Source of the DNA: Candidatus Goldiibacteriota bacterium
Lineage (GTDB): Bacteria; Oederibacteriota; JAAXVQ01
Length of the DNA stretch: 40,596 nucleotides
Assembly (NCBI GenBank): GCA_020052235.1
Contig: JAGVPM010000040.1
Span: 1 to 40,596, forward strand
Direction: 5' to 3'
A model generated the notes under the pieces. The model was given only the letters and a program-made list of their open reading frames with translations. It did not search any database and was not told the DNA's origin. Shown piece by piece: positions 1-40,596 of this stretch (the first letter of the stretch is position 1; each line of letters begins with the position of its first letter). A program made the position numbers and the translations under genes.

Positions 1-2
1 AG

Positions 3-341
3 CGCCGGGTATTTCCGCGGTTTCACATGGATTTGCCGATCGTTTATTCCCGTGAAACCGAGAGTCCAAAATCGGCGCGCCTGGGGAATGCATCCCAGGG
101 CGGGCTTTTGCTCTGTTTGGATGAACAGATATCTCCGGGGGATTGCATTCGCATCCAAATGCATTTGACCGACCCCAAGGCTTCACGCATCCTCGAGGCC
201 GTGGGACGCATCGTGTGGGTATCCCCGGAGCGGAAAGAAGACGGCAGCTATCACGCAGGGTTTGCGTTTGAGGAAATCACAGAGGGCGATTTGAAAACCA
301 TCCGCGGATTCGAAGCGCTGTGGCTGGAACAAGCCGGTTAA
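3..341 (+). CDS. PilZ domain protein, 5'-truncated by window edge
   Basis: The reading frame is open from the window edge, so the gene starts upstream; the first ATG (27) is probably internal. The codons before it read RRVFPRFH, which supplies the RxxxR half of the PilZ c-di-GMP-binding signature (R-V-F-P-R). The second half, (D/N)xSxxG, is present as NASQGG. The beta-barrel core continues to 'GRIVWVSPE' and 'HAGFAFEEI', typical of PilZ domains. Both binding motifs are intact, so c-di-GMP binding is likely. It may be a stand-alone PilZ protein or the C-terminal domain of a longer one; the missing 5' end prevents a decision. It ends 53 bases before ilvE. A second PilZ protein is encoded at 24132-24488. 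Confidence 0.8.
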   Translation, partial: RRVFPRFHMDLPIVYSRETESPKSARLGNASQGGLLLCLDEQISPGDCIRIQMHLTDPKASRILEAVGRIVWVSPERKEDGSYHAGFAFEEITEGDLKTIRGFEALWLEQAG

Positions 342-394
342 AGAAACGGTGCACGAAGCACCTGAAATTGAATTTTTAGGAGGAACACGCAGCT

Positions 395-1315
395 ATGGCA
401 TTTCCCGGTAAAGTCATTTGGATGGATGGAAAATTGGTGCCTTGGGCCGAAGCCAACATTCACGTATTGTCGCATGTGGTGCATTACGGCAGCTGCGCGT
501 TTGACGGCCTGCGCATGTACGCCAACCCCAAGGGCTCGTATATCCTGCGGCTGCGCGAGCATGTTAAGCGTTTGTTTGAATCCACAAAAATTTACCGCAT
601 GCCCATTCCCTACACGGTGGATCAAATTTGCGAAGCCGTCAAGACCACGGTACTGGCCAATGATTTGACCTCGGGCTACATCCGGCCTTTTGCTTTCCGC
701 GGGTACCATTCGCTCGGCGTGAATCCTTTAAATTGTCCCATGGTCACGGCTGTGGCCGCCTGGGAATGGGGCGCCTACTTGGGTGAAGAAGGGTTGAAAA
801 ACGGGGTCTCCGTGCGGATTTCGTCCTGGAACCGGCCCGCCCCAAATACGCTGCCGTCCATGGCCAAGGTGGCGGCCAATTACATGAATTCGCAATTGAT
901 AAAATTGGAAGCCCTGGAAAACGGTTTTGAGGAAGGCATTGCCCTGGATTCGTTCGGGTATATTTCCGAGGGTTCGGGGGAAAATATCTTCATTGTGAAA
1001 AACGGGGTTTTATTTACACCGCCTTCGTCGTCGAGCATTTTGCCCGGCATTACCCGGCATTGCGTATTTCAATTGGCTCGGGAACTGGGCTATGAAGTCC
1101 GCCAGCATGTGCTGCCGCGCGAAAGCCTTTACATTGCCGACGAAGCCTTTATGACCGGAACCGCGGCGGAAATCACGCCCATTGCCAAGGTGGACAATGT
1201 AGCCGTGGGTGAAGGCAAACGCGGCCCGATTACCAAGGCGATCCAGGATGCTTATTTTGGTATTTTAAGGGGGGAACGCGCAGACACGTATCAATGGCTG
1301 GAAAAAGTGCGGTGA
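395..1315 (+). CDS. ilvE: Branched-chain amino acid aminotransferase
   Basis: This is a fold-type IV PLP aminotransferase that interconverts branched-chain 2-oxo acids and Leu, Ile or Val, using glutamate as amino donor, in the cytosol. The 306-residue length is normal for IlvE. The PLP lysine is K158 in 'SMAKVAANYMNS'. The phosphate-binding region 'EGSGENIFIV' and the C-terminal 'GTAAEITPI' are characteristic of IlvE rather than D-amino acid aminotransferase. The start is supported by an AGGAGG SD at 378-383. A PhoH gene follows after 31 bases and may be co-transcribed. No other branched-chain biosynthesis genes are in the window. Confidence 0.95.
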   Translation: MAFPGKVIWMDGKLVPWAEANIHVLSHVVHYGSCAFDGLRMYANPKGSYILRLREHVKRLFESTKIYRMPIPYTVDQICEAVKTTVLANDLTSGYIRPFAFRGYHSLGVNPLNCPMVTAVAAWEWGAYLGEEGLKNGVSVRISSWNRPAPNTLPSMAKVAANYMNSQLIKLEALENGFEEGIALDSFGYISEGSGENIFIVKNGVLFTPPSSSSILPGITRHCVFQLARELGYEVRQHVLPRESLYIADEAFMTGTAAEITPIAKVDNVAVGEGKRGPITKAIQDAYFGILRGERADTYQWLEKVR

Positions 1316-1346
1316 ATTTTAGACTAGTCAAAAGGAGCATCCCAAA

Positions 1347-2657
1347 ATGGTAAAAACGTTTTTATTGGACACCAACGTTCTCTTGCACAATCCGCAGGCC
1401 ATGTCGTCGTTCGGAGACAACCGGGTCATCATTCCCATCGGGGCCCTGGAGGAAATGGATAAATTTAAAAAACTTAACGATGAGAAAGGCAAACATGCGC
1501 GCGCCGTATCGCGCTATATCGACGGATTGCGCACGCAGGGTTCCATTGCGCAGGGCGTTAAAATGGAAAACGGCGGCATCCTTCAGGTGTTGGTGGAATT
1601 TCCCGAGAAACAAATTCCGGGCTTGGACCCGGCCAAGACCGATAACCAAATTATTGCCTTGGCTTTGGCCTTGAAGGAACGCTCGGGTGAGGATATCCGC
1701 ATTGTCACCAAGGACGTGAACATGCGGGTGAAAGCCGATGCCCTGGGCATTACGGCCGAGGATTTTGAGAAAAATAAAGTGAAAATTGAAGAGCTGTATT
1801 CGGGCGTGACCAAATTGTGCGTGCCCGTGGAGGATATTAATAAATTTTTCGCCGACAAAAAGCTCTCGCTCAGCAGCGCGGACGTGTGCCCGAATCAATT
1901 CGTGATTTTGAAAGACGCCAACGGCGGCTCGCAGAGCGCGGTCGGCAAGGTCCTGTGGCCTGAAAAAACTCTGGTTATGCTGAATGAGGGTGAACAGGAA
2001 ATTTGGGGCATAAAAGCAAAAAATCTCCAGCAGAAGCTGGCCATGGAATTATTAATGGATGATAAAATTCCGCTGGTCACCCTGGTGGGCCCGGCCGGAA
2101 CCGGAAAAACCTTGCTGGCCATTGCCTCGGCCCTGCGCAAAACCTTGGATGAAAAAGCCTACCGTAAAATTTTGGTCAGCCGCCCGGTCATTCCCTTGGG
2201 GCGCGACATTGGTTTTCTGCCCGGCACCAAGGAGGAAAAGCTTTCTCCCTGGATGCAGCCGATTTTCGACAACCTGGAATTTTTAATGGACCAAAACGGA
2301 GAATCGGGAGAAACCGGGGAAGGCACGCTGCGGTATATGCTGGAAACCGGAAAAATCGTGTTGGAAGCGGTTACGTACATCCGCGGGCGCACGCTGCCTA
2401 AGCAGTTCATCATCATTGATGAAGCGCAAAATTTAACCCCGCACGAGGTGAAGACTATTGTCTCGCGCGCCGGAGACGAAACTAAAGTGGTTTTAACCGG
2501 GGATCCGTATCAAATCGACAACCCGTATTTGGATTCAAATTCCAATGGGCTGACTTACTTGGTGGAGCTGTTTAAAAATCAGCCCCTGGCCGGGCACATA
2601 ACTTTGTACAAGAGTGAGCGTTCCCAGCTGGCGGCGCTGGCGGCCAAGATTTTGTAA
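1347..2657 (+). CDS. PIN domain-PhoH family ATPase (YlaK/PhoH2 type)
   Basis: This is a cytosolic two-domain protein of 436 residues. An N-terminal PIN-like nuclease domain (about 1-140) begins 'FLLDTNVLLHNP' and keeps acidic residues D8, E35/E36, D99 and D123. A C-terminal PhoH ATPase domain follows, with Walker A GPAGTGKT at 248-255 and Walker B 'FIIIDEAQN'. PhoH2 proteins of this layout have been described as RNA helicase/ribonucleases and are often linked to toxin-antitoxin modules; the exact substrate is not visible here. The SD AAAGGAG at 1331-1337 supports the start. No antitoxin-like ORF precedes it; the upstream neighbour is ilvE. Confidence 0.92.
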   Translation: MVKTFLLDTNVLLHNPQAMSSFGDNRVIIPIGALEEMDKFKKLNDEKGKHARAVSRYIDGLRTQGSIAQGVKMENGGILQVLVEFPEKQIPGLDPAKTDNQIIALALALKERSGEDIRIVTKDVNMRVKADALGITAEDFEKNKVKIEELYSGVTKLCVPVEDINKFFADKKLSLSSADVCPNQFVILKDANGGSQSAVGKVLWPEKTLVMLNEGEQEIWGIKAKNLQQKLAMELLMDDKIPLVTLVGPAGTGKTLLAIASALRKTLDEKAYRKILVSRPVIPLGRDIGFLPGTKEEKLSPWMQPIFDNLEFLMDQNGESGETGEGTLRYMLETGKIVLEAVTYIRGRTLPKQFIIIDEAQNLTPHEVKTIVSRAGDETKVVLTGDPYQIDNPYLDSNSNGLTYLVELFKNQPLAGHITLYKSERSQLAALAAKIL

Positions 2658-2687
2658 AGAGCACCAGCTGCGTTTTGAATATATGAT

Positions 2688-2765
2688 TGTCATTTCGAGC
2701 GAAGCGAGAAATCTGATTTACGTGTTTTTTTAGATTTCTCGTCGCTAACGCTCCTCGAAATGACA
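2688..2765. repeat. GTCAT...ATGAC palindromic intergenic element, copy 1
   Basis: The imperfect inverted repeat has outer arms TGTCATTTCGAG and CTCGAAATGACA. Just inside lie a GCGAAGCGAGAAATCT segment and the opposing AGATTTCTCGTCGC segment. A near-identical copy lies at 37150-37228, and related elements are at 31259-31354 and 40526-40596. It fills most of the gap between the PhoH gene and the next gene. It looks like a REP- or MITE-type dispersed repeat. Confidence 0.85.
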
Positions 2766-2819
2766 TGATATTTATAGGGCACGGTTATTTTTTCAAGACC
2801 GCGGGATAAGGATAATGGT

Positions 2820-4418
2820 ATGCAACGTTGGGCAGGGGGCATAGGGTTGTGGGTGGTTTGCGGTGTGCTCAGCTTGGGCATGACCGCCGCCGCTGATGCC
2901 GAAGGCAAAGTGTGGATTCCCGGCCCGCGGGTGCAGGCGGCTTGCGCCTCTGCGTCCAATACCGGCCAGGCCCAGGCCGCTTTTCGTTACCGCGATTTGG
3001 AAATATTCATTCTGGCTGAAGCCCGGGAATCATTGGGGCAGGTGAAAATCGCCGATCAGTACCGGAGGTATTTGAAAAGTTTTTATCCCAACAGCGCACT
3101 GCTGTTGCAGCTGCCTGCATTTCCCGCCGGCACGCCGGTGATAGAGTCCATAGAGGTGGACCCGGAATGGCCGCGTTTGGTCAGGGAAGGCGTGCGTTTG
3201 GCGCATCAGCCCGCGTTACCGCAAGCCTGGGAGGAATGGTACACCCTGGCCGTGGCTGCGGCCCAAGCGCCGCATGAACCACCGGACCCCGCGGCTCTGC
3301 AGGCGTTTGTTACCCGGAATCCGGCAGCGCCCTTGGCCGGATGGGCAGTATATCAAATGCTTTGGGAACAGCGGTTGCTCAATCCCGAAACTTCATCTTG
3401 GGAAGGGTTTCAAACATTTTGGGCGCAACACAAACCGCATCCCCTGGCAACCGAAGCTTCGGAAGCTTTGGATATACGCTGGTTTTCACCGCGCCGGATC
3501 GCCCGGCAGTCGGTGTTGTTGCCCGGTTGGGGGGAAGAAACCCTGGAACCGGGATTGCGGGAATCATCGCAGGCTTTGTTGTCCGAGACCATTTATCTGC
3601 TGGGCGGTTTGGGTTTTTTAGCCGCTGCCCAGCATCAGTCCCGCGCCGGGAATTTAACCGGGGCAATAATTTTTTTCAACCTGCTGATGCTGAACCACCA
3701 GACCAGCGCCGAGCAGTCTTACGCCACCGCGGCGCGGCGCAATGCGGCGGAGCGTCGGCGGTTTTTATCCGAACGTTTGGATCAGCCCATCGCGGGATCC
3801 GGTACGTTTGAATCCATGACAGTGGAAGCGCCGCCCCCGGATCCTTTGGCAAGGGATTTAATCGTGGCCGTGGGGTATTGCTGGCATAATGCGGGGGATG
3901 CCTGGCAGGATCAGGGATTGGTCCGCGAAGATCAGCTGGAAAATCTGGAACTCAATGTGGACTGGGTTCAGAGCCTATGGGAAACTTCCTGGTCCCCGGC
4001 TTGGCGCGCGGGTGTGGGGGTGGTGCCGCACGGTCAATGGTTTTCGACCCTCGCCGAAGCCCGCACAGATGCGCCGGATGCCTCGGATCTGCGGGTCACG
4101 GAAATGGGCGGGGCTTTGGAAGCGGCGGGCCTCATACGCTGGGATTGGGGCGGGCCTTGGATACAGTTGCGGCTTTCGGCAGGTCCGGGAATCCGCCGGC
4201 GCCAAGTCTCGGGTTCGGGGTTCGATTTCAGTGAACAGGCCAATGCTTGGTTCGGCACTGCGGCCATAGCCTTGGGAGGGGAGAGCGGCGTGTTTTGGCA
4301 GATCGGTTTCAGTGCCGATGATTCATTTCAAACGCACACCGTGCAGCTTCCGGACCGCACGTTAAGCCTTCCCTCGGGCAGTCAGGAAATTCATTTCGGA
4401 TTGGGAGCGTATTTTTAA
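2820..4418 (+). CDS. Exported protein of unknown function with DUF5683-like segment
   Basis: I do not recognise this 532-residue protein as a named family. It starts with a signal peptide (positive start, hydrophobic 'GIGLWVVCGVLSLGMTAAADA'), so it is probably periplasmic or outer-membrane. The middle (about 225-330) contains 'SVLLPGWGEE' followed by two hydrophobic stretches, which resembles the lvPGaGQ pattern of DUF5683 proteins. The C-terminal 200 residues alternate polar and hydrophobic residues with many W/G and end in aromatic 'GLGAYF', as an outer-membrane beta-barrel would; this is inference. The SD (AAGGA near 2807) is weak. Its stop overlaps the next ATG (TAATG), implying translational coupling to the HAD gene. 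Confidence 0.75.
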   Translation: MQRWAGGIGLWVVCGVLSLGMTAAADAEGKVWIPGPRVQAACASASNTGQAQAAFRYRDLEIFILAEARESLGQVKIADQYRRYLKSFYPNSALLLQLPAFPAGTPVIESIEVDPEWPRLVREGVRLAHQPALPQAWEEWYTLAVAAAQAPHEPPDPAALQAFVTRNPAAPLAGWAVYQMLWEQRLLNPETSSWEGFQTFWAQHKPHPLATEASEALDIRWFSPRRIARQSVLLPGWGEETLEPGLRESSQALLSETIYLLGGLGFLAAAQHQSRAGNLTGAIIFFNLLMLNHQTSAEQSYATAARRNAAERRRFLSERLDQPIAGSGTFESMTVEAPPPDPLARDLIVAVGYCWHNAGDAWQDQGLVREDQLENLELNVDWVQSLWETSWSPAWRAGVGVVPHGQWFSTLAEARTDAPDASDLRVTEMGGALEAAGLIRWDWGGPWIQLRLSAGPGIRRRQVSGSGFDFSEQANAWFGTAAIALGGESGVFWQIGFSADDSFQTHTVQLPDRTLSLPSGSQEIHFGLGAYF

Positions 4419-5116
4419 TGAAGCCGCCTTTGCTTATATTATTTGACGTGGACGGAACGCTTATCCGCACCGATGGTGCCGGCGTCCGCGCTTTGAATCA
4501 AGGCTTTTTAGACATCATGGGCTGGGAGAACGCGCTGGGTAATTTTTCTCCGGCAGGGATGACCGATATGGCCATTGCCCATCGGGCGGCGCGTTGGTTC
4601 CGGGGCTCGGAATTAACCCCCGAGGAAATGCAGCAGGTGTTTGAACGTTATTTGGAAATTTTGCCCCGGGAATTGGCGCAATCATCGGGCTACCGGGTAT
4701 TGCCCGGCATTCAACGATTTTTAGAAAAATATAGTCTTCGCGGGGATATTTTGATAGGCTTAGGTACCGGAAATTTGGAAAAAGGCGCGGCGATTAAATT
4801 AGAGCACGGAGGCATCAGTGATTTTTTCCGTTTCGGCGGGTATGGTTCCGATGCGCTTGATCGCACCGAGGTGTTGGCCATGGGAATCAAGCGGGGCGCC
4901 GCGTTAAGCGGCTTGGATATTCTTCTGGAACGCGTCGTGGTGATCGGCGACACCCCCTTGGACGTGGAAGCGGGAAAACAGCTCGGAGCGCGTACCGTGG
5001 CGGTGGCGACCGGGCCGTACCGGGTATCGGAGTTAAAAAGTTTTCAACCCGATTTGGTGTTGGCTCATTTTGACGAGCATGAAAAGATTGATTCCTGTTT
5101 GGAGGGATGGGTATGA
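4418..5116 (+). CDS. HAD-family hydrolase, phosphoglycolate phosphatase-like
   Basis: This 232-residue cytosolic HAD phosphatase has motif I DVDGT with nucleophile D10 and general acid D12. A helical cap (about 18-85) follows, then motif II in 'LIGLGTGN' and motif IV in 'VVVIGDTPLDVEAG'. The usual Lys of motif III is not obvious in 'GYGSDALDRTEVL'; an Arg may take its place. The substrate cannot be predicted and phosphoglycolate is only the nearest family label. It overlaps the upstream gene by one base (TAATG) and the downstream membrane-protein gene by four (ATGA), so these genes are likely one operon. Confidence 0.85.
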   Translation: MKPPLLILFDVDGTLIRTDGAGVRALNQGFLDIMGWENALGNFSPAGMTDMAIAHRAARWFRGSELTPEEMQQVFERYLEILPRELAQSSGYRVLPGIQRFLEKYSLRGDILIGLGTGNLEKGAAIKLEHGGISDFFRFGGYGSDALDRTEVLAMGIKRGAALSGLDILLERVVVIGDTPLDVEAGKQLGARTVAVATGPYRVSELKSFQPDLVLAHFDEHEKIDSCLEGWV

Positions 5117-5517
5117 GCGGAAATCGTTTAAAAGCCAGCCAGGATTTTTGTGCGGTGGCCACGGCCTTGCTGGCCGTGGATTCGGCGATTGTTTTGCTTT
5201 CGTTGGCGGGGAAAATTTGGGCCCATCAACCGTGGGCCAACATGGTCTTTTTGTTGGTGTTCCGCCTGCCCGGCACCGGGTTGACCGGAGCGGTGATGAA
5301 TCCGCAGGCCTTGTTCTCGCCCATCACCATTACCCTGCTTATGACCCTGTGGCCAATACTCATTCAAGGCTGGTGCCTTTTCCTGATTTGGCCGGTTCTG
5401 CGCGGATGGCCGTGGCAAACCCGGTGGATGTATTTTCTTATCAACTTGATTCCTATTTTTGGGCCCGCCGGAGCGTACACGCTGATGAAAACCCAGGAAG
5501 ACCTGGCGTTGGATTGA
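5113..5517 (+). CDS. Small integral membrane protein, unknown function
   Basis: This 134-residue protein has three or four predicted membrane segments ('FCAVATALLAVDSAIVLLSLAG', around 'NMVFLLVF', 'ITLLMTLWPILIQGW' and 'YFLINLIPIFGPAG'). I do not recognise the family. I prefer the ATG at 5113 over the one at 5107: it gives an ATGA overlap with the HAD stop and places the GGAGGG SD (5101-5106) six bases upstream, whereas 5107 would sit directly on the SD. The end overlaps the next ATG as TGATG, so the HAD gene, this gene and the DUF502 gene look translationally coupled. Confidence 0.75.
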   Translation: MSGNRLKASQDFCAVATALLAVDSAIVLLSLAGKIWAHQPWANMVFLLVFRLPGTGLTGAVMNPQALFSPITITLLMTLWPILIQGWCLFLIWPVLRGWPWQTRWMYFLINLIPIFGPAGAYTLMKTQEDLALD

Positions 5518-6251
5518 TGCCCGGCGCCATGCGGGAAAGACAAGCGTTCATGCCTAAGCCGGAAAAAAAGAAAACCTTCCAGAAAATTTTTATTTCCGGA
5601 ATTTTGATTTTAATTCCCATCATGGTCACGCTGTTCATCTTGGGATTTATGTTTAATTTGCTCGACAGCTGGCTTTCGCCGTATGGAGCGCAAATTTTGC
5701 GCACCTTGGGAGTGGACCTGCCGCACGATTGGAAACAAATCCCCGGATTTGGGATTCTGGCGACGTTTATTCTGATTTGCCTGACGGGTTTGTTTGCCTC
5801 CAATTATTTGGGCCGCCGCATGCTGGCCGTGATTGATCAATTCATGGCGTCGCTGCCGTTGATTAATCATGTGTACGGAGGCATGCGCCAGTTGGTCGAT
5901 GCGTTTTCCCAAAGACAGGGCACGGCGTTTAAAACCGTCGTGATGCTGGAATTTCCCAGCCCGGGTATTTGGACCTTGGGCTTTTTGACCACGCCGTCAT
6001 CCACCTGGGCCAAGCGGCATGTATCGGGGGATCTGATGAACGTATTTGTCCCCGCGGCCCCAATTCCCAGCGCGGGCATTTTGGTCATGGTGCCCAGACG
6101 CAAATTGAAAGTGCTGCCGTTATCCGTGGAAGAAGCGTTTAAAATTGTTGCCACCCTGGGCATCGTAGCCGGGAAGGAAAAGGTTCCCGCGCTGCCGGAG
6201 CCGGTTGCGGCACGCTTGATCCGGAAAATTCCGCGGCGGAAAAAAGCCTGA
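5517..6251 (+). CDS. DUF502 family membrane protein
   Basis: This 244-residue protein has two N-terminal membrane helices ('ISGILILIPIMVTLFILGFM' and 'FGILATFILICLTGLFAS') and a C-terminal soluble domain containing 'PLINHVYGGMRQLVDAF' and 'FVPAAPIPSAGILVMVPRRK', hallmarks of DUF502. The frame is open further upstream, but that part only shadows the preceding membrane-protein gene. The ATG at 5517 forms a TGATG overlap with its stop; ATGs at 5529 and 5550 are alternatives. DUF502 proteins lack an established biochemical role. The C-terminus is basic (RRKKA). Confidence 0.88.
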   Translation: MPGAMRERQAFMPKPEKKKTFQKIFISGILILIPIMVTLFILGFMFNLLDSWLSPYGAQILRTLGVDLPHDWKQIPGFGILATFILICLTGLFASNYLGRRMLAVIDQFMASLPLINHVYGGMRQLVDAFSQRQGTAFKTVVMLEFPSPGIWTLGFLTTPSSTWAKRHVSGDLMNVFVPAAPIPSAGILVMVPRRKLKVLPLSVEEAFKIVATLGIVAGKEKVPALPEPVAARLIRKIPRRKKA

Positions 6252-6353
6252 AGCTCACCTCAGCAAATTCGTGTCGGAAAAATAATTTGGCGGTTTTAAG
6301 AACCTTTTAAAATCAGTGGGGTCAGTATAGCGTTGCGCGGGCCTGGAGAGCGT

Positions 6354-7120
6354 ATGACAGAGCCGTGTTACGGTGATTTTGCGAAAATTTATGATCCCAT
6401 GATGGGCGGGCGCTATGTGCGCGCCTGGTGGCAATGGTTCAAGAACGTGCCGGCCCTGCGCATCGCTCAGCCCCGGAGCGTGGCGGATTTGGCGTGCGGG
6501 ACCGGGAAGGCTGCCTTGCGTTTGGCCCGGCCGGGGAAACGCACCTTGTTTTTGGTGGACCGCTCCCAAGGCATGCTGGACATGGCCCAGGCACGGTTGC
6601 CCCAAGCCAGGTGCCTGTGCCAGGACATGACCGCTTTGCAATTGCCGGAATCCGTGGATTTGGCCGTGTGCGTGTTTGGCGGGTTGAATTATTTGGGAAC
6701 CTTGAAAAACGTGGAACGTTTTTCAAGGAAGGTGCGTCGGCAACTTAAGCCCGGAGGCTTTTTTTCTTTGATGCGGCCACCCCCCTTTTTTTAGAGCAGC
6801 ACTTTGGCGCGCGCCGCGATGCTTTTCGCGGGAAAAATTGGGTGTCTTTTTGGCGTTCGGAGTGGGATGCGCGCCGCCGGGCCGCCTGCGTGCAGGTGGA
6901 CAGTTATGAACGCGCGGGGTGGAAGTGGCTGCGGCACCGGCCCGAGGTGCACAGGCATCAGGCATTTGAACGGCAAGCACTGCGGCAACGGCTGCGGCAA
7001 GCCGGATTCACGCGCATCCAAACCGTGGGCCTGCCCGGCGGCCGGGCCGTTTCGCGCCAGGATGCCTATTGGGGATTTTTGGCACATGCGCCCTTGACAA
7101 CCGGGCGGGCAGTTCGTTAA
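6354..7120 (+). pseudogene. SAM-dependent methyltransferase, interrupted by a frameshift
   Basis: The start is ATG 6354 with SD GGAG at 6344-6347. The first frame encodes a class I methyltransferase: motif I 'VADLACGTGKA', then 'LVDRSQGMLDMA', then 'LKPGGFFSL', and stops at 6794. The rest of the family sequence continues in another frame from about 6770 (DAATPLFLEQHFGARRDAFR through 'YWGFLAHAP') to the TAA at 7118-7120. A T7 run at 6759-6765 sits at the junction; one additional T would restore a continuous reading of about 256 codons. It may be a real mutation, homopolymer slippage or a sequencing error. Alone, the first ORF would lack the C-terminal substrate-binding part. Confidence 0.8.
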
Positions 7121-7159
7121 TATTTGAAACCATGCGTGTCCAAATTAAGCAATGATTTC

Positions 7160-7201
7160 ACCGCAGAGACGCAGAGTTCGCTTTCTCTGCGCCTCTGCGG
7201 T
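7160..7201. repeat. Short inverted repeat (ACCGCAGAG family)
   Basis: The arms ACCGCAGAGACGCAGAG (7160-7176) and CTCTGCGCCTCTGCGGT (7185-7201) differ at one position and flank an 8-base loop. The element sits in the gap between the broken methyltransferase gene and the ABC ATPase gene. It has no T-tract, so it is more like a dispersed repeat than a terminator. Only one copy is seen here. Confidence 0.8.
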
Positions 7202-7239
7202 AAATATGCTTTTATTATTAATGATAGGAGTGATGATCA

Positions 7240-8175
7240 GTGATCCGCATTGATGACTTGTCCAAACATTATGGTACGGTCAAAGCCTTGGATGCCATTT
7301 CGTTTGAAGTGCACCAAGGTGAAATTTTGGGGCTGTTGGGGCCCAATGGAGCCGGAAAAAGCACGACTCTGAAAATTCTTTCCGGATATCTGCGCCCGGA
7401 TACCGGCCGCGTGACCCTCAAGGGCCTGGATGTGGTCGAGGAAACCGAGAAAGTCCGCACCCTGATCGGGTATCTCCCGGAATACAATCCCCTCTATCAG
7501 GACTTGTTGGTTTTTGATTACCTGCATTACATTGCCGCCATGCGCGGGATTGATCCCGCGCTGCATGATCAGCGGGTACAGGCCATGGTGGAGGTGTGCG
7601 GGCTGACTCCGGCAGTGAATTTTAAAATCGGAGAGCTCTCCAAGGGCAACCGGCAGCGCGTGGGCCTGGCGCAAGCCATGATTCACGACCCGGAGATATT
7701 GATTCTGGACGAACCGACGGCAGGCCTGGACCCGAATCAGATCGGCGAGATCCGCGACTTGATCAAGCGCCTGGGGCAGAAGAAAACCGTCATTTTATCT
7801 TCGCACATTCTTTCCGAGGTGGAGGCCACCTGCGACCGCGTGGTCATCATCCATCAGGGCAAGGTGGTGGCCGATGCGCAACCCAAGACCTTGCAGGCGC
7901 AGGCCGAAGGCGATGTGAAGATTCACGTTAAGCTGGGGTCGGGGAAACAACGGGAAGTGGCAGCGGCCCTCAAGAGCGTGCCGGGAGTGCTCTCGGTTGA
8001 ACGGGGGGGAGACGAAAGCGACGCAGTATGGAGTTACGATCTTCGTTGCAACCGGGAATCCGATCTGCGGCCGGAGGTGTTTCGGCTGGCTGGCCGGGAA
8101 GGCTGGGCCTTGTATGAACTGCGCCGCGAGGTGGTCAGCCTGGAAGATATTTTCAAACAATTAACGTCCAATTAA
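7240..8175 (+). CDS. ABC transporter ATP-binding protein, GldA/ABC-2 type
   Basis: This is the cytosolic ATPase subunit of an ABC-2 type exporter, 311 residues. Walker A is 'GPNGAGKST', the signature is 'LSKGNRQRV' and Walker B is '[14 protein letters not shown]', followed by the H-loop in 'SSHILSEVE'. A C-terminal extension of about 90 residues is typical of the Nos/Gld subgroup. The start is GTG, supported by the ATAGGAG SD at 7224-7230; ATGs nearby are out of frame. It heads a set with a permease (8298), a GldG-like protein (9084) and a DUF4340 protein (10791), a common gene group in diderm bacteria whose substrate is mostly unknown. Confidence 0.92.
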
Positions 8176-8211
8176 TTTTGGAGACCCGGCACAATGTGTT
8201 TTATTGGCCTT

Positions 8212-8264
8212 TGTAGGGGCGAACTTTATGTTCGCCCGGGCGATCACTTTGGATCGCCCCTACA
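8212..8264. repeat. GTAGGGG...CCCCTAC palindromic element, copy 1 (double hairpin)
   Basis: The outer arms TGTAGGGG and CCCCTACA enclose two hairpins: GGGCGAAC/GTTCGCCC and GGGCGATC/GATCGCCC. It lies between the ATPase and permease genes of one apparent operon, so it would be transcribed. Related single-hairpin copies occur at 16815, 21205, 25756, 27591 and 29152. Confidence 0.85.
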
Positions 8265-8297
8265 TCAATTAAATCAAACGCTTAAGGAGGCGTACGC

Positions 8298-9080
8298 ATG
8301 TTGCAAACTCAGGCAGAATCCCAAACCGTTCAGCCGGTTTCCACCCCGCCCGGAGCTTCATCCTGGGCCGTGGGCTGGAACCGGGTGCAAACCCAGGCAC
8401 GCAAGGAATTGTATTCCTATTTCTATTCACCCATTGCCTATGTGGTGCTGGTGATCTATTTGGCCTTTGCCGGCTGGTTCTTTTTCTCCCGTTTTTTCCT
8501 GTTCGGCGAATTGGAGATGCGCGCATTTTTTGAAATGTCCCCCATGCTGCTGATGTTTTTGGCCCCGGCGGTCACCATGCGCCTGCTGTCGGAGGAAATC
8601 AACACCGGCTCGTTTGAAATGCTCATGACCCTGCCCATCACCGCGACTCAGGTTTTGCTGGGCAAACTTTTGGCAGCCGTGGGATTTTTCGCCGTCCTGC
8701 TGGGCATTACATTGTTTTATCCCCTGACCTTGTCCACCCTGGGGCGCTTGGATTGGGGGCCGGTGATCACGGGGTATGTGGGGCTGTTTTTCCTGGGCAC
8801 CACGTATTTGGCCATCGGGCTTTTTTCCTCGGCGCTTACGCGCAATCAAATCGTGGCTTTCATTTTGGGGTTTGCCATAAATTTTTGTTTGTTCCTGTCG
8901 GATAAGTTTTTGGCGTTCCTCCCCGCATCCTTGATCGGCTTTTTTGAGTACGTGGGCGTTGAGTATCATTTTCAGGGATTCATGCGGGGGCTGATCGACA
9001 GCAAGGACGTGGTGTATTTTGCCAGCTTGGTGGTCGTGGCGTTTTACGCCACACGCTTGGTTTTGGAAAGGAGAAAATAA
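8298..9080 (+). CDS. ABC-2 type permease, GldF-like
   Basis: This 260-residue integral membrane protein has about six transmembrane helices after a short Pro/Ser-rich N-terminus. The first helix block 'FYSPIAYVVLVIYLAFAGWFFFS' and the later 'MRLLSEEINTGSFEMLMTLPI' are typical of ABC-2 permeases of the Gld/Nos group. It should pair with the ATPase encoded at 7240. The AAGGAGG SD at 8284-8290 supports the start. The GldG-like gene follows after three bases. The substrate is unknown. Confidence 0.9.
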   Translation: MLQTQAESQTVQPVSTPPGASSWAVGWNRVQTQARKELYSYFYSPIAYVVLVIYLAFAGWFFFSRFFLFGELEMRAFFEMSPMLLMFLAPAVTMRLLSEEINTGSFEMLMTLPITATQVLLGKLLAAVGFFAVLLGITLFYPLTLSTLGRLDWGPVITGYVGLFFLGTTYLAIGLFSSALTRNQIVAFILGFAINFCLFLSDKFLAFLPASLIGFFEYVGVEYHFQGFMRGLIDSKDVVYFASLVVVAFYATRLVLERRK

Positions 9081-9083
9081 TTC

Positions 9084-10745
9084 ATGACGCTTAAACCGCT
9101 GCTCACCCGCGAAGCCCGCTTTCGCAACGAACTGACGATGTTTTTGACTTTATGCGGAATTTTGATCTTGGTGAATTTCATTTCCACGCGGAGTTTCATC
9201 CGCTGGGATTTTACCCGCGCGCACGCGTACTCCCTGGCCAAGGTATCCAAGCAGTATATGCGCGATTTGAACGATCCCATGACGGTCAAGGCGTTTTTCA
9301 CCAAGAACCTTCCGGCACCCTACAACTCCAATGCCCGTTATCTCCGCGATCTTTTGGAAGATTACCGCACCTATTCGCGGGGCAAGTTTAATTTTCAATT
9401 CGTGGACCCGGCCGAGGACCCTTCGCTGCAAAAAGAGGCCACCACGCTCGGCGTGTATCAGATACAGCTAACGGCCGTGCAGCGCGATAAATTTGAACAG
9501 AAAAACGGCTACATGGGCCTGGCGGTGATTTATCAGGACCGCAAGGAAGTGATTCCGCTGATTCAGGACACCAACGGCCTGGAGTACCAACTCACCAGCG
9601 CAATTAAAAAATTGCTGCAAAAGGAAACCAAGGTCATTGGGGTAACCCAAGGCTACGGCGAACCCGGTTTGACTGAGAATTTGGAAAATTTCCGCCAAAT
9701 GCTCGCGAAAAATTATGAAATCATCCCCGTCGACTTATCCGTTGGCGGGATTCCGGAGCGGGTCAGCACGCTGCTGGTGGCCGGCCCGACCAAGCTGCTG
9801 CCCGACGATAAACTGTATGCCCTGGATCAATTTTTAAGGTCCGGACGCAATGTGGCCATGCTGGCCCCCATGTTGAAGGCCGATCCTAGGACCACCATGC
9901 AGGCGCAGCCGGTGTTTTCGGGCTTAAGCCGTTTGCTGAACGCCTGGGGTGTCAGCGTGCAGCCCAACTTGATCTACGACATGCAATGCCAGCGGATTTC
10001 CGTGGCGCAGCGCGGTCCGGGCTTTATCATGCAAAACATCGTGCCGTATCCGCCGTTTCCCCTGGTCACGGATATAAATCGCGAAAACCCCATTAACCAA
10101 AATTTGGAAAGCTATACGCTGCCGTTCATTAGTTCGCTGGCGCTCAACGAAGGCGTGCTTAAAAATAATTCCCTGAAAGGCGAGGTGCTGGCCAAGAGCT
10201 CGCCCCGCGCCTGGGAGCAGAAAAACTTCTTCATGCTTTCGCCGCAATTCATCCAGCCGCCGCAGCCCAATGAGCTGCATACGTTTGATTTGATCGCCGC
10301 TGTTTCCGGAAAGTTTCCCAGCGCCTTTTCGCCGGACAAACTCCCGCAGGCTTCCCGCAAGGGCGACACGGTGCCGGGCTTTTTGCCCGAAGCCAAACCC
10401 GCCCGTTTGTTGGTGGTCGGCTGCGCGGACTTGCTCTCGAATGATTTCATGAATCCGCGCAACACGGATCAGATCTCGCAATTTGCGCTTAATGCCATGG
10501 ACTGGGTGGCGCAGGATCCGGTTTTAATCGAAATCCGCAACAAAGGCCTTGCTCCCGTGCCTCTGGCCGGCGTGGGCGACGGACAGCGCCGCTTGGTGAA
10601 ATATTTCAACATGATCGGGCTGCCGCTGTTGGTGGCCTTGGGCGGTTTGCTGATGTGGCGGCGTTTTCAAGTGCGGCGCTTGTCCATTGCCGCGCTTGTC
10701 CATTGCCGCGCTGTTCCAAAAAAAGACAAGCTAAGAGAGCAGTAA
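9084..10745 (+). CDS. GldG-like auxiliary protein of ABC exporter
   Basis: This 553-residue protein has one N-terminal membrane helix ('LTMFLTLCGILILVNFIS'), a large extracytoplasmic domain, and a C-terminal helix ('IGLPLLVALGGLLMWRR'), the layout of GldG/ABC-associated proteins. The region 'FTRAHAYSLAKVSKQYMRDL' matches the conserved start of the GldG soluble domain. The AAAGGAG SD sits in the end of the permease gene. The extreme C-terminus is odd: a 16-bp tandem duplication (10676-10707) shifts the frame, so the protein ends with an unusual 'ALVHCRAVPKKDKLREQ' tail. Without the duplication it would end 'ALFQKKTS'. Function probably remains, since only the tail after the last helix changes. 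Confidence 0.88.
   Translation: MTLKPLLTREARFRNELTMFLTLCGILILVNFISTRSFIRWDFTRAHAYSLAKVSKQYMRDLNDPMTVKAFFTKNLPAPYNSNARYLRDLLEDYRTYSRGKFNFQFVDPAEDPSLQKEATTLGVYQIQLTAVQRDKFEQKNGYMGLAVIYQDRKEVIPLIQDTNGLEYQLTSAIKKLLQKETKVIGVTQGYGEPGLTENLENFRQMLAKNYEIIPVDLSVGGIPERVSTLLVAGPTKLLPDDKLYALDQFLRSGRNVAMLAPMLKADPRTTMQAQPVFSGLSRLLNAWGVSVQPNLIYDMQCQRISVAQRGPGFIMQNIVPYPPFPLVTDINRENPINQNLESYTLPFISSLALNEGVLKNNSLKGEVLAKSSPRAWEQKNFFMLSPQFIQPPQPNELHTFDLIAAVSGKFPSAFSPDKLPQASRKGDTVPGFLPEAKPARLLVVGCADLLSNDFMNPRNTDQISQFALNAMDWVAQDPVLIEIRNKGLAPVPLAGVGDGQRRLVKYFNMIGLPLLVALGGLLMWRRFQVRRLSIAALVHCRAVPKKDKLREQ
10676..10712 (+). repeat. 16-bp tandem duplication at 3' end of the GldG-like gene
   Basis: GCGCTTGTCCATTGCC occurs twice in a row (10676-10691 and 10692-10707), followed by a partial third start GCGCT. 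The unit is not a multiple of three, so it changes the reading frame of the last codons of the GldG-like gene. Confidence 0.95.
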
Positions 10746-10790
10746 GACTATCACGCGGGGCGCCGAGTGCGCGCAGGAGGGATTTCACGC

Positions 10791-11750
10791 ATGGATCGTA
10801 AAAATTTAATCATTGCCGGCTTAATTTTCGCCGTATTGTTGGGCTATGTGTTGATCACGCAGACCGGCAACCGCGGGTTTAATACCGTCAAGTTGCCATC
10901 TTTGCCTAAAGTGGAGGCGGATGCCATGGAGCGCATTGAAGTCACGCGTCCGCAGGGGCGTTTGGTTTTGGAGAAAAAAAATAAAACCTGGACCCTGGCG
11001 GAACCTTTGGTGTTCCCGGCGGATAAAAATAAAGTGGAAAGCGCACAGCGCGCGATTTCCGACCTGTGGCTCACGGATTTAATCACGGAACAAGATACCC
11101 GGGATGCGGATTTTGGGCTGACCAGCGGGACGGCCATGGGCCTGCGCGTCAAGGGCGCTAAAAATCAGAATCTGGAATTGACCGTCGGCAAGCTCAATGC
11201 CGCGGGCACGCATACGTTTGTACGTCGTCCGGGTGACCGGAGCGTTTATCAGGTTTTGGGGGATTTGATTTCGGCCTTCAATGCACCGGCCCCGGAATGG
11301 CGCAGTTTGCAAGTGTACGGCCTAAGCACCGAAGTGGTGCAAAATTTTTCCGTGACCCTGGGGAAGAAAAGTTTGCAAGCGGCCAGGGCCCCGGAAGCAG
11401 CCGCAAATCCAATCACAGCGCCGGGGAATACCCAAAATGCCAAAACCATAAAAATGATCTGGAAAGCCGAAGGCCAGTCCAAGCCTTTGAGCGATGCCAA
11501 GGTGGACCAATGGATTAATGCGTTTACCCGCTTGTCGGCCAACCGGATTGTGGATGCCCCGGGGACGGTGAAGAATCCCCTGGCGCAGATCCAAGTTAAA
11601 ACCCTGCAAGCCGAATACACGCTGGAGTTTTTAGAATACAAGTCCAAGGAAAAAGTGTACTGGGTCCGGCGCGGGGGCGAGACCACCGTCTATGAGCTGC
11701 CGGATTATCAAGGGCAAAATTTGCTGAAAGAAGCGAAAGATTTGTTGTAA
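10791..11750 (+). CDS. DUF4340 domain protein
   Basis: This 319-residue protein has an N-terminal membrane anchor ('LIIAGLIFAVLLGYVLIT') and a periplasmic DUF4340 domain, recognisable by 'IEVTRPQGRLVLEKKNKTWTLAEP', 'DFGLTSGTAMGLRV' and the C-terminal 'YWVRRGGETTVYELPDY'. DUF4340 proteins regularly follow GldG-like genes and are thought to be accessory parts of the same exporter. The ATG at 10791 has SD CAGGAGGG (10774-10781); the in-frame GTG at 10767 lies upstream of that SD and is rejected. It ends the exporter gene set. Confidence 0.88.
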   Translation: MDRKNLIIAGLIFAVLLGYVLITQTGNRGFNTVKLPSLPKVEADAMERIEVTRPQGRLVLEKKNKTWTLAEPLVFPADKNKVESAQRAISDLWLTDLITEQDTRDADFGLTSGTAMGLRVKGAKNQNLELTVGKLNAAGTHTFVRRPGDRSVYQVLGDLISAFNAPAPEWRSLQVYGLSTEVVQNFSVTLGKKSLQAARAPEAAANPITAPGNTQNAKTIKMIWKAEGQSKPLSDAKVDQWINAFTRLSANRIVDAPGTVKNPLAQIQVKTLQAEYTLEFLEYKSKEKVYWVRRGGETTVYELPDYQGQNLLKEAKDLL

Positions 11751-11786
11751 TTAAATTTTTACATATTTTGGTTTTTGTCAGCATTA

Positions 11787-11868
11787 TCGTCATCCCGGCG
11801 AAAGCCGGTATCCAGTGAGTTATGATTTTAAAAGCTTTTCTGGATCCCGGTTTTCACCGGGATGACGA
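11787..11868. repeat. GTCATCCCGG...CCGGGATGAC dispersed element
   Basis: The outer arms are TCGTCATCCCGG and CCGGGATGACGA. Inside lie a small CCGGCGAAAGCCGG hairpin and GGTATCCAG opposite CTGGATCC. It fills the gap between the DUF4340 gene and the bactofilin-like gene. It shares the GTCAT/ATGAC ends of the elements at 2688, 31259 and 37150 but differs inside. Confidence 0.8.
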
Positions 11869-11957
11869 ACCAATCTTTAAAAATACAAATTTTTAAAACT
11901 TGAGTTATAATACCCGCATTGATCTGAACACCTTGACTGCCCTAAAGGGGGACAACC

Positions 11958-13391
11958 ATGAAGAGCAACCTGAGAAGCGCGATGTTATGCTGGCGGAGGT
12001 TGGTTGGTGGGGTGGGTTTGTTGGTGGGGTTGTGCCTGGGCGGGGCAGTGTGGGTTCATGCCATTCAATTTAACAGCGAAGAACGCCTGGACCTTCCCAC
12101 GCAAAACGTTATTTCCGATTCCTGGTATGCTGCGGCCCAGGAAATGCAAATCGCAGGCACCCTGCAATACGATGCCTATATTGCCGCCTCGAAGATTGTT
12201 TTCCAGGGCGTGATAAATCAGGATTTATGCCTGCTGACGCAGGAAGGTTTGCTTTCAGGAGTCGTGGGCGGTGATTTGCGCGCCGTGGGGGATGTGCTGA
12301 AGATTTCCACGCGGGTGCATGAAAGCCTGGTGGTGGTGGCGCGCGACCTGCGGATTGAGAATAACGCGTATATAAAGGAAGGCATGGCCGTGGTGGCTCA
12401 AAAGTTTGTTTTCACGGGGACCGTTTTAGGCAAAGCGGACATCCTCGGTGGAGATATTGAGCTGGACGGGTCCATGGGCGGCGATGTTTCAGTGCGCGGG
12501 AAAAAATTGCGGATCGGCCCGAATGCCCGCATCGACGGACTGCTGACGTATTATTCGGGCCAACCCGTGGTGCTGACTTCCGGCGCGCGGGCGCCGCGCA
12601 TGAAATGGATCAACACCAGCCTGGACGCTGCCAAGGAAAACTGGTGGGTTTCACGGTTTGGAAAACTTTCCGTGGACATATTTTTTGGGATTTTATTTTC
12701 CCTTACCTTTTTATTGGTGGGGCTGCTGTTGGTTTGGCTTATGCCGTCGTTCACGCAGCGTTTTGGTGTTGCAGTGCAAACCAAGTTTTGGCCCAGCTTG
12801 GGATGGGGCTTGGTGCTGCTCATTGGTATTCCGTTGGGCATCGTGTTGCTGCTGATTTCGATACTGGGGATTCCCCTGGCCTTGATTTTGGGCCTGCTGT
12901 ATTTGGGCGGGATTTTCCTGGCCCGTTTGGGCGTGGCTTATTGGGTGGGTGCCCTGATTTTCAGCCGCAGTCAGAATAAAAAACCGGTTCTGGCTTTTTT
13001 AACAGGGTATGTGATTTTGGCGCTCCTGAGTTTTATTCCCGTGCTGGGATTTGTGATGAATTGGGCGGCGATCGTGATTGGTTTAGGCGCCTTGGCACTC
13101 GTGAAAAACACTCCCTTGCCCACGGGCCCCAAACCCGCATCCGTGCCCGTGGCGCCCGTTCCATGGGAGCAGCCGCAACCTCAGCCGCTGCCCGCGCATC
13201 CTGCCGCGCCAATGACCGCGAAATCATTGCCCCGCATTTCGCCGGGTGCCAAGGTTAAAAGGCCTGTGCGTAAAACCGGGAAATTAAAAGCCGTGAAAAA
13301 GAGAAGCACCCCGGTTTCCAGCCAGCGTTCCAGGGCAAAAGTGGCTCGACAGAGCACCCCCAAGATCTTGCGGTCCCCAAAACGCCGCTAA
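11958..13391 (+). CDS. Exported bactofilin-like/membrane protein with basic tail
   Basis: This 477-residue protein has four parts. A signal peptide ends near 'AVWVHA'. A domain of about 170 residues of short beta repeats follows ('LSGVVGGDLRAVGDVLKIS', 'LGKADILGGDIELDGSMGGDVSVRG'), as in bactofilins and polymer-forming proteins. Then come about four membrane helices (230-390, for example 'LLIGIPLGIVLLLISILGIP'). The tail (about 400-477) is Pro/Ala-rich and then strongly basic (KRPVRKTGKLKAVKK). I infer an extracytoplasmic beta-solenoid attached to a membrane domain. SD AAGGGGG at 11944-11950. A TATAAT-like hexamer lies at 11906-11911 with no clear -35. No function can be named. Confidence 0.8.
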   Translation: MKSNLRSAMLCWRRLVGGVGLLVGLCLGGAVWVHAIQFNSEERLDLPTQNVISDSWYAAAQEMQIAGTLQYDAYIAASKIVFQGVINQDLCLLTQEGLLSGVVGGDLRAVGDVLKISTRVHESLVVVARDLRIENNAYIKEGMAVVAQKFVFTGTVLGKADILGGDIELDGSMGGDVSVRGKKLRIGPNARIDGLLTYYSGQPVVLTSGARAPRMKWINTSLDAAKENWWVSRFGKLSVDIFFGILFSLTFLLVGLLLVWLMPSFTQRFGVAVQTKFWPSLGWGLVLLIGIPLGIVLLLISILGIPLALILGLLYLGGIFLARLGVAYWVGALIFSRSQNKKPVLAFLTGYVILALLSFIPVLGFVMNWAAIVIGLGALALVKNTPLPTGPKPASVPVAPVPWEQPQPQPLPAHPAAPMTAKSLPRISPGAKVKRPVRKTGKLKAVKKRSTPVSSQRSRAKVARQSTPKILRSPKRR

Positions 13392-13400
13392 GGCATTAGC

Positions 13401-13438
13401 CGGAGAGGTGAAGGCATTTTTTTGCAATCGCCTCTCCG
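13401..13438 (+). terminator. Hairpin after the bactofilin-like gene, possible terminator
   Basis: CGGAGAGG (13401-13408) pairs with CCTCTCCG (13431-13438) shortly after the stop codon. A T-run appears only about 10 bases further on, so it is not a classic intrinsic terminator. Confidence 0.4.
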
Positions 13439-13535
13439 CGCTGTTGGTTTTTAAAAAGAGAAAAAACGCCTTTTTTTAGGGTTTTTTTGCTGATTTGCAA
13501 AATTTTTCCCCGCCAAAAAAAATAAAAATTAAAGA

Positions 13536-13564
13536 TTGACGGCCATAACATAAAGGCGTATTTT
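13536..13564 (+). promoter_or_regulatory. Sigma70-type promoter of the nrdD operon
   Basis: TTGACG (13536-13541), a 17-base spacer and TATTTT (13559-13564). It is followed directly by two NrdR boxes and a leader of about 100 nt before nrdD. Confidence 0.7.
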
Positions 13565-13611
13565 ATACCTCATCTAGTGTTTCGACAGCATACCTACACA
13601 ATATATTGTGA
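13565..13611 (+). promoter_or_regulatory. Two NrdR boxes upstream of nrdD
   Basis: Box 2 is ACACAATATATTGTGA (13596-13611), almost the textbook NrdR box (ACACWATATATWGTGT). Box 1 (13565-13580), ending CTAGTGT, matches 11 of 16 positions. The two are 31 bases apart start to start, the near three-turn spacing typical of NrdR sites. They cover the expected transcription start, which fits repression by NrdR-(d)ATP. No nrdR gene is in the window. Confidence 0.8.
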
Positions 13612-13673
13612 TTGAAAAAATCGGCCGCATACGCAAGAATGCGGTTAAATTACCCGGGAGGCGATGAATATAA

Positions 13674-15749
13674 ATGGAACAAGTGGGCATTCATCAGATT
13701 CGTAAACGTGACGGCCGGTTGGTGCCTTTTAATGAACAAAAAATAATCAATGCGATTTACCGCGCATTGGCGGCCGTTGGCCTGACGGATCTGGAACAAG
13801 CCCAAAAAATTGCCCGGCGGGTGCATATTATTCTCAAAGCTGTTTATAAATCCAACCAGGTGCCCACGGTTGAAAACGTTCAGGATGTGGTTGAAACCAC
13901 CCTGATGGACGAAGGGCACAAGGATGCCGCCAAACAGTACATCATTTACCGCGCCCAGCATTCCAAGCTGCGCCAAGCCAAGGAGCTGTTCTCCTCCGCC
14001 ACCGAATTGATTGACAATTACCTGAACCTGAACGACTGGCGGATCAAAGAAAACTCCAACATGGGATATTCGCTCCAGGGGTTGAACAATCACATTACCT
14101 CTATTTTGATTTCCCGCTATTGGGTGGATGAAATTTATCCCGAGCGCGTGCGCCAGGCTCACTTGAAGGGTGATTTGCATATTCATGATTTGGGGTCGCT
14201 GTCCGGGTATTGCTGCGGCTGGGATTTGCGCGACCTGCTGCTTAAGGGCTTGCAGGGCGCGTACGGCAAGACCGAGAGCGGACCGGCCAAGCATTTCCGC
14301 ACGGCGCTGGGCCAGATCTGCAATTTCTTTTTTACCTTGCAGGGCGAAGCGGCCGGAGCCCAGGCGTTTTCCAATTTCGATACCTACTTGGCGCCGTTTA
14401 TTGCGTTTGACGATTTGACCTACGATGAAGTCAAGCAGTGCATGCAGGAATTTATTTTCAATGTCAATGTGCCCACGCGGGTTGGGTTCCAAACGCCGTT
14501 TACCAATATCACGCTGGATCTGAAGATTCCTTCAAATTTCAAGGATGAGCCGGTGATCATCGGCGGGGAATTGCAGGAACGCACCTACGCCGAGTTCCAA
14601 AAAGAAATGGACATGCTTAACCGGGCGTTTTGCGAGGTCATGATGCGCGGCGATGCGCGCGGCCGCATTTTCACCTTCCCGATTCCGACCTACAATCTCT
14701 CCAAAGAGTTTGATTGGGAAGCGCCCATTGTGCAGGAAATTTTCCGCATGACCGCCAAGTACGGTATTCCGTATTTTGCCAATTTCATCAACAGCGACAT
14801 GAGCCCGGAAGATGCGCGTTCCATGTGCTGCCGCTTGCGCCTGGACAACCGCGAACTGCGCAAACGCGGCGGCGGCCTGTTCGGCGCCAATCCTCTGACC
14901 GGGAGCCTTGGGGTGGTGACCATTAATCTGCCGCGCGCCGCGTATCAGTCGGCCACGGAACAGGAATTTTTCTCCCGCATTTTGAACCTCATGGATGTGG
15001 CGCGGGAAAGCCTGCAGATTAAACGCAAGATGCTGGAACGCTATACGGAAAACAACCTGTATCCTTATTCTAAATTTTATCTCGCGGCCGTCAAGCAGCG
15101 CAGCAATGCGTATTGGTCCAACCATTTCTCCACCATCGGGTTGAACGGCATGCACGAAGCGGCTTTAAACCTGATTGGCAAAAGCATCACCACCCCCGAG
15201 GGCAAAGCCCTGGCACAGAGAACCTTGGAAATCATGCGCACGCGCTTGGTGGAATATCAGGAAGACGACGGCGAGTTGTACAACCTGGAAGCCACCCCCG
15301 GCGAGGGCACCGCGTACCGTTTTGCCCGCCTGGACAAGCAGGAGTTCCCGGACATGATCATGTCCGGCGACGAGGAACCGTACTACACCAATTCCACGCA
15401 GCTGCCGGTGGATGCCACGCCGGATGTGTTTGAAGCCCTGGAGCATCAGGATGATCTGCAAACCCTCTACACCGGGGGCACGGTGCTGCATATTTTCCTG
15501 GGAGAGAGCATGGCCGATACCCAGGCGTGCCGCAATTTGGTGCGCAAGATCGCGGAGAATTACCGGCTGCCGTATTTCACCATTACGCCGACTTTTTCGA
15601 TTTGTCCGGTCCACGGTTATATCCGGGGCGAGCACCATCAGTGCCCGCACCATAAAGAGGAAGAAGCCCAAGACGGCGCCGAAGTTTCTTCCGAGGCGCA
15701 AGTTTCGGAAGAAACGTTAGTCGACATTTTGGCCATCGCCTCATCCTAG
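13674..15749 (+). CDS. nrdD: Anaerobic ribonucleoside-triphosphate reductase, large part lacking the glycyl-radical tail
   Basis: This is class III ribonucleotide reductase, which makes dNTPs from NTPs without oxygen. An N-terminal ATP-cone (about 5-95, 'IRKRDGRLVPFNEQKI') gives allosteric control. The 10-stranded barrel includes 'NVPTRVGFQTPFTNITLDL' and 'RGGGLFGANPLTGSLG'. Near the end, 'FSICPVHGYIRGEHHQCPHH' (C644, C657) is the first half of the zinc site. The protein then ends in an acidic, Ala/Ser-rich 32-residue stretch and has no glycyl-radical RVxGY motif. That motif is encoded by the separate small gene at 15873. The 691 residues plus 54 equal a normal full NrdD. The ATG at 13674 follows GGGAGG at 13656-13661. 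Confidence 0.92.
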   Translation: MEQVGIHQIRKRDGRLVPFNEQKIINAIYRALAAVGLTDLEQAQKIARRVHIILKAVYKSNQVPTVENVQDVVETTLMDEGHKDAAKQYIIYRAQHSKLRQAKELFSSATELIDNYLNLNDWRIKENSNMGYSLQGLNNHITSILISRYWVDEIYPERVRQAHLKGDLHIHDLGSLSGYCCGWDLRDLLLKGLQGAYGKTESGPAKHFRTALGQICNFFFTLQGEAAGAQAFSNFDTYLAPFIAFDDLTYDEVKQCMQEFIFNVNVPTRVGFQTPFTNITLDLKIPSNFKDEPVIIGGELQERTYAEFQKEMDMLNRAFCEVMMRGDARGRIFTFPIPTYNLSKEFDWEAPIVQEIFRMTAKYGIPYFANFINSDMSPEDARSMCCRLRLDNRELRKRGGGLFGANPLTGSLGVVTINLPRAAYQSATEQEFFSRILNLMDVARESLQIKRKMLERYTENNLYPYSKFYLAAVKQRSNAYWSNHFSTIGLNGMHEAALNLIGKSITTPEGKALAQRTLEIMRTRLVEYQEDDGELYNLEATPGEGTAYRFARLDKQEFPDMIMSGDEEPYYTNSTQLPVDATPDVFEALEHQDDLQTLYTGGTVLHIFLGESMADTQACRNLVRKIAENYRLPYFTITPTFSICPVHGYIRGEHHQCPHHKEEEAQDGAEVSSEAQVSEETLVDILAIASS

Positions 15750-15764
15750 AACAGAGGCGGGGGT

Positions 15765-15843
15765 TTGGGGGCGAAGCACCCCAACAAAGATAGGAAGGAA
15801 CAGCGGACGAGAGTCCGCGTCAGGGAAACCTGTGGTTTCCCTG
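15765..15843 (+). other. Structured intercistronic leader between the two nrdD parts
   Basis: Three consecutive hairpins lie in the 123-base gap. TTGGGG/CCCCAA (15765-15770 with 15779-15784) is extended by GC/GC. GCGGAC/GTCCGC (15803-15808 with 15813-15818) has a GAGA (GNRA) tetraloop. A perfect 10-bp stem CAGGGAAACC/GGTTTCCCTG (15821-15830 with 15834-15843) has a TGT loop. The SD of the small gene follows at 15861. No T-run follows, so it is not a terminator. The role is unknown; it may set the ratio of the two subunits or stabilise the mRNA. Confidence 0.6.
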
Positions 15844-15872
15844 AAAGCTTCAAGCCGACAGGAGGTAAGTTT

Positions 15873-16037
15873 ATGTCAAAAAAATGCATGGAAAAAACCG
15901 AGGTTTATTCACGCGTAGTCGGATACTTCCGTCCCGTACAGCAATGGAACAAGGGCAAGCAGGAAGAATTTAAAGATCGCCGTGAATTTGTAGTCAAAGA
16001 GGAACAAACCACCCATGAATGCCATTCAAGGAATTAA
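15873..16037 (+). CDS. Free-standing glycyl-radical subunit of NrdD
   Basis: This 54-residue protein corresponds to the C-terminal tail of class III RNR: 'TEVYSRVVGYFRPVQQWNKG' followed by 'KQEEFKDRREF'. Gly17 in RVVGY aligns with the glycine that NrdG converts to the glycyl radical. Cys5 precedes it and may complete the zinc site begun in the large part. The start is ATG 15873 with GGAGG at 15861-15865; the frame is open further upstream but that part contains the hairpins and no family sequence. The gene overlaps nrdG by 23 bases. The arrangement recalls GrcA/YfiD, a detached glycyl-radical domain serving pyruvate formate-lyase, but here it is the only copy of the radical site in the locus. 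Confidence 0.88.
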   Translation: MSKKCMEKTEVYSRVVGYFRPVQQWNKGKQEEFKDRREFVVKEEQTTHECHSRN

Positions 16038-16725
16038 GGGTTTCTTAGGCACGTCGTTGATCGACTATCCCGGCAAGGTGGCCGCCGTGGTTTTTATGTC
16101 CGGCTGCAACCTGCGCTGCGGGTTTTGCCACAACAGCGTGTTGATTCATGACGGCGAGCATTTGGAGGACGTCGGATTCGGCGAACTTATTGACGGCCTG
16201 CGCCGCCGCCGCAAGTTGATCGAAGGCGTGGTGGTCACAGGCGGCGAGCCCACGGTGCACCCGCAGTTGACCGGGTTGTTGCGCGAATTGAAAGCCACGG
16301 GCTTGGATGTCAAGCTCGACACCAACGGCCTGCGCCCAACCGTGCTGGAAGAGCTGCTGCGCAACCGCTTGGTGGACTATGCCGCAGTGGACATGAAAAT
16401 GGCACCCGCGCGTTATGCCGCCTTCCTGGAAGGTCCGCAGGAAGCACCCGCGCGTTTGGCCGAGACCGTGGAGTTGCTGCGGCTCAGCCGGATTGATTAC
16501 GAATACCGCACCACCTGCGTGCCCGGCCTGGTGAGCGATACGGACATTGAAACCATCGCCCGCCTGATCCACGGTGCCCCCGCCTACTATCTGCAACAAT
16601 TCATTCCCACGCACGTGGAAGACCAAAAGCTGGCCGAGCGGCCCGCGTATCCGCGCGAGGTATTGGAACGCTTTGTGACCTTGGCACAACCGTTTGTTTC
16701 AAACGTCACTATCCGCAATTTGTAG
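16015..16725 (+). CDS. nrdG: Anaerobic RNR-activating radical SAM protein
   Basis: This 236-residue radical SAM enzyme makes the glycyl radical on NrdD, here presumably on the separate 54-residue subunit. The cluster motif CxxxCxxC is 'CNLRCGFC' in 'FMSGCNLRCGFCHNSVL', and the GGE motif is 'VTGGEPTVHP'. The N-terminus 'IKGFLGTSLIDYPGKVA' is typical of the NrdG/pyruvate-formate-lyase-activase-like group. The start codon lies inside the preceding small gene (23-base overlap), suggesting coupled translation. A clear terminator follows at 16743. Confidence 0.93.
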   Translation: MNAIQGIKGFLGTSLIDYPGKVAAVVFMSGCNLRCGFCHNSVLIHDGEHLEDVGFGELIDGLRRRRKLIEGVVVTGGEPTVHPQLTGLLRELKATGLDVKLDTNGLRPTVLEELLRNRLVDYAAVDMKMAPARYAAFLEGPQEAPARLAETVELLRLSRIDYEYRTTCVPGLVSDTDIETIARLIHGAPAYYLQQFIPTHVEDQKLAERPAYPREVLERFVTLAQPFVSNVTIRNL

Positions 16726-16742
16726 AGACCAATCTATGTCAG

Positions 16743-16775
16743 GCCGGTGGGGGGCAACCTCCCTCCGGCTTTTTT
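16743..16775 (+). terminator. Intrinsic terminator of the nrdD-nrdG operon
   Basis: GCCGG (16743-16747) pairs with CCGGC (16765-16769), with further G-C pairs in GGGG/CTCCC inside. Six T residues (16770-16775) follow. It lies 17 bases after the nrdG stop. Confidence 0.9.
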
Positions 16776-16814
16776 AAAGTTATAAGGGTGCATTACCCCG
16801 TTGATCACTTGGCC

Positions 16815-16842
16815 GTAGGGGTGCAATTCATTGCGCCCCTAC
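16815..16842. repeat. GTAGGGG palindromic element, copy 2
   Basis: GTAGGGGTGCAA and TTGCGCCCCTAC, with one mismatch, around a TTCA loop. Apart from this element and the operator at 16953, the gap between nrdG and the winged-helix gene (16776-17004) shows no supported gene. Confidence 0.85.
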
Positions 16843-16952
16843 ACCACCTACCAACACTGTCCGAAGATTTCATATTCCAACTCACCTGGGAAGAAAGATG
16901 CGCAAATAGCATCGCGGGAATTCGGAGTTTTCTGAAAATGGTGCTTTTCTAT

Positions 16953-16992
16953 GTACCAACAATTATGGTAATATAACCATAATTGTTGGTAC
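16953..16992. promoter_or_regulatory. Perfect 17-bp inverted repeat, probable operator of the winged-helix gene
   Basis: GTACCAACAATTATGGT (16953-16969) and ACCATAATTGTTGGTAC (16976-16992) are perfect inverted arms around AATATA. A TATAAC hexamer (16972-16977) lies at the centre and could be a -10. The right arm abuts the SD AAGGAGGGG of the gene at 17005. The most direct reading is an autoregulatory operator for the encoded DNA-binding protein; an mRNA hairpin next to the SD is the alternative. Confidence 0.75.
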
Positions 16993-17004
16993 AAGGAGGG
17001 GTGT

Positions 17005-17334
17005 ATGTTTGAGGCTGTTTTTGGCAATGCGACCGTGGAAAAAGTGCTGCTGTTTCTCTACCGTCATAAGCAAGGGTATCCCAAGGAAATCGCGGACCGC
17101 TTTGATTTGGCAGTGAATGCCGTGCAGCAGCAACTTAAGCGGCTGGAACTGGGCAATGTTGTGGTCAACCGGCAACTCGGGCGGACGCGTATGTATGAGT
17201 TCAATCCGCGTTATCCGCTCCGTCGCGAACTGGAAAATTTGTTGGAAAAAGCGTTCTCGTTTTTACCAAAGGACCAGGTTGAACGTTTCTATACAGCCCG
17301 CACCCGCCCCCGACGTCCGGGGAAAACTCTATGA
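17005..17334 (+). CDS. Small winged-helix DNA-binding protein
   Basis: This 109-residue protein has a winged helix-turn-helix core: 'ATVEKVLLFLYRHKQGYPKE', then 'IADRFDLAVNAVQQQLKRLE' (recognition helix), then a wing 'NVVVNRQLGRTRMYEFNPRYP'. The basic C-terminus is RTRPRRPGKTL. Such proteins are frequent in uncultivated bacteria and usually precede a nucleotidyltransferase-like gene, as in toxin-antitoxin modules. Here the following frame is only a 35-residue remnant. A perfect palindrome directly upstream suggests that it represses its own promoter. The start is supported by the AAGGAGGGG SD at 16993-17001. Confidence 0.85.
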   Translation: MFEAVFGNATVEKVLLFLYRHKQGYPKEIADRFDLAVNAVQQQLKRLELGNVVVNRQLGRTRMYEFNPRYPLRRELENLLEKAFSFLPKDQVERFYTARTRPRRPGKTL

Positions 17335-17438
17335 ACCTGGATTGGAAAATCATAACCTTGAAAAAATTAGCTGCGCTGGTGAGCCGTGTGAAAAGTGCCA
17401 GCCGCCGATTACGCGAAGCTGGCCGAGCGTCCCGCTGA
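17331..17438 (+). pseudogene. 35-residue remnant, probable truncated partner of the winged-helix protein
   Basis: An ATG at 17331 overlaps the winged-helix stop as ATGA. The frame begins 'MNLDWKIITLKKLAALVS', which resembles the start of nucleotidyltransferase-like partners of such regulators (from memory). It then turns into an Arg/Ser-rich end and stops at 17438. A normal partner would be several times longer. I read it as a gene left after a deletion; it could also be a short genuine peptide. Confidence 0.45.
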
Positions 17439-17453
17439 CCTTACAAATTCACC

Positions 17454-17483
17454 TTGAATGATTGAATAGACCCTTGGTATACT
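17454..17483 (+). promoter_or_regulatory. Promoter upstream of the DUF4160/DUF2442 pair
   Basis: TTGAAT (17454-17459), an 18-base spacer and TATACT (17478-17483), preceded by TGG, an extended -10 arrangement. The first gene of the pair starts 43 bases after it. Confidence 0.6.
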
Positions 17484-17526
17484 TTTTTTGGCAGGTGCGA
17501 AGAAGCTTGATTGAAAAGGATGCGTT

Positions 17527-17787
17527 ATGCCCGAAATTTGCAGATTTTTCGGAATCATCATTCGAATATTTTTTGACGAACATGATCCGCCTCATTTTCA
17601 TGCTGAATATCAAGGAAACAAAGCGGTTTTTGATTTCAATGGAAGCATCTTAAAAGGAAATCTGGATTCGAAAACAGCAACCCGCCTTGTCAGAGAATGG
17701 ATTGATTTGAGTCTGGATGAGCTCAAGGAAGACTGGGAGCTAGCCAAGGCAGGCAAAGAAATAAAAAAAATTGCGCCTTTAATTTGA
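17527..17787 (+). CDS. DUF4160 domain protein
   Basis: This 86-residue protein has the DUF4160 hallmark '[19 protein letters not shown]' near the N-terminus and a C-terminal helix with '[18 protein letters not shown]'. SD AAAAGGA at 17514-17520. The next gene encodes a DUF2442 protein 8 bases later. These two families occur together very often and have been suspected to form a toxin-antitoxin-like pair; no activity can be read from the sequence. The acidic/His-rich strip DEHDPPHFH could bind metal or nucleic acid, which is speculation. Confidence 0.88.
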
Positions 17788-17795
17788 GGTGGCCT

Positions 17796-18038
17796 ATGTG
17801 GAATATGAATGATGTAAAAAAAATAGAATATAAGAATAAATACGTTTATCACATTGTTTTTGACGATGGCAAAAGCGGTGATGTGGATTTTTCGGAATAT
17901 ATCATTAAAGGTCCGGTTTTTGAACCACTGCGCGATTTGGACTTTTTCACAAAAGCTAAGATCGAAGGCGGGACTATTGCCTGGCCCAATGGGGCTGATA
18001 TTGCCCCGGAAACCTTGTATGAAAAATTGGGAGCTTAA
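17796..18038 (+). CDS. DUF2442 domain protein
   Basis: This 80-residue protein follows the DUF2442 pattern: '[19 protein letters not shown]', then '[20 protein letters not shown]', then '[19 protein letters not shown]'. The ATG at 17796 has GAGG at 17786-17789, six bases upstream; the frame is open to a TTG at 17784 but that would overlap the SD. It is the likely partner of the DUF4160 protein, co-transcribed from the promoter at 17454. It faces the mazF gene convergently. Confidence 0.88.
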
Positions 18039-18135
18039 AGGCGCATTTTAAGCGCAGCCGGCATTCAAGCCAAATACCGGAAAGATGTGTTGGGTGTGAA
18101 GTAGGCGCCCGGGTAAATTTTTATGAACCTGTTTT

Positions 18136-18489
18136 TTAGTCGAGAGTAATTTGGATATTTTCGCTAAGTTTGTTGATGGAAGCCGGGCTTAAACGGCCCA
18201 AAAATTTTAGGAAGCGGCTGTTATCAATGGCGCGGATTTGATCGACCAGGATATCGGATGATTGTTTTAATCCCGCTTCGGTTTTTTTGAGATGAACACG
18301 CAGTACTTCTGATTCGGCTTGCACGTTGGTTGTGATGGGGCAAATGATCGTGGTGGGGTGATGGGTATTTAAAAGATCGGTTTGGACGACCACCACCGGC
18401 CTGGTTTTGCCGGGCTCGGCTTTATGCCGGGGATTTAAGTCAGCCAGGTAAACTTGCCATTTTTTAATTGCAAAAGGCCGCCCGGTCAT
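18136..18489 (-). CDS. mazF: MazF/PemK-family toxin (endoribonuclease)
   Basis: This 117-residue protein has the MazF fold signature: 'WQVYLADLNPRHKAEPGKTR' followed by 'PVVVVQTDLLN', 'TTIICPITTN', and 'SSDILVDQIRAIDNSRFLK'. MazF toxins cut single-stranded RNA at short sequences; the conserved Arg in 'GKTRPVVVVQ' and the Ser/Asp region 'QSSDILVDQ' are present, so it is probably active. Its ATG overlaps the antitoxin stop (ATGA), the usual order with the antitoxin first. The cut site cannot be predicted. Confidence 0.92.
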   Translation of the reverse strand: MTGRPFAIKKWQVYLADLNPRHKAEPGKTRPVVVVQTDLLNTHHPTTIICPITTNVQAESEVLRVHLKKTEAGLKQSSDILVDQIRAIDNSRFLKFLGRLSPASINKLSENIQITLD

Positions 18490-18728
18490 AGGCCGGGGAT
18501 TTCATCGTCAATTTTTGTAAACTCCCGATTGATTTTTAGCGATTCTTTGTAGATGGCCGCTGATTCTTTGACCAATTGCACCTTGAGCAGATTTCGGTGC
18601 ATGCAGCGGTTATAATAAGCCACCGCCTTATTAATATAAGTATTTCGGGGCTCGTTAATCCGTTTAATGATGTCTTCAGTGTCACGAAAAATCGTTTCCT
18701 GAAGTTTTAAAGAAATGGCTTTGCTCAT
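18486..18728 (-). CDS. Antitoxin of the MazF module, ribbon-helix-helix-like
   Basis: This 80-residue protein starts 'MSKAISLKLQETIFRDTEDI', which resembles the ribbon-helix-helix N-terminus of antitoxins, followed by an acidic/basic helical C-terminus ending 'KIDDEIPGL' that would wrap MazF. The ATG at 18728 has a GGGAGG SD about eight bases upstream on the minus strand; the ORF is open to 18773 but that part covers the promoter region. It lies directly before mazF with a 4-base overlap. It is expected to autoregulate at the direct repeats upstream. Confidence 0.82.
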   Translation of the reverse strand: MSKAISLKLQETIFRDTEDIIKRINEPRNTYINKAVAYYNRCMHRNLLKVQLVKESAAIYKESLKINREFTKIDDEIPGL

Positions 18729-18762
18729 AGCAGCAGCCTCCCTGGCGGATAAAATAATAACA

Positions 18763-18815
18763 CATATACGCATAGTATATGCAAATAGTATATCTGCGGT
18801 TTACGCGGGGGTCAA
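18763..18815 (-). promoter_or_regulatory. Promoter and operator of the mazEF-like operon
   Basis: On the minus strand TTGACC (18815-18810), a 17-base spacer and TATACT (18792-18787) form a good promoter. Two direct copies of ATAGTATAT (plus-strand 18772-18780 and 18785-18793), 13 bases apart, and an inverted repeat CATATAC/GTATATG (18763-18769 with 18775-18781) overlap the -10 and start site. This fits an autorepressed antitoxin operator. Confidence 0.75.
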
Positions 18816-18845
18816 GCGGGAAATTAAAAGTGTGCGGAAACCGGC

Positions 18846-19778
18846 TTATTTAAGCACCAAGAAAAAAAACGCGGCCAGCGGGATAAGCAGCAGGGTGCCG
18901 GATACCCAAAGCGCATTGGCCAGTTTGCGGTCGAGTTGGAATAAGTTGGCGGTGATGACCGCATAGATGGCCGCGGGCATGGCGGATTCGATGAAGATGA
19001 TTTTCGCGGGCAGGGAGTTCCAGCGGCCGTAGGCCAGGCCGATGAAGCCAAGCGCCAGCAGCGGGGAGATCAGGTATTTGATCACCTGGATGGCGGCAAT
19101 GGCGGGCCAGGGCTTGAATAAGGCTTTAAGTTCCAGGGTCATGCCAATGGCCACGAACATGATAATTAAATCCGTTTTAATCAGCACGTCGGCCACGAGC
19201 GGGGCGTGCGCCCAGTGGGGAATCTTCGCAACATTCAGAATCAATCCCAGACTCATGGCCAGCAGGGGAACCAGGGATGTCAGGTTTGAAACAATGTTGT
19301 GCAGGTAGTCCGTAAGCGTCAGGCGCACGGGACTGGCATAATGCTTGGCCAGGGAAAATCCGAGCGTGAAGATCACCAGCGGGTAGGGCAAGAGGAAGAG
19401 GTAGCTTAGGCTCAATCCCTGGGTGCCGAAGAGCAAGTAGCAGATAAAGGCGCCGCCGGTGGTGCCGATGTTGGAAAACGCCGAGGCGAGCACGAAACTG
19501 CCCTGGGCGTGCGGATTTTTGGGGAATATTTTTTTACTCCAGGCCCGGCTGACCACGATTAAAATCAGCATCAGCAACGTGGATATGATCGGGATTGGGG
19601 CATAGTGGCGGATTTTCGGCAGATCGAGAATCCAAAAGCTGTAGAGAAAAATCGGGACTTCCAGGCCCAGAATGGCGGCCCGCATAAGCTTGGGGGACCA
19701 CGCCTGCCAGCGGCGCAAGGGCAAACCCAGCGCCAACCCACCATAGAAAATCAAATAAAATTGGAGCAGTGCGTTCAT
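18846..19778 (-). CDS. AEC family (auxin efflux carrier-like) transporter
   Basis: This 310-residue integral membrane protein has about ten helices in the AEC/bile-acid-sodium-symporter-like layout. Diagnostic parts are 'FYLIFYGGLALGLPLRRW', 'FVLASAFSNIGTTGGAFICY' and 'FIESAMPAAIYAVITANLF'. Substrates of bacterial AEC proteins are usually small carboxylates; which one is not visible. I place the start at 19778 because its ATG overlaps the stop of the upstream gene as ATGA; the ORF runs open further but only through the coding sequence of that gene. Confidence 0.88.
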   Translation of the reverse strand: MNALLQFYLIFYGGLALGLPLRRWQAWSPKLMRAAILGLEVPIFLYSFWILDLPKIRHYAPIPIISTLLMLILIVVSRAWSKKIFPKNPHAQGSFVLASAFSNIGTTGGAFICYLLFGTQGLSLSYLFLLPYPLVIFTLGFSLAKHYASPVRLTLTDYLHNIVSNLTSLVPLLAMSLGLILNVAKIPHWAHAPLVADVLIKTDLIIMFVAIGMTLELKALFKPWPAIAAIQVIKYLISPLLALGFIGLAYGRWNSLPAKIIFIESAMPAAIYAVITANLFQLDRKLANALWVSGTLLLIPLAAFFFLVLK

Positions 19779-20608
19779 GCGGGCCGGTTTGGGGCAGTGC
19801 CGGGCACCGGCGGTTTGGGCTTTTGAAAGCATTCACGGCCAAAGCGTGAGAAGGCCAAGTACAGGGCAAAGGCGAGCAGGACGAAAAAATTGCCCAAGGC
19901 TTTCCAATAAGCGGCATAACTGTGGGTGGAAAAGGTATCCGGCAGTTGGACCGCAGCTGCGATGGCCATGACCAAGAGCATGCTCCAGCGCGCGAAATTT
20001 TTTCCCCGCCGCAACAGAAAAAGCAGGCCCCAAAGCAGCAGGGACCAAGCCAGCAAACCCACGGCCCGGCCGGGGTTATACAAAACATCACCCTCGGCTT
20101 GACTTAGGATGTTCATTCCCAGGTAAAACGCGTAGACGGCTTGAAACACGAAATAGGCCCTAAAGAAATAGAATCCTTGGGAACGTTCCTGCTGATTGAT
20201 TTCAAAAAGTTTAAGGGGGCGGAAAAACGCGATGGCCGCAGGATGGCTTAAAACCCAATATCCCCAAAAAGTATAACCAACCAATAATCCATACCAGGGA
20301 AGGTTTTCGTCCAGCACCCGGATGAGGGCCAACAACCCCAAACCGAGGAAGGTGCAGGAAAGAAAAAAGCGCGCCGTGTTTTTATGCTTGGGGATCCACC
20401 AAGCGATGAAAAAGATAAGCGGGAAAAGCAAAAGCAGGGCGGCTTTGGCGGCCGGGGACTGCTGGATGACCGGGGAATAAAAAAAGATCATGGCGAAATA
20501 AACCACCAGCATAATGGCCGATCCGGCCAGGGTGGCATAGCCCACAAGCTCAACCCGGTCGTTGAATAATTCTGAAGTGGAAAGGAAATTTGGCATGGAT
20601 GTATTCAT
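19775..20608 (-). CDS. Integral membrane protein, unknown function
   Basis: This 277-residue protein has about seven or eight hydrophobic helices, starting 'VGYATLAGSAIMLVVYFAMI' and ending 'ALGNFFVLLAFALYLAFS', with a Pro-rich C-terminal tail (PKPPVPGTAP). I do not recognise the family. It overlaps the AEC transporter gene by four bases, so the two are likely translated together. An alternative start is the second Met, four codons in. Confidence 0.7.
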   Translation of the reverse strand: MNTSMPNFLSTSELFNDRVELVGYATLAGSAIMLVVYFAMIFFYSPVIQQSPAAKAALLLLFPLIFFIAWWIPKHKNTARFFLSCTFLGLGLLALIRVLDENLPWYGLLVGYTFWGYWVLSHPAAIAFFRPLKLFEINQQERSQGFYFFRAYFVFQAVYAFYLGMNILSQAEGDVLYNPGRAVGLLAWSLLLWGLLFLLRRGKNFARWSMLLVMAIAAAVQLPDTFSTHSYAAYWKALGNFFVLLAFALYLAFSRFGRECFQKPKPPVPGTAPNRPA

Positions 20609-20643
20609 GACATAGTTTTAAATATCTGGCAAGTCAAAATATG

Positions 20644-21093
20644 TTACGTGCACGCGGTAAGGGCGTCGCTGAGGTGCAGAAGTTTAAAGATATTTTCCGA
20701 TAGGTCTTCCAAATCAAAGGGCTTGGTCATATATAAATCAGCTTGCATGATATAGAGCCCCTTGATTTTTGAGCGGATTTGCGTTTTGGCCGCTAAGATG
20801 ATGATTTTTATATCCCGCGTGGCGGTGGTGTTTTTCACGCTGTGGCAAACCACCCACCCATCGACTTTAGGCATCATGATATCCAATACAATCAAATCCG
20901 GAGCATGTTTGGTGATTTGATCAAAGGCTTCCAGTCCATTGTAAGCGGTTATAATTTGATAACCTTCGGCTTCCAAGTGGTATTTAATGAGTATGACAAT
21001 ATCCGGATCGTCATCGACGATCAGGATGCGTTTTTTTGCTTTTAAGGCTTCCAGGCCTTTTTCAGAAAAAGTCTCTGCCCCGGTTTCGGCCAT
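20644..21093 (-). CDS. Single-domain response regulator (CheY-like receiver)
   Basis: This 149-residue protein has a receiver domain after a 20-residue N-terminal extension and no output domain. The acidic pocket is D28/D29 in 'ILIVDDDPDI', the phosphorylation site is D71 in 'LIVLDIMMPK', and the switch lysine is K124 in 'YMTKPF'. The conserved switch Thr/Ser (CheY T87) is replaced by Ala101 ('IIILAAKT'), which may weaken or change signalling. No histidine kinase is adjacent; the PAS protein at 28083 lacks a kinase domain. The ATG at 21093 has GAGG upstream; a TATAAT (plus-strand 21140-21145) lies 47 bases before it. Confidence 0.88.
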   Translation of the reverse strand: MAETGAETFSEKGLEALKAKKRILIVDDDPDIVILIKYHLEAEGYQIITAYNGLEAFDQITKHAPDLIVLDIMMPKVDGWVVCHSVKNTTATRDIKIIILAAKTQIRSKIKGLYIMQADLYMTKPFDLEDLSENIFKLLHLSDALTACT

Positions 21094-21204
21094 GTTAGTA
21101 ACCTCGGATCGCGATATGATCAACTCAACCCTGAGTATGATTATACGTAGAATCGACGCAATACAGGTAAAACTTGAACGGTGTTATGTCATTTCATTAT
21201 TTGG

Positions 21205-21232
21205 GTAGAGGCGCAAAATTTTGCGTCTCTAC
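21205..21232. repeat. GTAGGG-family palindromic element, copy 3
   Basis: GTAGAGGCGCAAAA and TTTTGCGTCTCTAC, one mismatch, no loop. It supplies the TAG stop (21231-21229) of the lipoprotein reading frame on the minus strand. Confidence 0.85.
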
Positions 21233-21423
21233 ATTATTGCCCTCAATTTAATTGGCCGGGACATTGACATCCGCGCGCCAAGTTTCATCCACGACAATCG
21301 CGCCGGATTGGGGCGAGTCAACGCGCGGATCGTAGGATACCACCGCGATTGACTGCAACCGGTTAAGTAAAGAATTCCCAAAATAACGCTAATGCCCATC
21401 ACCCACATCATTACGAGTTTCAT
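21229..21423 (-). CDS. Small lipoprotein, possibly frameshifted
   Basis: The 64-codon frame starts with a lipoprotein signal peptide ('WVMGISVILGILYLTGC'); LTGC is a good lipobox. A strong SD GGGAGG (minus strand, plus-strand 21432-21437) lies eight bases before the ATG. After Cys the frame turns into an Arg/Met-rich sequence and stops inside a dispersed repeat. One frame over, the same DNA reads 'AVVSYDPRVDSPQSGAIVVD' then 'ETWRADVNVPAN' and stops with TAA at 21250-21248, which looks far more like protein. A single missing base near plus-strand 21352-21358 would explain this. The gene follows a highly structured RNA leader at 21452-21608. Confidence 0.6.
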   Translation of the reverse strand: MKLVMMWVMGISVILGILYLTGCSQSRWYPTIRALTRPNPARLSWMKLGARMSMSRPIKLRAIM

Positions 21424-21425
21424 TG

Positions 21426-21608
21426 GAATCGCCTCCCTGCCCCCATACGGCTTCGAGGCTTATCCTTAATGTCTTGAATGACCGCCGCGGTTTTAACCAT
21501 GGCAGCGGGAATTCAACGAGAGCGCGAGCATTGTCCGAAACCCGGAATGAGCCGCCGTTAACCGGGGGGAGAATCAGCAGCTCATGGCTCGCGCTCTCGA
21601 GCCTCGAA
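21426..21608 (-). ncRNA. Riboswitch-like structured leader of the lipoprotein gene (unassigned class)
   Basis: A three-way junction is visible in plus-strand coordinates. P1: TTCGAGGCT (21452-21460) with AGCCTCGAA (21600-21608). P2: 13 bp, 21517-21529 with 21587-21599, starting next to P1 with no gap; its distal stem ATGAGC/GCTCAT is 21547-21552 with 21580-21585. P3: TTGAAT/ATTCAA (21474-21479 with 21511-21516), abutting P2, continued by a tandem G-A step, CCGC/GCGG and a GGT/ACC hairpin. CCCGG (21541-21545) can pair with CCGGG (21562-21566) inside the distal stem, a pseudoknot. On the minus strand the 3' half of P1 contains GCCTC, which can instead pair with GAGGC of the lipoprotein SD (21431-21435). 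This is a mutually exclusive switch. I match it to no known family. Confidence 0.6.
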
Positions 21609-21828
21609 AATTTAACTGCACCTATCTAAAGAGCAGGATTCATACCAACATGACCGGAGGCAGAGAAAGGCAGAAAGCGGACAAAATATCTACATATTCT
21701 TAATTGGGTATTGCGCACCATAGTTGGGGTATGGGAAAACCATTCCCTAAATTGTTGTTTGGTATCATCATAGTGAGCCTAATTGAAAAGCGGGGAAAAT
21801 AGCCCGGTAAATGGTTGCTTTTTTGGGC
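21609..21828. other. Gap between the leader RNA and the purN promoter, no gene seen
   Basis: No supported ORF. On the minus strand a TAGATA hexamer occurs about 20 bases upstream of the leader RNA and could be a weak -10 for it. A small GGGAA/TTCCC inverted pair lies near 21733-21748. Nothing else stands out. Confidence 0.5.
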
Positions 21829-21857
21829 TTGACAAGCATCGTTTTTACATAGATGAT
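21829..21857 (+). promoter_or_regulatory. Promoter of the purine gene cluster
   Basis: Perfect TTGACA (21829-21834), a 17-base spacer and GATGAT (21852-21857). The purN ATG lies 30 bases after it, so the leader is short and no room remains for a riboswitch in it. Confidence 0.65.
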
Positions 21858-21886
21858 TCCATTGATTTAAAACGAAAGGGGCGCGC

Positions 21887-22519
21887 ATGGGTTTGAAAAT
21901 TGCAGTGTTGGCTTCAGGTGGCGGCAGTAATTTACAGGCCTTGCTCGATGCCTGGCGGACTCAGCAATTTCGCAATGCCGAGATCGTTGTCGTGGGCAGT
22001 GATAAACCGCAGGCCGGCGCTTTAAAACGCGCCGGCGCGTTGCAGATTCCCACCCTGGCGCTGGAATGGTCCAAGTTTTCCAATGCCATTGCGTTTAATC
22101 AGGAAATGGCTCTGCGCTTGGCCGAATATAATGTGGATGTTGTTTGCCTGGCCGGGTATATGCGGATTTTAACTCCTGAATTTGTCCGGAAATTTCCCCA
22201 GCGTATTTTAAATATTCACCCTGCCTTGTTGCCGGCCTTTGGCGGCAAGGGCATGTACGGGCATCATGTGCATGAAGCGGTTTTAAAATCCGGGGCCAAG
22301 TTTTCAGGGTGCACGGTGCATTATGTTGATGAAGGCACGGACACGGGCCCGATCATACTGCAGGCTACGGTCCCGGTGTTGGATCAGGACACGGCGGATA
22401 CTCTGGCGGAACGGGTGCTGATCGAAGAGCACCGGCTGTACCCCAGAGCCGTGGCTTTGTATTGTGAAAATCGCCTGCGCATTGTAGGAAAACGCGTGCA
22501 TATCGTGGAAAAAGCCTAG
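21887..22519 (+). CDS. purN: Phosphoribosylglycinamide formyltransferase
   Basis: GAR transformylase (210 residues), which transfers formyl from 10-formyl-THF to GAR, the third step of purine synthesis. The N-terminus 'VLASGGGSNLQALLDAW' binds substrate phosphate. The catalytic Asn-His-Asp set is in 'ILNIHPALLPAFGG' and 'DEGTDTGPII', with 'FSGCTVHYVDEGTDTG' typical of PurN. SD GAAAGGGG at 21874-21881. First gene after the promoter at 21829; purH follows 13 bases after its stop. Confidence 0.95.
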   Translation: MGLKIAVLASGGGSNLQALLDAWRTQQFRNAEIVVVGSDKPQAGALKRAGALQIPTLALEWSKFSNAIAFNQEMALRLAEYNVDVVCLAGYMRILTPEFVRKFPQRILNIHPALLPAFGGKGMYGHHVHEAVLKSGAKFSGCTVHYVDEGTDTGPIILQATVPVLDQDTADTLAERVLIEEHRLYPRAVALYCENRLRIVGKRVHIVEKA

Positions 22520-22532
22520 ACGGAGGTTGCAG

Positions 22533-24113
22533 ATGGTTAAAGTTAAGCGGGCTTTAATAAGTGTTTCAGATAAAACCGGGATCGAAATGCTGGCCAAAGG
22601 TTTGGTGCGCCACGGCGTGGAGATTTTGTCCACCGGCGGCACGTCCAAAGCCTTAAAAGCCTTAGGGCTTGCGGTGAAGGATGTGGCGGAAGTGACCGGT
22701 TTTCCAGAGATGATGGATGGGCGCGTTAAAACCCTGCATCCCAAGATACACGGCGGCTTGCTGGCGCTGCGCAATAATCCCGATCACATGCGGCAGCTGG
22801 GCGAGCAGAACATTACTCCCATTGACATGGTTGTGGTGAACCTGTACCCCTTTGCCCAAACCGTATCCAAGCCCGGAGTCACGCTGGAGGATGCCATTGA
22901 AAACATTGATATTGGCGGTCCTTCCATGATCCGGTCGGCTTCCAAAAATTTTCACAGTGTGGCGGTGGTGGTCAATCCCGCACGCTATGAGTTGGTGTTG
23001 CAGGAAATGGATGCGAACCAGGGTTGCGTGCATGACGAGACCCTGCGGCATTTGGCCGTGGAAGCCTTTGACCAGACGGCCGAATATGATGCCGGGATTC
23101 ACCGGTTTTTGCAGGAAAAATTATTGAATGATTCTCCGCTGTTGTTTCCCCAGGCCGTCCGGATGACATACACCAAACAGCAGGATTTGCGGTATGGCGA
23201 AAATCCGCACCAGCAGGCGGCATTTTACGCCCAACCCCTTTCGTCCGGGCAGGAAACTTCCGTAACTGGAGCCAAGCAGCTGCATGGGAAAGAACTGTCG
23301 TTTAACAACATTGTGGACATCAATGCCGCGCTGGAAATCGTGAAGGATTTTGAGGAACCCGCGGCGTGCGTGATTAAGCATACCAATCCCTGCGGCATGG
23401 CAATTGGCGCTGACATCGCGGAAGCGTATGCCAAGGCGTATCAAGCGGATCCGCTGTCGGCCTATGGCGGGATTGTGGGCCTGAACCGTCCCTGCACCAA
23501 AGCCGTGGCCGAGCAGATGAAGGATCTTTTCCTGGAATGCCTGATCGCCCCGTGGTTTGATCCTGATGCGCTGGCCCTGTTGCAAAACAAGAAAAATATC
23601 CGCCTGATGGAGACCGGGGCTTTCAAGCGCCTGGCCATGGATAAACAATCCCTGGCAGCCATGGATTACAAGCGGGTGGTGGAAGGCCTGTTGATTCAAG
23701 AGCGGGATTTGGGGAAAATTTCAGCCGCGGAACTGAAAATCGTAACTCAACGGGCACCGAATGCCGAAGAAATACGCGATTTATTATTTGCCTGGCGGGT
23801 ATGCAAACACGTGAAGTCCAATGCGATTTTACTGGCCAAAAACGGAGTGACCTTGGGCGTGGGCCCGGGTCAGACCAATCGTGTGGGAGCCGTGGAAATT
23901 GCCTTGATCGGCGCCGGCGGGCAGGCCAAGGGCGCGGTGCTGGCGTCGGATGCATTTTTCCCGTTTCGCGACGGCTTGGATGCCGCGGCCCGCGCCGGTG
24001 TGACAGCCGTGATTCAACCCGGAGGCTCGACCCGGGACGAAGAAGTGATTGCCGCAGCCAACGAGCAGGGCCTTGCGATGGTCTTTACGGGCATGCGCCA
24101 TTTTAAGCACTAG
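22533..24113 (+). CDS. purH: Bifunctional AICAR transformylase/IMP cyclohydrolase
   Basis: This 526-residue enzyme catalyses the last two steps to IMP. The N-terminal MGS-like cyclohydrolase domain (about 1-195) begins '[20 protein letters not shown]' and includes '[11 protein letters not shown]' and '[19 protein letters not shown]'. The C-terminal transformylase domain contains '[15 protein letters not shown]', '[12 protein letters not shown]' with the catalytic Lys-His, and '[15 protein letters not shown]'. ATG 22533 has the SD CGGAGG at 22521-22526; the upstream TTG at 22527 would abut the SD. It is part of purN-purH-pilZ-purD-purE. Confidence 0.96.
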
Positions 24114-24131
24114 GCGATAAAGGAGAAATAC

Positions 24132-24488
24132 ATGGAGAATAAACGCTATGATTATCGGACGCCGATTCAAATCATTGTGGATCATATGCAATGCTCGACC
24201 GGATCCAGCGAAATGAATTGCCACGGCTATATTATGGAGATATCCGCCTCGGGGTGCCGGATCGAATCCGAGACGGAGTTGCAGGCCGGACAGGATATTA
24301 TGGTCAGCTTCGTGCTGGCCCAGGGACACTCGATTTTGAATGCAAGAATCAATATCATCCGGACGCTGGGGAAAGATAAAAAATTATTTGTGGCCGTGGG
24401 TCAGTTTGTGGGTTTAACGGAGTACGATGAGAGCAAAATTCGCGAATTTGTGGTTTGGAAAGAATCGCAACAGGAGATGAGGGAATGA
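24132..24488 (+). CDS. PilZ-like protein inside the purine gene cluster
   Basis: This 118-residue protein has RxxxR (R5-Y-D-Y-R9) at the N-terminus and a second motif 'EISASGCRIES', which is (E)xSxxG instead of the usual (D/N)xSxxG. Beta strands of the PilZ barrel follow ('DIMVSFVLAQGHSILNARIN', 'KKLFVAVGQFVGLTEYDESK'). The Glu substitution may weaken c-di-GMP binding. The SD AGGAG precedes the ATG. Its stop overlaps the purD start as ATGA, so it is translated with the purine genes. A functional link between c-di-GMP and purine synthesis is suggestive only. Confidence 0.78.
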   Translation: MENKRYDYRTPIQIIVDHMQCSTGSSEMNCHGYIMEISASGCRIESETELQAGQDIMVSFVLAQGHSILNARINIIRTLGKDKKLFVAVGQFVGLTEYDESKIREFVVWKESQQEMRE

Positions 24489-25759
24489 AAGTTTTAATCA
24501 TCGGCAGCGGCGGCCGGGAATTCGGCCTGGCTTGGGCCGTCAAGCGTTCGCCTAAAGTGACTGAGGTTTTAGTGGCTCCGGGAAACGCCGGCATGGCGGG
24601 CCTGGCACGCTGCGTGCCCGTAGCCGCAGATGACGTGGAGGGCTTGGTCAAACTGGCCAAAGCGGAAAAAGCGGACTTGGTGATTGTGGGCCCTGAAATG
24701 CCGTTGACCTTGGGTTTGGTGGATCGTCTGCAGGCTCAAGGCATTCCGGCGTTTGGTCCTTCGCAAGCCGCGGCGCAATTGGAAGGCAGTAAGACCTTTG
24801 CCAAGGATTTCATGCAGCGGCACAATATTCCCACGGCCAAGTATCGCGTTTGCCGCACTCAGGCTGAGGCTGAAGCCGCGGTTCAGGAATTCGGCATTCC
24901 CGTGGTGATCAAAGCCGACGGTTTGGCGGCGGGCAAGGGCGTAACCGTGGCCGTGACGCGCGAGCAGGCATTGGAAGCCATCCGGCAGATTTTACTGGAG
25001 CGTGTATTTGGCGCAGCCGGTGAGCAATTGGTGATCGAAGAATGCCTGGTGGGGGAAGAAGCCAGCGTGCTGGCTTTTGCCGACGGCAAAACCGTGGTGC
25101 CCATGGTGGCCGCGCAAGACCATAAGCGTGTGTTCGACGCCGACCAGGGACCCAACACCGGGGGCATGGGCGCGTACGCGCCGACTCCCGTGGTAACCGA
25201 TGAATTGTTGGAACAAATTCAGCGTGAAATTTTGGAACCCACCATTCTGGGCATGGCTGCCGAAGGCATGCCGTACCGGGGAATTTTGTATGCGGGCCTG
25301 ATGATCACCGCGCAGGGGCCAAAAGTCATTGAGTACAATTGCCGTTTCGGAGATCCCGAAACCCAGGTGATTCTGCCGTTGTTGGAAACGGACTTGGTGG
25401 AAATTGCCCTCGATTGCATTGCCGGGCAATTGGATGAAGACCGTATTTGGTGGAAAACGCAGGCCGCGGTTTGCGTGGTCATGGCCGCTGGGGGTTACCC
25501 GGGAACGTTTGCCAAGGGGCAGGCGATCTCAGGGCTGGAAGCGGCCCAACAGGTTCCCGGCGTCATGGTGTGGCATGCGGCCACAACTTTCAAAAACGGC
25601 CAATTTCTCACAGCCGGCGGCCGCGTGCTGAGCGTCATTGCCGAGGGTGACACGATTGCCCAAGCCGTGGAACGGGCCTATGAGGCTGCGGCCAAAATTC
25701 ATTTTGCAGGCATACATTACCGGCGCGACATTGCCGCGCGCGCACTGCGCCGGGCGTAG
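24485..25759 (+). CDS. purD: Phosphoribosylamine-glycine ligase
   Basis: GAR synthetase (424 residues), an ATP-grasp enzyme that joins phosphoribosylamine and glycine in the second step of purine synthesis. It begins 'KVLIIGSGGREFGLAWAVKR'; most PurD proteins have GGREHALAW here, so His is replaced by Phe. Further hallmarks are 'VVIKADGLAAGKGVTVA', 'VPMVAAQDHKRVFDADQGPN', 'TGGMGAYAPTPV' and 'EYNCRFGDPETQVILPLL'. The start at 24485 forms an ATGA overlap with the PilZ gene. The TAG stop (25757-25759) lies within the dispersed GTAGGGG repeat. Confidence 0.95.
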   Translation: MKVLIIGSGGREFGLAWAVKRSPKVTEVLVAPGNAGMAGLARCVPVAADDVEGLVKLAKAEKADLVIVGPEMPLTLGLVDRLQAQGIPAFGPSQAAAQLEGSKTFAKDFMQRHNIPTAKYRVCRTQAEAEAAVQEFGIPVVIKADGLAAGKGVTVAVTREQALEAIRQILLERVFGAAGEQLVIEECLVGEEASVLAFADGKTVVPMVAAQDHKRVFDADQGPNTGGMGAYAPTPVVTDELLEQIQREILEPTILGMAAEGMPYRGILYAGLMITAQGPKVIEYNCRFGDPETQVILPLLETDLVEIALDCIAGQLDEDRIWWKTQAAVCVVMAAGGYPGTFAKGQAISGLEAAQQVPGVMVWHAATTFKNGQFLTAGGRVLSVIAEGDTIAQAVERAYEAAAKIHFAGIHYRRDIAARALRRA

Positions 25760-25782
25760 GGGCGAACCAAAGTGTTCGCCCG
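25756..25782. repeat. GTAGGGG palindromic element, copy 4
   Basis: GTAGGGGCGAAC and GTTCGCCCGC around CAAAGT; the outer CTAC end is lost. The element provides the TAG stop codon of purD. Confidence 0.8.
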
Positions 25783-25809
25783 CATTTAATGATTTTTTTG
25801 GAGGTCGTT

Positions 25810-26337
25810 ATGGCGAATCAACCTTTGGTGGGCATCGTGATCGGAAGTGATTCGGATCTTCCGGTGATTCAGGAAACAGCGAATATTTTGGAATATCTGG
25901 GCGTGGGATATGAGCTGACCATTGCCTCCGCGCACCGTTCACCCGGCCGCGTGCGGGAATGGGTCAAGTCGCTTAAGGACAAAGGGGTGGAAGTCATTAT
26001 CGCAGGTGCGGGCGGGGCAGCGCATCTGCCCGGAGTTATTGCCGCCGAAACCACGCTGCCGGTGATTGGCATTCCCATGCCGACTTTGTATTTTAACGGG
26101 CAGGATTCACTCCTCTCCATGGTGCAAATGCCCTCCGGGATTCCCGTGGCTTCCATGGCCGTGGGCAAAGCCGGAGCCACCAATGCCGGGGTTTTTGCCG
26201 CGCAAATTTTGGCCTTGAAGCATGAGGCCGTTGCCCAGGCTTTGAAAAAGTTTAAAGACGAGTTGGCTCAAGGCGTGGAAAAGAAAGCCGCCAAACTGGA
26301 CCAGCTCGGAATTGACAAATACATTGAAACCATGTAA
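25810..26337 (+). CDS. purE: N5-carboxyaminoimidazole ribonucleotide mutase (class I PurE)
   Basis: This 175-residue enzyme converts N5-CAIR to CAIR in purine synthesis. 'VGIVIGSDSDLPVIQ' (GSDSD at 12-16), 'YELTIASAHRSPGRV', 'IIAGAGGAAHLPGVIAA' and 'NAGVFAAQILAL' are diagnostic of PurE. SD GGAGG precedes ATG 25810; the longer ORF from 25789 starts before that SD. No purK is next to it, so the N5-CAIR synthetase must be elsewhere or the enzyme uses CO2 and AIR. The next gene starts inside or just after its end. Confidence 0.95.
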   Translation: MANQPLVGIVIGSDSDLPVIQETANILEYLGVGYELTIASAHRSPGRVREWVKSLKDKGVEVIIAGAGGAAHLPGVIAAETTLPVIGIPMPTLYFNGQDSLLSMVQMPSGIPVASMAVGKAGATNAGVFAAQILALKHEAVAQALKKFKDELAQGVEKKAAKLDQLGIDKYIETM

Positions 26338-27583
26338 TTCACATTCCCCTTTTCCTCCGCTGCGGGCCTTGATCTTTGATATGGACGGTACGCTCTACCG
26401 GAGCGCGGTCTTGGATCAGCGGTATGAAGAATCCATCTATCAAATGGTCGCTGAGCGAAAACGTGTTTCTCTGGCGCAAGCCCGGATTGTATTCCGTACC
26501 TGCCATGAAACCTTGGCCGCGCGTTTAAAAGTTCGGCCTTCCAAATTATTTACCCTAAATGAAATGGGCATCTCCGACCGGGTTTGGGCCGCCCGGCAAG
26601 GGCGCTGCGTGAAACCGGGCGCGGTGCTGAAACCCGATCTGCGCCTGCGGAAAATGTTGCTGGAACTCTCGGCTGATTTTCGCCTGGCCGTGGTGACCAA
26701 CAATCATCGCGCAAATACGTTGGAAACCTTGGCGTGCTTGGGTATTGGCGAGTGCTTCGATGAAATCATGACCTTAAGTGAGAGCCGTTGTTTTAAACCT
26801 TCTTCTGAGTTGTACCGTGATATGGCCGGGCGTTTGCGGGTGGACCCCGCCGAATGCCTCTCCGTTGGGGACCGGTATCATTTGGATTTGGAACCGGCGG
26901 CCGCCATTGGAATGCACACGGTGTTGGTGCAAAGCATGCAGGACGTGTATCAACTTCCAAAATATTTATTGCCTGCGTGCGCTGAAACCTTGGTGCTGCG
27001 GAATAACCGCGGCCTGGAGGCTGCGGCCAAAAAAGTTGCGGCCGTATTGAAAGCCGGGCATTTGGCCGTGCTGCCGACCGATACCGTGTACGGGCTCTCG
27101 GCCATTCCGGCCACGGATGCCGTGCGTTGGATTTATCGCGCCAAGGGGCGGGCCAAAGAGAACCCGCTGGTGCTGCTGTTGGCGGATGCGCGCGAAGCTG
27201 CGAAGTATGCGCGGGTTACGCCTAAAGCGCAAGCGCTTATGCAACAACACTGGCCCGGCGGATTGACGCTGGTATTGCCGGCCAAACCCGGAACCTCGTG
27301 GGGAAAGATCACACGCGGCGGACGCACGCTGGCTTTGCGCGTGCCGGATAATGCCTTTATGCAGAAAGTTATCCGCTTGGCAGGTGGAGCGCTGGCCACT
27401 ACCTCGGCGAATCGTTCGGGTGAACCGGCGCCAATAACAGCGCAAACTTTGGATGCACGCATGCTGGCTTTCGTTCACCTGGTGGTTGATTCCGGTCCAT
27501 GTCCAGTCAAAATTCCTTCCACCGTAGCCCGAGTGCAAGGCAAGCGCATCCGAATTTTACGGCCTGGGGCAGTCGCATTGTAA
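26312..27583 (+). CDS. HAD hydrolase fused to a TsaC/YrdC threonylcarbamoyl-AMP synthase
   Basis: This is a two-domain protein of about 420 residues. The N-terminal half is a HAD hydrolase: motif I 'LIFDMDGTLYRS', motif II 'VVTNNHRANTLETL', motif III Lys in 'RCFKPSSELYRDM', motif IV 'SVGDRYHLDLEPAAAIG'. The C-terminal 190 residues are a TsaC/Sua5 domain: 'AGHLAVLPTDTVYGLSAI', 'IYRAKGRAKENPLVLLL', 'WPGGLTLVLPAK', 'TLALRVPDN', 'TSANRSGEPAP' and 'PSTVARV'. TsaC makes threonylcarbamoyl-AMP for tRNA t6A. No ATG fits before motif I; the start is probably TTG 26312 or 26324, overlapping purE, and the SD is poor. The HAD half could be a phosphatase unrelated to t6A. Confidence 0.85.
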   Translation: MTNTLKPCNSHSPFPPLRALIFDMDGTLYRSAVLDQRYEESIYQMVAERKRVSLAQARIVFRTCHETLAARLKVRPSKLFTLNEMGISDRVWAARQGRCVKPGAVLKPDLRLRKMLLELSADFRLAVVTNNHRANTLETLACLGIGECFDEIMTLSESRCFKPSSELYRDMAGRLRVDPAECLSVGDRYHLDLEPAAAIGMHTVLVQSMQDVYQLPKYLLPACAETLVLRNNRGLEAAAKKVAAVLKAGHLAVLPTDTVYGLSAIPATDAVRWIYRAKGRAKENPLVLLLADAREAAKYARVTPKAQALMQQHWPGGLTLVLPAKPGTSWGKITRGGRTLALRVPDNAFMQKVIRLAGGALATTSANRSGEPAPITAQTLDARMLAFVHLVVDSGPCPVKIPSTVARVQGKRIRILRPGAVAL

Positions 27584-27590
27584 ATGTGGT

Positions 27591-27620
27591 AGTAGGGGCG
27601 TATTGCAATACGCCCCTACT
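27591..27620. repeat. GTAGGGG palindromic element, copy 5 (perfect)
   Basis: A perfect 30-bp palindrome: AGTAGGGGCGTATTG followed at once by its reverse complement. It lies between convergent genes and overlaps the TAG stop of the TadE-like gene (minus strand). It may act on both transcripts as a 3' hairpin. Confidence 0.92.
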
Positions 27621-28086
27621 AATCGTGGTTTTGAATTCTTCGAATAATCCCGAGTACTTTAGACGTGGTGATTTGGGTCAGGCCAACAACCCCGGGTTTG
27701 GGGTTGTCGGCAATCACGGCGCTTTGTGCGGAGATGGGAAATCCTTCGGGTTTGAAAATATGGAAAAATCCAATGGACGGTACGGTATAGTCGGCCTTGA
27801 ACGCCATGCCTTTTTCCAAGGAACCGGAAATTTTTATGGGATCATTTTGCAAGGGCAGGATTTGTTTTACCTCTTCGCCATTGTGATTGATGGCAGGGGA
27901 ATTGTGATAAATGTTCCGCAGCCACGCGGCCCGGCGAGCGGCTTCCTGGCACCGGATTTGCGCGGATCCCAGCAGCACGAATTGGATCACGGCGGTTATA
28001 ACCATGTAAAATAAAAAAACAACCATGGCCAATTCAACAAACGCCTGCCCCCGGGTTTCGCGCAGCCGACGGTCCATTCGTCTCAT
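27619..28086 (-). CDS. TadE-like pilus assembly/pseudopilin protein
   Basis: This 155-residue protein has the TadE N-terminus: basic residues, 'RGQAFVELAMVVFLFYMVIT', then 'QFVLLGSAQIRCQEAARRAA'. The Glu in FVELA matches the conserved +5-like Glu of TadE pseudopilins. The C-terminal part would lie outside the membrane. TadE minor pilins help assemble Flp pili. Its ATG overlaps the stop of the upstream PAS gene (ATGA). It is divergent from the flp pilin and prepilin peptidase genes 1.1 kb away. Confidence 0.82.
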   Translation of the reverse strand: MRRMDRRLRETRGQAFVELAMVVFLFYMVITAVIQFVLLGSAQIRCQEAARRAAWLRNIYHNSPAINHNGEEVKQILPLQNDPIKISGSLEKGMAFKADYTVPSIGFFHIFKPEGFPISAQSAVIADNPKPGVVGLTQITTSKVLGIIRRIQNHD

Positions 28087-29039
28087 TGCAGGGTCACCAG
28101 GGCCAATTCCCAGGATTCGCCGGCCGGGGAAAAAATCGCGCGCGCCAGCATGGTTGGAGCCTTGGGAATAAGGGCCAGTTTGGCCTCGGATAATTGGCCG
28201 GGTTTTTTAAGGCTGGCATTGTAAAAATCCGTCACAGAAGCAGGCAAGGGCGCGGTGAATACGTGCAGGTTGATCAATTCTTCCTTGCGGCAATTCAACA
28301 ATTCCAGGGCCAGAGTGTTGGCGCCGATGATTTTATTATCGCGGTCAACGGCCAGGGCCGCGTGCGGCATTTCTCCAAGCAGCAATTCAGCGAAATGCCG
28401 GATTTTTTTATTTGCGCCCCGGGAAGCTTCGGATTCACCTTCCGCGTGTTGCCGGGGATCCACCCAGTCATACCGCCGCAAGCGCGTCCAGGCCAGAAAA
28501 GCAATAGCCAAGGATGATGCCAGCATGAGTATGTAAAAACGGACGGAAATGGCCCGGCTTTCCTGTACAAAACCCGCCTCGTCGAAATTGGCCCGAAAGT
28601 AGCTGTCATCACGGTCCGGCAGGGGAACTTGGATGGAGAAGATGCGGCGGCCATGGTCCGTATGATGTTTGATTACCGGAGCGGCGAGCCTGGGTCCCTG
28701 GGGTACATCGGTTTTTTTCCCCATCCATCCCGAATCCGTATGCAACGAAATTTTCCCTGTGTTGTCAAAAATCATGGCGTCCACGATCTGCGGGTGGTTT
28801 GCGCGGGCGCTGCGTAAAGCGGCCAAAGCCGCCAGATCGTCATTGGAGGCTTGGGCCCGGGCCAATTGTGCGGCCAGATCCTGAGTAATTTGGGTCTGGA
28901 GGTGACGGAGTTCGTTGTGATAGCGGGTGTTGGTCAGGGTCAGAAGGTAGTCCGTGATCATAAATTGAAACAGCAAGGAGGTGGCAAATATCAATACCGG
29001 CAATACCAGGACCGGTGGAAGTGCTTTTTTCGGCGCCAT
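28083..29039 (-). CDS. Membrane-bound PAS sensor protein without kinase domain
   Basis: This 318-residue protein has a first membrane helix at 'LPPVLVLPVLIFATSLLFQF', an extracytoplasmic region with a coiled part and a Cache/dCache-like core ('IVDAMIFDNTGKISLHTD'), a second helix at 'FYILMLASSLAIAFLAW', then a cytoplasmic PAS domain ('LLGEMPHAALAVDRDNKIIG', 'ANTLALELLNCRKEEL'). No HisKA, GGDEF or other output follows. The ATG at 29039 has an AGGAGG SD; the longer frame from 29108 overlaps the promoter. It is coupled to the TadE-like gene, so it may sense a signal relevant to pilus assembly. Confidence 0.78.
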   Translation of the reverse strand: MAPKKALPPVLVLPVLIFATSLLFQFMITDYLLTLTNTRYHNELRHLQTQITQDLAAQLARAQASNDDLAALAALRSARANHPQIVDAMIFDNTGKISLHTDSGWMGKKTDVPQGPRLAAPVIKHHTDHGRRIFSIQVPLPDRDDSYFRANFDEAGFVQESRAISVRFYILMLASSLAIAFLAWTRLRRYDWVDPRQHAEGESEASRGANKKIRHFAELLLGEMPHAALAVDRDNKIIGANTLALELLNCRKEELINLHVFTAPLPASVTDFYNASLKKPGQLSEAKLALIPKAPTMLARAIFSPAGESWELALVTLQ

Positions 29040-29078
29040 GGGGGCCTCCTGGAAATTTGTTGATAAAAGAATATGCGT

Positions 29079-29108
29079 ATTATATAGTTCTTGCGGTTGT
29101 ACAGTCAA
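29079..29108 (-). promoter_or_regulatory. Promoter of the PAS-TadE operon
   Basis: On the minus strand TTGACT (29108-29103), an 18-base spacer and a perfect TATAAT (29084-29079), followed by a 39-base leader to the PAS gene. Confidence 0.8.
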
Positions 29109-29151
29109 TTTATTCGCTCGCGGAAACGGGAAAAATCGTGTTTTATCGCAC

Positions 29152-29179
29152 GTAGGGAACAGGCATGCCTGTTCCCTGC
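29152..29179. repeat. GTAGGG palindromic element, copy 6
   Basis: GGGAACAGGCA followed at once by TGCCTGTTCCC (29155-29176), a perfect 22-bp palindrome with a GTA prefix. It lies just upstream of the flp SD. Confidence 0.85.
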
Positions 29180-29197
29180 AAAAACGGAGGTGAACTC

Positions 29198-29380
29198 ATG
29201 TTGCAGGCATTTAAAAAAGCAAAAACCAGCGAGCGCGCACAGGGCATGACCGAATACATAATTATTGTCGCCCTCATTGCCTTAGTGGCCATTGCCGGAG
29301 TAAAAATATTCGGTAAAAAAATCGCCACATTATTTGAAAATAAAGCCGCGCAAATCGAACAGGAAACCGGCGGCGAATGA
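29198..29380 (+). CDS. flp: Flp/Fap type IVb pilin
   Basis: This 60-residue prepilin has a short basic leader ending ERA, then 'QGMTEYIIIVALIALVAIAG'. The hydrophobic helix begins with the conserved +5 Glu-Tyr (E19, Y20), so cleavage is expected after Ala14, where most Flp pilins have Gly. The size matches Flp family pilins, which form the Tad pilus fibre. SD ACGGAGG at 29184-29190. The prepilin peptidase gene follows after 21 bases. The rest of the Tad machinery (TadA, TadB/C, RcpA) is not in the window. Confidence 0.9.
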   Translation: MLQAFKKAKTSERAQGMTEYIIIVALIALVAIAGVKIFGKKIATLFENKAAQIEQETGGE

Positions 29381-29401
29381 TTGTTTTAAGGCAGGCGCTC
29401 A

Positions 29402-29917
29402 GTGGACGTTAAACTTGTGGTGTTAATTTCGATTTTAGCTGTCGCGTGTTTTACGGATTTGAGGCAGCAAAAGGTTTACAACTGGCTGACGTTTCCAGCC
29501 ATGGCATTGGGGTTTGTGTTTAACACCGCCGCTCATTCTTGGCCAGGCTTGGGGATTTCCCTGGCCGGACTTGTAGTGGGCGGCTTGGTTTTTTTTCCGG
29601 CATTTTGGATGGAAGGCATGGGAGCCGGGGACATCAAACTGATGGCCGCGGTGGGTGCGTTTATGGGGTGGAAGTTTGCGCTCAATGCCGCAGTGGATAC
29701 GGCGATCATCGGCGGGATCTTGGCTGTGGTTTTTCTGCTGATTAAAGGGGAACTCCGAAACACGCTAAAACGCATGGTGCGGATCATTTTTCCGGACCGC
29801 AGCCTTCGCGGGAATTCGGAAGTGAACGCATACTCGTACGCCTTGCCGTATGCAGTGGTAATTTCCCTGGGGACCGTGGCCGCGCGTTTTTTTCCATCGT
29901 TCATCGCGCTGCCCTAA
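29402..29917 (+). CDS. Prepilin peptidase, TadV/CpaA type (A24 family)
   Basis: This 171-residue membrane aspartyl protease removes the leader of Flp and TadE/F pilins. The two catalytic aspartates are D19 in '[13 protein letters not shown]' and D77 in the GxGD motif '[18 protein letters not shown]'. Four to six membrane helices. The N-terminal methylase/zinc domain of PilD is absent, as usual for TadV. The start is GTG 29402; the SD is weak (TAAGGCAGG), so translation may be coupled to flp. It ends 28 bases before argG. Confidence 0.92.
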
Positions 29918-29945
29918 ATCGGGATTAATAGAAAGGACAAAGATC

Positions 29946-31169
29946 ATGGAAGTTAAAAAAGTGGTTTTGGCTTATTCCGGAGGATTGGATACCTCGGTGA
30001 TTATTCCGTGGTTGAAGGAAAATTACGGCTGCGAGGTGATTGCGTGCGCAGCCGATGTGGGGCAGGAAGAGGAATTGCAGGGCTTGCCCGCCAAGGCCAA
30101 AAAAACCGGTGCCTCCAAATGCTATGTGTTGGATTTGAAAAAGGAATTTGCCGAGGAATATATTCTGCCCATGTTAAAGTCAGGGGCGGTGTATGAAAAC
30201 AAATATTTATTGGGCACGTCCATTGCGCGGCCTTTGATTGCCAAGCATCAAGTCAAAGTGGCGCTCAAGGAAGGCGCGGATTCGGTTTCACACGGCTGCA
30301 CGGGCAAAGGCAATGATCAAGTGCGTTTTGAGCTCACTTACAAAGCTTTGGCGCCGCATCTGAACGTGATCGCGCCCTGGCGCGACCCCAAATGGACCAT
30401 TCGTTCGCGCGAAGATGCGCTGGAATATGCGGCTGAACATAAGGTTCCGGTTTCACAAAGCTTGAAGAAAATTTATTCCCGCGACCGCAACTTGTGGCAC
30501 ATTTCCCACGAAGGCGCGGAATTGGAAGACCCGTGGGCTGAACCCAAACCCGCGGTTTGGATGCTGACCCAGGACCCGGAGAAAGCGCCGAACAAACCCG
30601 CGTATGTGACCATTGGCTTTGAAGCCGGAAAACCCGTGAGTTTGAACGGCACGCGTATGGACATGGTGGCATTGATTCAACGCTTGAACAAAATCGCCGG
30701 TATACACGGCGTGGGGCGCACGGATTTGGTGGAGAACCGCTTGGTGGGCATGAAGTCGCGCGGAGCATATGAAACCCCGGCAGGCACGATATTAGTGGCG
30801 GCGATCCATGAGCTGGCCAGCTTGGTGCTGGACCGCGAGACCATGCACTACCGCAGCCAACTGGCGCTCAAATATGCGGACTTGGTTTACAACGGGCAGT
30901 GGTTCATGCCCTTGCGCGAAGGGATTGACGCGTTCATGAACGAAGTCATGCAGCCGGCCACAGGCGAGGTGCGCATGAAATTGTATAAAGGCCAAGCCAC
31001 GGTGGCTGGGCGCCGTTCGGCGAATTCATTGTTCGCCGAAGCGTTAGCCACGTTTGGCCGGGATCAAGTCTACCGTCAAAGCGATGCCACAGGGTTCATT
31101 AACCTATTTGGTTTGCCCATGAAAGTGCAAGCTGAGTTGGCTGCGAAAAAGAAGGCAAAACGAAAATGA
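29946..31169 (+). CDS. argG: Argininosuccinate synthase
   Basis: This 407-residue enzyme joins citrulline and aspartate with ATP, in arginine synthesis. The N-terminal PP-loop is '[16 protein letters not shown]'. Further hallmarks are '[20 protein letters not shown]' and '[20 protein letters not shown]'. SD GAAAGGA at 29931-29937. argH lies 1 kb downstream, separated by a MITE-like repeat and a nucleotidyltransferase/HEPN pair that look inserted between the two arginine genes. Confidence 0.97.
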
Positions 31170-31223
31170 GTTGTCAGAGGGGAACGGTGCCGACGATCAC
31201 TTGATATAGTTACTGCTTTTTAA

Positions 31224-31386
31224 CTAGTGTAGTGTCTCCAACGCTTCTTTACATTTGATTGTCATTGCGAGAAGCGTTTTTGCGACGAAGCAATCTGGCT
31301 TAAACTCTAAACGCTCCGAAAAAGCGAGATTGCTTCGCTTTGCTCGCAATGACAAATGTAAAGCTATTTAAGAGACATTACACTAG
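31224..31386. mobile_element. MITE-like nested inverted-repeat element
   Basis: A 163-bp near-palindrome. Outer arms are CTAGTGTAGTGTCTC (31224-31238) and GAGACATTACACTAG (31372-31386), with one mismatch. Middle arms are TTTACATTTG/CAAATGTAAA. Inner arms GTCATTGCGAG and CTCGCAATGAC belong to the family at 40526. No ORF inside. CTAG at both ends could be a 4-bp target duplication around TGTAGTGTCTC-type termini, but it is also part of the inverted repeat, so this is uncertain. Confidence 0.7.
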
Positions 31387-31512
31387 CTATGTGGAAATTT
31401 AACGTTAAAGTATAATAATTTAAACACAAGGTATAATAAATTAGGCCTAACGACAAACAAATTATTGCAAATGCCAATATGTGAGAATACAATTAAATCA
31501 GGCGAAAAATTC
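31387..31512 (+). promoter_or_regulatory. AT-rich region with two TATAAT hexamers before the nucleotidyltransferase gene
   Basis: TATAAT occurs at 31411-31416 and 31432-31437, 21 bases apart, in DNA much richer in A/T than its surroundings. No clear -35 hexamers. Probably the control region of the nucleotidyltransferase/HEPN pair. Confidence 0.45.
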
Positions 31513-31848
31513 ATGAGTTTATGGGGAATTATGACAGAAAAAGCAATGGCTTTGGCAACTGAATATAAAAGTTATCTGGTACAGGCCCTTGGCCCGCATC
31601 TCAAGCAAGTTATCCTTTTTGGTTCCCAGGCGCGCGGCAATGCCACGGAAGGTTCTGATTACGATGTGCTGGTGGTCGTCGATGAGCGTACGCCCGAAAT
31701 TCGGGAAATGATTTTGGATGCCGATGTTGCCATGATGGACCGGCATGAGGTGCTGTTTGCAGCGTTGCATTACTCGGAGCAGGAGTGGCGGCAAATGCAG
31801 GGGTTTCCGCTGGCTTGGAATATTCGCCAAGACGGGGTGGCTTTGTGA
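31513..31848 (+). CDS. MNT-type nucleotidyltransferase (antitoxin-like)
   Basis: This protein of about 111 residues has the minimal nucleotidyltransferase motif GSx10DxD: GS at 37-38 in 'VILFGSQARGNATEGSDYDV' with D49 and D51; a third acidic residue is probably in 'MMDRHEVLF'. Such proteins pair with HEPN proteins, and characterised examples (MntA) AMPylate the HEPN toxin. The start is uncertain: ATG 31513 (weak SD AGGCG) or ATG 31531 (GGGGA close upstream); ATG 31471 is a longer option. The stop overlaps the next start as GTGA. Confidence 0.85.
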   Translation: MSLWGIMTEKAMALATEYKSYLVQALGPHLKQVILFGSQARGNATEGSDYDVLVVVDERTPEIREMILDADVAMMDRHEVLFAALHYSEQEWRQMQGFPLAWNIRQDGVAL

Positions 31849-32117
31849 CTCCTGAATTAAACCTTATGTTGGAAAAAGCCGAAGAAAAATTGGCTGTGGC
31901 ACGCAAGGATGCCCAAACATTAGGTGCTTTCAATCGTGAATTCGTAAAAACCGGAATATTTCCGCCCGATACCTATAAAAAAATCCAGCGTTTATTTGAA
32001 GACCGCCAAGCCGGGGATTATGACTGGAAAAATAAAATCAACCGCAAGACGGCGGAAAACGATCTGGCAGCCGCGGCCGAGGTCGTGACGCTTTGCCGCA
32101 AACAACTTGGAGTATAA
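31845..32117 (+). CDS. HEPN-domain protein lacking the catalytic segment
   Basis: This 90-residue protein has a GTG start that overlaps the nucleotidyltransferase stop (GTGA). The N-terminus 'LNLMLEKAEEKLAVARK' and the C-terminal part 'FNREFVKTGIFPPDTYKKIQ' then 'RLFEDRQAGDYDW' match the two ends of small HEPN proteins of about 125 residues. The helix pair between them, where such proteins carry the AYYAMFHAA-type segment with the RX4-6H ribonuclease motif, is absent: after 'ARKDAQTLGA' the sequence jumps to the late part. No R-x(4-6)-H remains. It may be an inactivated toxin, or one that still binds its partner. The family comparison is from memory. Confidence 0.72.
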   Translation: MTPELNLMLEKAEEKLAVARKDAQTLGAFNREFVKTGIFPPDTYKKIQRLFEDRQAGDYDWKNKINRKTAENDLAAAAEVVTLCRKQLGV

Positions 32118-32224
32118 AGCGCCTGTTTTTGTCAGACATTGCCTGGAAGACGGCAGTCAAGCACAATTAAAAAACGTCTTCTCACAATAAAAACAAGCTG
32201 GGGAAATTACAATCAGGAGTAACT

Positions 32225-33643
32225 ATGGCTAAGCCAAATAAAAAAAATCAAGTAGCCTCTTCTAAAGCCTGGTCTGGGCGTTTCACTAAAGGGCCTGATC
32301 CGCGCGCTGAGGCGTTCTCCTCGTCGTTGGCCGTGGACATCCGTTTGCTGCCGTTTGACATTGTGGGCAGCCAGGCGCATGCCGAGATGCTGGCGCAGCA
32401 GAAGATCATTAAATCCACGGAAGCCAAGACGTTACAGCAGGGGTTGAAAAAAGTTTTGGACGAGTGGGAACGCGGCAAGCTGGAAACCAATGCGCGCGAT
32501 GAAGACGTGCATATGCTGGTGGAGCGGCGCTTGCGGGAATTGATCGGGTCGGTGGCGGGCAAGCTGCACACTGCGCGTTCGCGCAATGACCAGGTGGTCA
32601 CGGACTTGAAGTTGTATTTGCGGGACGAGGTTGAGGAACTGATCGCGGGCCTGCGGCGCGTGCAGCGTTCATTGCTCAAGCTGGCGGAAAAACACGGCGA
32701 GTGGATCATGCCGGGGTATACGCATGTGCAGGTGGCGCAGCCTGTGTTGGCGGCGCATTGGCTGCTGGCGCACTTAGAGGCGTTTCATCGCGATGAGAAG
32801 CGGTTGCTGGCGTTGCGGCAGGGCGCTTTGGAAGAATTACCCTTGGGAGCAGCAGCGCTGGCGGGAACCACGCATCCCATTAACCGCACCTTGGTGGCCA
32901 AATACTTGGGCTTCAAGCAGGTTACGGCCAATTCCATGGACACGGTCGGGGACCGGGATTTTTGCGTGGAATTTTTAGCGGCCGCGGCTTTGTGCGGCGT
33001 GCATCTTTCGCGGCTGGCTGAAGAGTTGGTGTGGTTCTCCAGCAGTGAGTTTAAATTTATAACCATGGACCAGGGATTTTCCACCGGGTCCTCCATCATG
33101 CCGCAAAAGCGCAATCCGGATATTGCCGAACTCTTGCGCGGCAAAGCCGGGCGTTTGACCGGGCACTTGGTGAATATGCTGACTTTGTTGAAAGGTTTGC
33201 CGTTGACCTATAATCGCGACTTGCAGGAAGACAAAGAACCGGTGTTTGATGCAGCGGACACATTATTGGCTGTGTTCGTGGTGCTGCCACCAATGCTGGA
33301 CACGCTGACCTTTCACCGCGAGCGGATGCTGGCGGCCTGCGGTCAAGGGTATCCCACGGCCACTGAAGCCGCGGACCATTTGGTCCGCCAAGGCGTTCCG
33401 TTTCGTGAAGCGCACGAAGCCGTAGGCCGCGCGGTTACGTTTGCAGCAGGCCAAGGGCAGGGACTCGAAGCACTTACGCAGGACCAATGGCAGGGTTTTC
33501 ATCAGGCTTTTCAAAAAGGAATTCTGCAAGACATTACTTTGAAAAATTCCGTAGAGAGGAAAAAATCCTTGGGCGGCACGGCTCCGGCCCAAGTCCGGGC
33601 AGCTTGCGTTCAGGTTCGGCGGCGATTAACCGAAAATAAATGA
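32225..33643 (+). CDS. argH: Argininosuccinate lyase
   Basis: This 472-residue enzyme of the fumarase/aspartase superfamily splits argininosuccinate to arginine and fumarate. The signature loop is 'GSSIMPQKRNPDIAELLRGK', with the catalytic Ser in GSS. Also seen are 'EDVHMLVERRLREL', 'LHTARSRNDQVVTDLKL' and 'PGYTHVQVAQPV'. SD AGGAG at 32215-32219. The TGA stop is directly followed by the promoter of the next gene. Confidence 0.97.
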   Translation: MAKPNKKNQVASSKAWSGRFTKGPDPRAEAFSSSLAVDIRLLPFDIVGSQAHAEMLAQQKIIKSTEAKTLQQGLKKVLDEWERGKLETNARDEDVHMLVERRLRELIGSVAGKLHTARSRNDQVVTDLKLYLRDEVEELIAGLRRVQRSLLKLAEKHGEWIMPGYTHVQVAQPVLAAHWLLAHLEAFHRDEKRLLALRQGALEELPLGAAALAGTTHPINRTLVAKYLGFKQVTANSMDTVGDRDFCVEFLAAAALCGVHLSRLAEELVWFSSSEFKFITMDQGFSTGSSIMPQKRNPDIAELLRGKAGRLTGHLVNMLTLLKGLPLTYNRDLQEDKEPVFDAADTLLAVFVVLPPMLDTLTFHRERMLAACGQGYPTATEAADHLVRQGVPFREAHEAVGRAVTFAAGQGQGLEALTQDQWQGFHQAFQKGILQDITLKNSVERKKSLGGTAPAQVRAACVQVRRRLTENK

Positions 33644-33672
33644 TTGACAGGGGTTGGTAAGCCGGTTAGAAT
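33644..33672 (+). promoter_or_regulatory. Strong sigma70-type promoter for the sugar-ABC ATPase gene
   Basis: Perfect TTGACA (33644-33649), a 17-base spacer and TAGAAT (33667-33672). It begins directly after the argH stop and is followed by a leader of about 105 nt. Confidence 0.85.
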
Positions 33673-33742
33673 AAACAACAATTTTTTCGAGTTTAGAAAT
33701 CCCCTGGAAATTTCTCGTTATTTTAACAAATATAAGCAAAAT

Positions 33743-33769
33743 AACTAATGCGGCCAAAAGCGCTTAGTT
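33743..33769 (+). other. Leader hairpin before the sugar-ABC ATPase gene
   Basis: AACTAA (33743-33748) pairs with TTAGTT (33764-33769), extended by GCG/CGC after a one-base bulge. It sits immediately before the GGGGAGGG SD and could affect translation. Confidence 0.4.
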
Positions 33770-33783
33770 AGGGGAGGGTTAGG

Positions 33784-34887
33784 TTGGCACGCGTCGTATT
33801 AAAAAATATCGTAAAACGCTTTGCAAATGGAGTCATTGCCGCCAAGGATATTAATTTAACCTGCGAAGATAAGGAATTTATTGTCTTGGTGGGCCCTTCG
33901 GGCTGCGGTAAATCCACGACGTTGCGGTTGATTGCGGGATTGGAAGACATCAGCGAGGGTGAAATTTACATTGGGGACAAATTGGTCAACGATGTTCCGC
34001 CCAAGGATCGCGATATTGCGATGGTGTTCCAGAATTATGCTTTGTACCCGCATATGAGCGTATATGAAAATATGGCCTTCGGACTTAAACTGAATAAGTT
34101 CCCTCAGCATGAAATCAAGCAGCGCGTGATGGAAGCGGCGGATATTTTGAGCATCCGCGACCTGTTGGAGCGCAAGCCCAAGCAGCTTTCGGGCGGGCAG
34201 CGCCAGCGCGTGGCCGTGGGGCGCGCCATTGTGCGCAAACCCAAGGTGTTTTTGTTCGACGAACCATTGTCGAACCTGGACGCCAAACTGCGCGTGCAAA
34301 TGCGCGCCGAGATCAGCAAATTGCACACGCGCCTGCAGGCGACCATGATCTATGTTACGCACGACCAGGTGGAAGCCATGACCATGGGCGACCGCATCGT
34401 GGTCATGAAGGACGGGTACATTCAGCAGATTGCCGATCCCATTACCCTGTACGATCAACCCAGCAATAAATTCGTGGCCGGGTTTATCGGTTCGCCGTCC
34501 ATGAACTTCATGGAAGGCAGTTTGATAAAGAAAAAAGACGCCCTGTATTTTTCAGAAGAGAATTTCACGGTGAAGGTTCACGAGGACCATGTCGGCTCGC
34601 TCGAATCCTACATAGGCAAGGATTTATTGTTGGGCATCCGTCCCGAGGATATTTACGACAAAGTGTACGCATCCAATGCCTCGCCGGACAACACCATCAC
34701 GGCCACCGTGGAAGTGGTGGAACCCATGGGCGCCGAAGCCTATTTGTACCTGACCACGGGCAAGAGCCCGTTTATTGCCCGCGTGGACTCGTACGAGCAG
34801 CTGGAAGTCAATCAGGATATCGACTTGGTGTTTGACATGAGCAAGTCGCATTTCTTTGACCGCGAAACCGAACAGACCATTGTATAG
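33784..34887 (+). CDS. Sugar-type ABC transporter ATPase (MalK/UgpC/MsmK-like)
   Basis: This 367-residue ATPase has Walker A GPSGCGKST (37-45), Q-loop 'VFQNYALYPHMSVYENMAFG', signature 'LSGGQRQRVAVGRAIVRKP', Walker B 'VFLFDEPLSNLDAKLRVQMR' and H-loop 'MIYVTHDQVEAMTMGDR'. A C-terminal regulatory TOBE/MOP domain starts near 'NKFVAGFIGSPSMNF'. The start is TTG 33784 with SD GGGGAGGG. No permease or binding protein is adjacent, so it is an orphan ATPase that may energise several sugar importers, as MsmK and MsiK do. It has its own promoter. Confidence 0.92.
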   Translation: MARVVLKNIVKRFANGVIAAKDINLTCEDKEFIVLVGPSGCGKSTTLRLIAGLEDISEGEIYIGDKLVNDVPPKDRDIAMVFQNYALYPHMSVYENMAFGLKLNKFPQHEIKQRVMEAADILSIRDLLERKPKQLSGGQRQRVAVGRAIVRKPKVFLFDEPLSNLDAKLRVQMRAEISKLHTRLQATMIYVTHDQVEAMTMGDRIVVMKDGYIQQIADPITLYDQPSNKFVAGFIGSPSMNFMEGSLIKKKDALYFSEENFTVKVHEDHVGSLESYIGKDLLLGIRPEDIYDKVYASNASPDNTITATVEVVEPMGAEAYLYLTTGKSPFIARVDSYEQLEVNQDIDLVFDMSKSHFFDRETEQTIV

Positions 34888-34938
34888 TTGACCCGCCCCG
34901 GAGCACAGGGGGGATTTTTTCAGGGGTTTATAAACGTG

Positions 34939-37122
34939 ATGAATTTTAAGCAAAACGGCGTGCCGCTTTTGGGCGGTGCGCCGATTTTTTTAAGAGCCCT
35001 GATTTTTGGCGCGGGATTGCTGGCGGCCTGGGGACTTCCGGCCGCGGCCGAAACTTTGCCTGCCGCTGCAGGAACCACCGCCGCCGCGTTAAATAAGGTG
35101 ATCGTCACGGCCGATGTTCTAACCTACCATGAGGAAACCGGCTCCATGTCCGCCGAAGGCCGGGTGCGGATCTGGTACGGCGACCTTACCCTGACGGCCG
35201 ATACCGCCCAAGCCGATTTGGCAGCGCAGACCGTGCTCGCCCAGGGGCATGTGACCCTGAACGAGTCGGGGAAAGAAATCCGCTGCGCCCAATTGGAGTA
35301 CGATTTAAAAAACAAATCAGCCCATGCCCTGGGAATATTATTTGCCGCCAACCCGTGGTATTACCAAGGCAGGAGCGTTGAGAAACGGGGCGAAAAAAAC
35401 GTTACCATCGCCGAGCCGCTTTTTACGACCTGCAATTGCCGCCGCCCGCATTACCACCTGACCGCCGGCCGGATCGAGATTATTTTAGGGGAATCGCTGA
35501 CGGCGTATCATACGGTATTGTACATAGGCGCCACGCCGTTGTTTTATTTTCCTTGGGTCTGGCGTTCCATCAAAGATCATCGTCCGCCCTTTTCCATCCG
35601 CGCCGGGTACAACAGCACCGCGGGCGTGTATGTGAAAACCAAGTTTAATTATTTTTTCAGCGAGGGCAATTATGGCTCGCTGTTGCTGGACCTTATGGAG
35701 AAAAAGGGCTTCGGCACGGGCATGGACCAGCGGTTTAAATACGACTTCCTCGGCCAGGGCGAGGGACAAATGCACGCGTACTACATCCGGGACAAATCCA
35801 CCGGTCAGGAACACACCACGGTGAATCTCAACCACACGCATGCCCTGGACGCGCATGATTCTTTGCAGACCAATCTGGAATATGTCAGCTACCGCTATTT
35901 CAGCGAACAATTTTCCACCATGAACGTGGATACTTATCAGCAAAAATCCTTTCTGTCATACTCGCGCCGGATGGATGCCTATTATTTTGGCGCCTTGGTG
36001 CAGGACTCTGAATTGCTGGATCCCAATTTAAACCGGTATTATTCCGACCAACGCAAGCTGCCGGGATTGAGTTTTGGGTTGTCTCCCGTGGTGGTCATTC
36101 CCGGCAATCCCCCGGTGTATTTCAGTTTGAATTCCAATTTGAGCCGCGACTACCAGCGGCTGGCTCCTGATTTTACGTACCGGTTCAGGGATGCGTTTGA
36201 CATCACCCCGGCGTTGACGCAAACCTACACCGCACCGCGCCGGATTTTAACCCAGCCGAGCCTCTCGGGGTCCCTGTCGCTGCCCGTGAGCGCGTATTTG
36301 AAGGAAACCCTGGTGGACACGTATGCGCCGGACCAAGTTGAAGCGCCGACGCGTTTGGATACCAGCTATGCCACCAGCGTGAGTTTGACCAACAAGTGGG
36401 TGGATTATCAGCGCAGCAATCCCACGCACCAGATGCAAAGCCGGTTGACGCACAGTTTCAGCCGGAAATTGGCCCACTTGGATGAACCGAACATCAGGGA
36501 AGCCGGGGTCACGGGCAATAGCCTGGGGCTGGGGTTGGATTATTTCATGGGCAGTGATTTTAGTTTGCAGAGCACGACGGCATATAATTTCTTGAGCCTG
36601 GCCCCGGACCCGCTTACGGGAAAGGATATTAACGGCGAATGGCGCGCGCACATGGACCCGTTCACGCTCAACGGACGGACGTTTTTAGCCAAAAAAATTA
36701 ATTTGAGCTGGCAGGGCCAATACAATTGGGTAAAGGAAAAAATCACCACCGGGTATATTTCCACCGCCACGTCCGGCAAGAGCTGGAACCTGTCGTTGAA
36801 TACGTCCTACTCCTACATCGAGGGCGGGATTCATCCGCAGATGGTGTATTCGGGGCTTTCCGCCATGGTCACACTGAGCCCGCAGCTTTCCCTGCAATCG
36901 TCACTGCAATATAATTTCACCGAGCAGCATATCAACAACATCAGCGTCAGCCTGGCGCACGACCTGCACTGCTGGGAAATGCAGGTGGGTTATTCGCATT
37001 ATTTCGACGATACCGGCGGCCGGGATGAAATCGGCTTCAGCATTAATCCCAAAGCCTTTCCGCAGTTAAAAATCGGCGGGGTGCCGGGGGCCACGGGGAC
37101 AGGCATGACGATGGGGAATTAG
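34939..37122 (+). CDS. lptD: LPS-assembly outer membrane protein LptD
   Basis: This 727-residue protein has a signal peptide ('FLRALIFGAGLLAAWGLPAAA'), then an OstA/LptA-like beta-taco domain (about 45-165: 'KVIVTADVLTYHEETGSMSA', 'HVTLNESGKEIRCAQLEYDL'). A large C-terminal beta-barrel follows, with 'FTTCNCRRPHYHL', 'IGATPLFYFPWVW' and 'SIRAGYNSTAGVYVKTKFNY', all typical of LptD. LptD with LptE inserts LPS in the outer leaflet. The ATG at 34939 fits the signal peptide; the longer frame from 34888 adds no family sequence and starts right after the ATPase stop. Length is near that of E. coli LptD. Confidence 0.9.
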   Translation: MNFKQNGVPLLGGAPIFLRALIFGAGLLAAWGLPAAAETLPAAAGTTAAALNKVIVTADVLTYHEETGSMSAEGRVRIWYGDLTLTADTAQADLAAQTVLAQGHVTLNESGKEIRCAQLEYDLKNKSAHALGILFAANPWYYQGRSVEKRGEKNVTIAEPLFTTCNCRRPHYHLTAGRIEIILGESLTAYHTVLYIGATPLFYFPWVWRSIKDHRPPFSIRAGYNSTAGVYVKTKFNYFFSEGNYGSLLLDLMEKKGFGTGMDQRFKYDFLGQGEGQMHAYYIRDKSTGQEHTTVNLNHTHALDAHDSLQTNLEYVSYRYFSEQFSTMNVDTYQQKSFLSYSRRMDAYYFGALVQDSELLDPNLNRYYSDQRKLPGLSFGLSPVVVIPGNPPVYFSLNSNLSRDYQRLAPDFTYRFRDAFDITPALTQTYTAPRRILTQPSLSGSLSLPVSAYLKETLVDTYAPDQVEAPTRLDTSYATSVSLTNKWVDYQRSNPTHQMQSRLTHSFSRKLAHLDEPNIREAGVTGNSLGLGLDYFMGSDFSLQSTTAYNFLSLAPDPLTGKDINGEWRAHMDPFTLNGRTFLAKKINLSWQGQYNWVKEKITTGYISTATSGKSWNLSLNTSYSYIEGGIHPQMVYSGLSAMVTLSPQLSLQSSLQYNFTEQHINNISVSLAHDLHCWEMQVGYSHYFDDTGGRDEIGFSINPKAFPQLKIGGVPGATGTGMTMGN

Positions 37123-37149
37123 CACTACAGCTACATTTTGGAAAATGAT

Positions 37150-37228
37150 TGTCATTTCGAGCGAAGCGAGAAATCTGAAAGAAACGAGTGAATCAGATTT
37201 CTCGTCGCAAAAGCTCCTCGAAATGACA
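37150..37228. repeat. GTCAT...ATGAC palindromic intergenic element, copy 2
   Basis: TGTCATTTCGAGCGAAGCG and the closing CTCCTCGAAATGACA, nearly identical in both arms to the element at 2688-2765 but with a different central loop. It lies between lptD and the UDP-glucose dehydrogenase gene. Confidence 0.88.
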
Positions 37229-37351
37229 GAATGCTGGTGTCCCATGCCCGGCAGCATAGGTTTCCGCGCTTGCCGAGTGCTTGTGAAGATGTTATAATTC
37301 CCAATCTTTTTACGATTCCAGTTCATGGTGTGCGGGGTTCAAGGAGGCGGT

Positions 37352-38641
37352 ATGAAGATCTGTGTGGTCGGAACCGGGTATGTGGGCTTGGTCAGTTGTG
37401 CCTGTTTTGCCGACCTGGGCAATGACGTGATCGGCGTGGATGTTGACCGCGCCAAGGTGGAAAATTTGCGCAAGGGCATTCTGCCGATTTTTGAACCCGG
37501 GGTTAAGGAATTGGTGGACCGGCATGTGGGAAAACGTTTGCGGTTTACCACGGACCTCAAGGAAGGCGTTCAGAATTCGGATTTTATTTTTATTGCCGTA
37601 GGCACTCCGCCCAGCCCGACCGGAGAAGCGGATTTGACCTATGTGAAGGAAGTCGCGGCCGGCGTGGGGCAATACCTCAACGGCCCTAAAATCGTGGTGG
37701 ACAAAAGCACGGTGCCCGTGGGCATGGGAGATTTGGTCACCAGCATTATTGAAGAACATTGCAATGGCGCTCACCGGGTCGACGTGGTGTCGAATCCCGA
37801 GTTTTTGCGCGAAGGTTCGGCTGTATATGATTTCATGAACCCGGACCGGATTTTAATTGGCGCGGAAAACCCGCTGGCAGCGGAAAAAGTCAGCGAATTA
37901 TACAAACCGTTGGATGCCAAAATTATCATCACCGACTTGCGGTCCGCGGAAATGATCAAATACGCCAGCAATGCTTTTCTGGCCACGAAAATAACGTTCA
38001 TCAATGAAATCGCCAATCTGTGCGAGCGTGTCAATGCCGACGTGTCCAAAGTGGCGCACGGCATGGGGCTGGACTCGCGCATCAGTGCTTCGTTTCTGAA
38101 CGCCGGGGCCGGTTACGGCGGTTCATGCTTTCCCAAGGATGTCATGGCGTTGATTCAAATCGCCAACAAAGAAGGCTATGAGTTTAAAGTGTTGAAGGCC
38201 GTGGTGGAAGCCAATGATTTTCAGAAGCGCTCCATGATCGCCCGCATCAAGGAAGTATTGGGCCCCCTGGAAGGCAAGCAAATCGCCGCGTTGGGATTGT
38301 CGTTTAAACCCAACACCGATGATTTGCGCGAAGCCGTGGCCGTGGAAGTGATCCGCTTGTTGCTGGCCAACGGCGCCCGGGTGCGCGCGTACGATCCCGC
38401 GGCCATGGAACATGCCAAGGCCCTGCTCCCCGAGGTTAAGTTCGCGGAAAATGCCTATGCGGCCGCCGAGGGAGCGCATTGCCTGGTGATTTTCACCGAA
38501 TGGAACGAGTTCAAGGAAATGGACTTAGCGCGCGTCAAAGCCGAAATGCGTACTCCCATTATTGTAGACGGACGCAATATTTACGATCCGGTAAAAGTGA
38601 AAGCATTGGGTTTCACGTATCGCGGAGTGGGCAGAAAGTAA
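37352..38641 (+). CDS. ugd: UDP-glucose 6-dehydrogenase
   Basis: This 429-residue enzyme oxidises UDP-glucose twice to UDP-glucuronate with NAD+, for surface polysaccharide. The N-terminal Rossmann motif is 'MKICVVGTGYVGLVSCACFA'. The catalytic Cys lies in 'NAGAGYGGSCFPKDVMAL'. 'GTPPSPTGEADLTYV' and 'KIVVDKSTVPVG' are further hallmarks. SD AAGGAGG at 37341-37347 fixes the start at 37352. It is followed by two more nucleotide-sugar genes, 15 bases after its stop. Confidence 0.95.
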   Translation: MKICVVGTGYVGLVSCACFADLGNDVIGVDVDRAKVENLRKGILPIFEPGVKELVDRHVGKRLRFTTDLKEGVQNSDFIFIAVGTPPSPTGEADLTYVKEVAAGVGQYLNGPKIVVDKSTVPVGMGDLVTSIIEEHCNGAHRVDVVSNPEFLREGSAVYDFMNPDRILIGAENPLAAEKVSELYKPLDAKIIITDLRSAEMIKYASNAFLATKITFINEIANLCERVNADVSKVAHGMGLDSRISASFLNAGAGYGGSCFPKDVMALIQIANKEGYEFKVLKAVVEANDFQKRSMIARIKEVLGPLEGKQIAALGLSFKPNTDDLREAVAVEVIRLLLANGARVRAYDPAAMEHAKALLPEVKFAENAYAAAEGAHCLVIFTEWNEFKEMDLARVKAEMRTPIIVDGRNIYDPVKVKALGFTYRGVGRK

Positions 38642-38656
38642 CTGGGGAGGGCCATT

Positions 38657-39397
38657 ATGGCCGCAAACATCAAAGGCGTTATCCTGGCAGGCGGATTGGG
38701 TACGCGTTTAAAACCATTGACGGATATCACCAACAAACATTTGCTGCCCGTGTTTGACCGCCCCATGATTTTTCATCCCCTGGAGAAAATGGCCGAAGCC
38801 GGAATCAAGGAAGTCATGCTGGTCACGGGTGGCAACAACGCCGGTGATTTCTTGCGGCTTATAGGCGACGGGCGTTCGTTTGGCATCCGCCGTTTGCAAT
38901 ATACGTATCAAAAAGGCGAGGGCGGCATTGCGCAAGCTTTGGGCCTGGCTGAGGAATTTGCCGAAGGGCAAAAAATTCTCGTGTTCTTGGGAGATAACAT
39001 CATCCTGGATTCCATGAAGCCGTACGCGGACCAGTTCCGCAAACAGGCGCAAGGCAGCATGGTGCTGCTGAAGGAAATGCACGATCCCAAAGCCTATGGC
39101 GTGCCCGTATTTAAAGGGACGCGCATTGTCCGCATTGATGAAAAACCAACGCACCCGGCTTCGCCGTATGCCGTGATTGGGGCATATTTTTATGATCCCA
39201 ATGTGTTTAAAATTATTAAGACCTTAAAACCCTCCAAGCGCGGTGAATTGGAAATTACGGATGTCAACAATGCGTACCTGCGCAAGGGCCGGATGAAACA
39301 CGGAATTTTAAAAGGTCCCTGGGCCGATGCCGGTGAGTCCCTCGAGTCGTGGTTCGCGGCCAACTTGCTCATGCGCGATTTGCGGCAGGGGAAATAA
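38657..39397 (+). CDS. Sugar nucleotidyltransferase, glucose-1-phosphate thymidylyltransferase-like
   Basis: This 246-residue enzyme has the activation motif 'GVILAGGLGTRLKPLTDITN' with 'KHLLPVFDRPMIFHPLEKM', then 'ILVFLGDNIILDSM' and 'RGELEITDVNNAYL', as in RmlA/RfbA. It is about 45 residues shorter than E. coli RmlA, matching the short RmlA-like group that lacks the C-terminal regulatory part. With the next gene (dTDP-glucose 4,6-dehydratase) it most likely makes dTDP-glucose. SD GGGGAGG at 38643-38649. Confidence 0.9.
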   Translation: MAANIKGVILAGGLGTRLKPLTDITNKHLLPVFDRPMIFHPLEKMAEAGIKEVMLVTGGNNAGDFLRLIGDGRSFGIRRLQYTYQKGEGGIAQALGLAEEFAEGQKILVFLGDNIILDSMKPYADQFRKQAQGSMVLLKEMHDPKAYGVPVFKGTRIVRIDEKPTHPASPYAVIGAYFYDPNVFKIIKTLKPSKRGELEITDVNNAYLRKGRMKHGILKGPWADAGESLESWFAANLLMRDLRQGK

Positions 39398-39399
39398 CC

Positions 39400-40398
39400 A
39401 TGCGCTTACTCATCACTGGGGGGGCGGGGTTCATTGGTTCGCATTTCACGGATTTGCGCTTGCGGAACCATCCGCGCGATTTGGTGGTGGTGTTTGACAA
39501 ACTGACCTACGCGGGCAATCCGGCGAATCTGGCCCAAGCGAAAAAGTCCGCCAATTACCGTTTTGTCAAAGGCGACATCTGCGACCGCGCGGCCGTCATT
39601 CGCGCGGTCAAGCAATACCGCATTGACGGGATCGTAAATTTTGCGGCTGAAACTCATGTGGATCGCTCCATCCTGGCCCCAGAGGATTTTGCCAAAACCG
39701 ATGTGCTGGGCACGCAAATATTATTGGAAGCGGTCCGGGCCCATAAAATTAAAAAGTTTTTACAGATTTCCACGGATGAAGTGTATGGTTCCATTGAGCG
39801 CGGAACCTTTAAAGAAATTGATCCGCTCAAACCTTCCAGTCCCTATTCCGCGTCCAAGGCCGGAGGGGATTTGCAGGTGCTGGCTTACCGGCACACCTAC
39901 GGGTTGCCGGTGCTGATCGCGCGGTCCTCGAATAATTTCGGGCCGCGGCAATATCCGGAAAAATTGATCCCGCTGTTTGCCACCAATGCCTTGGAGAATA
40001 AGGCTTTGCCCTTATACGGCGACGGGATGAACACCCGCGATTGGATTTACGTGGCAGATAATTGTTCGGGGCTGGATGCGGTTTTGGAAAAGGGGCTCTT
40101 GGGCGGAATTTACAATATCGGCGGCGGCAACACCCGCACCAACCGCGAGATCACATACGGAATTTTGAAAATTTTAGGCAAACCGGAAACCTTGATTAAG
40201 AAAGTGGCCGACCGGCTGGGGCACGACCGGCGGTATGCGTTGAGCACGGCCAAGGCCCGGACACTGGGTTGGAAACCGCAATGGACCTTTGCCCAGGCAT
40301 TGCAGCATACAGTGGAGTGGTACCGCGATCATACTGCATGGTGGCAGCCGTTGAAGTCAGGCGAGTATTTGAAATATTACAGGCAGCAATATAAATAA
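39400..40398 (+). CDS. rfbB: dTDP-glucose 4,6-dehydratase
   Basis: This 332-residue enzyme is a short-chain dehydrogenase that makes dTDP-4-keto-6-deoxyglucose. The NAD-binding motif is 'LLITGGAGFIGSHF', the catalytic Thr-Asp-Glu is 'ISTDEVYGSI', and Tyr/Lys are in 'SPYSASKAGGDL'. 'NNFGPRQYPEKLIPLF' and 'MNTRDWIYVADNCSGLD' are typical of RmlB. ATG 39400 lies two bases after the upstream stop; the longer frame from 39349 overlaps that gene. Downstream rmlC/rmlD are not in the window. Confidence 0.95.
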   Translation: MRLLITGGAGFIGSHFTDLRLRNHPRDLVVVFDKLTYAGNPANLAQAKKSANYRFVKGDICDRAAVIRAVKQYRIDGIVNFAAETHVDRSILAPEDFAKTDVLGTQILLEAVRAHKIKKFLQISTDEVYGSIERGTFKEIDPLKPSSPYSASKAGGDLQVLAYRHTYGLPVLIARSSNNFGPRQYPEKLIPLFATNALENKALPLYGDGMNTRDWIYVADNCSGLDAVLEKGLLGGIYNIGGGNTRTNREITYGILKILGKPETLIKKVADRLGHDRRYALSTAKARTLGWKPQWTFAQALQHTVEWYRDHTAWWQPLKSGEYLKYYRQQYK

Positions 40399-40405
40399 AA
40401 AACAT

Positions 40406-40500
40406 TCCCCTCCCCAGGATTTGGTGGGAGGGGATGCAGGGGAGGGGGTAAAAGCTTGATGTGCAAGAGCTTATCCCCTCACCTGTATCCTCTCCCACAA
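40406..40500. repeat. C/G-rich inverted repeat after rfbB
   Basis: TCCCCTCCC (40406-40414) pairs with GGGAGGGGA (40426-40434) eight bases after the rfbB stop. Further C/T- and G-rich blocks follow up to about 40500. No T-run, so terminator function is uncertain. Confidence 0.6.
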
Positions 40501-40525
40501 GAGACTGTGTCACAACGTCAAAAAC

Positions 40526-40596
40526 GGGATTGCCGCGCTCCCTTCGGTCGCTCGCAATGACCGAAAACCCTTTAAACACGTCATTGCGAGGAGCGA
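40526..40596. repeat. GTCATTGCGAG-type dispersed elements, last one cut by window end
   Basis: GGGATTGCCGCGCTC through GCTCGCAATGAC (40526-40561), then a new start CGTCATTGCGAGGAGCG (40579-40595) that runs out of the window. The same core is inside the element at 31224-31386. Confidence 0.85.

Follow-up and report, generated by a model that had tools for sequence, protein, structure and literature searches.

A structured, lineage-restricted leader RNA before a small lipoprotein gene in an uncultured FCPU426-type order, with a predicted sigma-54 promoter

The region immediately upstream of a small lipoprotein gene in the window (the whole stretch of 40,596 nucleotides analysed here) encodes on its minus strand what sequence comparison indicates to be a real, undescribed and lineage-restricted structured leader RNA under predicted sigma-54 control. 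An unassigned structured RNA had been proposed at this place in a first-pass annotation made from the letters of the window alone, and the proposal is upheld by six covarying homologues and by the lack of a match in Rfam. The RNA family is new, and its kind, the cis-regulatory leader, is already known. In our preferred reading, held with moderate confidence, it would be a lineage-specific cis-regulatory RNA serving as 5' leader of a transcript that depends on sigma-54 and encodes a lipoprotein of about 60 aa and probably also a receiver-only response regulator. Uncultured phyla such as FCPU426 have hardly been explored for regulatory RNA, and the locus offers a compact RNA family, absent from Rfam 15, with a defined promoter, a gene context and a covarying core (Table 1).

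The RNA is present in six of the eight genomes of the order (uncultured, FCPU426-type), in one copy each; the six belong to five genera in two families, and the 376 further genomes among the 384 searched lack it. A covariance model built from the core retrieved exactly the same six genomes, each with a single copy, from 45 genomes of the phylum and 384 relatives, although the scores of these six are not independent evidence because they constitute the training set of the model. In a genome of the same genus (G001, locus L002), the element is found at the same place with 85% identity over 94 nt. RNAs of the same plan lie directly before the lipoprotein gene in four genomes of f2, the sister family of the window's family (G003, L031/L116; G004, L114; G006, L117; G007, L113), with L031, L113, L114 and L117 as the f2 loci. 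In G002 the lipoprotein gene is present while RNA and promoter are absent, so that the gene can do without the RNA; G005 has neither the lipoprotein gene nor the RNA. No Rfam 15 family reached the gathering threshold for the window, which leaves the proposed novelty in place, and a permissive Rfam search with the window, L113, L114 and L117 returned only chance-level matches far below the cut-offs. The best sub-threshold match, to group-II-D1D4-6 on the plus strand (17.3 bits, cut-off 49), shares only a short stem similarity. A mobile element or repeat was also considered and rejected on account of the single copy per genome and the lack of a plasmid or phage match; in viral contigs, the loop pattern of f2 had no exact match.

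Table 1. Features of the leader RNA and its surroundings, in window coordinates.
Feature	Position	Strand	Remarks
Receiver-only response regulator gene	20644..21093	-	Downstream of lipoprotein gene; PF00072
Small lipoprotein gene	21248..21423	-	Lipobox LTGC; frameshifted in the window
Shine-Dalgarno (SD) of lipoprotein gene	21432..21437	-	GGGAGG; GGAGG kept in L002, L113, L114, L117
P1 3' strand	21452..21460	-	GCCUC alternatively able to pair with SD GAGGC
P5 hairpin	21474..21516	-	Genus-specific; different-sequence hairpin at same place in L002
P2 3' strand	21517..21529	-	Basis: arms, fold, covariation
P4 hairpin	21534..21546	-	UCCG GGUUU CGGA; helix of 8 bp in f2, covarying across the six genomes
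P3 hairpin	21547..21585	-	Stem 21585-21575/21557-21547; C-rich apical loop AUUCUCCCCCCGGUUAA 21574-21558
P2 5' strand	21587..21599	-	13 bp, RNA core; pairs with 21517-21529; basis: arms, fold, covariation
P1 5' strand	21600..21608	-	Pairs with 21452-21460; genus-specific, absent in f2 homologues
Sigma-54 -24/-12 promoter	21633..21649	-	GTTGGTATGAATCCTGC (GG-N10-GC); predicted +1 near 21621
Putative upstream activator site	21733..21751	-	TTTAGGGAATGGTTTTCCC; about 102 nt upstream of -24 element
purN	21887..22519	+	Divergent neighbour; PF00551

The nested stems that had been described are partly conserved. The 9-bp arms of P1 (21452-21460/21600-21608) and the 13-bp arms of P2 (21517-21529/21587-21599) are indeed perfect in the window, and when the minus-strand RNA is folded they meet the hairpin P5, with its TTGAAT/ATTCAA stem, in a three-way junction that has no gaps; beyond the genus, only the core is kept, in which P2 carries P3 and P4 (21517-21599). 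Since P2 encloses two hairpins, P3 and P4, there are two junctions rather than one. The 215-nt minus-strand fold has a minimum free energy of -95.9 kcal/mol (z = -4.99, 0 of 200 dinucleotide shuffles), and just one of 376 window tiles folds better, the GC-corrected z being -3.3. Two finer elements of the description did not hold. One is the 5-bp pseudoknot (21541-21545 with 21562-21566), which collides with the P4 stem and whose partner bases f2 does not preserve; the other is the tandem G-A step of P3, for which there is no conservation. Also overlooked were P4 itself, the C-rich loop and its conservation, the frameshifted state of the lipoprotein gene and the predicted sigma-54 promoter.

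The first-pass annotation had let its RNA depend on homologues that keep the P1 and P2 pairing and covary. Covariation was found among the six homologues, with P2 paired and covarying, and P1 is absent in f2. In particular, 14 of the 33 core pairs of the six-sequence alignment are changed on both sides while 88% of cells are paired, which none of 500 shuffles reaches, and pairing falls to 30-49% when the partners are slid by one to three columns. The four f2 sequences taken alone have 7 pairs changed on both sides and are 96% paired (0 of 500 shuffles). With six sequences, R-scape-type significance cannot be claimed for single pairs, and the misalignment of P3 between the two families by MAFFT lowers rather than raises the pair counts of this hairpin. 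In L031, several positions of the P2 5' strand are changed, each to a G-U pair, and the 3' strand is the same as in the window. The minus-strand RNA counts 14 G-U pairs, of which L031 contributes 5, and read from the opposite strand they would be A-C mismatches; as these pairs hold only on the minus strand and the orientation of the promoter agrees, the RNA can be assigned to that strand. The preservation of shape while the sequence changes argues for a real regulatory RNA, and the stems can thus be taken as evolutionarily conserved minus-strand RNA, not quite as first described.

A canonical GG-N10-GC box precedes six of the six leaders at a similar place, reading GTTGGTATGAATCCTGC in the window, TTGGTACGnnnnnTGC in f2 and TTGGCCCGGATCCTGC in L002. 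The prediction of a sigma-54 promoter relies on a GG-N10-GC box with the TGGYAYG..TGC consensus, on its conserved position and on a sigma-54 gene, which is encoded in the same genome, and all of these were found. The pattern TTGGYAYGNNNNYTGC has 9 sites in 3.17 Mb against 3 for the reversed control, and six boxes at the corresponding place are not explained by chance because the pattern is rare. A GGAATG-type motif, the putative activator site, lies 98-110 nt upstream of the box and is clear in five of the six leaders and degenerate in L113; it was located by pattern at -102 to -110 in the window, L031, L114 and L117, and by eye in L002 (TTTTCGGGAATGCTTTTCCC) and L113 (TTTATGGAAAA). At L147:1500-2100, another of the sites in the genome, a sigma-54-type promoter (TTGGTACGCATTTTGC) stands directly before a gene that by its sequence resembles activators of the NtrC family and whose product is a candidate regulator of this system. 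An association of sigma-54 with lipoproteins and the cell exterior has been reported (Francke et al. 2011, PMC3162934), and here too a predicted sigma-54 promoter precedes a lipoprotein gene; that study concerns promoters and activators, whereas the locus in the window adds a conserved leader RNA. Sigma-54 is normally viewed as a purely transcriptional switch; here it would be connected to a leader RNA that precedes the genes of an envelope lipoprotein and a signalling protein.

The stems of the RNA vary freely with compensation, and strong sequence conservation is found only in the apical loop of P3. The loop is invariant, being AUUCUCCCCCCGGUUAA in the window's genus (identical in L002) and CUCCACCCCCC(C)GGCA in f2, with the series CU-CC-(A)C-rich-GG kept in six of six, and the junction linker is unlike between the families, the GRAAA of f2 being absent in the window's genus. 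That a single apical loop is conserved while its scaffold varies suggests the P3 loop as the site at which another molecule makes contact. The loop paired with its own SD no better than shuffles did in four or five of the six leaders (22 of 500 in the window, 52 of 500 in L117, 159-306 of 500 in the others), no consistently placed complement was seen elsewhere in the operon, and genome-wide trans targets of the form GGGGGTGG...ATG were not enriched, with 13-15 in G002 and G005 versus 12-30 in the RNA-bearing genomes. As its own SD, the operon and genome-wide G-rich starts gave no convincing partner, a protein or an RNA outside these sets is left as the partner of the loop. The invariant C-rich loop is a concrete piece for biochemistry and may serve as bait for this partner.

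According to our preferred reading as a cis-regulatory leader, an enhancer-binding protein together with sigma-54 would switch transcription on, and the leader would then fold into a rigid P2-P3-P4 core beside the ribosome-binding site; in f2, some 15-30 nt separate the end of the core from the SD. The core would present its C-rich loop to a trans-acting partner, either a G-rich RNA or an RNA-binding protein, and this contact would set the translation or the stability of the lipoprotein mRNA. In the window's genus, the added P1/P5 arm may keep the P1 3' strand off the SD and possibly work as a secondary translational ON switch. None of the six leaders has a U-run after P2, which makes attenuation of transcription unlikely. 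A bolder version, which we advance only tentatively, proposes a novel class of regulatory RNAs by which sigma-54 transcription would be coupled to a second, post-transcriptional checkpoint on an envelope lipoprotein, in which a three-way-junction scaffold would carry an invariant C-rich loop binding a specific ligand, protein or RNA, and the SD switch would have been added later in one genus.

The alternation between P1 and the SD had been the basis for proposing a translational ON switch. The mutually exclusive pairing is real in the window and L002, where GCCUC of P1 can pair on the minus strand with a GAGGC that overlaps the SD of the lipoprotein gene, and it is absent in L031, L113, L114 and L117. 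The P1-on and SD-sequestered states are about 1 kcal/mol apart in the window, and L002 favours P1 by about 5-6 kcal/mol. These exclusive pairings, so close in energy in the window, the presence of P1 and of the GCCUC/GAGGC complement also in L002, and the location of the core before the SD are all in line with a metabolite- or ion-sensing riboswitch that would exchange P1 for SD pairing. Yet P1 and P5 occur in the window's genus only and are missing in all four f2 homologues, the junction with its family-specific linker is not conserved in the manner of a ligand pocket, conservation is centred on a single apical loop, and one copy per genome before one lipoprotein gene provides no metabolic theme. 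The switch was therefore not sustained as a general mechanism; since P1, P5 and the P1-versus-SD pairing exist only in the window's genus, it may at most be a local add-on, and the evidence neither demonstrates nor favours a ligand riboswitch, which we consider improbable.

A trans-acting, sigma-54-dependent small RNA that, in the manner of small RNAs with a C-rich loop, blocks the G-rich ribosome-binding sites of other mRNAs, with the lipoprotein ORF as its 3' part or host transcript, is a minor possibility that draws on the stable scaffold with its invariant C-rich loop, on the promoter and on the failure to find a cis target in its own SD or operon. It is weakened by the lack of a terminator after P2, by the fusion to the same gene in every case and by complement-plus-ATG sites that are about equally common in relatives without the RNA. 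Likewise improbable is a 5' mRNA stabiliser or ribosome-standby structure with no specific partner; a very stable stem close to the 5' end and the freedom of most stems to vary in sequence would suit it, but it leaves the strictly kept C-rich loop unexplained, and at least 12 unpaired 5' nucleotides come before the stem. A leader-peptide attenuator in f2 is more doubtful still. Its short ORF (MRLFFR..EATRTL) would start at an AUG in P3 and run through P4 and P2, and the ATG is kept in the four f2 loci and is in frame with the lipoprotein in L031; however, CCCCCCCGGC rather than an SD precedes this ATG, the window and L002 have no ATG at the corresponding place, and the changes within f2 follow base pairing. 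Least credible is an element acting at the DNA level (a mobile inverted repeat or a protein site) or mere chance folding. The inverted repeats are long and folding z-scores from a single genome prove little by themselves, but this reading is largely refuted by the single copy per genome, by the lack of matches in plasmids or phages, by the paired changes and by G-U pairs that hold on one strand only.

Regulatory RNAs of the RNAIII/RsaE type have a structured stem with a C-rich loop, through which they can pair with G-rich ribosome-binding sites. The window RNA shares with them the presentation of a C-rich loop on a structured stem and differs in being always in cis with one gene, with no terminator or target found. 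As a conserved stem-junction RNA in a 5' leader beside an SD, it is also similar to orphan riboswitch candidates and structured leaders of the type discussed in PMC7266159 and PMC11109978, the latter of which does not mention it; unlike these, it is tied to one order and one gene context, its conservation is in an apical loop and it has a predicted sigma-54 promoter.

Homologous loci are syntenic, with purN divergent from the series RNA, lipoprotein and response regulator. Neither of the two proteins in this series could be assigned a more specific function. Relative to its homologues, the lipoprotein gene of the window lacks one base at about 21331-21335 and its protein matches in two frames; a real frameshift and an assembly error cannot be told apart. 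Intact homologues of 59-63 aa occur in G001, G002, G004, G006 and G007, and the G001 protein (63 aa, lipobox LTGC), used as a query, retrieved homologues from five more genomes of the order. A profile of the lipoprotein found members in this order only, a weak match in G221 having failed inspection. In G003 (L031:2404-2488, minus strand), the usual start of the lipoprotein is CTG with no SD visible, and the ATG within P3 opens a frame that continues via P4 and P2 into the lipoprotein. On the same strand, after the response regulator, the interval 18846-20608 (-) encodes a membrane transporter with weak similarity to auxin efflux carriers (Mem_trans, slightly below the cut-off) and a 277-aa protein without a family.

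The nearest relative of the purN of the window genome belongs to a candidate division FCPU426 MAG. A TTGACA-type sigma-70 promoter-like stretch lies before purN at 21828-21855 (+), with 95% identity to G001 over 37 nt. A purine link through the adjoining purN was considered and set aside, as the RNA is on the opposite strand with its own promoter. At 21205-21232 there is a near-perfect 14-bp palindrome, GTAGAGGCGCAAAATTTTGCGTCTCTAC, which is probably a dispersed repeat because a similar palindrome, GTAGGGGCGCAATTCATTGCGCCCCTAT, is found in the same genome (L151, about 1872-1898).
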